The translations under genes were made by a program, and so were the position numbers. The notes beneath the pieces were generated by a model. It was not told the origin of the DNA. It searched no databases and saw nothing but the letters and a program-made list of their open reading frames with translations. A DNA stretch of 40,256 bases, taken from positions 1 through 40,256 of the forward strand of contig JANWWS010000017.1 in NCBI GenBank assembly GCA_025055765.1. The letters run 5' to 3'. Below, one piece after another: positions 1 to 40,256 of this stretch (positions within the stretch are counted from its first letter, which is position 1; each line of letters opens with the position of its first letter). Source of the DNA: Leptospiraceae bacterium. GTDB taxonomy: Bacteria > Spirochaetota > Leptospiria > Turneriellales > Turneriellaceae.

Positions 1-2
1 TA

Positions 3-2231
3 ACCGACAAGGTGAAAGACCGGGCAGGCAACGTGATTGCCCCGGTGAGTAGTTCTTTTACTACTGATGTTTGCCCTAAAAGCAGGGCCCAGCGACCTGT
101 GTTTAATGGTCCTATCTATGCCATGGCTAAGGGGGGTTGCACTCTTTATGTTGGGGGTGCCTTTACCGAGGTTGGTTCTGCTTCCGCCTATGGGATTGCC
201 CTGGGAGAAGATGGCAAAGAGGTGTCTGGTTTTCGATATGCAGATATCAATGGTGTGGTTAGAGCAGTCGTAAGTGATGGATATGGTGGTTGGTATATCG
301 CAGGGGACTTTACCCTTGTGGGTAATAGGGAACGCTATCGTGTAGCGCATTTAGCTGCCAACGGGGAAATTTTACCTTTCAGTCCTCGTGTTGAGGGGGG
401 TGAGGTGAGAACTATTGCTCTTGTGGGTGATACCCTCTATTTAGGTGGGGATTTCACTCATGTCAATGGCATAGAGCGCAATCGTCTGGCAGCTGTGAAA
501 ACCGATGGCACATTGTTGCCTTGGAACCCCAGTGCTAATGGGACGGTTTTTGCGCTTGCGGTATCGGGCAGCACGGTTTATGTGGGGGGGGAATTCACCA
601 GTATCAGTTCTACCTCTCGTAATCGCCTTGCGGCGATAGGTACAGATGGTACCTTGTTGTCTTGGAATCCCAATGCCAATTTTGAAGTCAACGCGCTCGC
701 CATTTTGGGTAGTACTATCTATGTGGGAGGATGGTTTACCACTGTCAGCTCAACTACCCGGAATTACTTGGCTGCCATTTCCATCGATAACACCTGCCTT
801 AATGCATACTCTCCTGGCCCCTGCCTTTTAGCATGGAACCCGAACGCCAATGCTGTGGTCAATGCCATCGCTGTCTCGGGCAATGAGATTTATGTGGGTG
901 GGGAGTTTACCCAAATTGGTTGCCCAACAGGCTGTACTATCACAGGTGGACCTTATACTCGCAATCGCCTAGCCGTTATTGGTACGAATGGCACTACCCT
1001 TTTTAACTGGAACCCCGATGCAAATAGTGCAGTCCATGCCCTTGCCATCTTGGGTAGTACTATCTATGTGGGAGGATTTTTTACCAGTGTGAGCTCAACT
1101 CCCCGGAATTACTTGGCCGCCATTTCCATCGCTAACACCTGCCTTACCACATACTCTCCCATTTGCCTTTTGAGTTGGAGCCCTGGTGCCAATAATCTTG
1201 TCTACACACTAGCTACCTCGTCGACGAATGCGGTCTACGCAGGAGGATTGTTTAGCATAATTGGCTCTTTATCTCGTAATCGCCTCGCTGCCATCCGCAC
1301 CGATGGAACTATTTTATCCTGGAATCCCGCTGCAAATTTACCTGTGAATGCGCTGGCTATTGCAGGCAGTACTGTAATCCTAGGGGGTAATTTTAGCAAC
1401 ATAAACACCACAAGCCGTAATTATTTAGCTGCTATTGGAACAGATGGCACCTTGCTCCCATGGAACCCAAATGCTAGTGGTGGTGTGGTCAATAGCTTAG
1501 TCGTATCGGGCAACACGGTCTATGTTGGGGGTGGATTCACGAGCATCGGTTCAACTAGCCGCAATTACCTGGCTGCCATTTCTATTGATAACACTTGTCT
1601 GGCGACCTACTCTTCAAGTTGCCTCCTCTCCTGGAACCCCAATGCGAATTATGCAGTCAAAGCTCTGGCTGTGTCTGGCAACATAGTCTATGCCGGAGGG
1701 GATTTTACTACAATCGGTGGCAATCCTCGCAACTACTTGGCTGCTATGGGAACAGATGGCACCTTGCTCCCATGGAACCCCAATGCTGGTGGCGGTGCGG
1801 TAAATAGCTTAGTCGTATCGGGCAACACGGTCTATGTTGGTGGATGGTTCACGAGTATCAGTTCAACTAGCCGCAATTACCTGGCTGCCATTTCTATTGA
1901 TAACACTTGTCTGGCGACCTACTCTTCAAGTTGTCTCCTCTCCTGGAACCCCAATCCCAATAATGCCGTGGGCACGCTGGCTTTTTCGGGCAACACGGTC
2001 TATGCTGGGGGATATTTTACCAACATAGGTGGCGCAAACCGGGAGTACCTGGCAGCAATCAGTACCAATAGCATTTTGCTACCCTGGAATCCTAATCCTG
2101 GCGGTGGTCTGGTCAGTATAATTGTTGCCTCTGGCAAAACTCTCTACCTGGGTGGTAATTTTACCTCACTAGGCAGCTATACTGCCGAGAGAATCGCCTC
2201 CGTCAATAGCGACGGTAGCCGCAACTGGTAA
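3..2231 (+). CDS. Surface beta-propeller repeat protein, 5'-truncated by the window edge
   Basis: The reading frame is open at the window edge, so the N-terminus is missing. The first residues (DKVKDRAGNVIAP, then SSSFTTD) look like the end of a bacterial Ig-like domain of the SbsA/Big_5 type. The rest is about 14 repeats of roughly 45-60 residues built around NRLAAI-TDGTLLPWNPNAN and ending in VYVGG-FTSI. This resembles delta-60/DUF5122 beta-propeller repeats, and 14 repeats would suit two seven-bladed propellers (inference). Several blades carry an extra loop with two cysteines (TCLATYSSSCLL), which suggests disulfides and an extracytoplasmic location. The repeats are also similar at DNA level: 1439-1645 and 1751-1957 are nearly identical and 312 bp apart. 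Function is unknown; a surface-exposed binding or adhesion role is a guess. Confidence 0.85.
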   Translation, partial: TDKVKDRAGNVIAPVSSSFTTDVCPKSRAQRPVFNGPIYAMAKGGCTLYVGGAFTEVGSASAYGIALGEDGKEVSGFRYADINGVVRAVVSDGYGGWYIAGDFTLVGNRERYRVAHLAANGEILPFSPRVEGGEVRTIALVGDTLYLGGDFTHVNGIERNRLAAVKTDGTLLPWNPSANGTVFALAVSGSTVYVGGEFTSISSTSRNRLAAIGTDGTLLSWNPNANFEVNALAILGSTIYVGGWFTTVSSTTRNYLAAISIDNTCLNAYSPGPCLLAWNPNANAVVNAIAVSGNEIYVGGEFTQIGCPTGCTITGGPYTRNRLAVIGTNGTTLFNWNPDANSAVHALAILGSTIYVGGFFTSVSSTPRNYLAAISIANTCLTTYSPICLLSWSPGANNLVYTLATSSTNAVYAGGLFSIIGSLSRNRLAAIRTDGTILSWNPAANLPVNALAIAGSTVILGGNFSNINTTSRNYLAAIGTDGTLLPWNPNASGGVVNSLVVSGNTVYVGGGFTSIGSTSRNYLAAISIDNTCLATYSSSCLLSWNPNANYAVKALAVSGNIVYAGGDFTTIGGNPRNYLAAMGTDGTLLPWNPNAGGGAVNSLVVSGNTVYVGGWFTSISSTSRNYLAAISIDNTCLATYSSSCLLSWNPNPNNAVGTLAFSGNTVYAGGYFTNIGGANREYLAAISTNSILLPWNPNPGGGLVSIIVASGKTLYLGGNFTSLGSYTAERIASVNSDGSRNW
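1439..1957 (+). repeat. Recent in-frame duplication (312-bp period) inside the propeller gene
   Basis: Bases 1439-1645 recur almost unchanged at 1751-1957. The offset of 312 bp is 104 codons, or two propeller blades, so the reading frame is kept. An older and more diverged pair lies at about 688-800 and 1030-1145. This looks like growth of the protein by unequal recombination between blades. Confidence 0.8.
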
Positions 2232-2553
2232 AATAAAAGTATCCCGCAAAAAGGCTTGGCCGCTGCGTAAGCTACTCCAGCATAACTTAATTTCTTTTTC
2301 CCTAGGGTGGCCCTCTCGGCCGGGGTATTTCTCATGTTCTCAGCAAAAAACGGCGCAGAGTGAAAACCCATATTCATGGCACACTGGATTTGGTCTGCGA
2401 GGTGTTGAGCGCAGCCAGCCGCGAGCGCGACTTGGGGGTAAAAGCCGAGCGCTATCTTAAAAGCGGATCTAGGGATAAGGGAATTAACGATAGAAACGCC
2501 ATGATTCTCGAATTGTGGTATATGCCCCAAAGCCGGAGGATAAGACGGCAAAT

Positions 2554-2571
2554 GCTATGGAATTCCATAGC
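2554..2571. repeat. Palindrome site A (perfect, 18 bp)
   Basis: GCTATGGAATTCCATAGC is a perfect 18-bp palindrome and contains the shared core TATGGAWWTCCATA. It lies in a non-coding stretch. Unlike other copies, its flanking pairs are C-G and G-C, so the arms stay paired while their bases change. Confidence 0.8.
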
Positions 2572-2837
2572 CGATTTTTGCTGGGGCTCATGGTAAAACT
2601 CAAGGCGGTTTTGGTGCCTACCTCGTGTTTTCGCAAGAGAGCACAATTAGGCCAAGGAGAAAATCTTTTCGTTAAGCATATTTTCAAGGACGAGAGACAT
2701 CCGTCTGACAGAACAAACAAATAGACTTATCTATCGAACGATATATCGAGGTCTTGGTGTCGGTTGTAAAGACAACTCTTTTTTAAGGTAAGTGCCCTGG
2801 GTAAACGGGCCACCCCCGGGGTGCCATCAGTGCTTGG

Positions 2838-2853
2838 GTATGGAAATCCATAC
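2838..2853. repeat. Palindrome site B
   Basis: GTATGGAAATCCATAC is an exact core with one extra G-C pair and a further G/T position outside it. It lies about 60 bp upstream of the ridA start, so it may affect that promoter, but it may equally be just another dispersed copy. Confidence 0.8.
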
Positions 2854-2913
2854 TTCTTTTGCGCGCATAACATATCCGGCTTTACAAGCGAAGGCAGTGT
2901 GCCACTCTCGACT

Positions 2914-3294
2914 ATGCAGGCAATTTCTTCTCCTGAGGCTCCCAAGCCAATTGGTCCCTATTCGGCGGCCCTCAAGGTAGGGAGTTTTATCTTTTTTTCA
3001 GGTCAAATCCCACTCAAAGATGGGGAGCTCGTGGGGGGTGGTATCCGCGAGCAGACCCAGCAGGTCTGTGAAAACCTCAGGGCTTTATGTGAGGCAGCAG
3101 GCATCTCTCTTGCTCACATTGTAAAGACAACCGTATTCCTTACGGACCTTGCTGATTTTCAGATCATGAACGAGGTATATTCTTCCTTTTTTCAGCCTCC
3201 CTACCCTGCGCGTACTACGATAGGGGTCGCCCAACTGCCGCGGGGTGCCAAGATAGAGCTGGAAGCCGTGGCTTTTATTGAGGCTCAGGGGTAA
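2914..3294 (+). CDS. ridA: RidA/YjgF family enamine/imine deaminase
   Basis: A 126-residue protein of usual RidA length. It begins MQAISSPEAPKPIGPYSAAL, the typical RidA N-terminus, and continues through FFSGQIPLKDG, the QVCENLRALCEAAG helix and the C-terminal YPARTTIGVAQLP segment with the conserved arginine. RidA hydrolyses reactive 2-aminoacrylate and related enamines formed by PLP enzymes, in the cytoplasm. I chose ATG 2914 because it gives the family N-terminus; a GTG at 2899 in the same frame has AAGG upstream and is the alternative. A TTTACA lies 27 nt before the ATG. The 3' end overlaps the convergent helicase gene by 20 bp. Confidence 0.93.
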   Translation: MQAISSPEAPKPIGPYSAALKVGSFIFFSGQIPLKDGELVGGGIREQTQQVCENLRALCEAAGISLAHIVKTTVFLTDLADFQIMNEVYSSFFQPPYPARTTIGVAQLPRGAKIELEAVAFIEAQG

Positions 3295-5968
3295 GCTGCA
3301 CTACGTGGCGTAAAATAACCTCTGTCTTTAGATTAACTGAGTTATGGATTTCCTGAAATCTTTTGCGGCTGTGTTCTTCAAGACGGGTTTGTTCTCGCTG
3401 CGTACGGGCCAGAGCTAAAGACATACCCTTGTCACCATACCACCGTAGCTTTCCTTTTTGGATTTCTAATTTTTGTTGGATTTTTTCCCTTTTTTGGTCA
3501 AAACTTTCGTTTAAAGTCTTTTTCCAAAAATAAGCATCATAACTAAGCTTCGTCATAAGTTTTTGTCGTTCTTCTTCAATGTATGGTTGTAGAAAGTCCC
3601 TGAGCTCTTGCTCAAGCCTGCCCCAATCATGGCTGTGCGGCTTTATCCCAAGCTCGGCTTTTATTTCAAAAGATGGATCTTCTGTTAGCAAGCGCCATTG
3701 TCCTTGAGTGTTCTCGACAGCAAAGAGGCGGCGGTGTTTGCGCACCGTGTGAAAGTTGACCTCTACCAAAAAATAATACCCTTCGTAGCTATCCGTGTAA
3801 AGTTGCAAAATCTTTGGGTGTGGGAACAGTTGCATAAGTTGGGCCACCAAAGAATCGAGGTAGGGGTGGCCAAAAACGAGGTAATCTAGCTTCTCGTGTT
3901 TTTGGCAAAGTTCACGATAAAAGCTGCCCTGGCCCATAGAAGCGCCATGCGAAAACTCATAAATACCTGCGCCTAATTCTTTTAAAGAAGGGTCGAGAAC
4001 TTTGATAATCTCGGCAAGGCGCTTTTCGTTTTTCTTGTCTTTTTCTAAAAGTGATTTTTCTTTAATTAAAAAAGCGCTAAAATCATAGGGGACAAACTCA
4101 ACAGAAAAAAGTCTTTCAATTTTTGCAACACTTTGTTTTGCCTTTGTTAAAACCATTTCTAGTTCTCGGTTTTTGATGCGTTTATCTTTGTAGGTTTTAA
4201 GAAAAAAGGCAAAATTCTTGGTAAAATTAAATTCATCTTCTAACATGCCAAGTAGGATGTCAGATTCTCCAAAGGCCTCTTCGAAGAGGTGGATTTTTTT
4301 CTCGAGTACCTCGAGAACTTTTTCGGCCACCGTATTATGTGTGACAAAATTAATGATATATACATCTCTGCTTTGCCCATAGCGGTGGATCCGTCCTATA
4401 CGTTGCTCAATTTTAAGGGGGCTCCATGGAAGGTCATAGTTAATTAAGACAGAAGCCATTTGTAAGTTGCGTCCCTCACCCCCGGCTTCGGTTAAAATGA
4501 AAATTTCTGCCTCTTGAGAAAATCTTTCTACCGCAAGGTCCTTTTCCCTGGGAGAAAGACTACCGTGAAATACCTCAACTTTAAATTCTTGTGAGAGCTC
4601 CTTTTGCAGAAAAGAGAGTGTGCTTCGAAACTGAGTAAAAATAAGAAACTTTTTGTGGCCTAGCCGTGCTAATTCTCTTAGAGTTTGGCGTAGAACCCTT
4701 AGTTTGCTTTCTTGATTTATGAGGCTACCGAGGTATATTAGTTGGTCCAGGGCTTCTATTTCTTTTCGGATATCCGAGATAGAAGCCAAAATTTCTTTTG
4801 GTTCGCTTTGGCTTTCCATGATGAGTTCCGCAGTCTCTCCGTCGTCTTCAATGTGGTTTAAGAGAAAAAGGCGGTCGTAATCTTCTTTGTTAAAAATAGC
4901 TTTCCTTAAGCTTTGGGTAAGCAGCTCTTCAAGTTGGAGTCGTCTTTTTTTTAAAGCTGTGAGCAAAGCATAGGAGCTTGAGTCGAGCAATTTTTGCAGA
5001 GTAATCATTACAAAGCTACGAGTCTGGGCGCCTATAGCTTTTGCAAGGTTATATTCTTGGGCCACATATGCCGTGGTAGCATCGTAAAAGCGCCGTTCTT
5101 CTGTGCTTAGGTTTAGCTTTACCGTGCGTGCTATTCTTCGAGTAAACAAACCCACATCTTTTTTTTGGCGACGTATCACGACAGGAGCAATTTTGCGCCT
5201 TAATGTGCCCCCGGTAGGGTTTTCAAACTCTTCGAGAAAACTATCTAAGGGGCCTAAGAGATCCTGATCTAAAAGATGGATTAGGTAGTATATTTCTTCT
5301 AGCTTACCCCGAAAAGGGGTCGCCGAGAGAAGAAGCATAACACGGCATCGTCGTGCCACAAGCTCGGCAAAAGCGTAGGCCTGGGTAATTTTATGGCGAT
5401 CTCGGCGCAGCCGATGAGCCTCATCAAAGATGGCCATATCAAAGTTCTGGTTTTGGAATAAATGCCGATAGCGAACGTCTTTGGCAAGATCAAGCGAAAT
5501 GAGAATTTTCCCTTTGCGTTGCACGATGTCAGGATCTTTGCGTAGGCTTTCTCCTGTTATTATTGTAAACTCCTCGTTAAATTTTGTAAGCAGCTCATGG
5601 CGCCATTGATTAAGCAAGGTTGCGGGTACTACAATAAGGATTTTCTTAAAATCGTACTTTAAGACAAGCTCCTTTAGGATAAGCCCTGCCTCAATGGTTT
5701 TACCAAGGCCAACCTCGTCGGCAATGAGAAAACGTCCACTTGTGCTCTCGAGTACTCGTAGGGCTGCCTCCAACTGGTGTGGTAAAAGCATGGTGCGGGA
5801 GACACGAAGAGAAGTTAGGGGATTGTTAAAGTAATCCATAAGCAGGGGCCAGAGTCTTAGGTAGGCGAAAAGCTGGGGTGCGGATAGCCTTTCTATTTCC
5901 CAAGTGTTTTCTTTTCCAGGGTTTATGTCATGTGGCACTTTTTGACATGGGCTATCGCATCCTAGCAT
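3275..5968 (-). CDS. SNF2-family DEAH helicase/ATPase (RapA-like architecture)
   Basis: An 897-residue superfamily 2 ATPase. N-terminal half: Walker A DEVGLGKTIEAG (about residue 84), motif Ia VVPATLLNQW, DEAH box FDEAHRLRRD and motif III LLLSATPFRG. C-terminal lobe: the FTQFRST segment, FHGSLSPREKD, the ILTEAGGEGRNLQ motif and motif VI QRIGRIHRYGQ. The last 350 residues are charged and coiled-coil rich without a domain I can name. RapA/HepA proteins recycle RNA polymerase, but stand-alone SNF2 helicases of phage-defence islands share this core, so I give no symbol. No Shine-Dalgarno is seen; TTGACG at 5999-6004 is 30 nt before the ATG. Its 3' end overlaps ridA tail to tail. No restriction or defence partner is next to it. 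Confidence 0.9.
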   Translation of the reverse strand: MLGCDSPCQKVPHDINPGKENTWEIERLSAPQLFAYLRLWPLLMDYFNNPLTSLRVSRTMLLPHQLEAALRVLESTSGRFLIADEVGLGKTIEAGLILKELVLKYDFKKILIVVPATLLNQWRHELLTKFNEEFTIITGESLRKDPDIVQRKGKILISLDLAKDVRYRHLFQNQNFDMAIFDEAHRLRRDRHKITQAYAFAELVARRCRVMLLLSATPFRGKLEEIYYLIHLLDQDLLGPLDSFLEEFENPTGGTLRRKIAPVVIRRQKKDVGLFTRRIARTVKLNLSTEERRFYDATTAYVAQEYNLAKAIGAQTRSFVMITLQKLLDSSSYALLTALKKRRLQLEELLTQSLRKAIFNKEDYDRLFLLNHIEDDGETAELIMESQSEPKEILASISDIRKEIEALDQLIYLGSLINQESKLRVLRQTLRELARLGHKKFLIFTQFRSTLSFLQKELSQEFKVEVFHGSLSPREKDLAVERFSQEAEIFILTEAGGEGRNLQMASVLINYDLPWSPLKIEQRIGRIHRYGQSRDVYIINFVTHNTVAEKVLEVLEKKIHLFEEAFGESDILLGMLEDEFNFTKNFAFFLKTYKDKRIKNRELEMVLTKAKQSVAKIERLFSVEFVPYDFSAFLIKEKSLLEKDKKNEKRLAEIIKVLDPSLKELGAGIYEFSHGASMGQGSFYRELCQKHEKLDYLVFGHPYLDSLVAQLMQLFPHPKILQLYTDSYEGYYFLVEVNFHTVRKHRRLFAVENTQGQWRLLTEDPSFEIKAELGIKPHSHDWGRLEQELRDFLQPYIEEERQKLMTKLSYDAYFWKKTLNESFDQKREKIQQKLEIQKGKLRWYGDKGMSLALARTQREQTRLEEHSRKRFQEIHNSVNLKTEVILRHVVQLTPEPQ

Positions 5969-5998
5969 GAATGGCCCGAATTATGTCACATTCCTAGC

Positions 5999-6004
5999 CG
6001 TCAA
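5999..6004 (-). promoter_or_regulatory. TTGACG element before the helicase gene
   Basis: TTGACG on the minus strand ends 30 nt before the helicase ATG, which lacks a Shine-Dalgarno. It is one member of the recurrent TTGAC-to-start spacing described in the findings. No clear TATAAT lies 17 bp downstream. Confidence 0.35.
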
Positions 6005-6072
6005 TGGAATCAAGTTTTCCGTGGATTTCCCTGCGATACGCTGTTTCTTCTTGTAGGAAATTCAGAAAAGGC

Positions 6073-6101
6073 TTGACAAACGGATTTACAATAAGAATTT
6101 G
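6073..6101 (+). promoter_or_regulatory. Probable promoter of the tRNA-Met pair
   Basis: TTGACA at 6073-6078 lies 31 nt before the mature 5' end of the initiator tRNA. The hexamer 17 bp downstream (AATTTG) is a poor -10; TACAAT at 6087-6092 is a better sequence but only 8 bp from TTGACA. Which one RNA polymerase uses cannot be decided from sequence. Confidence 0.4.
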
Positions 6102-6109
6102 GTATAAAC

Positions 6110-6182
<73 letters not shown>

Positions 6183-6185
6183 TAT

Positions 6186-6260
<75 letters not shown>

Positions 6261-6261
6261 G

Positions 6262-6996
6262 CTAGCGGTGCACGCAGGTTATGTACGCCTGCTCCATCGC
6301 ATCACGAACTTGAGGGTCTTCTTCAAGAAAAATAGCCCTTTTAAGCTCATCACGAGCTGAGCGGACCCGCAGCTCGTGAATTACTATAGCGGCACGGTAG
6401 CGTATAGAGGGATCTTTGCTGCGTAAAAGGGCAGCCAGGCTTTTTTGGGTATCTTGTTCGGTAAGATCGATAGCCAAGATAGAGCGGTAAAGTTCCACCT
6501 TTACCCACTCATTCTCTTCGTTTTGGGCACGGTTCTTTAGAGGGCTCAGAGATTCCGCTTGGCGCAGGGCACCTAGAGCAAAGGCTACGGATCGACGTAT
6601 TACCGGGTTTTTATCATTGAGCATAGGTTCTAGGTATTGGGCATGTTCACGGGAATTTTTTACGCGGGTGCTACCAAGGGCCCAAATCATAACTGATTTT
6701 ACTTTTTCATTTTGTTCTTTTTCAATGGCCTGGCGCAGGGGTTCAACGCTTTCCTTAAGACCCAAAAAGCCCAAACTACGGGCTGCGGCCTCACGGATTT
6801 CCCTGTCTTCATGTTCTAAGTTAGCCACAAGAGCTCTGAAGCAGTAAGGGATCACGGAGCAGGCCTCAATTGCTTTCTTGCGCTCATCCAAAGAGCCCCA
6901 GTGAGCGAGCTCTACGGTTTTGACGTGATCTTTAGACATGGATTTTGCCCACAGGCCAAAAGCCAAAATGAACCATAAAGCCAAGAGATGGTGCAT
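6262..6996 (-). CDS. Exported HEAT-repeat protein
   Basis: A 244-residue protein. Residues 1-18 (MHHLLALWFILAFGLWAKS) form a likely signal peptide. The rest is four to five HEAT/PBS-lyase-like helical repeats, seen as REAAARSLGFLGLKESVEPLRQAI, then IRRSVAFALGALRQAESLSPLK and IRYRAAIVIHELRVRSARDELKRAI. Such repeats form a curved protein-binding scaffold; there is no enzyme motif. It follows gmhA by about 50 bp on the same strand and may be cotranscribed. Its 3' end is directly against the tRNA gene, with no room for a separate terminator. A periplasmic scaffold role is inference. Confidence 0.8.
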   Translation of the reverse strand: MHHLLALWFILAFGLWAKSMSKDHVKTVELAHWGSLDERKKAIEACSVIPYCFRALVANLEHEDREIREAAARSLGFLGLKESVEPLRQAIEKEQNEKVKSVMIWALGSTRVKNSREHAQYLEPMLNDKNPVIRRSVAFALGALRQAESLSPLKNRAQNEENEWVKVELYRSILAIDLTEQDTQKSLAALLRSKDPSIRYRAAIVIHELRVRSARDELKRAIFLEEDPQVRDAMEQAYITCVHR

Positions 6997-7049
6997 ACTT
7001 GTTCTTTTTCGGCTTACTTCTGCTGTAAAGTAAAATCCCCCTGCTAAAA

Positions 7050-7655
7050 TCAGCTTAAGTTAAAGAGCCTTTTTTCTATGATGCTACAGAGTATATGCCC
7101 AATTAAAATATGAGACTCCTGAATACGGGCTGTTTCCCAAGATGGTACGATGATTTCCAGATCCCCCTTACCGCGTAATTTGCCCCCATCTCGACCTAAA
7201 AGCAAAAGCACTCTAAGACCAAGCTCACGTGCTTTTTCTACGGCTTTAATTACATTAGGTGAGTTGCCAGAGGTGGTGATACCTACGAGGGCATCTCCAC
7301 TGCGACCATAGGCTTCAACTCCCCGGGCAAAGAGTTCCTCATAACCATAGTCGTTCGCACATGCTGTAATGGTGGATGGATCTCCTGAGAGAGTAAGGGC
7401 AGGTAGCGCACGGCGATTGTTCATGGGCTTATAGCGCACCACAAGTTCCGCAGCGATATGTTGGGCATCGGCCGCAGAGCCGCCATTGCCGCAGAAGAGA
7501 ATCTTGCCACCTTTTTCTAAAACATCAGCGAGCATAAGTCCAGCCTTTTCAATTTCTCCGTAAAGAGGTTCTAGTTTTTTTTTGGTAGCAATACTCTCTT
7601 CTACTTCGCTAGCAACGATATCCCTGTACCCCATGCTAGTATAAGAGACGATCAT
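7050..7655 (-). CDS. gmhA: SIS-domain phosphoheptose isomerase
   Basis: A 201-residue single SIS domain. The phosphosugar-binding loop FCGNGGSAADAQHIAAEL (around residue 55), the second loop GITTSGNSPNVIKA, and the C-terminal QESHILIGHILC helix with the glutamate and histidine that place the metal and substrate in GmhA are all present. GmhA converts sedoheptulose 7-phosphate to D-glycero-D-manno-heptose 7-phosphate for LPS heptose, which fits the lpxA gene in this window. DiaA, a DnaA-binding protein of the same fold, is the main alternative but lacks a reason here. The start at 7655 has AGGG very close to the ATG; a second ATG lies seven codons inside. Confidence 0.88.
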   Translation of the reverse strand: MIVSYTSMGYRDIVASEVEESIATKKKLEPLYGEIEKAGLMLADVLEKGGKILFCGNGGSAADAQHIAAELVVRYKPMNNRRALPALTLSGDPSTITACANDYGYEELFARGVEAYGRSGDALVGITTSGNSPNVIKAVEKARELGLRVLLLLGRDGGKLRGKGDLEIIVPSWETARIQESHILIGHILCSIIEKRLFNLS

Positions 7656-7761
7656 TTCCCTAACTGTAAATCAAAAATTTATGGCTGGAGTGTTCTTATA
7701 AGCTATCCCCGCTCTTTGCAAAAATCTTGTCTCGTAAGAAGCTTTTTGTAATGTGGGCTTC

Positions 7762-8079
7762 ATGGTTGATTCGCTTTCCCCGCGGGACCTTCAGGGTCGA
7801 CTGGAAGCGGGGGAGGATCTCTTACTTTTGGATATCCGCTCTAAGGAAGAGTACGATATCTGCCATATTCATCCTTCCCTGCTTATACCTATTGAGGAAT
7901 TGTACCACCGCTATGAGGAACTCCCTCGAGATAAAGACATTGTCGTTATTTGCCATTACGGCACAAAGTCAGAAGCGGCGGTGTTTTTTCTAAGGCGCCA
8001 GGGTTTTCGGGCGTATAGCCTAAAAGGTGGTATTAACATGTGGGCCTGTACTGTGGAGCCGGATATGGCCCAGTATTAG
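7762..8079 (+). CDS. Single-domain rhodanese-like protein
   Basis: A 105-residue rhodanese domain with LLLDIRSKEEYDICHIHPSL in the first half and the active-site loop VVICHYGTKSEAAV, where Cys64 is the sulfur-carrying residue (C-H-Y-G-T-K-S). The loop is followed by GFRAYSLKGGINMWA, the conserved end of the domain. Such proteins carry persulfide sulfur in the cytoplasm. I start at ATG 7762; a GTG three codons upstream is possible. TTGTCT at 7727-7732 lies 29 nt before the ATG and no Shine-Dalgarno is evident. It is divergent from gmhA. Confidence 0.88.
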   Translation: MVDSLSPRDLQGRLEAGEDLLLLDIRSKEEYDICHIHPSLLIPIEELYHRYEELPRDKDIVVICHYGTKSEAAVFFLRRQGFRAYSLKGGINMWACTVEPDMAQY

Positions 8080-8082
8080 TTT

Positions 8083-8111
8083 TTGCCGCTACTTGGGTTT
8101 TTGCATATAAT
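8083..8111 (+). promoter_or_regulatory. sodB promoter (TTGCCG-17-TATAAT)
   Basis: TTGCCG at 8083-8088 and a perfect TATAAT at 8106-8111 are 17 bp apart, which is canonical sigma-70 spacing. The start codon is 35 nt further on and has a strong GGAGG. A 12/14 match to the dispersed palindrome (TAATGAAATCCATA, 8108-8121) overlaps the -10 and the expected transcription start. Confidence 0.7.
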
Positions 8112-8146
8112 GAAATCCATAATAACACTTGAGTGGAGGCAGAAAA

Positions 8147-8773
8147 ATGGCGGTATGTTCTGTAGCAGATCAAGCAAAGGCTCCTTTTAGCCTGCCGGCA
8201 CTTCCTTATAGTCGAGAATCCCTAGAACCTATCATCTCCGCAAACACGGTGGATTTCCATCATGGCAAACACCATAACACTTATGTGACAAATCTTAACA
8301 AATTAATTGAGAATACTCCCTACGCAGCCCAATCTCTTGAGGAAATCATACGCAACACCGCGGGAAAAAGTGATTTGGCGAGCATCTTTAACAATGCGGC
8401 GCAGGTTTGGAACCACACTTTTTATTGGTACAGTATGAAACCCGGTGGCGGTGGCAAACCAACAGGTGAATTGTTAAGCCGTCTGGAGGCGGACTTTGGT
8501 AGCTTTGAGAAATTTAAAGAAGCCTTTGTCAATGCAGCTACTACTCAATTTGGTAGTGGCTGGGCCTGGCTTGTGCTCGACGGATCCTCGCTCAAAGTAG
8601 TAAAGACACCCAATGCCGAGGTTCCCTTTACTTCGGGTCAAAAGCCACTTCTCACGATCGATGTGTGGGAGCATGCCTATTATTTAGACTACCAAAATCG
8701 TCGGGCCGACTATGTAAATGCCTGGTTTGAGAAATTGGTGAACTGGGACTTCGTACGAGATAACTTAAAGTAA
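8147..8773 (+). CDS. sodB: Iron superoxide dismutase
   Basis: A 208-residue Fe/Mn-SOD. Metal ligands are visible: a histidine in VDFHHGKHHNTYV, one in NNAAQVWNHTFYWYSM, and Asp and His in DVWEHAYYLDYQNRR. The glutamine in AAQVWNHTFYW is the iron-type position, so I call it Fe-SOD. It converts superoxide to oxygen and hydrogen peroxide in the cytoplasm and points to an oxygen-exposed lifestyle. ATG 8147 is fixed by GGAGG at 8135-8139. The N-terminal extension of about 12 residues before APFSLPALPYS shows no signal-peptide character. A hairpin covers the end of the gene and the next gene's start. Confidence 0.96.
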   Translation: MAVCSVADQAKAPFSLPALPYSRESLEPIISANTVDFHHGKHHNTYVTNLNKLIENTPYAAQSLEEIIRNTAGKSDLASIFNNAAQVWNHTFYWYSMKPGGGGKPTGELLSRLEADFGSFEKFKEAFVNAATTQFGSGWAWLVLDGSSLKVVKTPNAEVPFTSGQKPLLTIDVWEHAYYLDYQNRRADYVNAWFEKLVNWDFVRDNLK

Positions 8774-8782
8774 TACGCATAA

Positions 8783-8826
8783 GCCCCGGCTTTGCCGAGA
8801 AATAACCATGAGGCTGTGGCCGGGAC
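8783..8826 (+). terminator. Candidate terminator or attenuator spanning the next gene's start codon
   Basis: GCCCCGGC (8783-8790) can pair with GCCGGGAC (8819-8826) with one mismatch, followed by CTTTTCTTTC. The loop holds a smaller CGGC-TTT-GCCG hairpin and the ATG at 8808. It could end the sodB transcript or hide the start of the FlaA-like gene. The loop is long, so confidence is low. Confidence 0.35.
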
Positions 8827-9545
8827 TTTTCTTTCTTGTGTTTCCTGTTGGGGCAGAGTCTTTTTGGCAGGATCTCCTAAAGTCGGGCAGGTATGATTTT
8901 TATTTAATAGAGGATTTTGAGGAGCCAAGGAGTTGGCGTTTTGGTGAAGCAAAGGCGGTGCCGAGCTTTAGTCGTACCGTTATGGTAGACTTTCCCCAAA
9001 ATTATCGGGAACATGAAAAAGAGGCAGCAGAATTGTTCCTAAATGACCAAGTTCTTGCCACAAAATCAGCAGCTCTTTTTGGCAGGAAAACGCTTGAGAG
9101 AGAAAGCTCTCAGAAAAATCGTGCGCGCGAGCTTTTCTTGAGTTTTATGCACCCAGGTAAAGAGAGAGCCAGCTATTTATTAGAAAAACCTCTTACGCTA
9201 TTAGGCAGTGCTCGTTCCCTTACTTTTTATGTAAAAAGTCATCAATACCGTCACAGTCTCTTTGTGCTTATTTCTTCCCCTGGGCTAGGGGTACAAGAAC
9301 TCTACGCCGGAGATTTAGACTTCGAAGGCTGGCGGCGTTTTGAGACAAAGCTACCGGCTTTTTACTTGAGGCGCAATCCACAAAGACAAAATTTTTACGA
9401 GATTACCTTTCATGGCTTTTCTGTGAAAAGCCATTTTCGTGAAAATCCAGGTTTTTGCCATCTTGTTTTAGATCAAATTACCTTACTTATAGATCGCAGT
9501 GAAGAGTTTCTTCCAGGAGCATTGCAGAAAGACAATTGGCGCTAA
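8808..9545 (+). CDS. FlaA-like flagellar filament outer-layer (sheath) protein
   Basis: A 245-residue exported protein. Residues 1-16 (MRLWPGLFFLVFPVGA) look like a signal peptide. The mature part begins with an IEDFEEPRSWRFGEA segment and contains SARSLTFYVKSHQYRHSLFVLISSPG, then LYAGDLDFEGWRRFETKLP. This is the jelly-roll layout of spirochaetal FlaA (short carbohydrate-binding-like strands, then a D-x-x-G-W-R-x-x-x-x-x-P motif). FlaA coats the periplasmic flagellar filament. No other flagellar gene is adjacent; it lies between sodB and pabB, so it may be a diverged paralogue and I give no symbol. It has no clear Shine-Dalgarno. Confidence 0.72.
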   Translation: MRLWPGLFFLVFPVGAESFWQDLLKSGRYDFYLIEDFEEPRSWRFGEAKAVPSFSRTVMVDFPQNYREHEKEAAELFLNDQVLATKSAALFGRKTLERESSQKNRARELFLSFMHPGKERASYLLEKPLTLLGSARSLTFYVKSHQYRHSLFVLISSPGLGVQELYAGDLDFEGWRRFETKLPAFYLRRNPQRQNFYEITFHGFSVKSHFRENPGFCHLVLDQITLLIDRSEEFLPGALQKDNWR

Positions 9546-9573
9546 TAGGAAAAGGCCGGGGGGCCTTGAGCTC

Positions 9574-10518
9574 ATGAATTTCCTAACAAAGGAGAAGGTA
9601 CCTTTTTTCTTTGCCATTGACTATGAAATGAAGACCTGGGATGTCTTTCCCGCCTCGGGGCACGAAGCAGGGCCATACCGCTTTTCCTTTCCAGAAAATC
9701 CAGATCATCGCAAAAATCTCTCATGTGCCATTGAGCCCCTCCGTTTTTCCTATACAGAGTTTCACAAGCGTTTTCAAAAAATAAAACAAAAAATAGAGGA
9801 AGGCTATTCCTGGCTTGCCAATCTCACTTTTTCCATTCCTGTTAAGCTAAAAGGAGACTTAGAAGATATTTACTTAACCGCCTCTTCCCCCTACCGCATT
9901 TTGCGCAAAAATAGCTTTGTTTGTTTTTCCCCAGAGAGTTTTGTGAAAATCCGCAATGGGCGTATTGAAACTCGCCCTATGAAGGGAACCCTAAGCATGG
10001 CTAACGATGAGGCTTTAGAAGAAAAACTTAGGGAACTTCTGCACAATGCTAAAGAAAAGGCCGAGCAATATACCGTAACGGATTTGTTGCGCAATGACCT
10101 CAGTCAAGTGGCCCATAAGGTAAAGGTCGAAAGTTTTCGCTATCCGACAGTTATTGCGGCAGGGGAAAAGAAAATTTTGCAGACAAGTACCTTAATCTCT
10201 GGTGAACTAAAAGAAAATTTTCGCCATAACCTGGGAGATCTTTTCTTAAAAATACTTCCCGCAGGGAGTGTCACAGGAGCTCCTAAAAGAGAAACCGTGA
10301 GGCTTCTAAGGAAAATAGAAAAACAAAAACGCGGTTTTTACTGTGGCGTAGCAGGCTTTTTTGATGGTGAAAATTTAGATAGCTGTGTTTTAATTCGCTT
10401 TCTTGAAAAAAAGGGGAAAAATTTTTATTACCATAGTGGTGTGGGGGTAACGGCCGATAGTGTTGCCGAAGATGAATACCAGGAACTACTAGACAAGGTT
10501 TATGTCCCTTTTTCTTGA
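9574..10518 (+). CDS. pabB: Aminodeoxychorismate synthase component I, short form
   Basis: A 314-residue chorismate-binding enzyme. The C-terminal catalytic half is complete: a RPMKGTLSM loop, the EQYTVTDLLRNDLSQVA motif, LPAGSVTGAPKRETVRLLRKIE (the chorismate-binding signature), YCGVAGFFDG and the final DEYQELLDK. The N-terminal lobe is much shorter than in E. coli PabB (about 450 residues), as in other compact PabB proteins. With a glutamine amidotransferase it makes 4-amino-4-deoxychorismate for folate. ATG 9574 is preferred to an upstream in-frame ATG at 9499 that would overlap the FlaA-like gene. It overlaps the next gene by 17 bp. Confidence 0.9.
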   Translation: MNFLTKEKVPFFFAIDYEMKTWDVFPASGHEAGPYRFSFPENPDHRKNLSCAIEPLRFSYTEFHKRFQKIKQKIEEGYSWLANLTFSIPVKLKGDLEDIYLTASSPYRILRKNSFVCFSPESFVKIRNGRIETRPMKGTLSMANDEALEEKLRELLHNAKEKAEQYTVTDLLRNDLSQVAHKVKVESFRYPTVIAAGEKKILQTSTLISGELKENFRHNLGDLFLKILPAGSVTGAPKRETVRLLRKIEKQKRGFYCGVAGFFDGENLDSCVLIRFLEKKGKNFYYHSGVGVTADSVAEDEYQELLDKVYVPFS

Positions 10519-11092
10519 AACTATCCGCTTTGAAAACTACCAGGCCCCCCTCTTGGCCTGGCATGAGCAAAGGTTAAATGAAACCATTAGGGCCCACTAT
10601 GGCAATGCTGGATATATTTCTCTTGCGAAATTACATCCCCCCGATGGACGTCTCTATAAGTGTCGAGTTACCTATAGTTCTCGTATCGAAAAAGCGGAAT
10701 TTACCTTGTATGAGGAGCGGCGCATAGAAAGTCTTAGGCTTGTCTTTTGCGATAGCATCCGTTACAATTACAAATACGCGGACCGTGGCGAACTGGACAG
10801 GCTATATGACGAGCGCCGTGGCTGTGATGATGTTCTTATCGTTAGGCAGGGACTTGTAACTGATACCAGTTTTGCAAACATCCTTTTTTATAAAGAAGGC
10901 CGATGGTTTACACCCGCTCAGCCTTTGCTAGCGGGGGTACAAAGAGCTTTCTTAATTTCTCTTGGTAAGATTATCCCTATGCCGATTTCGTGGCGAGAAA
11001 TAAAACAATTTCAACGATTCATGCTTATTAATGCCATGCTTCCTTTTGATTTTTCTCGCAGTCAAGGCATAGATCGCATTGAGTTTAGTTGA
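10502..11092 (+). CDS. Class IV aminotransferase fold enzyme, probable aminodeoxychorismate lyase
   Basis: A 196-residue protein of the branched-chain aminotransferase/4-amino-4-deoxychorismate lyase family. The lysine in IRYNYKYADR is the expected PLP lysine; DVLIVRQGLVTDTSFANILFYKEGRWFTPAQPLLAGVQRAFL matches the family's cofactor and phosphate-binding segment (E/D-x-S-x-x-N-I). The lyase cleaves aminodeoxychorismate to p-aminobenzoate and pyruvate, the step after PabB. The 17-bp overlap with pabB supports this pairing; in many bacteria the two are one fused protein. At 196 residues it is shorter than E. coli PabC. It overlaps the convergent LON-domain gene by 8 bp. Confidence 0.82.
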   Translation: MSLFLETIRFENYQAPLLAWHEQRLNETIRAHYGNAGYISLAKLHPPDGRLYKCRVTYSSRIEKAEFTLYEERRIESLRLVFCDSIRYNYKYADRGELDRLYDERRGCDDVLIVRQGLVTDTSFANILFYKEGRWFTPAQPLLAGVQRAFLISLGKIIPMPISWREIKQFQRFMLINAMLPFDFSRSQGIDRIEFS

Positions 11093-11744
11093 TGGAGAAT
11101 GGGCCCATATTTCTAGCTTGTCTAATGGAATCATGTTGGCGCAAGAGCCGAATTTCATCGGCAAGACGGCTAATGGCCATGCGGTAAAGGGTGGGGACGT
11201 CACTTTCTTTTAGAAACTTTAATTTTAGCATATTGGAATTGGCTAGAATGCCTGGCACTGCGTAGACCAGGGCAAGTTCTTCTTGGGCTAAGAGTTCCAA
11301 GTCAGGCTGCAAATTGCTGGCGGATGGCCGAGAGAGGATTTCGCGTATCTTCGCCATAAGCTCTTTTTCTAGTTTGTTTTTTTCTGCCTTTCGGTAAGGA
11401 AAATAAGGAATTTCCTGCACCTCAGCTGAGTAATAACCATCAGGGGTTAAGGACATATGATGGATCCTCACCCTCTGTAAACCAATGGCCTGTACAAAAA
11501 GACGAAATCCCTCTTCTGTGCTCGTTTGAATATCCAGAATTTGGGCAAGACAACCTATTGCATAAGGCTGAGGTGGGGGGCCACCCACTTCCCTTCCTTT
11601 GCGGATTAAATGCACAGAAAAGCGACTCTCACCCTTCTTTTGCAAATCCCGGAGCATAGCTAAATACCGTGGTTCAAAAATCTGTAGAGAAATCACCATC
11701 TTTGGCAAAAGGACGGTATTTAGTGGGAAAATGGGTATCTGCAT
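11085..11744 (-). CDS. LON N-terminal domain protein (no protease domain)
   Basis: A 219-residue stand-alone LON substrate-binding domain. It starts MQIPIFPLNTVLLPKM, has ISLQIFEPRYLAMLRDL, the AIGCLAQILDIQ strand, and the R-x-x-V-x-A-I-G-L-Q-R-V-R-I segment typical of the fold. The AAA ATPase and Ser-Lys protease domains of Lon are absent and there is no room for them. Such proteins are widespread in bacteria and their role is not settled. AGGTG lies 6 nt before the ATG. The gene is divergent from the phosphatase-fold lipoprotein. Confidence 0.87.
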   Translation of the reverse strand: MQIPIFPLNTVLLPKMVISLQIFEPRYLAMLRDLQKKGESRFSVHLIRKGREVGGPPPQPYAIGCLAQILDIQTSTEEGFRLFVQAIGLQRVRIHHMSLTPDGYYSAEVQEIPYFPYRKAEKNKLEKELMAKIREILSRPSASNLQPDLELLAQEELALVYAVPGILANSNMLKLKFLKESDVPTLYRMAISRLADEIRLLRQHDSIRQARNMGPFSIN

Positions 11745-11769
11745 GATGTCACCTGCGTAGACAAAGCAT

Positions 11770-11775
11770 TTGACA
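11770..11775 (+). promoter_or_regulatory. TTGACA element before the EEP lipoprotein gene
   Basis: A perfect TTGACA ends 30 nt before GTG 11806. TATATT follows after only 8 bp (11784-11789); at 17 bp there is only TCGGTT. It belongs to the recurrent TTGAC-to-start spacing. Because of this element I did not take TTG 11770 as a start codon. Confidence 0.4.
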
Positions 11776-11805
11776 GCTTGGCCTATATTGTTTCGGTTTG
11801 CCGCA

Positions 11806-12732
11806 GTGCGTCAACATTTTCTTTTCATACTCGTTGTCTATGTCGTAGTTTGCCAGCCCAAAGCCCCAGAATGTCATGGTGTCCACAGCAGGCATTGCTT
11901 GCAGATAGCGACCTTTAATGTTGCCTATTTCCCAGCTGGCAAAGATAGACTTTTGCCACCGGCTGACATAGCTTACCGAATGCGCGCCATGGGCGATCTC
12001 TGGGAAAATCAAGGTTTTGATGTTGTAGGAGCCCAAGAAGTAATGGACGATCCGCTTTATTTGCAAGAATTTACGCAAAATTACCTTAAGGGAAAATTTG
12101 CCTATGTGTTAGGTAACTCAGGCCCTCCTGAGCAAAAAGTGGCTCTTTTTTACCGCACAGATCTTATTGAGCTCAAAGAAGCATATGATCTCGACAAAGA
12201 AACCTCCTTCGGGATTATTGACGAGAGAGAACCACATTGGTCGCAAAACCACAGACGCCCACTCTACGCTGTGCTGAAGGTGCGAGATACGGATTTTGTT
12301 TTTAAGATTATAGTCTTGCACTTAAAATCAGGAAGCCAAAGTGAAAGCTGTGAAATTCGTCATAAACAGGTTAGCGATCTCTCTCATTTTCTCGATTACC
12401 AAGACGCAGCGGATATCGTACTCGGGGATTTCAACGACACCCTTCCAGGAATGGGCATTTGTGTCACAAAAGACACTTTAGCGTTGCTTGAAAAAAAAGC
12501 CAAATATGAATTTTTAAGTTGGCCAGGCAGAAGCATCTCGCCCAAAAGTGTGAGTTTTTTGCGCCGTCCTTACCGCTCTTTAATTGACCATATCTATATT
12601 GCCAGAGAGCTTCTTCCTTTTGTAGTCTCCCTCTACTCTTGGAAAAGCGAGGTTATTAACCACCAAAATGAGATGATTTCGGACCACCAGCCTGTGGTTA
12701 TGTGGTTACGGCTTAAGGATATTCCACGGTAA
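11806..12732 (+). CDS. Endonuclease/exonuclease/phosphatase-fold lipoprotein
   Basis: A DNase I-like fold protein of about 308 residues. Fold motifs in order: IATFNVAYF (Asn), VVGAQEVMDD (catalytic Glu), IVLHLKSGSQ (His), IVLGDFNDTLPG (Asp, Asn), DHIYIAREL and SDHQPVVMWL (Asp-His pair). All usual catalytic residues of the fold are present. It could cut DNA or a phosphoester such as a phospholipid; the sequence does not tell which. I start at GTG 11806 because it gives RQHFLFILVVYVVVC, a hydrophobic stretch ending in a lipobox-like cysteine, so export as a lipoprotein is likely. An in-frame TTG at 11770 is the longer option. It overlaps the convergent gene by 20 bp. Confidence 0.82.
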   Translation: MRQHFLFILVVYVVVCQPKAPECHGVHSRHCLQIATFNVAYFPAGKDRLLPPADIAYRMRAMGDLWENQGFDVVGAQEVMDDPLYLQEFTQNYLKGKFAYVLGNSGPPEQKVALFYRTDLIELKEAYDLDKETSFGIIDEREPHWSQNHRRPLYAVLKVRDTDFVFKIIVLHLKSGSQSESCEIRHKQVSDLSHFLDYQDAADIVLGDFNDTLPGMGICVTKDTLALLEKKAKYEFLSWPGRSISPKSVSFLRRPYRSLIDHIYIARELLPFVVSLYSWKSEVINHQNEMISDHQPVVMWLRLKDIPR

Positions 12733-13249
12733 GCTCGCACTCGCAGTCCTCTTGTTCACAGCTGCCCCGGTATTTTACCGATAGTATTTTTATGCCAGCT
12801 AGATAGGCCGGATAACTTTGCCGCCGCAGCTTATCTGCCCTTCTAGGATCACTGACCACTAGGCGGTGAAGCTCTTGATCCCTAGTTTCAATAGTAAGAA
12901 AATCCCCCAAGCTGCATATAAAGACCTCCCCCTGCTCTTGCAAAGAAAGAGAAAGGATTTCCACAACACCTTGCTTGCCAAAGAGATACCAACCGCTCTG
13001 GCCCTTTCTTGTCTCAAATACCACCTCATCTTGCAGACGGGCCATGTGCACCGCTACATTGCAAAAGGCAGCCCAAAAAGCCTCCGCTTTTTTTACCTCA
13101 GCAGATACCTGCTTTTTCTCGGACCTATAGAGCGGTCTATAGGTGCCTGTATAGGTAAAGCGAGAGGTACCCTTTTCCCTTGCAAAGAGAGGTAGAGCAA
13201 GAGTAAAAAATAAGTACAGAAGAGAAATCCTCGTGTGGCAAAAACGCAT
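12713..13249 (-). CDS. Small exported protein of unknown function
   Basis: A 178-residue protein with a clear signal peptide (RISLLYLFFTLALPLFA, residues 7-23). The mature part has a basic central segment, a VVFETRKGQSGWYLFGKQGVVEIL stretch suggestive of beta strands, and four cysteines near the end, three of them clustered in CEQEDCECEL, which may form disulfides. I recognise no family. It lies just downstream of pdhB on the same strand, about 55 bp away, so it may belong to the same transcript or be separate. Its 3' end overlaps the EEP lipoprotein gene. Confidence 0.7.
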   Translation of the reverse strand: MRFCHTRISLLYLFFTLALPLFAREKGTSRFTYTGTYRPLYRSEKKQVSAEVKKAEAFWAAFCNVAVHMARLQDEVVFETRKGQSGWYLFGKQGVVEILSLSLQEQGEVFICSLGDFLTIETRDQELHRLVVSDPRRADKLRRQSYPAYLAGIKILSVKYRGSCEQEDCECELTVEYP

Positions 13250-13303
13250 AATTTATTATCGGATGTTTTTGCCTAGGGGAAAGGCTTTGGTTTGCGAAAA
13301 ATC

Positions 13304-14278
13304 CTAACTTAACATGTGGCGTATGTGAGCCTGAATCTTTGCTACATTGGGCAAAACTAATTCCTCTAAAGGAAAGGCATATGGCATAGGTACATCTTCG
13401 GAGGAAAGGATTTCCACAGGGGCATCTAGTTCATCGAAAGCTTCTTTTTGAATTAGGTAGGCTATGTGTTCGCCAAAGGAAGCAATAGGCCAGGCTTCCT
13501 GGACAATAAGCACCCGATGGGTTTTAGCCACTGATGCTAAGATTGTCGATAGATCGAGAGGTCTTAGGGTACGTGGGTCAACCACCTCAACCGAGATTTT
13601 TTCTTTTTCCATTTCATGGGCTGCCTGCAAGGCATAAGTCAAGGTTAGTCCCCAGGCAATGAGGGTGAGATCAGTGCCTTCTTTTTTCACATCGGCCTTC
13701 CCTATGGGGATAAGGTATTCTCCCTCGGGGATTTCTCCGCTAAGGTTATACATTTTTTCACTCTCCAAGAAAATGACGGGATCATCGTCCCGGATGGCTG
13801 CTTTTAAAAGACCTTTCATATCTTTGGCGGTTCCGCCCGCAACGACCTTTAGCCCAGGAACATACGCATAGTAGTTTTCAAAAATTTGGGAATGTTGGGC
13901 CGCGAGGGCTCCACCTGCTCCCTGAGGCCCCCGAAATACTATGGGGAGCTCAAACTGCCCTCCCGACATATAACGGATCTTCGCGGCGTTGTTTACTATT
14001 TGGTCTAAAGCTACCAAAGAAAAATTCCAGGTCATGAATTCCACAACGGGGCGTAGACCTACCAGAGCTGCACCAATACCTATTCCCGCAAAACCTTCTT
14101 CGGCGATGGGGGTATCTAAAACCCTGTCTTCCCCATATTTGGCCAAGAGACCTTGGGTTACCTTGTAAGGACCATTGTAATGGCCCACCTCCTCGCCTAT
14201 GATAAAGACACGACGATCTCGTGCCATTTCCTCATCTAGGGCCTGGTTGAGTGCCTCCCGAACAGTTACCGTGGGCAT
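13304..14278 (-). CDS. pdhB: Pyruvate dehydrogenase E1 component, beta subunit
   Basis: A 324-residue transketolase-like beta subunit. It starts TVTVREALNQALDEEMARD, has GEEVGHYNGPYKVTQGL and DTPIAEEGFAGIGIGAALVGLRPVVEFM (the thiamine-diphosphate site, with the activating Glu), then HSQIFENYYAYVPGLKVV and the C-terminal EVVDPRTLRPLD domain. With an alpha subunit it decarboxylates pyruvate and acetylates E2, feeding the TCA cycle. The start codon overlaps the stop of the upstream lipoprotein gene (TAATG). No pdhA is adjacent, so the alpha subunit must lie elsewhere. A branched-chain 2-oxoacid E1 beta is the less likely alternative. Confidence 0.93.
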   Translation of the reverse strand: MPTVTVREALNQALDEEMARDRRVFIIGEEVGHYNGPYKVTQGLLAKYGEDRVLDTPIAEEGFAGIGIGAALVGLRPVVEFMTWNFSLVALDQIVNNAAKIRYMSGGQFELPIVFRGPQGAGGALAAQHSQIFENYYAYVPGLKVVAGGTAKDMKGLLKAAIRDDDPVIFLESEKMYNLSGEIPEGEYLIPIGKADVKKEGTDLTLIAWGLTLTYALQAAHEMEKEKISVEVVDPRTLRPLDLSTILASVAKTHRVLIVQEAWPIASFGEHIAYLIQKEAFDELDAPVEILSSEDVPMPYAFPLEELVLPNVAKIQAHIRHMLS

Positions 14279-14901
14279 TAGCTTTGTTTGATCTCCTCCA
14301 TGAGCTTTTTGGTGCCTTCTTTTATTTTGATTTGCAGCTCGGGAAGGATTTTCTCGGGAGGTATAAATCGCAGCAGCTGCTCAAATGCTTGGCGTTTCAT
14401 TCCCCGATCCAGAAAGGATTTTACTTCCTTTACTTCAAAATCTGAGCTTTCGCTTTGCGCTACCAAGTAGCCTTCTTCTTTACCTAAGTATTCTCTCATC
14501 CTTTCATCCATAAAAACCACATAGGCAGTGCAGACAAACTTGTACCGATATCCTCTAACGGGCACATAATAGCCTTTCAACCACACCCCTGAGACAAGAT
14601 CAGCCTCAAATTGAGCACGGTTTTGCACCACATAAGTGCGAGGCAAAGACCAACTTTCGGCAATGGCCTCTTTTACCGATTCCGCTGTTTGTGCAAAATT
14701 TTCTGGGAAGTTTTGCCCAATGATACCTTCTACATCGTAGACAATTTGCATGGTTGGTGGAGCCCCTTTGGGTTTTAGCCCGTAAACTACGGCTACCAGA
14801 GGATCCCGCTCAAATTTGCTGCGCAGATCCTTACTTGTAGCACAAAAAAACAAAATCAAGGCTGTCATCCCCAAGAGAATGTTTTTTTTCACAACGGGCA
14901 T
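14278..14901 (-). CDS. Putative lipoprotein of unknown function, coupled to pdhB
   Basis: A 207-residue protein when started at ATG 14901, which gives MPVVKKNILLGMTALILFFC, a lipoprotein signal with Cys20. An in-frame ATG 11 codons upstream is possible but puts charged residues before the signal. The mature part has the segments VVYGLKPKGAPPTMQIVYDVEG, ESWSLPRTYVVQNRAQFEADL and YKFVCTAYVVFMDERM and ends in basic helices. I do not recognise the family. The stop codon overlaps the pdhB start by one base (TAATG), so translation of the two is probably coupled, an odd pairing of an envelope protein with a central-metabolism enzyme. TTGACA lies 27 nt before the start. Confidence 0.72.
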   Translation of the reverse strand: MPVVKKNILLGMTALILFFCATSKDLRSKFERDPLVAVVYGLKPKGAPPTMQIVYDVEGIIGQNFPENFAQTAESVKEAIAESWSLPRTYVVQNRAQFEADLVSGVWLKGYYVPVRGYRYKFVCTAYVVFMDERMREYLGKEEGYLVAQSESSDFEVKEVKSFLDRGMKRQAFEQLLRFIPPEKILPELQIKIKEGTKKLMEEIKQS

Positions 14902-14928
14902 AAGGCCATCCACAAGAAATAAGGGCTT

Positions 14929-14934
14929 TGTCAA
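14929..14934 (-). promoter_or_regulatory. TTGACA element before the lipoprotein-pdhB operon
   Basis: A perfect TTGACA on the minus strand ends 27 nt before ATG 14901. The -10 region at 17 bp is poor (GGATGG). It is one of the recurrent TTGAC-to-start cases and the best promoter candidate for lipoprotein-pdhB. Confidence 0.38.
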
Positions 14935-14983
14935 CCAAAAGTCTCATTTACGCTGTTGTGCGAAAAGTTGGTTTTCCAAATAC

Positions 14984-14989
14984 TTGACG
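14984..14989 (+). promoter_or_regulatory. TTGACG element before the anchored hypothetical gene
   Basis: TTGACG ends 29 nt before ATG 15019, which has no Shine-Dalgarno. AGGAAT follows after 8 bp; at 17 bp there is only ACTGTC. Confidence 0.33.
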
Positions 14990-15018
14990 CAGGTGTCAGG
15001 AATTGCACTGTCACCGGC

Positions 15019-16059
15019 ATGTCTCAAGAAAAGCCTTCGCTTTGGCAGAAAATCCTACATATAGCTATCATTGGTGTTATTTCCGTTGTCTTTGTTGTGC
15101 TTGCCATACGGCTTGCTGTGTCGGAGTTTAAACGGGAAGAAAAACCACTTAAGCTATTTCAAGAGCCCTCTAAAGTAAAACTACGCTCTCGCCAAGGTAC
15201 CTATATGTTACTCAAAAATCTAAACTTTCGTCTTAGTGATGAAATCGATCTAAAAGTATATGAGCTTGTAGGCGAGGCCATCCCCCTTAAACCCTATGAG
15301 ATAGTAAATTTTGATGATGTAAATCAATTTGTTATCGATATCCTACAGGCGGATGTATTTTTGGAGACAAGAATCTTAGAGTATATCTTCAACAACTTGG
15401 TTTTTAATTACGAGGGCTCTCCTTTGAGAAACCTTAAGATGAAATTTGTAGAAATACCAGGTGAAGCTGAGCGCCGACTTTTGCTTTCTGGCGACATGAA
15501 ACTTGTGATGTGGATAGGTTTTGAAATGTTAGCTAAGATGAGCCTTGACACAGACAATGTACTATTTGTAATTGAAGCCGAGAAAATTAAGTCTTTAGGT
15601 AATCCCATGACCAAGCCCCTCTTAGACCTCGTAGGTCTTGACCTCGAAAAACTTTTACCAGTGCCATCGGGTAGGGGTATAACTATGAAGGGAAACCGAA
15701 TCATCGTTGAGCCATTTGCCATTTTCCCCCCCCCTCGTATTGGGGGTTATATCACACAGATGCAGCTTTTAGACAAGGGTCTACGGCTTAAATTTGATAA
15801 CCCCTTTAAAGTAAACTTTCCTGAGCTACCCGAGAAAAAAGTGCGAAATTTTTTGTTCTTGTACCAGGGAGATGTGAAATTTGGTAAACTGCGCATGGTG
15901 GATACCAGGCTGCAGATGATTGATCTTGATCAAAAAGATGATTTTGATTTCTATCTTAAAAAGTACTTTATCCCCTTAGTTAAGGGTTATTCGAAAATCA
16001 AGAGCGATGCTTCTGTGGTGGCCTACATCCCTGATTTTGAAGATGCACTACGACGCTAA
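15019..16059 (+). CDS. Membrane-anchored hypothetical protein
   Basis: A 346-residue protein from ATG 15019. A short basic N-terminus is followed by one transmembrane helix (ILHIAIIGVISVVFVVLAIRL, about residues 13-33). The remaining 310 residues look soluble, probably periplasmic, with alternating hydrophobic segments such as LLLSGDMKLVMWIGFEMLAKMSLD and a conserved-looking IIVEPFAIFPPPRIGGYI. I recognise no family or active site. An ATG at 14956 in the same frame would add 21 residues before the helix; I prefer 15019 for the compact N-terminus. It is divergent from the pdhB operon and overlaps convergent yqgE by 4 bp. Confidence 0.75.
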   Translation: MSQEKPSLWQKILHIAIIGVISVVFVVLAIRLAVSEFKREEKPLKLFQEPSKVKLRSRQGTYMLLKNLNFRLSDEIDLKVYELVGEAIPLKPYEIVNFDDVNQFVIDILQADVFLETRILEYIFNNLVFNYEGSPLRNLKMKFVEIPGEAERRLLLSGDMKLVMWIGFEMLAKMSLDTDNVLFVIEAEKIKSLGNPMTKPLLDLVGLDLEKLLPVPSGRGITMKGNRIIVEPFAIFPPPRIGGYITQMQLLDKGLRLKFDNPFKVNFPELPEKKVRNFLFLYQGDVKFGKLRMVDTRLQMIDLDQKDDFDFYLKKYFIPLVKGYSKIKSDASVVAYIPDFEDALRR

Positions 16060-16601
16060 TTAAAGGCGGGATCTTTCACAAAGCGGGAATACCACTCATA
16101 GAGACCACCTTTTCGCCGAAAAGCTTCTTTCCATAAATTGAGAGTAAATTCCTCAGGGGTTTCCTCGGCGGGCCCAGAAAAAACCAATTCTTCATCCCCG
16201 GGCAAGATAAACCAAGAACCCGTCTGCATTTCCGCCTCAAGTTGCCCTGGCCCCCAGCCAGAATAACCAAAGAATATTTTTAAGGATGAGCCTTCTGAGA
16301 TAACATCATCATATACCTCTTCCGCATTGGTTAAAAAATAGCCAGGTAGGATTTCTTTGCCTGCCACGGGTGAACTAGCGCATGTGTGCAAGATAAAGAG
16401 ATCTTGTTTCGCTACCGGACCTCCCGTAAAAGGTATGAGTTTGCCGCGAAAAAGTTGGTTTTGAGAAATCATATTTACCACAAAACCAAAGGCACCGCGT
16501 ACATCGTGTTCTAAAAGAAAAACCACCGAGTGGCGAAAGTTGGGATCGTAGAGATTGGGAGAAGCTAAGAGAAATTTCCCTCTTAATGAAAAATGAGCCA
16601 C
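16056..16601 (-). CDS. yqgE: UPF0301 (YqgE/AlgH) family protein
   Basis: A 181-residue member of the YqgE/AlgH family. It starts with GKFLLASPNLYDPNFRHSVVFLLEHDVRGAFGFVVN, the family's hallmark N-terminus, and has FTGGPVAKQDLFILH in the middle and FFGYSGWGPGQLEAEMQTGSWFI near the end. The family is cytoplasmic and conserved; a role in transcriptional control (AlgH in Pseudomonas) has been suggested, but the molecular function is not established. The gene starts 2 bp after the mdh stop, so both are on one transcript. The 3' end overlaps the anchored hypothetical gene by 4 bp. Confidence 0.93.
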   Translation of the reverse strand: MAHFSLRGKFLLASPNLYDPNFRHSVVFLLEHDVRGAFGFVVNMISQNQLFRGKLIPFTGGPVAKQDLFILHTCASSPVAGKEILPGYFLTNAEEVYDDVISEGSSLKIFFGYSGWGPGQLEAEMQTGSWFILPGDEELVFSGPAEETPEEFTLNLWKEAFRRKGGLYEWYSRFVKDPAFN

Positions 16602-16603
16602 AC

Positions 16604-17605
<1,002 letters not shown>

Positions 17606-17633
17606 TTACGGGCCGTCAAGGTTTTTCTTTATG

Positions 17634-17639
17634 TTGACT
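17634..17639 (+). promoter_or_regulatory. TTGACT element before the FeS oxidoreductase gene
   Basis: TTGACT ends 28 nt before ATG 17668, which lacks a Shine-Dalgarno. GGGAAT lies 8 bp downstream; at 17 bp only TCTGTG is found. A member of the recurrent spacing described in the findings. Confidence 0.35.
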
Positions 17640-17667
17640 TGCTATGTGGGAATTTGTCTGTGCCGGT

Positions 17668-19716
17668 ATGGAAATCCTAAAAATAGTTATCTTTGCTATA
17701 CTTTTCTTTTGTGCCCATGGGCTGGCATTATCGGCGGTGTTCCGCTATTGGAAATATGCCCATCTCGGTACCGTTATGGAAATCCATACCTCTTTATGGG
17801 ACAAAATTAAAAATGTGGTTGTCAATGTTTTTTTTCAAAAGAAACTATTCAATAGACCAGTTCGTGGCCTTTTCCATGTCTTTATCTTCTTTGGCTTTAT
17901 TGTCTATGCTTTGCATACCCTAAGCCAATTTATGGGGGGATTTTTTGCAAACTACGATTTTTACATCCCCGCCCTTATCGATAAATATCTGTTCCGGGGA
18001 TTTCTATATTTTTACGACTACCTGCTCGACCTATTTACCTTTCTTGTACTTTGTGGCCTGGTATTTTTTGCCCTCCGGCGGTGGGTATTTTTAGCACCGG
18101 AGCTCGACCGCCCAAGTGGCCAAAGTGCCATTGTGCTAATCATGATTGCTCTACTTATGGTCGCAACTCTCCTGAGTGAGCCTTCCCGTGTTATAAAGGA
18201 TGGCCTTTCTTTTGAACATTTAAGTCCCCTGCGAAGCTTTCTAGTCAGGCTCTTGCAAAACTGGGGCATATCCCCCCAAGAAGCTCAGAGTACATATCTC
18301 ATTGGTTGGTGGTCCCACGTGCTTCTGGTCTTTGGTTTCATGGTCTATGTCCCCCGTAGTAAACATGCTCACTTAATTTGGGCGCCGGTAAACTTTTGGT
18401 TTCATAAGGGTACGCCTAAGGGGGCCCTGTCGCTCATGGACTTAGAGAAGGCTAGCGTATATGGAGCTTCCCAGGTTCAGGATTTTACTTGGAAAGACCA
18501 CTTAAATGGCCTTAGTTGTATTGAATGTGGAAGATGTACCTTAGAGTGCCCGGCCAACCGCACGGGGAAGGTCCTCGATCCCAAAGCAATCATGATGGAT
18601 CTAAAGCATGCCCTTATGGAAAAAATGCCTAGAGTAGAGGAACTGCGTCGGCAGGGGAAAAGTGAGGAAGAGTTAGCCCAAGATACGACACTGCGCGTGA
18701 TTGACAACTATACCCCCACCGAAGCCCTCTGGGCCTGCACTACCTGCTATGCGTGTGTGGAAGCCTGCCCTGTGGGCAATAATCAAGTAGATGCCATTAT
18801 TGCCATGAGAAGAGCTCTCGTACTAAACGAAGGAAGTCTCCCCACAGACCTGCAAGGAGCTTTGACGAACATGGAAAATCAGTCGAACCCTTGGGGGGTG
18901 GGCTCCCACAAAAGAGAGGAATGGGCAGAGGGACTTGCAGTAAAGACCATGGCCCAGTGGCAAAGCGAAGGCCAGAGTCCTGAAATTCTCTATTGGGTTG
19001 GATGTGCAGGGGCTTTTGACGAGCGCTCTAAAAAAATAGCTCGCTCTTTTGTAAAGCTTCTACAAAAAGCAGGTATCTCCTTTGGCATCTTAGGCGTAGA
19101 GGAAAACTGTACAGGGGATTCTGCTAGGCGTGCTGGTAATGAATATCTCTTCCAAACGTTAGCCTCAGCCAATATCGAAACACTGAACCGGTATGGGGTA
19201 AGAAAGATTGTCACCACCTGCCCCCATTGCTACAATACTCTCAAAAATGAATACCCACAATTGGGGGGTAAATATGAGGTCGAGCATCACACGGTTTTTT
19301 TGGATAGGCTGCTTAAGGAAAAAAAGCTAAAAATAGATGAAGCAAAAAAGTCCTTATTTGGCTATATTACCTATCATGACAGCTGTTATTTAGGGCGCTA
19401 TAACGACCACTATGAAGAGCCCCGCCGCATATTAAAACAAGTTACACAATTTCGTCTTCTTGAGCCAATCGATCACAAAAGACGAGGACTGTGCTGTGGT
19501 GCGGGTGGTGCCCAAATGTGGAAGGAAGAAGAAAAAGGTCGGGAGAGAGTCAACTATAAAAGAACAGAGCAGCTCCTACTGACCGAAGCAAAGACCATAG
19601 CTTCTGCCTGTCCTTTTTGTATGACTATGATTTCAGATGGAGTTAAGGCTCATGGTCATGAAGAGAAGGTCGAAACCCTGGATGTAGCCGAGATCCTGGA
19701 AAAAGTCGTGATCTAA
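17668..19716 (+). CDS. Membrane-bound FeS oxidoreductase, heterodisulfide-reductase-like (CCG domains)
   Basis: A 682-residue protein from ATG 17668; an ATG at 17644 in frame would add eight residues. About five hydrophobic helices fill the first 230 residues (a nitrate-reductase-gamma-like b-type membrane module). Two 4Fe-4S motifs follow: CIECGRCTLECPANRTG and CTTCYACVEACPVGNN. Then come two CCG-type domains: WVGCAGAFD, ENCTGDSARRAGNE, TTCPHCYNTL in the first and YHDSCYLGRYN, LCCGAGGAQMW, ACPFCMTM in the second. This fused membrane plus HdrD-like layout passes electrons between the quinone pool and a soluble partner, in many bacteria an electron-transfer flavoprotein of fatty-acid oxidation. 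Its stop overlaps the lpxA start (TAATG). An exact dispersed palindrome lies inside codons 36-40. Confidence 0.88.
   Translation: MEILKIVIFAILFFCAHGLALSAVFRYWKYAHLGTVMEIHTSLWDKIKNVVVNVFFQKKLFNRPVRGLFHVFIFFGFIVYALHTLSQFMGGFFANYDFYIPALIDKYLFRGFLYFYDYLLDLFTFLVLCGLVFFALRRWVFLAPELDRPSGQSAIVLIMIALLMVATLLSEPSRVIKDGLSFEHLSPLRSFLVRLLQNWGISPQEAQSTYLIGWWSHVLLVFGFMVYVPRSKHAHLIWAPVNFWFHKGTPKGALSLMDLEKASVYGASQVQDFTWKDHLNGLSCIECGRCTLECPANRTGKVLDPKAIMMDLKHALMEKMPRVEELRRQGKSEEELAQDTTLRVIDNYTPTEALWACTTCYACVEACPVGNNQVDAIIAMRRALVLNEGSLPTDLQGALTNMENQSNPWGVGSHKREEWAEGLAVKTMAQWQSEGQSPEILYWVGCAGAFDERSKKIARSFVKLLQKAGISFGILGVEENCTGDSARRAGNEYLFQTLASANIETLNRYGVRKIVTTCPHCYNTLKNEYPQLGGKYEVEHHTVFLDRLLKEKKLKIDEAKKSLFGYITYHDSCYLGRYNDHYEEPRRILKQVTQFRLLEPIDHKRRGLCCGAGGAQMWKEEEKGRERVNYKRTEQLLLTEAKTIASACPFCMTMISDGVKAHGHEEKVETLDVAEILEKVVI
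17775..17788. repeat. Palindrome site C (inside a coding sequence)
   Basis: TATGGAAATCCATA is an exact core inside the FeS oxidoreductase gene, where it encodes VMEIHT. The pair outside the core is T/C (unpaired), but the next pair is G-C. A partial copy (GGTATGGAAATCC) covers the start codon of the same gene at 17666-17678. Confidence 0.75.
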
Positions 19717-20555
19717 TGCCAAAAATTCATCCAACTGCCATTGTAGAATCAGGAGCTGAATTAGCAGAAGATGTGGAGATAGGCCCCTATAGTATAATTG
19801 GGCCCCAAGTTAAAATTGGGAAAGGCACTAAAATTGGTGCCCATGTGGTCTTCCGCCACAGGGTAGAGGTAGGCGAATACAATACATTTCATGACATGAG
19901 TGTGATTGGGGACATTGCTCAAGATGTAAATTTCCATAATTGGGATGAAGCCAAAGTGGTTATCGGAAGCCACAATATCTTTCGTGAGCATATTACGATC
20001 CACCAGCCTTCCGTGCCTGGCAATACCACTAAAATTGGTAGCCACTGCTATTTTATGGCCACCACCCACGTAGCTCATGACTGCCAAGTGGGAGACCATG
20101 TCATTATGGTAAACCAGTCGGGCCTTGCCGGCCATGCTATAATTCACGATCATGCCTTTATCTCAGGAAATGTCATGGTGCATCAGTATTGTCGGGTTGG
20201 TGCTTATGCTATTTTGGGGGGAGGTACCAAGGTGACCCGGGATGTTCCCCCGTTTTGTATGGTCAATGGCAATCCTGCCCTAGCTTATGGTTTAAATGTT
20301 GTGGGACTGCGCCGGGCAAAGTTTACCCCGGAGGAGCGTAGTGCCATAAAGCAGGCTTTCCAAATACTTTACCTTAAGGATCACTCTATATCCAAGGCTA
20401 TAGAGATCTTAGAAAAGGAGTTTTTACCCACTTTATCGGAGGGGTCTCCTCGCTCTCGGGTGGCCTACTTCATAGAATTTCTGAAGGGCACGAAGCGGGG
20501 TATTGTCTTTCACCACTCCCGAAAGGGTGGTGGGGAAGAGCCGGATATAGAGTAG
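19716..20555 (+). CDS. lpxA: Acyl-ACP--UDP-sugar O/N-acyltransferase LpxA
   Basis: A 279-residue left-handed beta-helix acyltransferase. Hexapeptide repeats run from MPKIHPTAIVESGAEL to about residue 190, and the catalytic histidine lies in ATTHVAHDCQVGDHVI. The helical C-terminus (GLNVVGLRRAKFTPEERSAIKQAFQILY) is the LpxA type. LpxA puts the first acyl chain on UDP-GlcNAc, or on the 3-amino sugar in Leptospira, to start lipid A. I cannot tell the sugar preference from sequence, and no gnnA/gnnB is nearby. The ATG overlaps the stop of the FeS oxidoreductase gene. The last codons can form a GAAA-loop hairpin (CACCACTCCC/GGGTGGTG), followed by a palindrome instead of a T-run. Confidence 0.94.
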   Translation: MPKIHPTAIVESGAELAEDVEIGPYSIIGPQVKIGKGTKIGAHVVFRHRVEVGEYNTFHDMSVIGDIAQDVNFHNWDEAKVVIGSHNIFREHITIHQPSVPGNTTKIGSHCYFMATTHVAHDCQVGDHVIMVNQSGLAGHAIIHDHAFISGNVMVHQYCRVGAYAILGGGTKVTRDVPPFCMVNGNPALAYGLNVVGLRRAKFTPEERSAIKQAFQILYLKDHSISKAIEILEKEFLPTLSEGSPRSRVAYFIEFLKGTKRGIVFHHSRKGGGEEPDIE

Positions 20556-20562
20556 CAAAGGA

Positions 20563-20582
20563 TGTTATGGATTTCCATAACA
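20563..20582. repeat. Palindrome site D (20 bp) between lpxA and nusB
   Basis: TGTTATGGATTTCCATAACA is paired throughout except the central A-T-T. It fills the 32-bp gap between convergent lpxA and nusB. It could act as a two-way terminator stem, but no T-run follows on either strand. Confidence 0.8.
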
Positions 20583-20587
20583 GGGTA

Positions 20588-21019
20588 TCATTTTCCCTTT
20601 TCTGGGGTGGAACTCGTCAGGTGGCTCTTGTAGACTCGGTCTAAAATACCATTGATAAACCGGCTTGAGTCATCCTCGGCATATTCTTTGGCTAATCGGA
20701 TGGCTTCATCAAGGCTTACTTTGGGCGGAACTATGTGGCGTAAATATAGGAGTTGCGCTAAAGAAATTCGCAAAATAGCTTTATTTACAGGTGAAATTCT
20801 GTCAAAGTCCCAGTGCTCCGAGTAGTTCTTAATTAGCTCATCAATTTCCTTCTGGTGTTCCAGGGTGGTGTGGATGAGCAAGAGAGCGAAGTCCCGATCA
20901 TCTTGGGGTAGGTTATAGTCAATCCAGTCAAATGACTCTAGTTCTTGAAGGGGTCGGTTATGGAATTCCTTTTGGAAAATTGCCTGCATGGCCAAAATTC
21001 GGGCGCGGTGTGGTTTCAT
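20588..21019 (-). CDS. nusB: Transcription antitermination factor NusB
   Basis: A 143-residue all-helical protein of NusB length. RARILAMQAIFQKEF is the usual basic N-terminal helix; YSEHWDFDRISPVNKAILRISLAQLLYL and PPKVSLDEAIRLAKEYAEDDSSRFINGILDRVYK are the strongest family motifs. NusB with NusE binds boxA RNA and keeps polymerase from stopping in rRNA operons. It is the last gene of HA-protein, prfC, ribH, nusB. The gap to ribH is 2 bp, and ribH-nusB is a common neighbour pair. A 12/14 match to the dispersed palindrome lies in it near 20960. Confidence 0.95.
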   Translation of the reverse strand: MKPHRARILAMQAIFQKEFHNRPLQELESFDWIDYNLPQDDRDFALLLIHTTLEHQKEIDELIKNYSEHWDFDRISPVNKAILRISLAQLLYLRHIVPPKVSLDEAIRLAKEYAEDDSSRFINGILDRVYKSHLTSSTPEKGK

Positions 21020-21021
21020 GG

Positions 21022-21501
21022 TTAGAGGTCTGCTTCTTGGTAGAGAGCAATGAGCCGGATAAGGCTAAGAGCTGCATCCCTACCCTTATTCCCATATTTT
21101 ATACCGGCACGGTTAAGGGCCTGTTCTACGCTGTCGGTAGTGAGGATGCCAAAGGCAATTGGTTTGCGGTAGTCGAGAGATAGTTTCATGAGAGCTTGCG
21201 AGACAGGTCCGGCTACATATTCAAAGTGGGAGGTCTCTCCTCGGATAATGGCACCTAAGGCTAAAAGGCCATTTACATCTCGCCGTTCGAGAATGCGGCT
21301 TGCCGTGACGGGAATTTCAAAACTGCCGGGCACATGGAAGACCTCAACTTCGCAGTTCATGGTATCTGCAAAAACAGCCAAAGCCCCCTCAAGGAGTTTT
21401 TGGGTAATGTATTCGTTAAAGTCGGAGACCACAATGCCAACGCGAGCTGGTTTTATGAGATAGGGTTTTCCATACCAAACCTTAGGCTTTGCTCTTTCCA
21501 T
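21022..21501 (-). CDS. ribH: 6,7-dimethyl-8-ribityllumazine synthase
   Basis: A 159-residue lumazine synthase. ARVGIVVSDFNEYITQKLLEGAL is the substrate-binding N-terminal segment, VEVFHVPGSFEIPVTASRIL the next, and GAIIRGETSHFEYVAGPVSQALM holds the catalytic histidine. FGILTTDSVEQALNRAG and the NKGRDAALSLIRLIAL helix complete it. It makes the riboflavin precursor from a ribityl-pyrimidine and dihydroxybutanone phosphate. The N-terminus is about ten residues longer than many homologues (MERAKPKVWYGKPYLI). It sits between prfC (3-bp gap) and nusB (2-bp gap). Confidence 0.96.
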   Translation of the reverse strand: MERAKPKVWYGKPYLIKPARVGIVVSDFNEYITQKLLEGALAVFADTMNCEVEVFHVPGSFEIPVTASRILERRDVNGLLALGAIIRGETSHFEYVAGPVSQALMKLSLDYRKPIAFGILTTDSVEQALNRAGIKYGNKGRDAALSLIRLIALYQEADL

Positions 21502-21504
21502 AGC

Positions 21505-23091
21505 TTATTTTCGTCCTGCTGCCAGGGCCAATTGAGGAGGATGGCTGAAAAGCTCCACTTCTGGATATTTTTCTTGAAAGGATTTTAGGCGAAATTCATT
21601 TTCAAAAAGTACGACGAGATTTCCCTCGCTGTCATATACGAGCATGTCGTAACGGGAAAACTTTTCCTTATGCTTTTCATGAGTCCAGCGTGATACCTGA
21701 AAGGGAAGGCTTTCGAGTCTTGCTGGGACAGCGTATTCGTCTTGTAGTCGGTACAGAAGAACGTCAAACTGGAGTTGGCCCACCACCCCAACAATGGGAG
21801 TTTGCTCGTAAATATTAAAAAGCTGTATCACACCTTCTTCGGAGAGCTCGTGTATAGCTTTGCGGAATTGCTTGGCTTTCGAAGTGTCTTGTAAAATAAG
21901 TCGCGCAAAAAGTTCCGGAGCAAAGCGCGGTAGAGGGTTGTACAAAAAGGGCTCTCCTGTGCAAAGGAGGTCTCCTAACCGATAAAGCCCTGGATTAATT
22001 AAGCCAATTATGTCTCCTGCGTAGGCTTCGTCAATGGTATTTCGCTCTTGGCCAAAAAAAGCAACGGGGCTTGTCAGTTTAATTTCCTTATTGAGCCGAG
22101 GGACAAAGACACTCATCCCTCTTTCAAAACGGCCGCTTAAAATGCGCACAAATGCCACCCGATCGCGATGGGCTTTATTCATGTTTGCCTGAAGTTTAAA
22201 GACAAAAGCAGAGAATTTTTCACTTGCGGGCTCAATAATTTTGCCATCTTCCGTGATAACCCTTTGAGGGGAAGGGGAAAGTCTTAGAAATTCCTTTAGA
22301 AGGTGTTCTACGCCAAAATTGGTGAGTGCGCTGCCAAAAAAGACTGGGGTTTGCTCTCCTCGCAGGAATTTTTCGTAATCGAACGGTGGCAGAGCAGATG
22401 AAGCAATTTCCACACCTTCCCGAAAGCTACGGTAGATTTCTTCACCCATAATTTCTTGCAGGCGGGGATCATCAAGTCCCGTAATTTGTTCGCAAGCGGG
22501 ATAGGCACTTGTGACGCTTTTTTGAAAACTGTGGACCTGCTTTCTTTCTAAATCATAAAAGCCTTTGAAATCTCTTCCACTACCCATGGGCCAGCATAAG
22601 GGAACTGCCTCAATTTTGAGCACACTTTCAATGTTATCGAGTAAGGCAAAGGGGTCAAGGGCCGGCAGATCCATTTTATTTATAAAAGTAAAGATTGGGA
22701 TTTTTCTTTCGCGGCAAATATGAAAAAGTTTTATTGTCTGAGGCTCAACTCCGCGAGCGGCGTCTAGGACCATCACAGCACTGTCTACGGCCATGAGGGT
22801 GCGATACGTATCTTCAGAAAAATCTTGGTGGCCAGGTGTATCTAGTAAGTTTACAACATATCCTTGAGAGACAAATTGCATAGCCGCTGTTGAAATAGAA
22901 ATGCCTCTTTCTTGCTCAAGAGTCATCCAGTCGGAGCGTGTTTTACGCCTCTCTTTTTTTGCCCTTACATGTCCTGCAAGATGAATTGCTCCACTATAGA
23001 GCAAAAGTTTTTCGGTTAAGGTTGTCTTGCCTGCATCGGGGTGGGCAATAATAGCAAAGGCACGGCGCCTTAAAACTTCTTTTTCGTACAT
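21505..23091 (-). CDS. prfC: Peptide chain release factor 3
   Basis: A 528-residue translational GTPase, usual RF3 length. G1 is AHPDAGKTTLTEKLLLYSGAI, the RF3 signature WMTLEQERGISISTAAMQF follows, G3 is DTPGHQDFSEDTYRTL and G4 is FINKMDLPALDPF. Domain 2 and the RF3-specific C-terminal part (GVVGQLQFDVLLYRLQDEYAV and LESLPFQVSRW) are present. RF3 uses GTP to remove RF1/RF2 from the ribosome after termination. It is the second gene of the HA-protein, prfC, ribH, nusB cluster; 11 bp separate it from the HA-protein gene and 3 bp from ribH. Confidence 0.97.
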   Translation of the reverse strand: MYEKEVLRRRAFAIIAHPDAGKTTLTEKLLLYSGAIHLAGHVRAKKERRKTRSDWMTLEQERGISISTAAMQFVSQGYVVNLLDTPGHQDFSEDTYRTLMAVDSAVMVLDAARGVEPQTIKLFHICRERKIPIFTFINKMDLPALDPFALLDNIESVLKIEAVPLCWPMGSGRDFKGFYDLERKQVHSFQKSVTSAYPACEQITGLDDPRLQEIMGEEIYRSFREGVEIASSALPPFDYEKFLRGEQTPVFFGSALTNFGVEHLLKEFLRLSPSPQRVITEDGKIIEPASEKFSAFVFKLQANMNKAHRDRVAFVRILSGRFERGMSVFVPRLNKEIKLTSPVAFFGQERNTIDEAYAGDIIGLINPGLYRLGDLLCTGEPFLYNPLPRFAPELFARLILQDTSKAKQFRKAIHELSEEGVIQLFNIYEQTPIVGVVGQLQFDVLLYRLQDEYAVPARLESLPFQVSRWTHEKHKEKFSRYDMLVYDSEGNLVVLFENEFRLKSFQEKYPEVELFSHPPQLALAAGRK

Positions 23092-23102
23092 AGCATTTTT
23101 CT

Positions 23103-23729
23103 CTATAAATATTTTTGGGCAAATTCCTTAAGGTCAAGTTGCTCGAGCTTTTCTACCTGCTGAGGGCTTAAAACGTCATACTCTTTTTTTATGAGTTGGT
23201 ATTTGAGCCAATTGTGCAACCTTTTTTCTTCCTCAGATTTTCCGTTTCTATCAGGTAATTTGCCGTTTTTCATCCGGAATTCCAGCACTTTTTCGTAAGT
23301 CTTATTCCAGCGCTCTTCCCTTGGGTAAAAAGGGAAATGGATTTTTTCGAGTAACCTTATGCGTTCCGGTGAGAGTTTACCATTTTTGTAATCTTTTCGT
23401 ATACCTAAGAACCAAACAGCGAGGTGGTGTTCTACGGGTTCTCGAGATCTCTGCGATGGCCAGCGGTGGGGGTTTTTCTTGCGGAATTCCAGAAGTAAAT
23501 CATAATTTTGCTCCCAACTGTGTTGTTGCAGGTTCCAGATAAAATGAATTTGGTTTAAAGATTCAATTTGCTCTTGGCTAAGTGCACCTGCTTTATATTT
23601 CATGCGCTGAACCGCACACCAGGTGTACAATTGAGGGTGTTCATCTCTTCGAGGTAGTCTTCCTTCGCGCTCGTAAAACTCCTTTAATTGTCGGTAAAGC
23701 TCTTGCCATTTGGCTTCTTTACGGCGCAC
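23103..23729 (-). CDS. Stand-alone triple helicase-associated (HA) domain protein
   Basis: A 208-residue protein that is almost only three HA-type repeats (about residues 6-70, 75-140 and 142-205). Each has W-x-x-x-Y-x-x-x-L-x-F at its start, an L-x-x-W-x-x-x-x-R/K-x-x-Y segment in the middle and L-S-x-x-x-x-x-x-L-E-x-I/L at its end. HA repeats normally follow a DEAD/DEAH helicase and probably bind nucleic acid; here no ATPase is attached. It starts at GTG 23729, and TTGACA lies 28 nt upstream. It heads the operon with prfC, ribH and nusB, so a ribosome- or RNA-linked role is a fair guess, but nothing more is shown. Confidence 0.85.
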   Translation of the reverse strand: MRRKEAKWQELYRQLKEFYEREGRLPRRDEHPQLYTWCAVQRMKYKAGALSQEQIESLNQIHFIWNLQQHSWEQNYDLLLEFRKKNPHRWPSQRSREPVEHHLAVWFLGIRKDYKNGKLSPERIRLLEKIHFPFYPREERWNKTYEKVLEFRMKNGKLPDRNGKSEEEKRLHNWLKYQLIKKEYDVLSPQQVEKLEQLDLKEFAQKYL

Positions 23730-23757
23730 GGGTGACGCTGTCTTTTAAATTTGGCAC

Positions 23758-23763
23758 TGTCAA
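23758..23763 (-). promoter_or_regulatory. TTGACA element before the HA-prfC-ribH-nusB operon
   Basis: A perfect TTGACA on the minus strand ends 28 nt before GTG 23729. TTTAAA lies 8 bp downstream and CAGCGT at 17 bp. It is almost back to back with the pyk TTGACA (23784-23789). Confidence 0.4.
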
Positions 23764-23783
23764 GAAGATTTTTAATTAAAATC

Positions 23784-23789
23784 TTGACA
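23784..23789 (+). promoter_or_regulatory. TTGACA element before pyk
   Basis: A perfect TTGACA ends 29 nt before the pyk ATG. No good -10 lies 17 bp downstream; TAAGAT at 23795-23800 is only 5 bp away. Confidence 0.4.
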
Positions 23790-23818
23790 TTGCGTAAGAT
23801 GGGGGAAAGCTGGAAGAA

Positions 23819-25267
23819 ATGGCATCTGCTGTTTCCCCGTTCAGGAAAACGAAGATTATCTGCACGATTGGGCCTGCAACCGCATCGCTGTCCATGCTAA
23901 AGGAGCTTGTGGCGGCTGGCATGAACATTGCTCGCCTCAATATGTCTCATGGGGATCATGCCTTTCATGCCGAGGTTATCCGGCATATTAAGGCTATAAA
24001 TAAAGCAGCTCCCTATCCGGTGGCTATTTTATTAGATACACAGGGACCTGAAATTCGAACAGGGGAGATTCAGGGCCAGCTGACATTAAACGTAGGGGAT
24101 GTCGTTGAGATCAATGCAGGCGGGGGTATGGAGGTAGAGTCAAAAAGTGTCATCCAAGTCAATTACCGGGATCTCATACGCGACCTTAAGCCAGGAGATC
24201 GCATCACTGTAGACAACGGCCTCATAAATTTAGATGTTATTGAAAAATCCCCATTTGGCCTTAAGTGCCGTGTGGTGGACGGCGGTGTTTTAAAATCTCG
24301 GCGGCATATTAATCTGCCGGGCATTCGGGTGAACCTGCCTGCTATTACGGCAAAAGATGAAGCCGATATTGTCTTTGGGGTAAAGCACGAAATCGATTTT
24401 GTTGCTCTTTCGTTTGTTCGCTCTGCTGCCGATGTGGAGGAGTGCAAGCGCATTATTAGCCGACATGGAGGGCATGCTCAAGTGATTGCCAAAATTGAAG
24501 ATCACTTTGGCGTACAAAATTACAAAGAAATTACGGCTGCAGCTGCTGGAGTGATGGTGGCCAGGGGGGATCTCGGTGTAGAGGTGCCTATTGAAGAGCT
24601 GCCCATAATACAACGCCGTATTATAAAAGAATGTGCCCAACAGGGAAAAAGGGTGATTATCGCTACTCATCTTTTGGAATCTATGATTGAAAATCCCTTC
24701 CCGACACGTGCAGAGGTCACGGATGTGGCCAATGCTGCCTATGAAGAGGCAGATGCGGTCATGCTTTCGGGAGAAACAACGGTAGGAAAATATCCAGTGC
24801 GAGCGGTTCAGTTCTTAGACAAAATAACCCGGCGTATTGAAGCGTCGGGGGGTATTGGATGGGCCCGGCAAAGAGTCGTGAGCGATCCTAAAGCTCTTCT
24901 AGCAAAAGCCGCGGTGGATTTGGCAGATAACATTAAGGCACAAGCTATTGTTGTGATAACCCGTCGCGGGGTGATGGCCGATCATCTGACTTCCTTCCAT
25001 CCCCATTACCCTGTCATCTTAGCTTTTACAAATATGTCAAATGTTCGCAGAAAACTTATGTTAAATAGGGGGGTACTTCCCTTTCGGATTGAATTCTCGA
25101 ATGATCCCGAGAAAACTATCCAAAACGCTTTTGCTGTTATTCGAAACCGCCAGCTCTTAAGCGCAGACGCGACAGTGGTAGTTGTATCGGATATTCTAGC
25201 GGGAGAAGACCGTGTGGACGCGGTGCAGGTGCGCCAAGTGGGCAACGCGGAGAGAAAGTCGGCATGA
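23819..25267 (+). CDS. pyk: Pyruvate kinase
   Basis: A 482-residue pyruvate kinase. [39 protein letters not shown] is the N-terminal substrate segment, [13 protein letters not shown] follows, and [16 protein letters not shown] contains the catalytic lysine and the metal-binding glutamate. [13 protein letters not shown] and [25 protein letters not shown] complete the barrel; a B domain and a C-terminal domain are present. It makes pyruvate and ATP from phosphoenolpyruvate. A GGAAG lies just before the ATG. Its stop overlaps the start of the cobalamin adenosyltransferase gene by 4 bp (ATGA). Confidence 0.97.
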
Positions 25268-25803
25268 AGATATATACCCGTACCGGTGACAAAGGCGAAA
25301 CATCCCTTTTTGCTGGGGGCAGGGTGGCCAAGAACCACCCACGTGTTGAGGCTTATGGGACTCTGGATGAAGCTAATTCTGTTATAGGAGTAGCTCTTTC
25401 CTTTCTCCCTGAGGGGCTAGGCGAGCTAAAAGAAAGTCTTCTCTGGCTTCAAAAAAGGCTTTTTGATCTTGGGGCAGAATTGGCTACGGCCAAGCAGGAA
25501 GCCTTGGCCCGCCTAAAATACTTGGTTGGCGAGGGGGATGTCAGCAAACTTGAAGAAGATATTGATCGCCTTGAGGTCCAACTTGTGCCCTTGGAGAATT
25601 TCATCTTGCCTGGGGGGCACCCGGCAGCAGCCTTTTTACACCTAGCCCGCACGGTGGTCCGCCGTGGAGAGAGGTCGGTTATGGAAATCCCTAACTTGCG
25701 AACGCAGGTCCTGGCCTTTTTAAATAGATCATCCGACTTTCTCTTCGTGGCCGCTCGTTATGTAAATGCCAAAGCGGGACTTGGGGAGCCAAGCTGGGAT
25801 TAA
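25264..25803 (+). CDS. Cob(I)alamin adenosyltransferase, PduO type
   Basis: A 179-residue PduO/MMAB-type enzyme. [21 protein letters not shown] and [15 protein letters not shown] form the ATP site; [25 protein letters not shown] and [17 protein letters not shown] are the cobalamin-side motifs, with the conserved arginines. It adds the adenosyl group to cob(I)alamin to make coenzyme B12. Translation is probably coupled to pyk through the ATGA overlap. A 13/14 copy of the dispersed palindrome lies inside the gene at 25680-25693. The 3' end overlaps convergent spoVG by 4 bp. Confidence 0.95.
25678..25695. repeat. Palindrome copy H with one mismatch (inside the adenosyltransferase gene)
   Basis: GTTATGGAAATCCCTAAC keeps both outer pairs (T-A and G-C) and has a single changed base in the right arm. 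The reading frame is that of VMEIPN, much like VMEIHT at site C. Confidence 0.6.
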
Positions 25804-26120
25804 CCCTTCCCCTCGCCAGGAGGTTCCTCTAAACCGTAGATGGTTAGTCCTTCCATAAGTTGGGGAAACTCCTTCCGGAAGCTTTCAATCACAGTTCTCG
25901 TTAGGTAATCCCTTGCCTCTTGGGAAATGGGGAAAAAGATGTCTATATACTCTCCCCGCCGGTTGCGATTCGAGGGCATGCCCACAAAGACACCCTTTTT
26001 CCCCTTAACTATACGCAGGTTCTTAACCACAAAGGTATCTCCTAGCGTAATATGAGCATATCCAAGGGTATTTTTGCCATCCCCCCTCGCATAGACTTGA
26101 GTCTTCGTAATCGGTACCAT
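25800..26120 (-). CDS. spoVG: SpoVG family RNA/DNA-binding regulator
   Basis: A 106-residue SpoVG protein. It begins MVPITKTQVYARGDGKNTLGYAHITLGDTFVVKNLRIVKGKKGVFVGMPS and ends with IFFPISQEARDYLTRTVIESF, all typical. In spirochaetes such as Borrelia SpoVG binds DNA and RNA and modulates gene expression; in Gram-positives it affects division and virulence. Here it lies alone, divergent from the DUF115-flbD-motAB group, with a 4-bp overlap with the cobalamin gene. GAGGG lies about 8 nt before the ATG. The AT-rich 74-bp spacer holds a minus-strand TATAAT, but no good -35 at 17 bp. Confidence 0.96.
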   Translation of the reverse strand: MVPITKTQVYARGDGKNTLGYAHITLGDTFVVKNLRIVKGKKGVFVGMPSNRNRRGEYIDIFFPISQEARDYLTRTVIESFRKEFPQLMEGLTIYGLEEPPGEGKG

Positions 26121-26194
26121 ATCTCTTACCCTCTAAGTGTAAGTTTTCAGCTACTTGCCTAAAATACCGTTATTATATACGAAGGATTTTCATT

Positions 26195-26965
26195 TTGGTT
26201 ACTATTTTATCTAAGGTGAACCGCTTACTTTTGCATAAAGAAGGCAGGGATCTACGCCAATTTTTCTATGAGGGGAGGGAAATTGCCCTAGTGGGAGCTG
26301 GTCCTTCTCTCCTTTTTTGGAAAAACGAGATTAGTAGGCTAAAGGAGAAGGCTCTATTTCTCGTGGCCGATATTGTCGCTCGGGGCTTTGTGCGAGCTTT
26401 TGGTGCGGCGCATAAAATGCTCGTGTTCTCTGTCGAAAGTAAGCGGCATAGCTATCTTATTTCTCTGCCGAAGCATATTCCCATTGCTTTTTATGCTAGG
26501 GGAAACCTGCGGAACCTCCCTCGCTATAATCCTGTCTATTTTTTTGCCTTAATGGCAGAAGATCAGCCCTTTTTAAAGTTACCCTCACCCGGTACTGTGA
26601 TGGGGCTTGCTTTAGCTTATGCTCTTTATTTACTAAGAGGCTATGGTGGCGTGTTGCATTTTTTTGGCATGGATTTGGCTTTCTTGGATGGCATGGTGTA
26701 TGCTCCTATGGTTTACAGCTTTGGGGGGGGTTGTAGTCGACTACATCCCTATGAACAGCAAGAACTAGTTCGCAGTTACCAAAGGGGGACCTCTTTTATA
26801 AAGGAGAGAAATTTCGTAATACGCACAAGTGCCGAGTTTTTGCAAGCCCGCCAAAACATCCTACAACTATTGAAGACTGTCAATTTTCCATTAGAAATTC
26901 TCAATTACAGTCCCGTAAGTCTGCCCCTTCCCCAGGTTACGCAAATGATCCCAGAGTTTTCATAA
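26195..26965 (+). CDS. DUF115 (MptE-like) protein next to flagellar motor genes
   Basis: A 256-residue protein of the DUF115 group. The core is REIALVGAGPSLLFWKNEI (a G-x-G-P-S-L loop), then LFLVADIVARGFVRAF, the PSPGTVMGLALAYALYLL helix, and HFFGMDLAFLDGMVYAP. DUF115 proteins are related to the pterin pyrophosphokinase MptE and to motility accessory factors that glycosylate flagellin, and they often sit by flagellar genes. Starting from TTG 26195 places GAAGGA 8 nt upstream; no early ATG exists. The next gene, flbD, is about 55 bp downstream. Flagellin modification is inference. Confidence 0.8.
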   Translation: MVTILSKVNRLLLHKEGRDLRQFFYEGREIALVGAGPSLLFWKNEISRLKEKALFLVADIVARGFVRAFGAAHKMLVFSVESKRHSYLISLPKHIPIAFYARGNLRNLPRYNPVYFFALMAEDQPFLKLPSPGTVMGLALAYALYLLRGYGGVLHFFGMDLAFLDGMVYAPMVYSFGGGCSRLHPYEQQELVRSYQRGTSFIKERNFVIRTSAEFLQARQNILQLLKTVNFPLEILNYSPVSLPLPQVTQMIPEFS

Positions 26966-27020
26966 ATTATGTCGTATTTTATGTTTAATTTTTAGGCAAA
27001 TTTGCCGAAGTCTCGAATAT

Positions 27021-27221
27021 ATGATCTTGTTAAGCCGTCTTAGTGGGGAGGTTTTTTATTTAAACCCAAACCTCATTGAGACCATAGAAGAGACACCAGA
27101 CACTGTGATCAAGCTAACTAACGACAAAAAATATGTCGTTAAGGAGAAAGCTGATGTTGTGGTAAAGCGCATTATTGAATATAATCGAAAAATTTTTCAG
27201 GAAAAAAGTAGGTGGGAGTAG
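27021..27221 (+). CDS. flbD: Flagellar protein FlbD
   Basis: A 66-residue FlbD protein. MILLSRLSGEVFYLNPNLIETIEETPDTVIKLTNDKKYVV is close to the family consensus, followed by a short helix. FlbD is a small cytoplasmic protein found with motA/motB in spirochaetes and Gram-positives; its exact role is unclear. The gap to motA is 3 bp, so flbD-motA-motB is one operon. Confidence 0.93.
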   Translation: MILLSRLSGEVFYLNPNLIETIEETPDTVIKLTNDKKYVVKEKADVVVKRIIEYNRKIFQEKSRWE

Positions 27222-27224
27222 GTT

Positions 27225-28010
27225 ATGGATTTAGCGTTTCTTGGAGGACTTATTTTTGCGCTGGCAGTTCTTGTCTTAGGGGTTTTTGCTGCAGGGGTCT
27301 CTTGGGGTGCCCTTATTGATGTAGCCTCGGTTTTTATTACCTTTGGGGGATCTATAGCCACGGTAATAATGCAGAATCCCCTTTCTCTCACCTTGAAGGT
27401 ACCCACTATCTTCAAGCAGGCTTTTTTTGAGCCTAAAATCGATGTAAAATCCAAAATTTTACAAATCGTGAGTTTTGCGGAAAAAGCCCGCCGTGATGGG
27501 CTTTTGGCTCTTGAGGATGACATGGACCGTTTAGATGATCCCTTTTTAAAAAAGGCCCTCCAACTTGTGGTCGACGGCACAGATGCGGAGATTGTACGCA
27601 ATGTCATGCAGATTGAAATCGACTCGCTGGAGCAGCGTCATGCTGCTAACCGGAACTGGTTTGATACCCTTGGTACGATGGCCCCAGCTTTTGGGATGTT
27701 AGGAACCCTTATTGGGCTTGTAGGCATGCTCTCTAACTTAGGTGGTGACATAGCCAGTATTGGTCGAGGTATGGCAGCTGCCTTAATTACCACTCTTTAT
27801 GGCTCATTTTTAGCCAATGTATTTGCCATCCCCACGAGGGAAAAACTAAGAGGACGTACCAACACAGAATTAACGGTACGGCAGATCCTATTAGAGGGAG
27901 TTTTATCTATACAGGCCGGAGATAACCCCCGTATTGTGCTGGAAAAACTTGTAAGCTATCTTTCACCAGAAGAACGCAAACAGGTTCAAAAAGCGGAGCG
28001 GGAATCCTAA
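27225..28010 (+). CDS. motA: Flagellar motor stator protein MotA
   Basis: A 261-residue MotA with four transmembrane helices (about residues 4-24, 28-48, 147-168 and 176-198). IDVASVFITFGGSIATVI is helix 2; the cytoplasmic loop carries FAEKARRDGLLALED, and NWFDTLGTMAPAFGMLGTLIGLVGML and GRGMAAALITTLYGSFLAN hold the family's proline and glycine motifs. MotA4/5MotB2 stators turn ion flow into torque. It lies between flbD and motB; the stop is directly followed by the motB ATG. Confidence 0.96.
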   Translation: MDLAFLGGLIFALAVLVLGVFAAGVSWGALIDVASVFITFGGSIATVIMQNPLSLTLKVPTIFKQAFFEPKIDVKSKILQIVSFAEKARRDGLLALEDDMDRLDDPFLKKALQLVVDGTDAEIVRNVMQIEIDSLEQRHAANRNWFDTLGTMAPAFGMLGTLIGLVGMLSNLGGDIASIGRGMAAALITTLYGSFLANVFAIPTREKLRGRTNTELTVRQILLEGVLSIQAGDNPRIVLEKLVSYLSPEERKQVQKAERES

Positions 28011-28817
28011 ATGGCCTCTCGCCGAAAAAAAGTTAAATGTCCCGAGTGTATTCAGAAGGTTCCCGAATACATGCTTACCTATGGGGACTTTATTACCCTG
28101 CTTTTGGTTTTCTTTGTAGCTATCTTACGCCCTACGGCTCGCTCTGAAGCCGAGATGAGGCTCATTATGTCTGCCTTTACCGGTTCTTTAGGTATTATGA
28201 CAGGAGGAAACACTCTTTCAAAAGGAAAACTGCAAGAAATGGGGATGAACCTGAATACCATGCCCGCCATGGAGAGAGGTAGAGCACTTTCTAAGTCTCT
28301 GCGGATTGCCACAGAAATTTTTAAGCCTGAAATTAAATCGCGCAAGGTGCAGGTGCAGCAAGACGAAAGAGGCCTTGTAATTAGCTTGGTTGGTCAAGAC
28401 CACTTTGCTCCTGGTTCTGCTAGACTTAGTGATGAAACCCGACGGATATTGTCAAAGGTAGGCAAGCTTTTGCTTGAGATTCGCTCACCCGTGCGCATCG
28501 AAGGACATGCCGATGAGACACCGGTCGCGGCAGGACCAGCTGGTGAGCGTTACGAGACAAACTGGGAGCTAGCTTCCCTGAGAGCAGTAAATGTCTTGCG
28601 CTATCTTGCAGAGACAGAAAAAGTAGATCCAGCCCGGATGTCAGCTGTTAGTTATGGGAAGTACCGGCCGGTCAGTGAGTCAAACACACCTGAGGGTCGT
28701 GCTCTAAACCGTCGTGTGGACATTGTAATCCTCACGGGAAAGGACTACGAGCGCGAATACAAAGATCAGGAATTGCCCGAATCTAAAGTGCCCGGGGTGG
28801 AATACAGCGTTCCTTAG
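28011..28817 (+). CDS. motB: Flagellar motor stator protein MotB
   Basis: A 268-residue MotB. The N-terminus has CPECIQKVPEYMLTYGDFITLLLVFFVAI: a CxxC pair, then the ion-binding Asp in the single membrane helix. The OmpA-like peptidoglycan-binding domain follows at about residues 130-245 (IEGHADETPV, NWELASLRAVNVLRYL and NRRVDIVI). It anchors the stator to the cell wall. In many spirochaetes fliL-fliM genes follow motB; here the operon stops and motB meets convergent fecR with a 4-bp overlap. Confidence 0.96.
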   Translation: MASRRKKVKCPECIQKVPEYMLTYGDFITLLLVFFVAILRPTARSEAEMRLIMSAFTGSLGIMTGGNTLSKGKLQEMGMNLNTMPAMERGRALSKSLRIATEIFKPEIKSRKVQVQQDERGLVISLVGQDHFAPGSARLSDETRRILSKVGKLLLEIRSPVRIEGHADETPVAAGPAGERYETNWELASLRAVNVLRYLAETEKVDPARMSAVSYGKYRPVSESNTPEGRALNRRVDIVILTGKDYEREYKDQELPESKVPGVEYSVP

Positions 28818-29506
28818 AAGCTTCTCTTACGCAGGATCCGGTCAAGAAAGCTATCATTTTCTCTTATACGATAGCGGATTTCCTGTGCTTTCGTAATTTC
28901 GTAGTACTCTAAGTAATTTTCTATGATCTCGGGGGGTAAGAAGCGCAGCCGATCGGGTTCGCGCCCCTCAAGTACCCTTACTTCTTGGCGGGCACTTAAG
29001 ATCACCGATTGGGGGAGGGTGGGAGAGCGGTTGGCCACTTCTACCTGGCCGCTATGCACAGCAAGTCTTGCTTCCTTAAGAGTGGCTATGCAGCTGAAGT
29101 CAGTTCCTCTCGCTGCGGCAACTAGGGTGGGGGTCTTGAGTAAGAGTTTTTTGTCCTTAAAATCAGAGATCTGGGTTGTCAAACGTATCTTGCCGGAGAG
29201 CATGCGCACAACAAGGGAAATATAAATAGAATCCGCTGCAGAGGGCAAAGTCACGACATTAATCACGGAAAATTCAAAAACCTCAAGCCGAGTGCCATCT
29301 GCCAAGCTTAATAGGGCCTTGCTACGGGTGCCTGTACGCAGTTGCTGGTTTTCGAATAGCGGGGTCCCAATTCTTGCTTTTTGGGGATTCTTGCCATTAA
29401 GATCGAGAATATCGACCTCTCCTTGAAGAGAGTTAATGCGCGCCACAATGCTCTGCCCATGTATGGCCGTGCATAGAAGCATTAGAGAGAGGGCCAGGCG
29501 TTGCAC
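28814..29506 (-). CDS. FecR-domain exported protein
   Basis: A 230-residue protein from GTG 29506, which gives the signal peptide QRLALSLMLLCTAIHG. The FecR domain follows: VARINSLQGEVDILDLNG, LFENQQLRTGTRSKALLSLADGTRLEV, and LLLKTPTLVAAARGTDFSC, the characteristic T-P-x-x-x-A-x-R-G-T-x-F motif. FecR domains sense signals in the periplasm, but the many spirochaetal copies without a sigma factor partner have unknown roles. A longer frame to 29713 would run through the kgd promoter and lacks a signal peptide at its start. TTTACT lies 28 nt before the GTG. No fecI is nearby. Confidence 0.82.
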   Translation of the reverse strand: MQRLALSLMLLCTAIHGQSIVARINSLQGEVDILDLNGKNPQKARIGTPLFENQQLRTGTRSKALLSLADGTRLEVFEFSVINVVTLPSAADSIYISLVVRMLSGKIRLTTQISDFKDKKLLLKTPTLVAAARGTDFSCIATLKEARLAVHSGQVEVANRSPTLPQSVILSARQEVRVLEGREPDRLRFLPPEIIENYLEYYEITKAQEIRYRIRENDSFLDRILRKRSF

Positions 29507-29589
29507 AAGGGTTTTCCAGGGCAGCCTTTGGGAAAGTAAAGTGTTTTTTAGAGAATGTCTATTGGCAAGGCGGTTTTCTGCGATTTTTT

Positions 29590-29607
29590 GGTATGGAAAT
29601 CCATACC
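29590..29607. repeat. Palindrome site E (18 bp) between fecR and kgd
   Basis: GGTATGGAAATCCATACC is paired throughout except the central A-A-T. It lies between the divergent fecR and 2-oxoglutarate dehydrogenase genes, about 57 bp upstream of the latter's -35. This is the copy best placed to be an operator. Confidence 0.8.
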
Positions 29608-29663
29608 CAAAAGCATTTGCGCCAAGATCGGTCAATGCCCGCGCAGGGTTTTTCGTAAAGGGC

Positions 29664-29691
29664 TTGACATTTTTGTACATTATATTATAAA
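29664..29691 (+). promoter_or_regulatory. Promoter of 2-oxoglutarate dehydrogenase gene (TTGACA-16-TATAAA)
   Basis: TTGACA at 29664-29669 and TATAAA at 29686-29691 are 16 bp apart. The start site would be near 29698. A strong GGGAGG at 29697-29702 lies 5 nt before the ATG, so the leader is very short. Confidence 0.65.
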
Positions 29692-29707
29692 GAAGCGGGA
29701 GGCCGAT

Positions 29708-32422
29708 ATGCAAAGCATGCTTTTTGGAGAGCAGGTAAGCTTTCTTGAAGAACTTTATGAGAAATATCGCACGGGTAGTCCTACTTTAGACAAGGAATGG
29801 GCGGATTTTTTTAGAGCATTAGAAACTCAGCCACGCATCTTTGAAAAAGTGAAACCTGCAGAACCGGCTCCATCACTCCTGCAAGAGATGGGGGTGCAGA
29901 ATTTGCTTAACACCTACCGGCGTTTAGGCCACCGCGCTGCAAACCTAGATCCGCTAGGGCTTGCTCCGCGCAATCGTGATATGATTGAAGAAAGGCTTTC
30001 CCAGCTTTCTGAAAGGGATCTAAACTCAGAATTTGATACCAACATACCAGGCTTGGGGGTGGCTCGGCTTAGAGATGTGGTGGCCTGGTTTGAGAAAATC
30101 TATTGCGGTACTATTGGTAGTGAGCATTTCTATCTTGTTGACGACCAGGAAAGGCTTTGGCTGCAACAGCGCATTGAAACCGGAGCTTTTACCTATGAAC
30201 TTTCCACGAAGGAAAGGCTACGTATTTATGAAAAGCTTTTTGCTGCTGAGTATTTTGAGCGTTTTTTAGCGAAAAAATATGTGGGTAAAAAGCGGTTTTC
30301 CTTGGAGGGGGGGGAGACGCTCATTCCGATGTTAGATCAAATTGTGGAAGAAGCAGGGGCCAGTGCCATGGAAGGTATTGTCATTGGCATGGCCCATCGT
30401 GGTCGGTTAAATGTGCTACAGAATATCCTGCGCAAACCCTCCCAGCTTATTTTTGCCGAATTTGAAGAAAAAGCCGATGTGGCTACCTTTGATGATGCGG
30501 ATGTTAAGTACCACTTAGGCTATTCGAACATCATCAAGACGGAATCTGGTAAAGATGTCAAACTCTCTCTCATGTTCAATCCCAGCCATCTTGAGGCGGT
30601 AAATCCTGTAGCGCTTGGTTCGGTAAGGGCTAGGCAGAATACCTATGGGGATGAAAAGCGCGAAAAATTCATGGGTGTGTTGATCCATGGCGATGCCGCT
30701 TTTGTGGGCCAAGGTGTAGTCGCAGAGACACTAAATCTAATGTATCTCGAAGGCTTCACCACAGGTGGCACTATCCACATTGTGGTGAATAATCAAGTAG
30801 GCTTTACCACGGAACCCCACGAGTCTCGGTCTACTCTCTATGCCACAGATCTAGCCAAAGGTTTTCAAATACCCATTTTTCATGTAAATGGTGATGACCC
30901 AGAAGCAGCTGTGCGTGTGGTTAAGCTCGCGATGGATTACCGAAAAAAGTTCCGTAAAGATGTTATTATTGACCTAATATGCTACCGTAGGTTAGGTCAT
31001 AACGAGACCGATGAGCCTTCCTTTACCCAACCTCGTATGTATGAAGTGATCAAGAATCACCCAACGACTGTGGCTATTTATCGTAAACAGCTGTTGGAGA
31101 TAGGTGTTAGGGAAAAAGACCTCACGGAGATAGAAAACTCTATAAAAGATGCTCTTGAACAAGCACACCGAGAAACCAGTGAGAAAAATATTTCCATTCA
31201 GGTGGATTCTATGAGGGGGATCTGGCAGGGTTTCTCTCGAGATTTTGATAAAGAGGATCCCCCCACCGGTGTTTCTCGGGACATTCTTGTGGAAATTGCC
31301 CGTAAGATTTCAGAGGTACCCCCGGGTTTTACGGTTCACCCCAAGCTTGAGAAATGGCTTGAGAGTAGGCGTCAGGCAGTTGAACAAAACCTGGCCATAG
31401 ATTGGGCCTTGGCGGAAGCCCTAGCTTTTGGCAGCCTTCTTGTGGAAAACTATAATATCCGTTTTTCAGGCCAAGATGCTCAAAGGGGTACCTTCTCCCA
31501 GCGCCATGCCGTGCTTGTGGATTACCGTACCGGAAAGCGTTACGTGCCCCTTGCGCATATTCGCGATAAGCAGGGATGGATCCGCATTATCAATTCTCCT
31601 CTATCTGAATATGCCGTCTTGGGCTTTGAATATGGCTATTCTTTATCTGCCCCAAGGGATATGGTAATTTGGGAAGCCCAATTTGGAGATTTTGCCAACG
31701 GTGCCCAAATTGTTATAGATCAGTTTTTATCAAGTTCAGAAGTTAAGTGGAACCGGTTGTCAGGTCTTATTTTACTATTGCCCCATGGCTATGAAGGGCA
31801 GGGGCCAGAGCACTCGTCGGCTCGCCTAGAGCGGTTCTTACAACTTTGTGCAAAAAAGAACATGGTCGTTTGCTATCCAACTACCCCGGCACAGTATTTT
31901 CATCTTTTACGCAGACAGGTATTGCGCAAGGTCCGTAAGCCCCTCATCATTATGACACCGAAGAGTCTTCTGCGTTTGGCCGAGGCTTCCTCTCATTTAG
32001 AGGAGTTCGAGCAAGGCTCTTTCCAAGAAATTTTGGGTGATCGTGATGTCAGAAAGGAAGAAGTCACGCGTCTTATTTTTTGCACCGGCAAAATCTATTA
32101 TGATTTAACTCGTGGCCGACAAGAGAAGGGTCTTAAACATATAGCTATCCACCGTCTGGAGCAGCTGTATCCATTGCGTCATGAGCTTCTTGACGAAGCT
32201 GTCAAGTCATACCCAAGCCTAAAAGAAGTTTTTTGGGCACAGGAAGAGCCGCGCAATATGGGAAGCTGGGCGTTCGTGAAAGAAAGATGGGAGCGCACGG
32301 AGTCGTTCCGAAAATTCCCTTTAAATTGCGTCGCACGCAAGACAAGCCCAAGTCCAGCTGCAGGCTTAACAAAAGTACATGCCCGTGAGCAAGCAGAGCT
32401 TATCGAGAAGGCACTTTCTTGA
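29708..32422 (+). CDS. sucA: 2-oxoglutarate dehydrogenase E1 component
   Basis: A 904-residue E1o. The N-terminal peptide FLEELYEKYRTGSPTLDKEWADFF is the usual lead; the thiamine-diphosphate domain has IVIGMAHRGRLNVLQNI, LIHGDAAFVGQGVVAETLNLMYLEGF, IHIVVNNQVGFTT and LICYRRLGHNETDEPSFTQPRMYE. The pyrimidine and C-terminal domains carry FSGQDAQRGTFSQRHAVL and LLPHGYEGQGPEHSSARLERFLQL. It decarboxylates 2-oxoglutarate with E2 and E3 to succinyl-CoA. There is no E2 (sucB) after it. ATG 29708 is set by GGGAGG. No acyltransferase domain precedes the E1 domain, unlike mycobacterial Kgd. It overlaps the convergent transporter gene by 23 bp. Confidence 0.96.
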   Translation: MQSMLFGEQVSFLEELYEKYRTGSPTLDKEWADFFRALETQPRIFEKVKPAEPAPSLLQEMGVQNLLNTYRRLGHRAANLDPLGLAPRNRDMIEERLSQLSERDLNSEFDTNIPGLGVARLRDVVAWFEKIYCGTIGSEHFYLVDDQERLWLQQRIETGAFTYELSTKERLRIYEKLFAAEYFERFLAKKYVGKKRFSLEGGETLIPMLDQIVEEAGASAMEGIVIGMAHRGRLNVLQNILRKPSQLIFAEFEEKADVATFDDADVKYHLGYSNIIKTESGKDVKLSLMFNPSHLEAVNPVALGSVRARQNTYGDEKREKFMGVLIHGDAAFVGQGVVAETLNLMYLEGFTTGGTIHIVVNNQVGFTTEPHESRSTLYATDLAKGFQIPIFHVNGDDPEAAVRVVKLAMDYRKKFRKDVIIDLICYRRLGHNETDEPSFTQPRMYEVIKNHPTTVAIYRKQLLEIGVREKDLTEIENSIKDALEQAHRETSEKNISIQVDSMRGIWQGFSRDFDKEDPPTGVSRDILVEIARKISEVPPGFTVHPKLEKWLESRRQAVEQNLAIDWALAEALAFGSLLVENYNIRFSGQDAQRGTFSQRHAVLVDYRTGKRYVPLAHIRDKQGWIRIINSPLSEYAVLGFEYGYSLSAPRDMVIWEAQFGDFANGAQIVIDQFLSSSEVKWNRLSGLILLLPHGYEGQGPEHSSARLERFLQLCAKKNMVVCYPTTPAQYFHLLRRQVLRKVRKPLIIMTPKSLLRLAEASSHLEEFEQGSFQEILGDRDVRKEEVTRLIFCTGKIYYDLTRGRQEKGLKHIAIHRLEQLYPLRHELLDEAVKSYPSLKEVFWAQEEPRNMGSWAFVKERWERTESFRKFPLNCVARKTSPSPAAGLTKVHAREQAELIEKALS

Positions 32423-33344
32423 TTCTCCATACGGCGGCGAGAAGTCCTGCTATAAGGCTATGGGTAACACTTGAGAGGGTGGGGGGCAGGGCACTGAGCG
32501 GGGAAGGGAGGTTGTTTAAGGCAAGAACCACCCCAAGTCCAGAATTTTGCATTCCCACCTCAAGGGAGATAGTGCGGTTTACAATGGTATTTTGCCCAAA
32601 TAGCCAGGAGAGAAGATAGCCTAGGGCAAAGCCAAAACTATGTAACAAAAGGACGGCAACTAGGCTAGGCCATCCTACCTGCAAAACCAACTCCCTGCTT
32701 TGACCTATTATACTGGAAACAATGAGCGTAATAAAGACAACGGAAAGCGCGGGGAAAATCGGTAAGAGTTTTTCTGTTATACGGGAGAAGCGCCGTTTTA
32801 AAAGGTAACCAAGACTTAAAGGTACAAGCACTACCAAGAGGGTGTCTAAGAAAAGCCCACTACGGTTAAGCTGCACCTTATGACCAATAAGAAATGAAGC
32901 AAAGGCGGGGGTGAGCAGGTTGGCAAGAAGTGTTGAGAAAGTAGTCATACTCACAGATAGAGCAACCTCCCCACGTGCTAGGTAGGTCATCACATTGGAA
33001 GCGGTTCCTCCAGGGCAAGAAGCTACTAAAATAAGACCTGCCTTAAGATGGTTATTCAGTGGTAAAATCTCGGCCAGGACATAGCCCAACAATGGCATAA
33101 CGGTGTACTGCAATATGACACCCAGTACTATGGGTTGGGGCATGAATTTTAGGCGCTTTAGATCTTCTTCTTGCAGGGTAAGCCCCATGAAGAGCATCAC
33201 CAAACCCAAGAGGAAGCTAATGGCACTTCCCCTAAGCCAGGAAATCCATAATGGCTCAATTAAGGCAAGAATAGCTCCCCCCAGAACCAAGAAGGGCAGC
33301 AATAGGATACTCAGTTCGCTATATTTGGGGGCTTGACGTGGCAA
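32400..33344 (-). CDS. BASS-family bile acid:sodium symporter-like transporter
   Basis: A 314-residue membrane protein with nine to ten predicted helices. Family motifs: FLLGLVMLFMGLTLQEEDL in helix 2, LILVASCPGGTASNVMTYLARGEVALSVSMTTFSTLLANLLTPA over helices 4-5, and RTISLEVGMQNSGLGVVLAL in helix 9. The CPGG(T)ASN and EVGMQNSGL segments form the crossed sodium and substrate site. Members take up bile acids, pantoate or other organic anions with sodium; the substrate cannot be told. The start lies 3 bp after the ctpA stop, so it shares that transcript. Its 3' end overlaps the dehydrogenase gene by 23 bp. Confidence 0.92.
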   Translation of the reverse strand: MPRQAPKYSELSILLLPFLVLGGAILALIEPLWISWLRGSAISFLLGLVMLFMGLTLQEEDLKRLKFMPQPIVLGVILQYTVMPLLGYVLAEILPLNNHLKAGLILVASCPGGTASNVMTYLARGEVALSVSMTTFSTLLANLLTPAFASFLIGHKVQLNRSGLFLDTLLVVLVPLSLGYLLKRRFSRITEKLLPIFPALSVVFITLIVSSIIGQSRELVLQVGWPSLVAVLLLHSFGFALGYLLSWLFGQNTIVNRTISLEVGMQNSGLGVVLALNNLPSPLSALPPTLSSVTHSLIAGLLAAVWRIKKVPSR

Positions 33345-33347
33345 GCT

Positions 33348-34718
33348 TTACGAGATACGTTTTTTCATTTCACTAATGGCCCTTTGGAGTTGCACATCAA
33401 ATTCCAAATCGACAACGGGCCGCATTTTGTTTTTGTCATACTCTTCTCGCAGGGTGCGTCTTAAGGCATAATCACTTAAACCAAGTCCTTTACTTTCAAT
33501 GAGTTTCTTAAACTTAGCAATAGACTCGTTGTTATATAGGGGGTGTTGTTTTACAAAATCCTGTACAATGTTTTTCTCTCGAATTTCGCGATAGTGCCTT
33601 CGATCTTCCCGCGTAAAATCGAGCGGCTGCACTTCAATATCCGGTTTAATGCCTGTTTTGTGGATAGAGTGGCCGGCCGGTGTATAGTATTTTTGTATAG
33701 TTATGGCCATGGCCGTGTTGTACATCAGGGGAATGACATTTTGTACAGAGCCTTTGCCAAAGGTTTTGGTGCCTATAAAAAGACCCCTCTTATGGTCCTT
33801 CACGGCTCCCGTCACAATCTCACTTGCCGAAGCAGAACCCTCGTTCGCAAGTACGATGAGAGGTAAATCCGGCACAATGGCATCTCGTGGATTAGCCCGA
33901 AAAACTCGATCTAGCTCACTGCGCCGCCCCCGAGTGGATACAATTTCTCCTTCTTTAATAAAGAAATTGGCTACTTTAACTGCTGCATCGAGAAGACCAC
34001 CAGGGTTCCAGCGTAAGTCCAGAATAATTCCCTTAACTTTCTTGTTGAGGAGGTTCTGTAGCACTTTCTTTAGATCGTCAGGCGCTGTGTTCGAAAACTG
34101 TTTTAAACGTACATAGCCAATGTTGCCTTCTAAGATTTCACTGTTTACCACTTGGATTTTAATAATCTCGCGCACAATATCAAAGTACAAAACTTCATCC
34201 TCGCCTTCTCTTACGACAGAAATATTTACCGATGTTCCTGGAGTCCCCCTTAGGAGCTTCACAGCTTCAGTTAAGGTCATGTCTCTCGTGGGTCTTTTGT
34301 TGATTTCAATGATCTTGTCGTTAGGCTTTATTCCCGCGCGGTATGCTGGGGTATCTTCTATGGGGGAAATAACCGTTAAGACGTTATCTCGGATGGAAAC
34401 CTCAATACCCAGGCCACCAAAATTGCCGCGTGTTTCGACCTGCAGTTCGTTGTATTCATCGGGAGTCATGAATCTTGTATGAGGATCATCTAGAGCTTGC
34501 AACATCCCACGAATAGCACCAAACATTATTTCTTGATTTGATATTGGATCTACATATTCATTTCGAAGTTGGTAGCGAACCATGTTGAAGAGTTCTTGTA
34601 ACCCCTCCTCACTAATCTCCTCCTTACTGCCAGTGGCAAGACTGCCATAGGTACCAATAAAAAATAAGAGAAGGCCTACGCCAAGTCCTAGCAAGTTTCT
34701 CTTGTGCCGGAGGTTCAT
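33348..34718 (-). CDS. ctpA: Carboxy-terminal processing protease (S41)
   Basis: A 456-residue C-terminal processing protease. Residues 1-30 form a membrane anchor or signal peptide. A LDDPHTRFMTPDEY segment is followed by a PDZ domain (GGLGIEVSIRDNVLTVISPIEDTPAYRAGI) and the S41 domain: ILDLRWNPGGLLDAAVKVANFFI, the serine in NEGSASASEIVTGAV and the lysine in GTKTFGKGSVQ, the Ser-Lys dyad. It trims C-termini of periplasmic or outer-membrane proteins. TTGACA at 34747-34752 lies 28 nt before the ATG. It begins a two-gene operon with the transporter. Confidence 0.95.
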   Translation of the reverse strand: MNLRHKRNLLGLGVGLLLFFIGTYGSLATGSKEEISEEGLQELFNMVRYQLRNEYVDPISNQEIMFGAIRGMLQALDDPHTRFMTPDEYNELQVETRGNFGGLGIEVSIRDNVLTVISPIEDTPAYRAGIKPNDKIIEINKRPTRDMTLTEAVKLLRGTPGTSVNISVVREGEDEVLYFDIVREIIKIQVVNSEILEGNIGYVRLKQFSNTAPDDLKKVLQNLLNKKVKGIILDLRWNPGGLLDAAVKVANFFIKEGEIVSTRGRRSELDRVFRANPRDAIVPDLPLIVLANEGSASASEIVTGAVKDHKRGLFIGTKTFGKGSVQNVIPLMYNTAMAITIQKYYTPAGHSIHKTGIKPDIEVQPLDFTREDRRHYREIREKNIVQDFVKQHPLYNNESIAKFKKLIESKGLGLSDYALRRTLREEYDKNKMRPVVDLEFDVQLQRAISEMKKRIS

Positions 34719-34746
34719 ACCTCGTCTCTGGGACTATATGCCTGAA

Positions 34747-34752
34747 TGTCAA
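34747..34752 (-). promoter_or_regulatory. TTGACA element before ctpA
   Basis: A perfect TTGACA on the minus strand ends 28 nt before the ctpA ATG. TATAGT lies 8 bp downstream; AGAGAC lies at 17 bp. A member of the recurrent spacing. Confidence 0.42.
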
Positions 34753-35190
34753 TAAAAAATCGAGGAGATATTTCTAAACTGGCGTACATAGGTTACACAA
34801 GGAGTTGATATAATTATTCCCCACCCCTCAGGGATAGAAGAAATAGTTTAAAAGTCGAATAAATTTCCGTTTATTAGATAGCCAGGAGCCCATAATGCAC
34901 ATTTTCCATTTCCCCATATGTGAGTCAGGACTATGCTTAAAAACGATTGCTTGAATACCGATACTCGTGAGCAATGCAAAAGACAAGACCATTCAAAGGG
35001 CAGAGGAACAAATAAACATCAAACGCCAGTCTTAAATTGGGCGGCTTGTTTTGGCCTATTACCCCTCACGGGGATTGCAAGAAAAGTCGAAGTAGCCGCA
35101 TCGCTCCACCTACCCGACAAGTGAGGAATTATTCGAACAGAGGTAACCAGCGTAAAGAGGGATCTTGTCGACCCTCACTTCATCTCTTGG

Positions 35191-35204
35191 TATGGAATTC
35201 CAGA
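35191..35204. repeat. Palindrome copy K with one mismatch
   Basis: TATGGAATTCCAGA matches 13 of 14 positions of the core. It lies in the non-coding stretch between ctpA and the ankyrin gene. GG precedes it as in sites B and E, but the right side no longer pairs. Confidence 0.5.
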
Positions 35205-35373
35205 GAGGTGCAGATTGACGGACCTATAAGCGTCGTGCCACGAGTCTCTAGAGGGTACAGACATCCTAGAAAGCTTCCATGACCAGTAATGGGTAAAAGC
35301 CCTTTGAGGTGTAGGATTTTCCTCACAATAAACGAGAATGGTACGTCAAACTTTTCGCATTGATTAATTTGGT

Positions 35374-36378
35374 TTATCGTCGTCGAGCGGCAGAGCGCAA
35401 GATTCTTACTGCCGCAGCAAAATCTTGTTCTTCAGCCACGTCAAGAGGTGTTTGGTTGAAAGGATTGGTATGGCTGAGGTCAGCTTTAGCTTTTACCAAA
35501 ACGCGTACGGACTCAATTTCTCGTGCCCGGATTGCTGTAAAAATCGGAGTTTCGCCGTAAGCGTTTGTTTGCTCAACGTCAAAGCCTTGTTTAATTAAGT
35601 CTTGTAGTATAGGAATACAGCCGTAGGAGGCGGCACGGTGTAAAAGGATGGCCTCGTTTACCTGTTCTTGCGTTAATGGATTTTGTCTCGTGGCTGCCTT
35701 GTAGCCATCAAAGTCGCAAATTGGTATAAGTTCTTCAACAACGTGCTTCATGAGGCGCTGGTCTTTGGTTAGGTAGGGACCCTCGGGAGCAGAGTATTGC
35801 CCAGCAAAGTCGGTACGGGCTGTAAACCCTGCGGAAAGTTGTGCCAAACCTGGCGCGAATTCTAGGTAAAAACCTAAATTCTGAAATTCACCCCGCCCGC
35901 CGAGCGGATAGGCGGAGAAGGTGATGTAACCAGAAAAACCTGGCTTTAAAACTCTCTCTGGCCAATCATCGGCTTTATATGTGTCCGGTTTGCCTACGCC
36001 GAAGCCGGCAACCAGATATGGCATCGCGCCCAATTGCAGGGTTACTAAATTTAGCACCGTATAGTGTAATCCGAGACGAGTGGCAAACACAAGGTAGGTG
36101 ACGTCGGTATAAATCACAGTACCATCGGTATCTTGTAGTCGGAACGTATTCATGGCATAACCGACTTGAAATCCCTTTGTAAATACTGGTGAAGTGGGAA
36201 GCAGGGCATTGTCATCGTAAGTAAAGACTGCTGCCACAGGGATGACTCTGAAAAAAGTAGCCGTTTTCTCATGGGGACGCTGGAACCCCCAACCATAGGT
36301 CGAGCCCACGCGAAAACTGCGGAATTCTTCTGCATTGAGCACGGCTAGGGTAAGTAACTGTAGTAACAACCGCTTCAC
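35374..36378 (-). CDS. Exported beta-barrel-like protein with C-terminal ankyrin repeats
   Basis: A 334-residue protein from GTG 36378, fixed by AGGAG 6 nt upstream; this start gives the signal peptide KRLLLQLLTLAVLNA. Residues 17-190 are rich in alternating aromatic and glycine segments (VGSTYGWGFQRP, LHYTVLNLVTLQLGAMPYLVAGFGVG, FSGYITFSAYPLGG and LGFYLEFAPGLAQLSAGF), like an outer-membrane beta-barrel. From about residue 240 come two to three ankyrin repeats (LLHRAASYGCIPILQDLIKQG, YGETPIFTAIRAREIESVRVLVKAKADL and NQTPLDVAEEQD). Ankyrin repeats bind proteins. I know no family with this fusion. It overlaps the upstream gene by 4 bp (GTGA), so the two are coupled. Confidence 0.78.
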   Translation of the reverse strand: MKRLLLQLLTLAVLNAEEFRSFRVGSTYGWGFQRPHEKTATFFRVIPVAAVFTYDDNALLPTSPVFTKGFQVGYAMNTFRLQDTDGTVIYTDVTYLVFATRLGLHYTVLNLVTLQLGAMPYLVAGFGVGKPDTYKADDWPERVLKPGFSGYITFSAYPLGGRGEFQNLGFYLEFAPGLAQLSAGFTARTDFAGQYSAPEGPYLTKDQRLMKHVVEELIPICDFDGYKAATRQNPLTQEQVNEAILLHRAASYGCIPILQDLIKQGFDVEQTNAYGETPIFTAIRAREIESVRVLVKAKADLSHTNPFNQTPLDVAEEQDFAAAVRILRSAARRR

Positions 36379-36968
36379 TGTTCGCTCCTGTAAACCCAAT
36401 AGGTGAGTCCGAGAGCAGCGTGTGGCAGTCCTCCGTAGCCACCCTCTAAGAAGACCGAAAGATTCTTATTGAAGGCAAATTGAAATCCCCCCATGTAGGT
36501 CAACGTGAACTGCCAGTCTAGTACGGCATCTGGTGGTACCACCTGGGGATACTTGGTACCAAAGCTGAATCTTTCAAAGTAAAAGTATGGCTTAATGGAA
36601 AGATAGACTGCTGCTCTTGCTCCCTCGTCAGAACCAAATAGCCAATATCCTTGACCAAACGATGCGCCAAGATAGCCGGCATCGCGATATCGTGTATAAT
36701 ATTCATTTTCCAAACTGCGATTTCGCGCAATAGCTGCATCAAAACCAATAAATTGAAAAATCTTATTGCCCGAAAAATAACGCGCACTGATGCTAAGAGG
36801 AACAAGATAGGTGACTTCGTTTGGTGCTGCGACTAAGGAGGAACGTAATGTGCCAAGCGAGAAGAAATATCCATTTTGACTAGCAACGAGGTTGTTAGTA
36901 TATGAAAAAAAGATTATGATGCTTATGGTAAGAGCGTTTCGTGTTACAATTCCTTTTGGGGGCCCCAC
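36375..36968 (-). CDS. Putative outer-membrane beta-barrel protein
   Basis: A 197-residue exported protein. ALTISIIIFFSYTNNLVA is a likely signal peptide. The mature part has alternating strands such as VTYLVPLSISARYFSG, YLGASFGQGYWLFG, AAVYLSIKPYFYFERFSFG, FTLTYMGGFQFAFNKNLSVFLEGGYGG and ends LGLTYWVYRSEQ, with an aromatic near the end, as in small outer-membrane barrels. I do not recognise the family. The start at GTG 36968 has no Shine-Dalgarno, but TTGACA-17-TAGGTT lies upstream and would start transcription at the GTG. It is coupled to the ankyrin gene and probably works with it. Confidence 0.72.
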   Translation of the reverse strand: MGPPKGIVTRNALTISIIIFFSYTNNLVASQNGYFFSLGTLRSSLVAAPNEVTYLVPLSISARYFSGNKIFQFIGFDAAIARNRSLENEYYTRYRDAGYLGASFGQGYWLFGSDEGARAAVYLSIKPYFYFERFSFGTKYPQVVPPDAVLDWQFTLTYMGGFQFAFNKNLSVFLEGGYGGLPHAALGLTYWVYRSEQ

Positions 36969-36973
36969 AAGTT

Positions 36974-37002
36974 AACCTACTAATTAAGCGTATTTTTGTC
37001 AA
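36974..37002 (-). promoter_or_regulatory. Promoter of the outer-membrane gene pair (TTGACA-17-TAGGTT), likely leaderless
   Basis: TTGACA (36997-37002) and TAGGTT (36974-36979) on the minus strand are 17 bp apart, and GTG 36968 follows 5 bp after the -10. With this spacing the mRNA would begin at or within a base or two of the start codon. This is the clearest single case of the leaderless pattern. Confidence 0.5.
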
Positions 37003-38110
37003 CCTTTTTCTTGCCACACCAATCTACCCATGGGGACAAACGTTACCCTTGTTTTAATTTTGTTTTTGACGGGTGGGACTCTTAAAATCTGGTTTTGCAA
37101 GAGAAAAACCAAAAGGCGCCCCAAATGAAAGACTACAAAGAATACATCACCCCTGTGTACTAAAATTTGTGTTAGATTTGCAACCCCCAATTTCGTCTAA
37201 GGCGCGAGATACTTTTCACGCCAAAAGCTTAAAGCTGCGAATCTTGACGTAAGAGCGCTATTGTCCAAAAGCTGATGGCCACGAGGGGTTTTCTACATAA
37301 AAGTCCTGAGCTTATCTAAAAGTGGCTAGTAAAATGGCCCAAGAATTTGGCAACTTTGGCAAAATTGTCATAAGCTAGCTAAGCCTTGCGTAAATCCGGA
37401 ACATTTATACAATAGACCATAGATGTGTTTGCAAGTGCCTTTTGTTAAAAATTAGTCGAAAAATAAATTTAGCGCAAAATAGAGGACATCACAAGCTGTA
37501 CCCAATTAACGAAAAATAATTTGCCAAGGTAATCCTAAGCAGCTAAAAGAGGCACGGTGCCAATCTTTTGATTGGGAAGAGGAGCCAAGATCGGCCTTAA
37601 CTATAACTAATATCAGGGGGACCCAGAGCTAAATGCCAGATTCTAGTGTTACGTCCAAATTATCAGTAAAGGAACTAAGTCGGCACTGCTTTATGGCATG
37701 AGCGGAAGAAATTCATTGCGATAAGGGAATAACTCGGAGGCTATCACAACAACCCACACACGGGGCTCCATGTTTAACACTTAATAAGAAATTTCATGGC
37801 AAAGTCTGCCAAAGCAGGTTGTTTGCGCCTCACCTATCTCTCTGGGATGGTACAAAATCCTAATATAATAAGTATTATAGAGGCACTTTCAAAACCTAGC
37901 TTTGAGGCTTGGGGCTAACCAGAAGTAAGCTAACACCCAGCTAAATGGCTAAATATTAAAATTACTTGATAAAACTTGGCAACCGATAGGGGCAATTGGG
38001 TTGTCGCTTTGCTGGAGCGGAGAGGCAGCTTCACCCCTTGTGGCCTGTTGGGTTTAAAATGATTCCCATAAGTATCCCCAGAAAGAACAAGAGCTCTTTC
38101 AAAATAATGA

Positions 38111-38139
38111 TTGACCACTTAACTATGAATTCGTATCTT
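38111..38139 (+). promoter_or_regulatory. Promoter of the dksA-like operon (TTGACC-17-TATCTT)
   Basis: TTGACC at 38111-38116 and TATCTT at 38134-38139 are 17 bp apart. ATG 38150 is 10 nt after the -10, so the leader would be only a few nucleotides and has no Shine-Dalgarno. Confidence 0.5.
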
Positions 38140-38149
38140 GCATCCGCCC

Positions 38150-38575
38150 ATGGTCAAAACACCTTTCACAGATGAAGAGCTAGAAGAATTCCGCCAACTT
38201 CTGCTTGAAAAAAAAGCAAGGATATTGCGCGAAATCCAAGAGCAAAGGGAAGAGACCTCGCATACTCCAGAAGACACGGGAGACCTCGCTGATCTAGCAA
38301 CGGATCTTCTGGAAAAAGAACTCAATCTTTCCTTAACAGAAACCGAAAGGCAAATCTTGCAAGATATCGATGAGGCACTTGAAAGAATTGCCAACAAGAC
38401 TTACGGCATCTGTGTCGATACAGGCGAAATCATTAGCAAGGCAAGACTAAGAGCCATCCCCGAAGCCAAAAGAACCCTCCAGGCACAAGAAAAATATGAC
38501 AAATTCATGAGGGAACAGCGAAAAAAACAGCAGCAGACTGGTACTTTCCGCGTCCCAGGTAACTCCATTCCATAA
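38150..38575 (+). CDS. DksA/TraR-family protein with a degenerate zinc finger
   Basis: A 141-residue DksA/TraR-family protein. The first part is a long helical hairpin (FTDEELEEFRQLLLEKKARILREIQEQRE and then ETERQILQDIDEALERI) with DTGDLADLATDLLEKE in the tip region. The C-terminal segment TYGICVDTGEIISKARLRAIPEAKRTL corresponds to the zinc finger, but of the four usual cysteines only the first remains; the others are Thr, Ala and Gln-type residues. DksA binds the RNA polymerase secondary channel and acts with ppGpp. Zinc-free paralogues are known (for example Pseudomonas DksA2). ATG 38150 follows a TTGACC-17-TATCTT promoter by only 10 nt. The next gene starts 2 bp downstream. Confidence 0.87.
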   Translation: MVKTPFTDEELEEFRQLLLEKKARILREIQEQREETSHTPEDTGDLADLATDLLEKELNLSLTETERQILQDIDEALERIANKTYGICVDTGEIISKARLRAIPEAKRTLQAQEKYDKFMREQRKKQQQTGTFRVPGNSIP

Positions 38576-38577
38576 AA

Positions 38578-39303
38578 GTGCGCCTAGATCTCCATTTGCA
38601 GCTGAGAGATCTTGCCCAAGCTTTCGCCCATTTTCTTAAAGAAAACCCAAGGGCACTTGTGCCATATCGTTCCCATGAGCCGAAGCCTGAACATGTTTCC
38701 TTGCACTTTAAGGGCGAATTACCAGCCAAGATTGTAGAAGGTGCCTTGCGTCCCCTTCCTTGCACCCTCTGCCGCGAGAGGATTACCTACAAAAAGGGAC
38801 AATTTGATAAAAAAAAACCAGAAATCCCTTTTCTAATTTTATTACACAATTCAGCAAGGTATGATGAGAATACCTTTTTTGAAGATCCTGATGAAAATGC
38901 TCTCTTTATTGATATGATTGAAAAGACAACCCATTTCCATCCACGCCAATTTCTCGTGAGAGAACTTTTGCGCTGCGAGTTTGACCAACTAACCGCCGAC
39001 GGCCTCAAAAGCTGGATCCCTAATTGCAGCCGACATATTTATGACGATATCGATCGCTTTAATATTCGAGGCCTGCTTATCGTAGGCCAGGCGGCAAGCT
39101 TGCTCTTTCCTGATAAAGAAAAGCGATTGGAGATGGTGGGAAAAAAAATAACCCAATATGGAATTCCTACCGTGATAACACCTGGCCCCGGGAGAATCAT
39201 TTACCTAGAGAAGAAAAAAGCACCTAAAGCGACCATTTTAGAGGAAAAACGACGGATTTATCACGCCATCTTGTGCTTTAAAAATGAAGTAATGAAGATA
39301 TAA
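38578..39303 (+). CDS. Divergent uracil-DNA glycosylase-superfamily FeS protein
   Basis: A 241-residue protein starting with GTG 38578, 2 bp after the dksA-like gene, so they are probably coupled. The fold cues resemble family 4 uracil-DNA glycosylases: Cys62-x2-Cys65 in LPCTLCRERI, Cys133 in FLVRELLRCEFD and Cys150 in WIPNCSRHIYDDI (16 residues between, close to the usual 15), which together could hold a 4Fe-4S cluster. RGLLIVGQAASLLF matches the helix after the third strand, and YGIPTVITPGPGRIIY the C-terminal motif. The catalytic motifs differ: the GEGPG-type loop is LLHNSARYDEN, and HP(S/A) is TPGPG. So uracil removal is doubtful. It is unassigned in function and might be a repair or regulatory relative. 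Confidence 0.6.
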   Translation: MRLDLHLQLRDLAQAFAHFLKENPRALVPYRSHEPKPEHVSLHFKGELPAKIVEGALRPLPCTLCRERITYKKGQFDKKKPEIPFLILLHNSARYDENTFFEDPDENALFIDMIEKTTHFHPRQFLVRELLRCEFDQLTADGLKSWIPNCSRHIYDDIDRFNIRGLLIVGQAASLLFPDKEKRLEMVGKKITQYGIPTVITPGPGRIIYLEKKKAPKATILEEKRRIYHAILCFKNEVMKI

Positions 39304-39307
39304 CCTA

Positions 39308-39636
39308 TGGAGACGGCGGGAGTCGAACCCGCGTCCTAACAGCCAAAGGAATGGCTTTCTACATGCTTAGTGTATGTTTCTTTCCCTAACCAGAACCCCA
39401 TACACAGGGCACTCTGGGTGGTAGCGACTTTATTTCACAAGCTGCCGTCGCCTGCAACTTGCAAAGCCTCGTATGTTACCCCATGACACTACGAAGCCTT
39501 ATGCCATGAGGGCACCCGATTATGCGGCGAGTGCGAAGGAAGTATTGTCGGCAGTTATTCTAACACTCTGTTGAGGGCGAGTACCCTGCATGCTTTTCCA
39601 TTCCCCCGCGCTGCCAGTCGAAACCTATTCGTCCCC
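39308..39636 (-). ncRNA. ssrA: Transfer-messenger RNA (tmRNA)
   Basis: The minus strand has a complete one-piece tmRNA. The 5' end GGGGACGAATAGGTTTCGAC pairs through GGGGACG with CGTCTCC at the 3' end, and the T arm GCGGG-TTCGACT-CCCGC ends the tRNA-like part. A73 is present and CCA is not encoded. The tag frame is GCC GAC AAT ACT TCC TTC GCA CTC GCC GCA TAA (39552-39520), encoding ADNTSFALAA, with the ALAA end that ClpXP-type proteases recognise. tmRNA frees stalled ribosomes and marks their products for breakdown. The length is 329 nt. It is convergent with the glycosylase-like gene, 4 bp away. Confidence 0.97.
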
Positions 39637-39645
39637 CTTATTCGT

Positions 39646-39674
39646 ATTATAGCATATGTATTAAGAATCGACAA
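39646..39674 (-). promoter_or_regulatory. ssrA promoter (TTGTCG-17-TATAAT)
   Basis: On the minus strand TTGTCG (39669-39674) and a perfect TATAAT (39646-39651) are 17 bp apart, and the mature tmRNA 5' end (39636) is 10 nt after the -10. This is textbook geometry. Confidence 0.85.
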
Positions 39675-39796
39675 GAATTTTTGTACAACAAAGAATGGTA
39701 GCTCAGGTTATTGGGCAGAATAGGGGACTTCATAAAAACGCTCATTGTTGGAATTACATACCCAAGGTTGTAAATAACCCACGCTATAAGCCATGA

Positions 39797-39861
39797 CCCT
39801 GTTGGGGGAGAGCTCTTGCCCAACGGGGGTCTGTCGCAGGGGATTTGATCCCTCGATTTTT
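39797..39861 (+). terminator. Tandem stem-loops with a T-run, possible terminator or attenuator
   Basis: CCCTGTTGGG (39797-39806) pairs with CCCAACGGGG (39819-39828), 10 bp with one G-U, around a 12-nt loop that contains AGAGCTCT. A second stem, AGGGGAT/ATCCCT (39838-39853), is followed by CGA and TTTTT (39857-39861). On the plus strand this would end a transcript about 220 nt before the ribbon-helix-helix gene. It could be a terminator, an attenuator or the 3' end of a small RNA; nothing shows which. Confidence 0.45.
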
Positions 39862-39884
39862 CGCAAAATTGTCCGAGAAGCAGC

Positions 39885-39898
39885 AATGGATTTCCATA
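39885..39898. repeat. Palindrome copy F with one mismatch
   Basis: AATGGATTTCCATA matches 13 of 14 core positions. It lies in the intergenic region upstream of the ribbon-helix-helix gene, shortly after a T-run. The outer bases do not extend the pairing well. Confidence 0.5.
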
Positions 39899-40077
39899 AG
39901 AACCCTCTGCTCTATGTTTTACTTACCTTAGGGAAATCCACATACGACCCATGCGCGCGGGTGTTCTAGACCAATCGGTCAGGGTTTTTTTTAAAAAAAT
40001 TTCATGTTTTAAGAAAATTTTTGAAAGACTTTGCAAATTTATGGCAAAATTCGGGTTTTATATAGGCAGAGGGATGT

Positions 40078-40256
40078 ATGATTGTGAAGAAAGGAAAAGG
40101 TCACAAAAACTCAAGGGGTCTGTGGGATCTGCGTCTAAATCCTGCTCTTATGGCAAAATTGCGCGAGGCAGCAGCTAAATCTAACACAAGTATGTCAGCC
40201 ATTGTGCGCTTTTGTGCCTTTAAACTAGCTCGTAAAAAAGTCGTTCACCTAGACAA
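40078..40256 (+). CDS. Ribbon-helix-helix DNA-binding protein, 3'-truncated by the window edge
   Basis: The window ends inside this gene after 59 codons. The visible part reads MIVKKGKGHKNSRGLWDLRLNP and then LMAKLREAAAKSNTSMSAIVRFCAFKLARKKVV. A short strand (LWDLRLNP) followed by two helices with SNTSMSAIVRFC at the turn fits the ribbon-helix-helix (Arc/MetJ-like) fold, which binds DNA as a dimer. GAGGGA lies shortly upstream of ATG 40078. The length and any C-terminal domain are unknown. A regulator or an antitoxin is possible; no toxin can be seen in the window. Confidence 0.7.
   Translation, partial: MIVKKGKGHKNSRGLWDLRLNPALMAKLREAAAKSNTSMSAIVRFCAFKLARKKVVHLD

Follow-up and report, generated by a model that had tools for sequence, protein, structure and literature searches.

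The window analysed in this study is a stretch of 40,256 nucleotides from a Leptospiraceae bacterium (assembly GCA_025055765.1, contig JANWWS010000017.1). The protein of interest, P0001, is encoded close to the end of this stretch, between a DksA-like gene and a tmRNA gene, and is related to the uracil-DNA glycosylases (UDGs). The motif columns were read by alignment to L031, the canonical UDG of the window's own genome, and the conservation was counted over 30 aligned members. The features of the locus were as follows:

38150..38575, + strand: DksA-like gene without three of the four zinc-finger cysteines; Pfam zf-dskA_traR and DksA_N match over the cut-off
38578..39303, + strand: P0001, a UDG-superfamily protein with a predicted Fe-S site and without motifs A and B; 241 aa, GTG start, TAA stop
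38761..38772, + strand: Cys62-x2-Cys65, first half of the predicted 4Fe-4S site; invariant in 30/30
38839..38871, + strand: place of motif A (GExPG), here LLHNSARYDEN, residues 88-98, with His90 at the catalytic-acid position (from the alignment to L031)
38962..38964, + strand: Glu129 at the place of the uracil-reading Asn; E, D or Q in 30/30, never N
38974..38976, + strand: Cys133, predicted Fe-S ligand; invariant in 30/30
39025..39027, + strand: Cys150, predicted Fe-S ligand; invariant in 30/30
39178..39192, + strand: place of motif B (HPS/A), here TPGPG, residues 201-205, with His replaced by Gly203 and Pro204 kept; Gly in 15 members, Ser in 15, the following Pro in 30/30
39308..39636, - strand: tmRNA gene (ssrA, found with ARAGORN), a convergent neighbour outside the conserved unit

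The open frame of the DksA-like gene begins at a TTG at 38138, the ATG at 38150 being the likely start, and its stop ends at 38575, 2 nt before the GTG of P0001. ARAGORN also called a tRNA-Leu at 39307-39400, inside the tmRNA gene and on the same strand; this call is almost certainly false and derived from the tRNA-like domain. An earlier note on this DNA, made from the letters alone, had pointed to cysteines 62, 65, 133 and 150 and to the loops LLHNSARYDEN and TPGPG, all of which were seen in the open frame 38578-39303, and to a zinc-free DksA-like neighbour, whose zinc finger indeed retains a single cysteine out of four. The note had further drawn attention to the position next to ssrA. This adjacency is real in the window, but it is not a conserved context, because a tmRNA gene adjoins only 5 of the 15 nearest loci (f1-f4, defined below), and ssrA was therefore rejected as a part of the system.

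The relatives of P0001 belong to one class, the Leptospira side of the spirochaetes. The groups of the window's own order are referred to as f1-f4 and the remaining groups of the class as f5-f6, and each set contributed 15 aligned members. Of 198 genomes searched with BLAST, 37 held a relative, and every one of them belongs to this class. A profile built from the 30 members found the gene in 43 of 48 class genomes (in G013 as a short fragment only); elsewhere in the phylum it gave weak matches in 9 of 344 genomes. Completeness was 54-83% in the five class genomes that gave no profile match. The only invariant columns among the 30 members were the four cysteines, Gly170 and Pro204. Moreover, dN was well below dS in all seven computable pairs of the eight tried (dN/dS approximately 0.08-0.21, NG86), dS being saturated in every computable pair except L004/L008 (0.044/0.358). 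This distribution and the low dN relative to dS show that P0001 is no chance open reading frame. A phage or plasmid origin was also rejected, since P0001 had no match among 50,697 phage records and a class relative had none among 72,556 plasmid records.

Single-sequence searches with P0001 found nothing in Pfam, NCBIfam or PHROGs and no PDB sequence above chance, and the matches to a synaptic vesicle glycoprotein and to Era were chance hits (E 0.14 and worse). The kinship to UDG became visible only through family profiles and structure. The Pfam UDG profile PF03167 matched 20 of the 30 members (best E 1.8e-6), some of them over the curated cut-off in a genome scan. The earlier note had described a glycosylase-like protein that keeps the Fe-S cysteines but has lost the catalytic loops, and had proposed a profile-profile search and a structure prediction as checks. 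In the first, hhalign against 14 canonical UDGs gave a probability of 79.3% with the whole class alignment and 94.6% with the window's nearer relatives. In the second, an AF2 model of P0001 built from seven sequences (mean pLDDT 71.7, pTM 0.66) had the glycosylase fold; its core (residues 85-238) was mostly above pLDDT 80, and residues 37-68, with Cys62 and Cys65, were poorly predicted. All of the top 36 Foldseek matches of the model were UdgX or family-4 UDG structures (best E 7.5e-6). Furthermore, VIA-align gave Z 12.7-14.0 for 34 UdgX and family-4 rows and at most 10.8 for all others, the next best being the phiLo family-A polymerase (9qhs, Z 10.8) and MUG (Z 10.1). A class relative folded from the same sequence set gave the same fold matches. 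By fold and profile match, P0001 is a UDG-superfamily protein, and profiles, predicted structure and class-wide conservation agree with the description that had been given of it.

The assignment to a family within the superfamily is a different matter. The four Fe-S cysteines of family 4, in the order C-x2-C ... C ... C, are present in 30/30 members, and none of the 30 carries motif A GE(A/G)PG, the Asn of YI(T/A)N or motif B HP(S/A). According to the motif table, P0001 has neither the GEQP motif A nor the KRRIH loop of UdgX (family 7). Motifs A and B of families 1, 2, 3 and 5 were not seen in the aligned columns, and the MUG/TDG folds matched the model with Z 10.1 and below, which is still compatible with kinship. 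Judged by the tested motifs, P0001 is a member of neither family 4 nor UdgX.

Motif A is reported to provide the water-activating general acid and the motif-B His to be completely conserved and essential (PMC5295032). In the class, the place of the motif-A acid was occupied by His in all 15 members of f1-f4 and by Tyr (10) or Phe (5) in f5-f6, so that an acidic residue was found there in 0/30 members, and His was likewise found in 0/30 at its place in motif B. With the motif-A acid and the essential His both lost, the uracil chemistry of family 4 appears very unlikely in P0001 and its group. A canonical family-4 UDG, L031, is encoded elsewhere in the window's genome and was the sole PF03167 match found there by the Pfam profile. 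The altered pocket is nevertheless not random. The place of the uracil-reading Asn held Glu in 22 members, Asp in 3 and Gln in 5, always Glu or Asp in f1-f4, and His90-Asn91 was fixed in all 15 members of f1-f4.

It is conceivable that the protein is still a glycosylase for another base or with another chemistry, in which Glu or Asp at the Asn place would favour cytosine, whether intact or damaged, and the motif-A acid would be replaced by His90 or Tyr. The acidic or amide residue at the Asn place agrees with this proposal, as does the invariant His90-Asn91, which could mean a rebuilt active site, and an aromatic residue lies near the base-stacking position in 27/30 members. Moreover, the N204D change of human UNG is described as conferring cytosine-DNA glycosylase activity (PMC11289083), which keeps the proposal alive. 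However, no member has an acidic residue at the motif-A place or a His in motif B, and the residue at the acid place differs by suborder (His versus Tyr or Phe), which is not the pattern of a new catalyst under conservation; cytosine excision, if constitutive, would also be expected to be toxic. We consider such an enzyme unlikely. The earlier note had suggested either a non-enzymatic DNA sensor or a glycosylase with new chemistry, and of these a non-enzymatic protein would fit the data better.

The gene neighbourhood divides the class in two. The priA gene lies directly 3' of the gene in 15/15 f5-f6 loci and in 0/15 f1-f4 loci; dksA lies directly 5' of it in 15/15 f1-f4 loci, and within about 1.5 kb of the gene it was found in 0/15 loci of f5-f6. 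The window's genome carries priA on another contig (contig 49) with no UDG gene beside it, and since priA is unlinked in the window's order, any partnership with PriA must survive unlinked there. The linkage itself extends well beyond the class. The priA gene was located in 198 genomes, and the upstream stretch was taken in 40 genomes outside the class, all Spirochaetota and picked by family from the rows listed, not by content. A UDG or UDG-like gene preceded priA in 32 of these 40, which is 32 of the 38 assessable stretches, two being cut by contig ends. In 29 of the 32 the gene ended within -13 to +38 nt of the PriA start, and in the others the spacing was 210, 404 and 524 nt. The 32 include two weak UDG matches without the cysteines (L103 and L105). 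These genes, at L103:1678-2256 and L105:1722-2294, lie directly 5' of priA and look like remnants: they align weakly to UDG and carry neither the motifs nor any of the four cysteines.

In other spirochaetes, the same place before priA is filled by an ordinary family-4 UDG gene, and because canonical UDGs are linked to priA too, the linkage predates the motif loss. It may reflect only uracil repair near forks. The full order dksA-udg-priA was found in the priA stretches of L078, L082, L087 and L092 and in the separately fetched L068, and four of the six stretches without a UDG gene carry dksA before priA (L077, L083, L095 and L109). These arrangements are most simply explained by an ancestral unit dksA-udg-priA that persists as dksA-udg in the window's order and as udg-priA in f5-f6. 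Searches among open-licence PMC papers found no report of a spirochaete UDG that is linked to priA or devoid of the motifs.

The neighbouring DksA is itself altered. In all 15 f1-f4 loci, DksA retains a single zinc-finger cysteine of the four, although it is still matched by the domain profiles. All four are present in the dksA genes of L068, L077, L078, L082, L083, L092 and L109. Hallmark residues are lost from both partners of the window's dksA/UDG-like pair. DksA paralogues that bind no metal are known from other bacteria. These data raise the possibility that P0001 works with DksA and RNA polymerase and not with PriA, as an Fe-S redox sensor that, together with a zinc-free DksA, would tune transcription under oxidative stress. 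The invariable dksA upstream of the gene in f1-f4 and the loss of zinc ligands in the same order are in its favour, but in f5-f6 it is priA that adjoins the gene, with dksA absent from the searched surroundings of all 15 loci. We regard this as unlikely, and slightly less likely than the retained glycosylase.

Altered UDG copies at the priA locus are not confined to the class. The largest set is a priA-linked group of 15 rows, here called NxP (L061-L065, L067, L081, L090, L096, L100, L104, L106 and L113-L115), whose members come from other spirochaetes and share with the class the locus before priA, the four cysteines and an altered motif A. The hhalign probability between the class and six NxP members was 97.7%. 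In contrast to the class, the NxP group keeps the motif-B His (15/15 rows) and mostly a TN-type strand end; the motif-B Pro is present in 13/15 NxP rows. The NxP change is the milder of the two. The other altered copies at the locus are a second group (L066, L076, L086 and L098), L111, and the cysteine-less L103 and L105. Nineteen non-class rows of the motif table were canonical, among them L069, which is counted for its motifs and not for priA linkage; as L061-L069 had been fetched because of a class-profile match, the table is not an unbiased count. In L085, L094, L101 and L102, the priA-linked UDGs are canonical (GEAPG, HP kept) but carry His in place of the third Fe-S cysteine (KHRPP versus KCRPP); a 3Cys-1His cluster site, if formed, would be unusual for UDG family 4.

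The number of losses depends on the tree. The UDG tree, which has long branches and was made without L103 and L105, is compatible with the altered rows forming one group by a single change. In the PriA tree of 53 rows, however, keeping the altered rows together cost 74.5 log-likelihood units (AU p 0.001), which by this tree excludes a single origin. The PriA tree, a quick one that is subject to the long-branch caveat, needs at least two changes, and if the motif was never regained it would be read as about five motif losses.

The genomic distribution of further UDGs was also compared. An unlinked PF03167 match above 100 bits was found in 37/48 class genomes. Outside the class, a second match above 100 bits occurred in 8/19 genomes with an altered (NxP or second-group) priA-linked copy and in 0/18 genomes with a canonical priA-linked copy (Fisher p 0.003, kinship ignored). 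The remaining 11 of the 19 had no second UDG match above 100 bits, which speaks against a simple division-of-labour rule. In G104, G123 and G158 (L100, L065 and L104), the NxP copy was the only PF03167 match in the genome, so that the NxP type either retains activity or leaves these genomes with no UDG. In the spirochaete genome G049, PF03167 matches lay inside very long open frames of 771-1162 aa (contigs C123, C16, C72 and C342), which are perhaps UDG domains in large proteins.

Two further explanations can be set against these data. UdgX carries Fe-S cysteines, and its signature loop is KRRIH. UdgX structures are among the best fold matches of P0001, and the protein might accordingly hold on to uracil in DNA, by tight or covalent binding, without setting it free; but the family-4 motif A that UdgX keeps as GEQP is gone, the KRRIH loop is absent and a similar string, KRRIY, occurs only in the C-terminal helix of P0001, which makes such a function very improbable. 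That the gene is a decaying duplicate without function, as the canonical UDG elsewhere in the genome and the loss of the cysteines in two other spirochaete lineages (L103 and L105) might suggest, is hardly credible in view of the full-length intact frame across the class, the invariant cysteines and dN well below dS.

We therefore favour, with moderate confidence, the explanation that the P0001 group has given up uracil excision and serves replication restart as a DNA-binding Fe-S accessory. The protein would descend from a family-4 UDG gene seated in the spirochaete operon dksA-udg-priA. In the class, the residues for water activation (motif A), uracil recognition (Asn) and stabilisation of the leaving base (motif-B His) were lost, while selection preserved the fold, the loop proline and all four Fe-S cysteines; uracil repair would be left to the second, canonical UDG. 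With its UDG-like surface and the putative Fe-S loop, the protein would bind DNA that is single-stranded or forked, and it would serve PriA in replication restart as a non-cutting accessory or a redox-sensitive sensor. Of these elements, the computation shows the fold, the conserved cysteines, the motif loss, the linkage in operons, purifying selection and the separate canonical UDG, and it leaves as inference that the cluster is bound, that excision is lacking, and that the protein binds DNA and contacts PriA or DksA. It would likewise serve DksA, which would clear RNA polymerase from stalled forks. Constitutive stable DNA replication in E. coli is reported to need both DksA and PriA (PMC6488371), and the poxvirus UDG is described as serving replication without its activity (PMC1936997).

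A wider proposal is put forward more tentatively, as somewhat less likely than not: spirochaetes may repeatedly have made the operon UDG a non-catalytic Fe-S subunit of replication restart, which would read fork structure or redox state for PriA while DksA clears RNA polymerase, and which would be to bacteria what the UDG processivity factor is to poxviruses. Surprising here are the extent of the coupling to priA, which spans the phylum, and the repeated disappearance of the catalytic motifs. If the accessory function is true, it would show a base-excision enzyme turned into a replication factor in bacteria, allow the role of the family-4 Fe-S cluster to be tested apart from catalysis, and point to an uncharacterised gene that the Leptospira class has retained and that is coupled to priA. 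The annotation "uracil-DNA glycosylase" would then be wrong for such genes.

Among known systems, the family-4 UDGs (Thermus 1ui0, Thermotoga 1l9g and Sulfolobus 4zbx) share with P0001 the fold and the cysteine arrangement C-x2-C ... C ... C, and in other spirochaetes the family-4 gene has the position before priA that the class gene has in f5-f6. P0001 differs from them in having no GExPG, no strand-end Asn of YI(T/A)N and no HP(S/A), and in an extra N-terminal region of approximately 50 residues. UdgX has the same fold and is a very good structural match, but it keeps motif A, and P0001 has neither this motif nor the KRRIH loop at that place. The form of motif A retained in UdgX is given as GEQP (PMC5295032). 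The Vaccinia virus UDG (D4) is a precedent for a UDG with a replication role independent of catalysis, although its partners are the viral A20 and E9, unlike those considered for P0001. D4 is a family 1-type protein without an Fe-S cluster. Finally, DnaE variants are reported to carry a UDG domain (PMC3919608), and these and the phiLo family-A polymerase 9qhs (Z 10.8) place the UDG fold in replication proteins; such UDG-like domains sit within the polymerases, whereas P0001 is a separate, predicted Fe-S protein.
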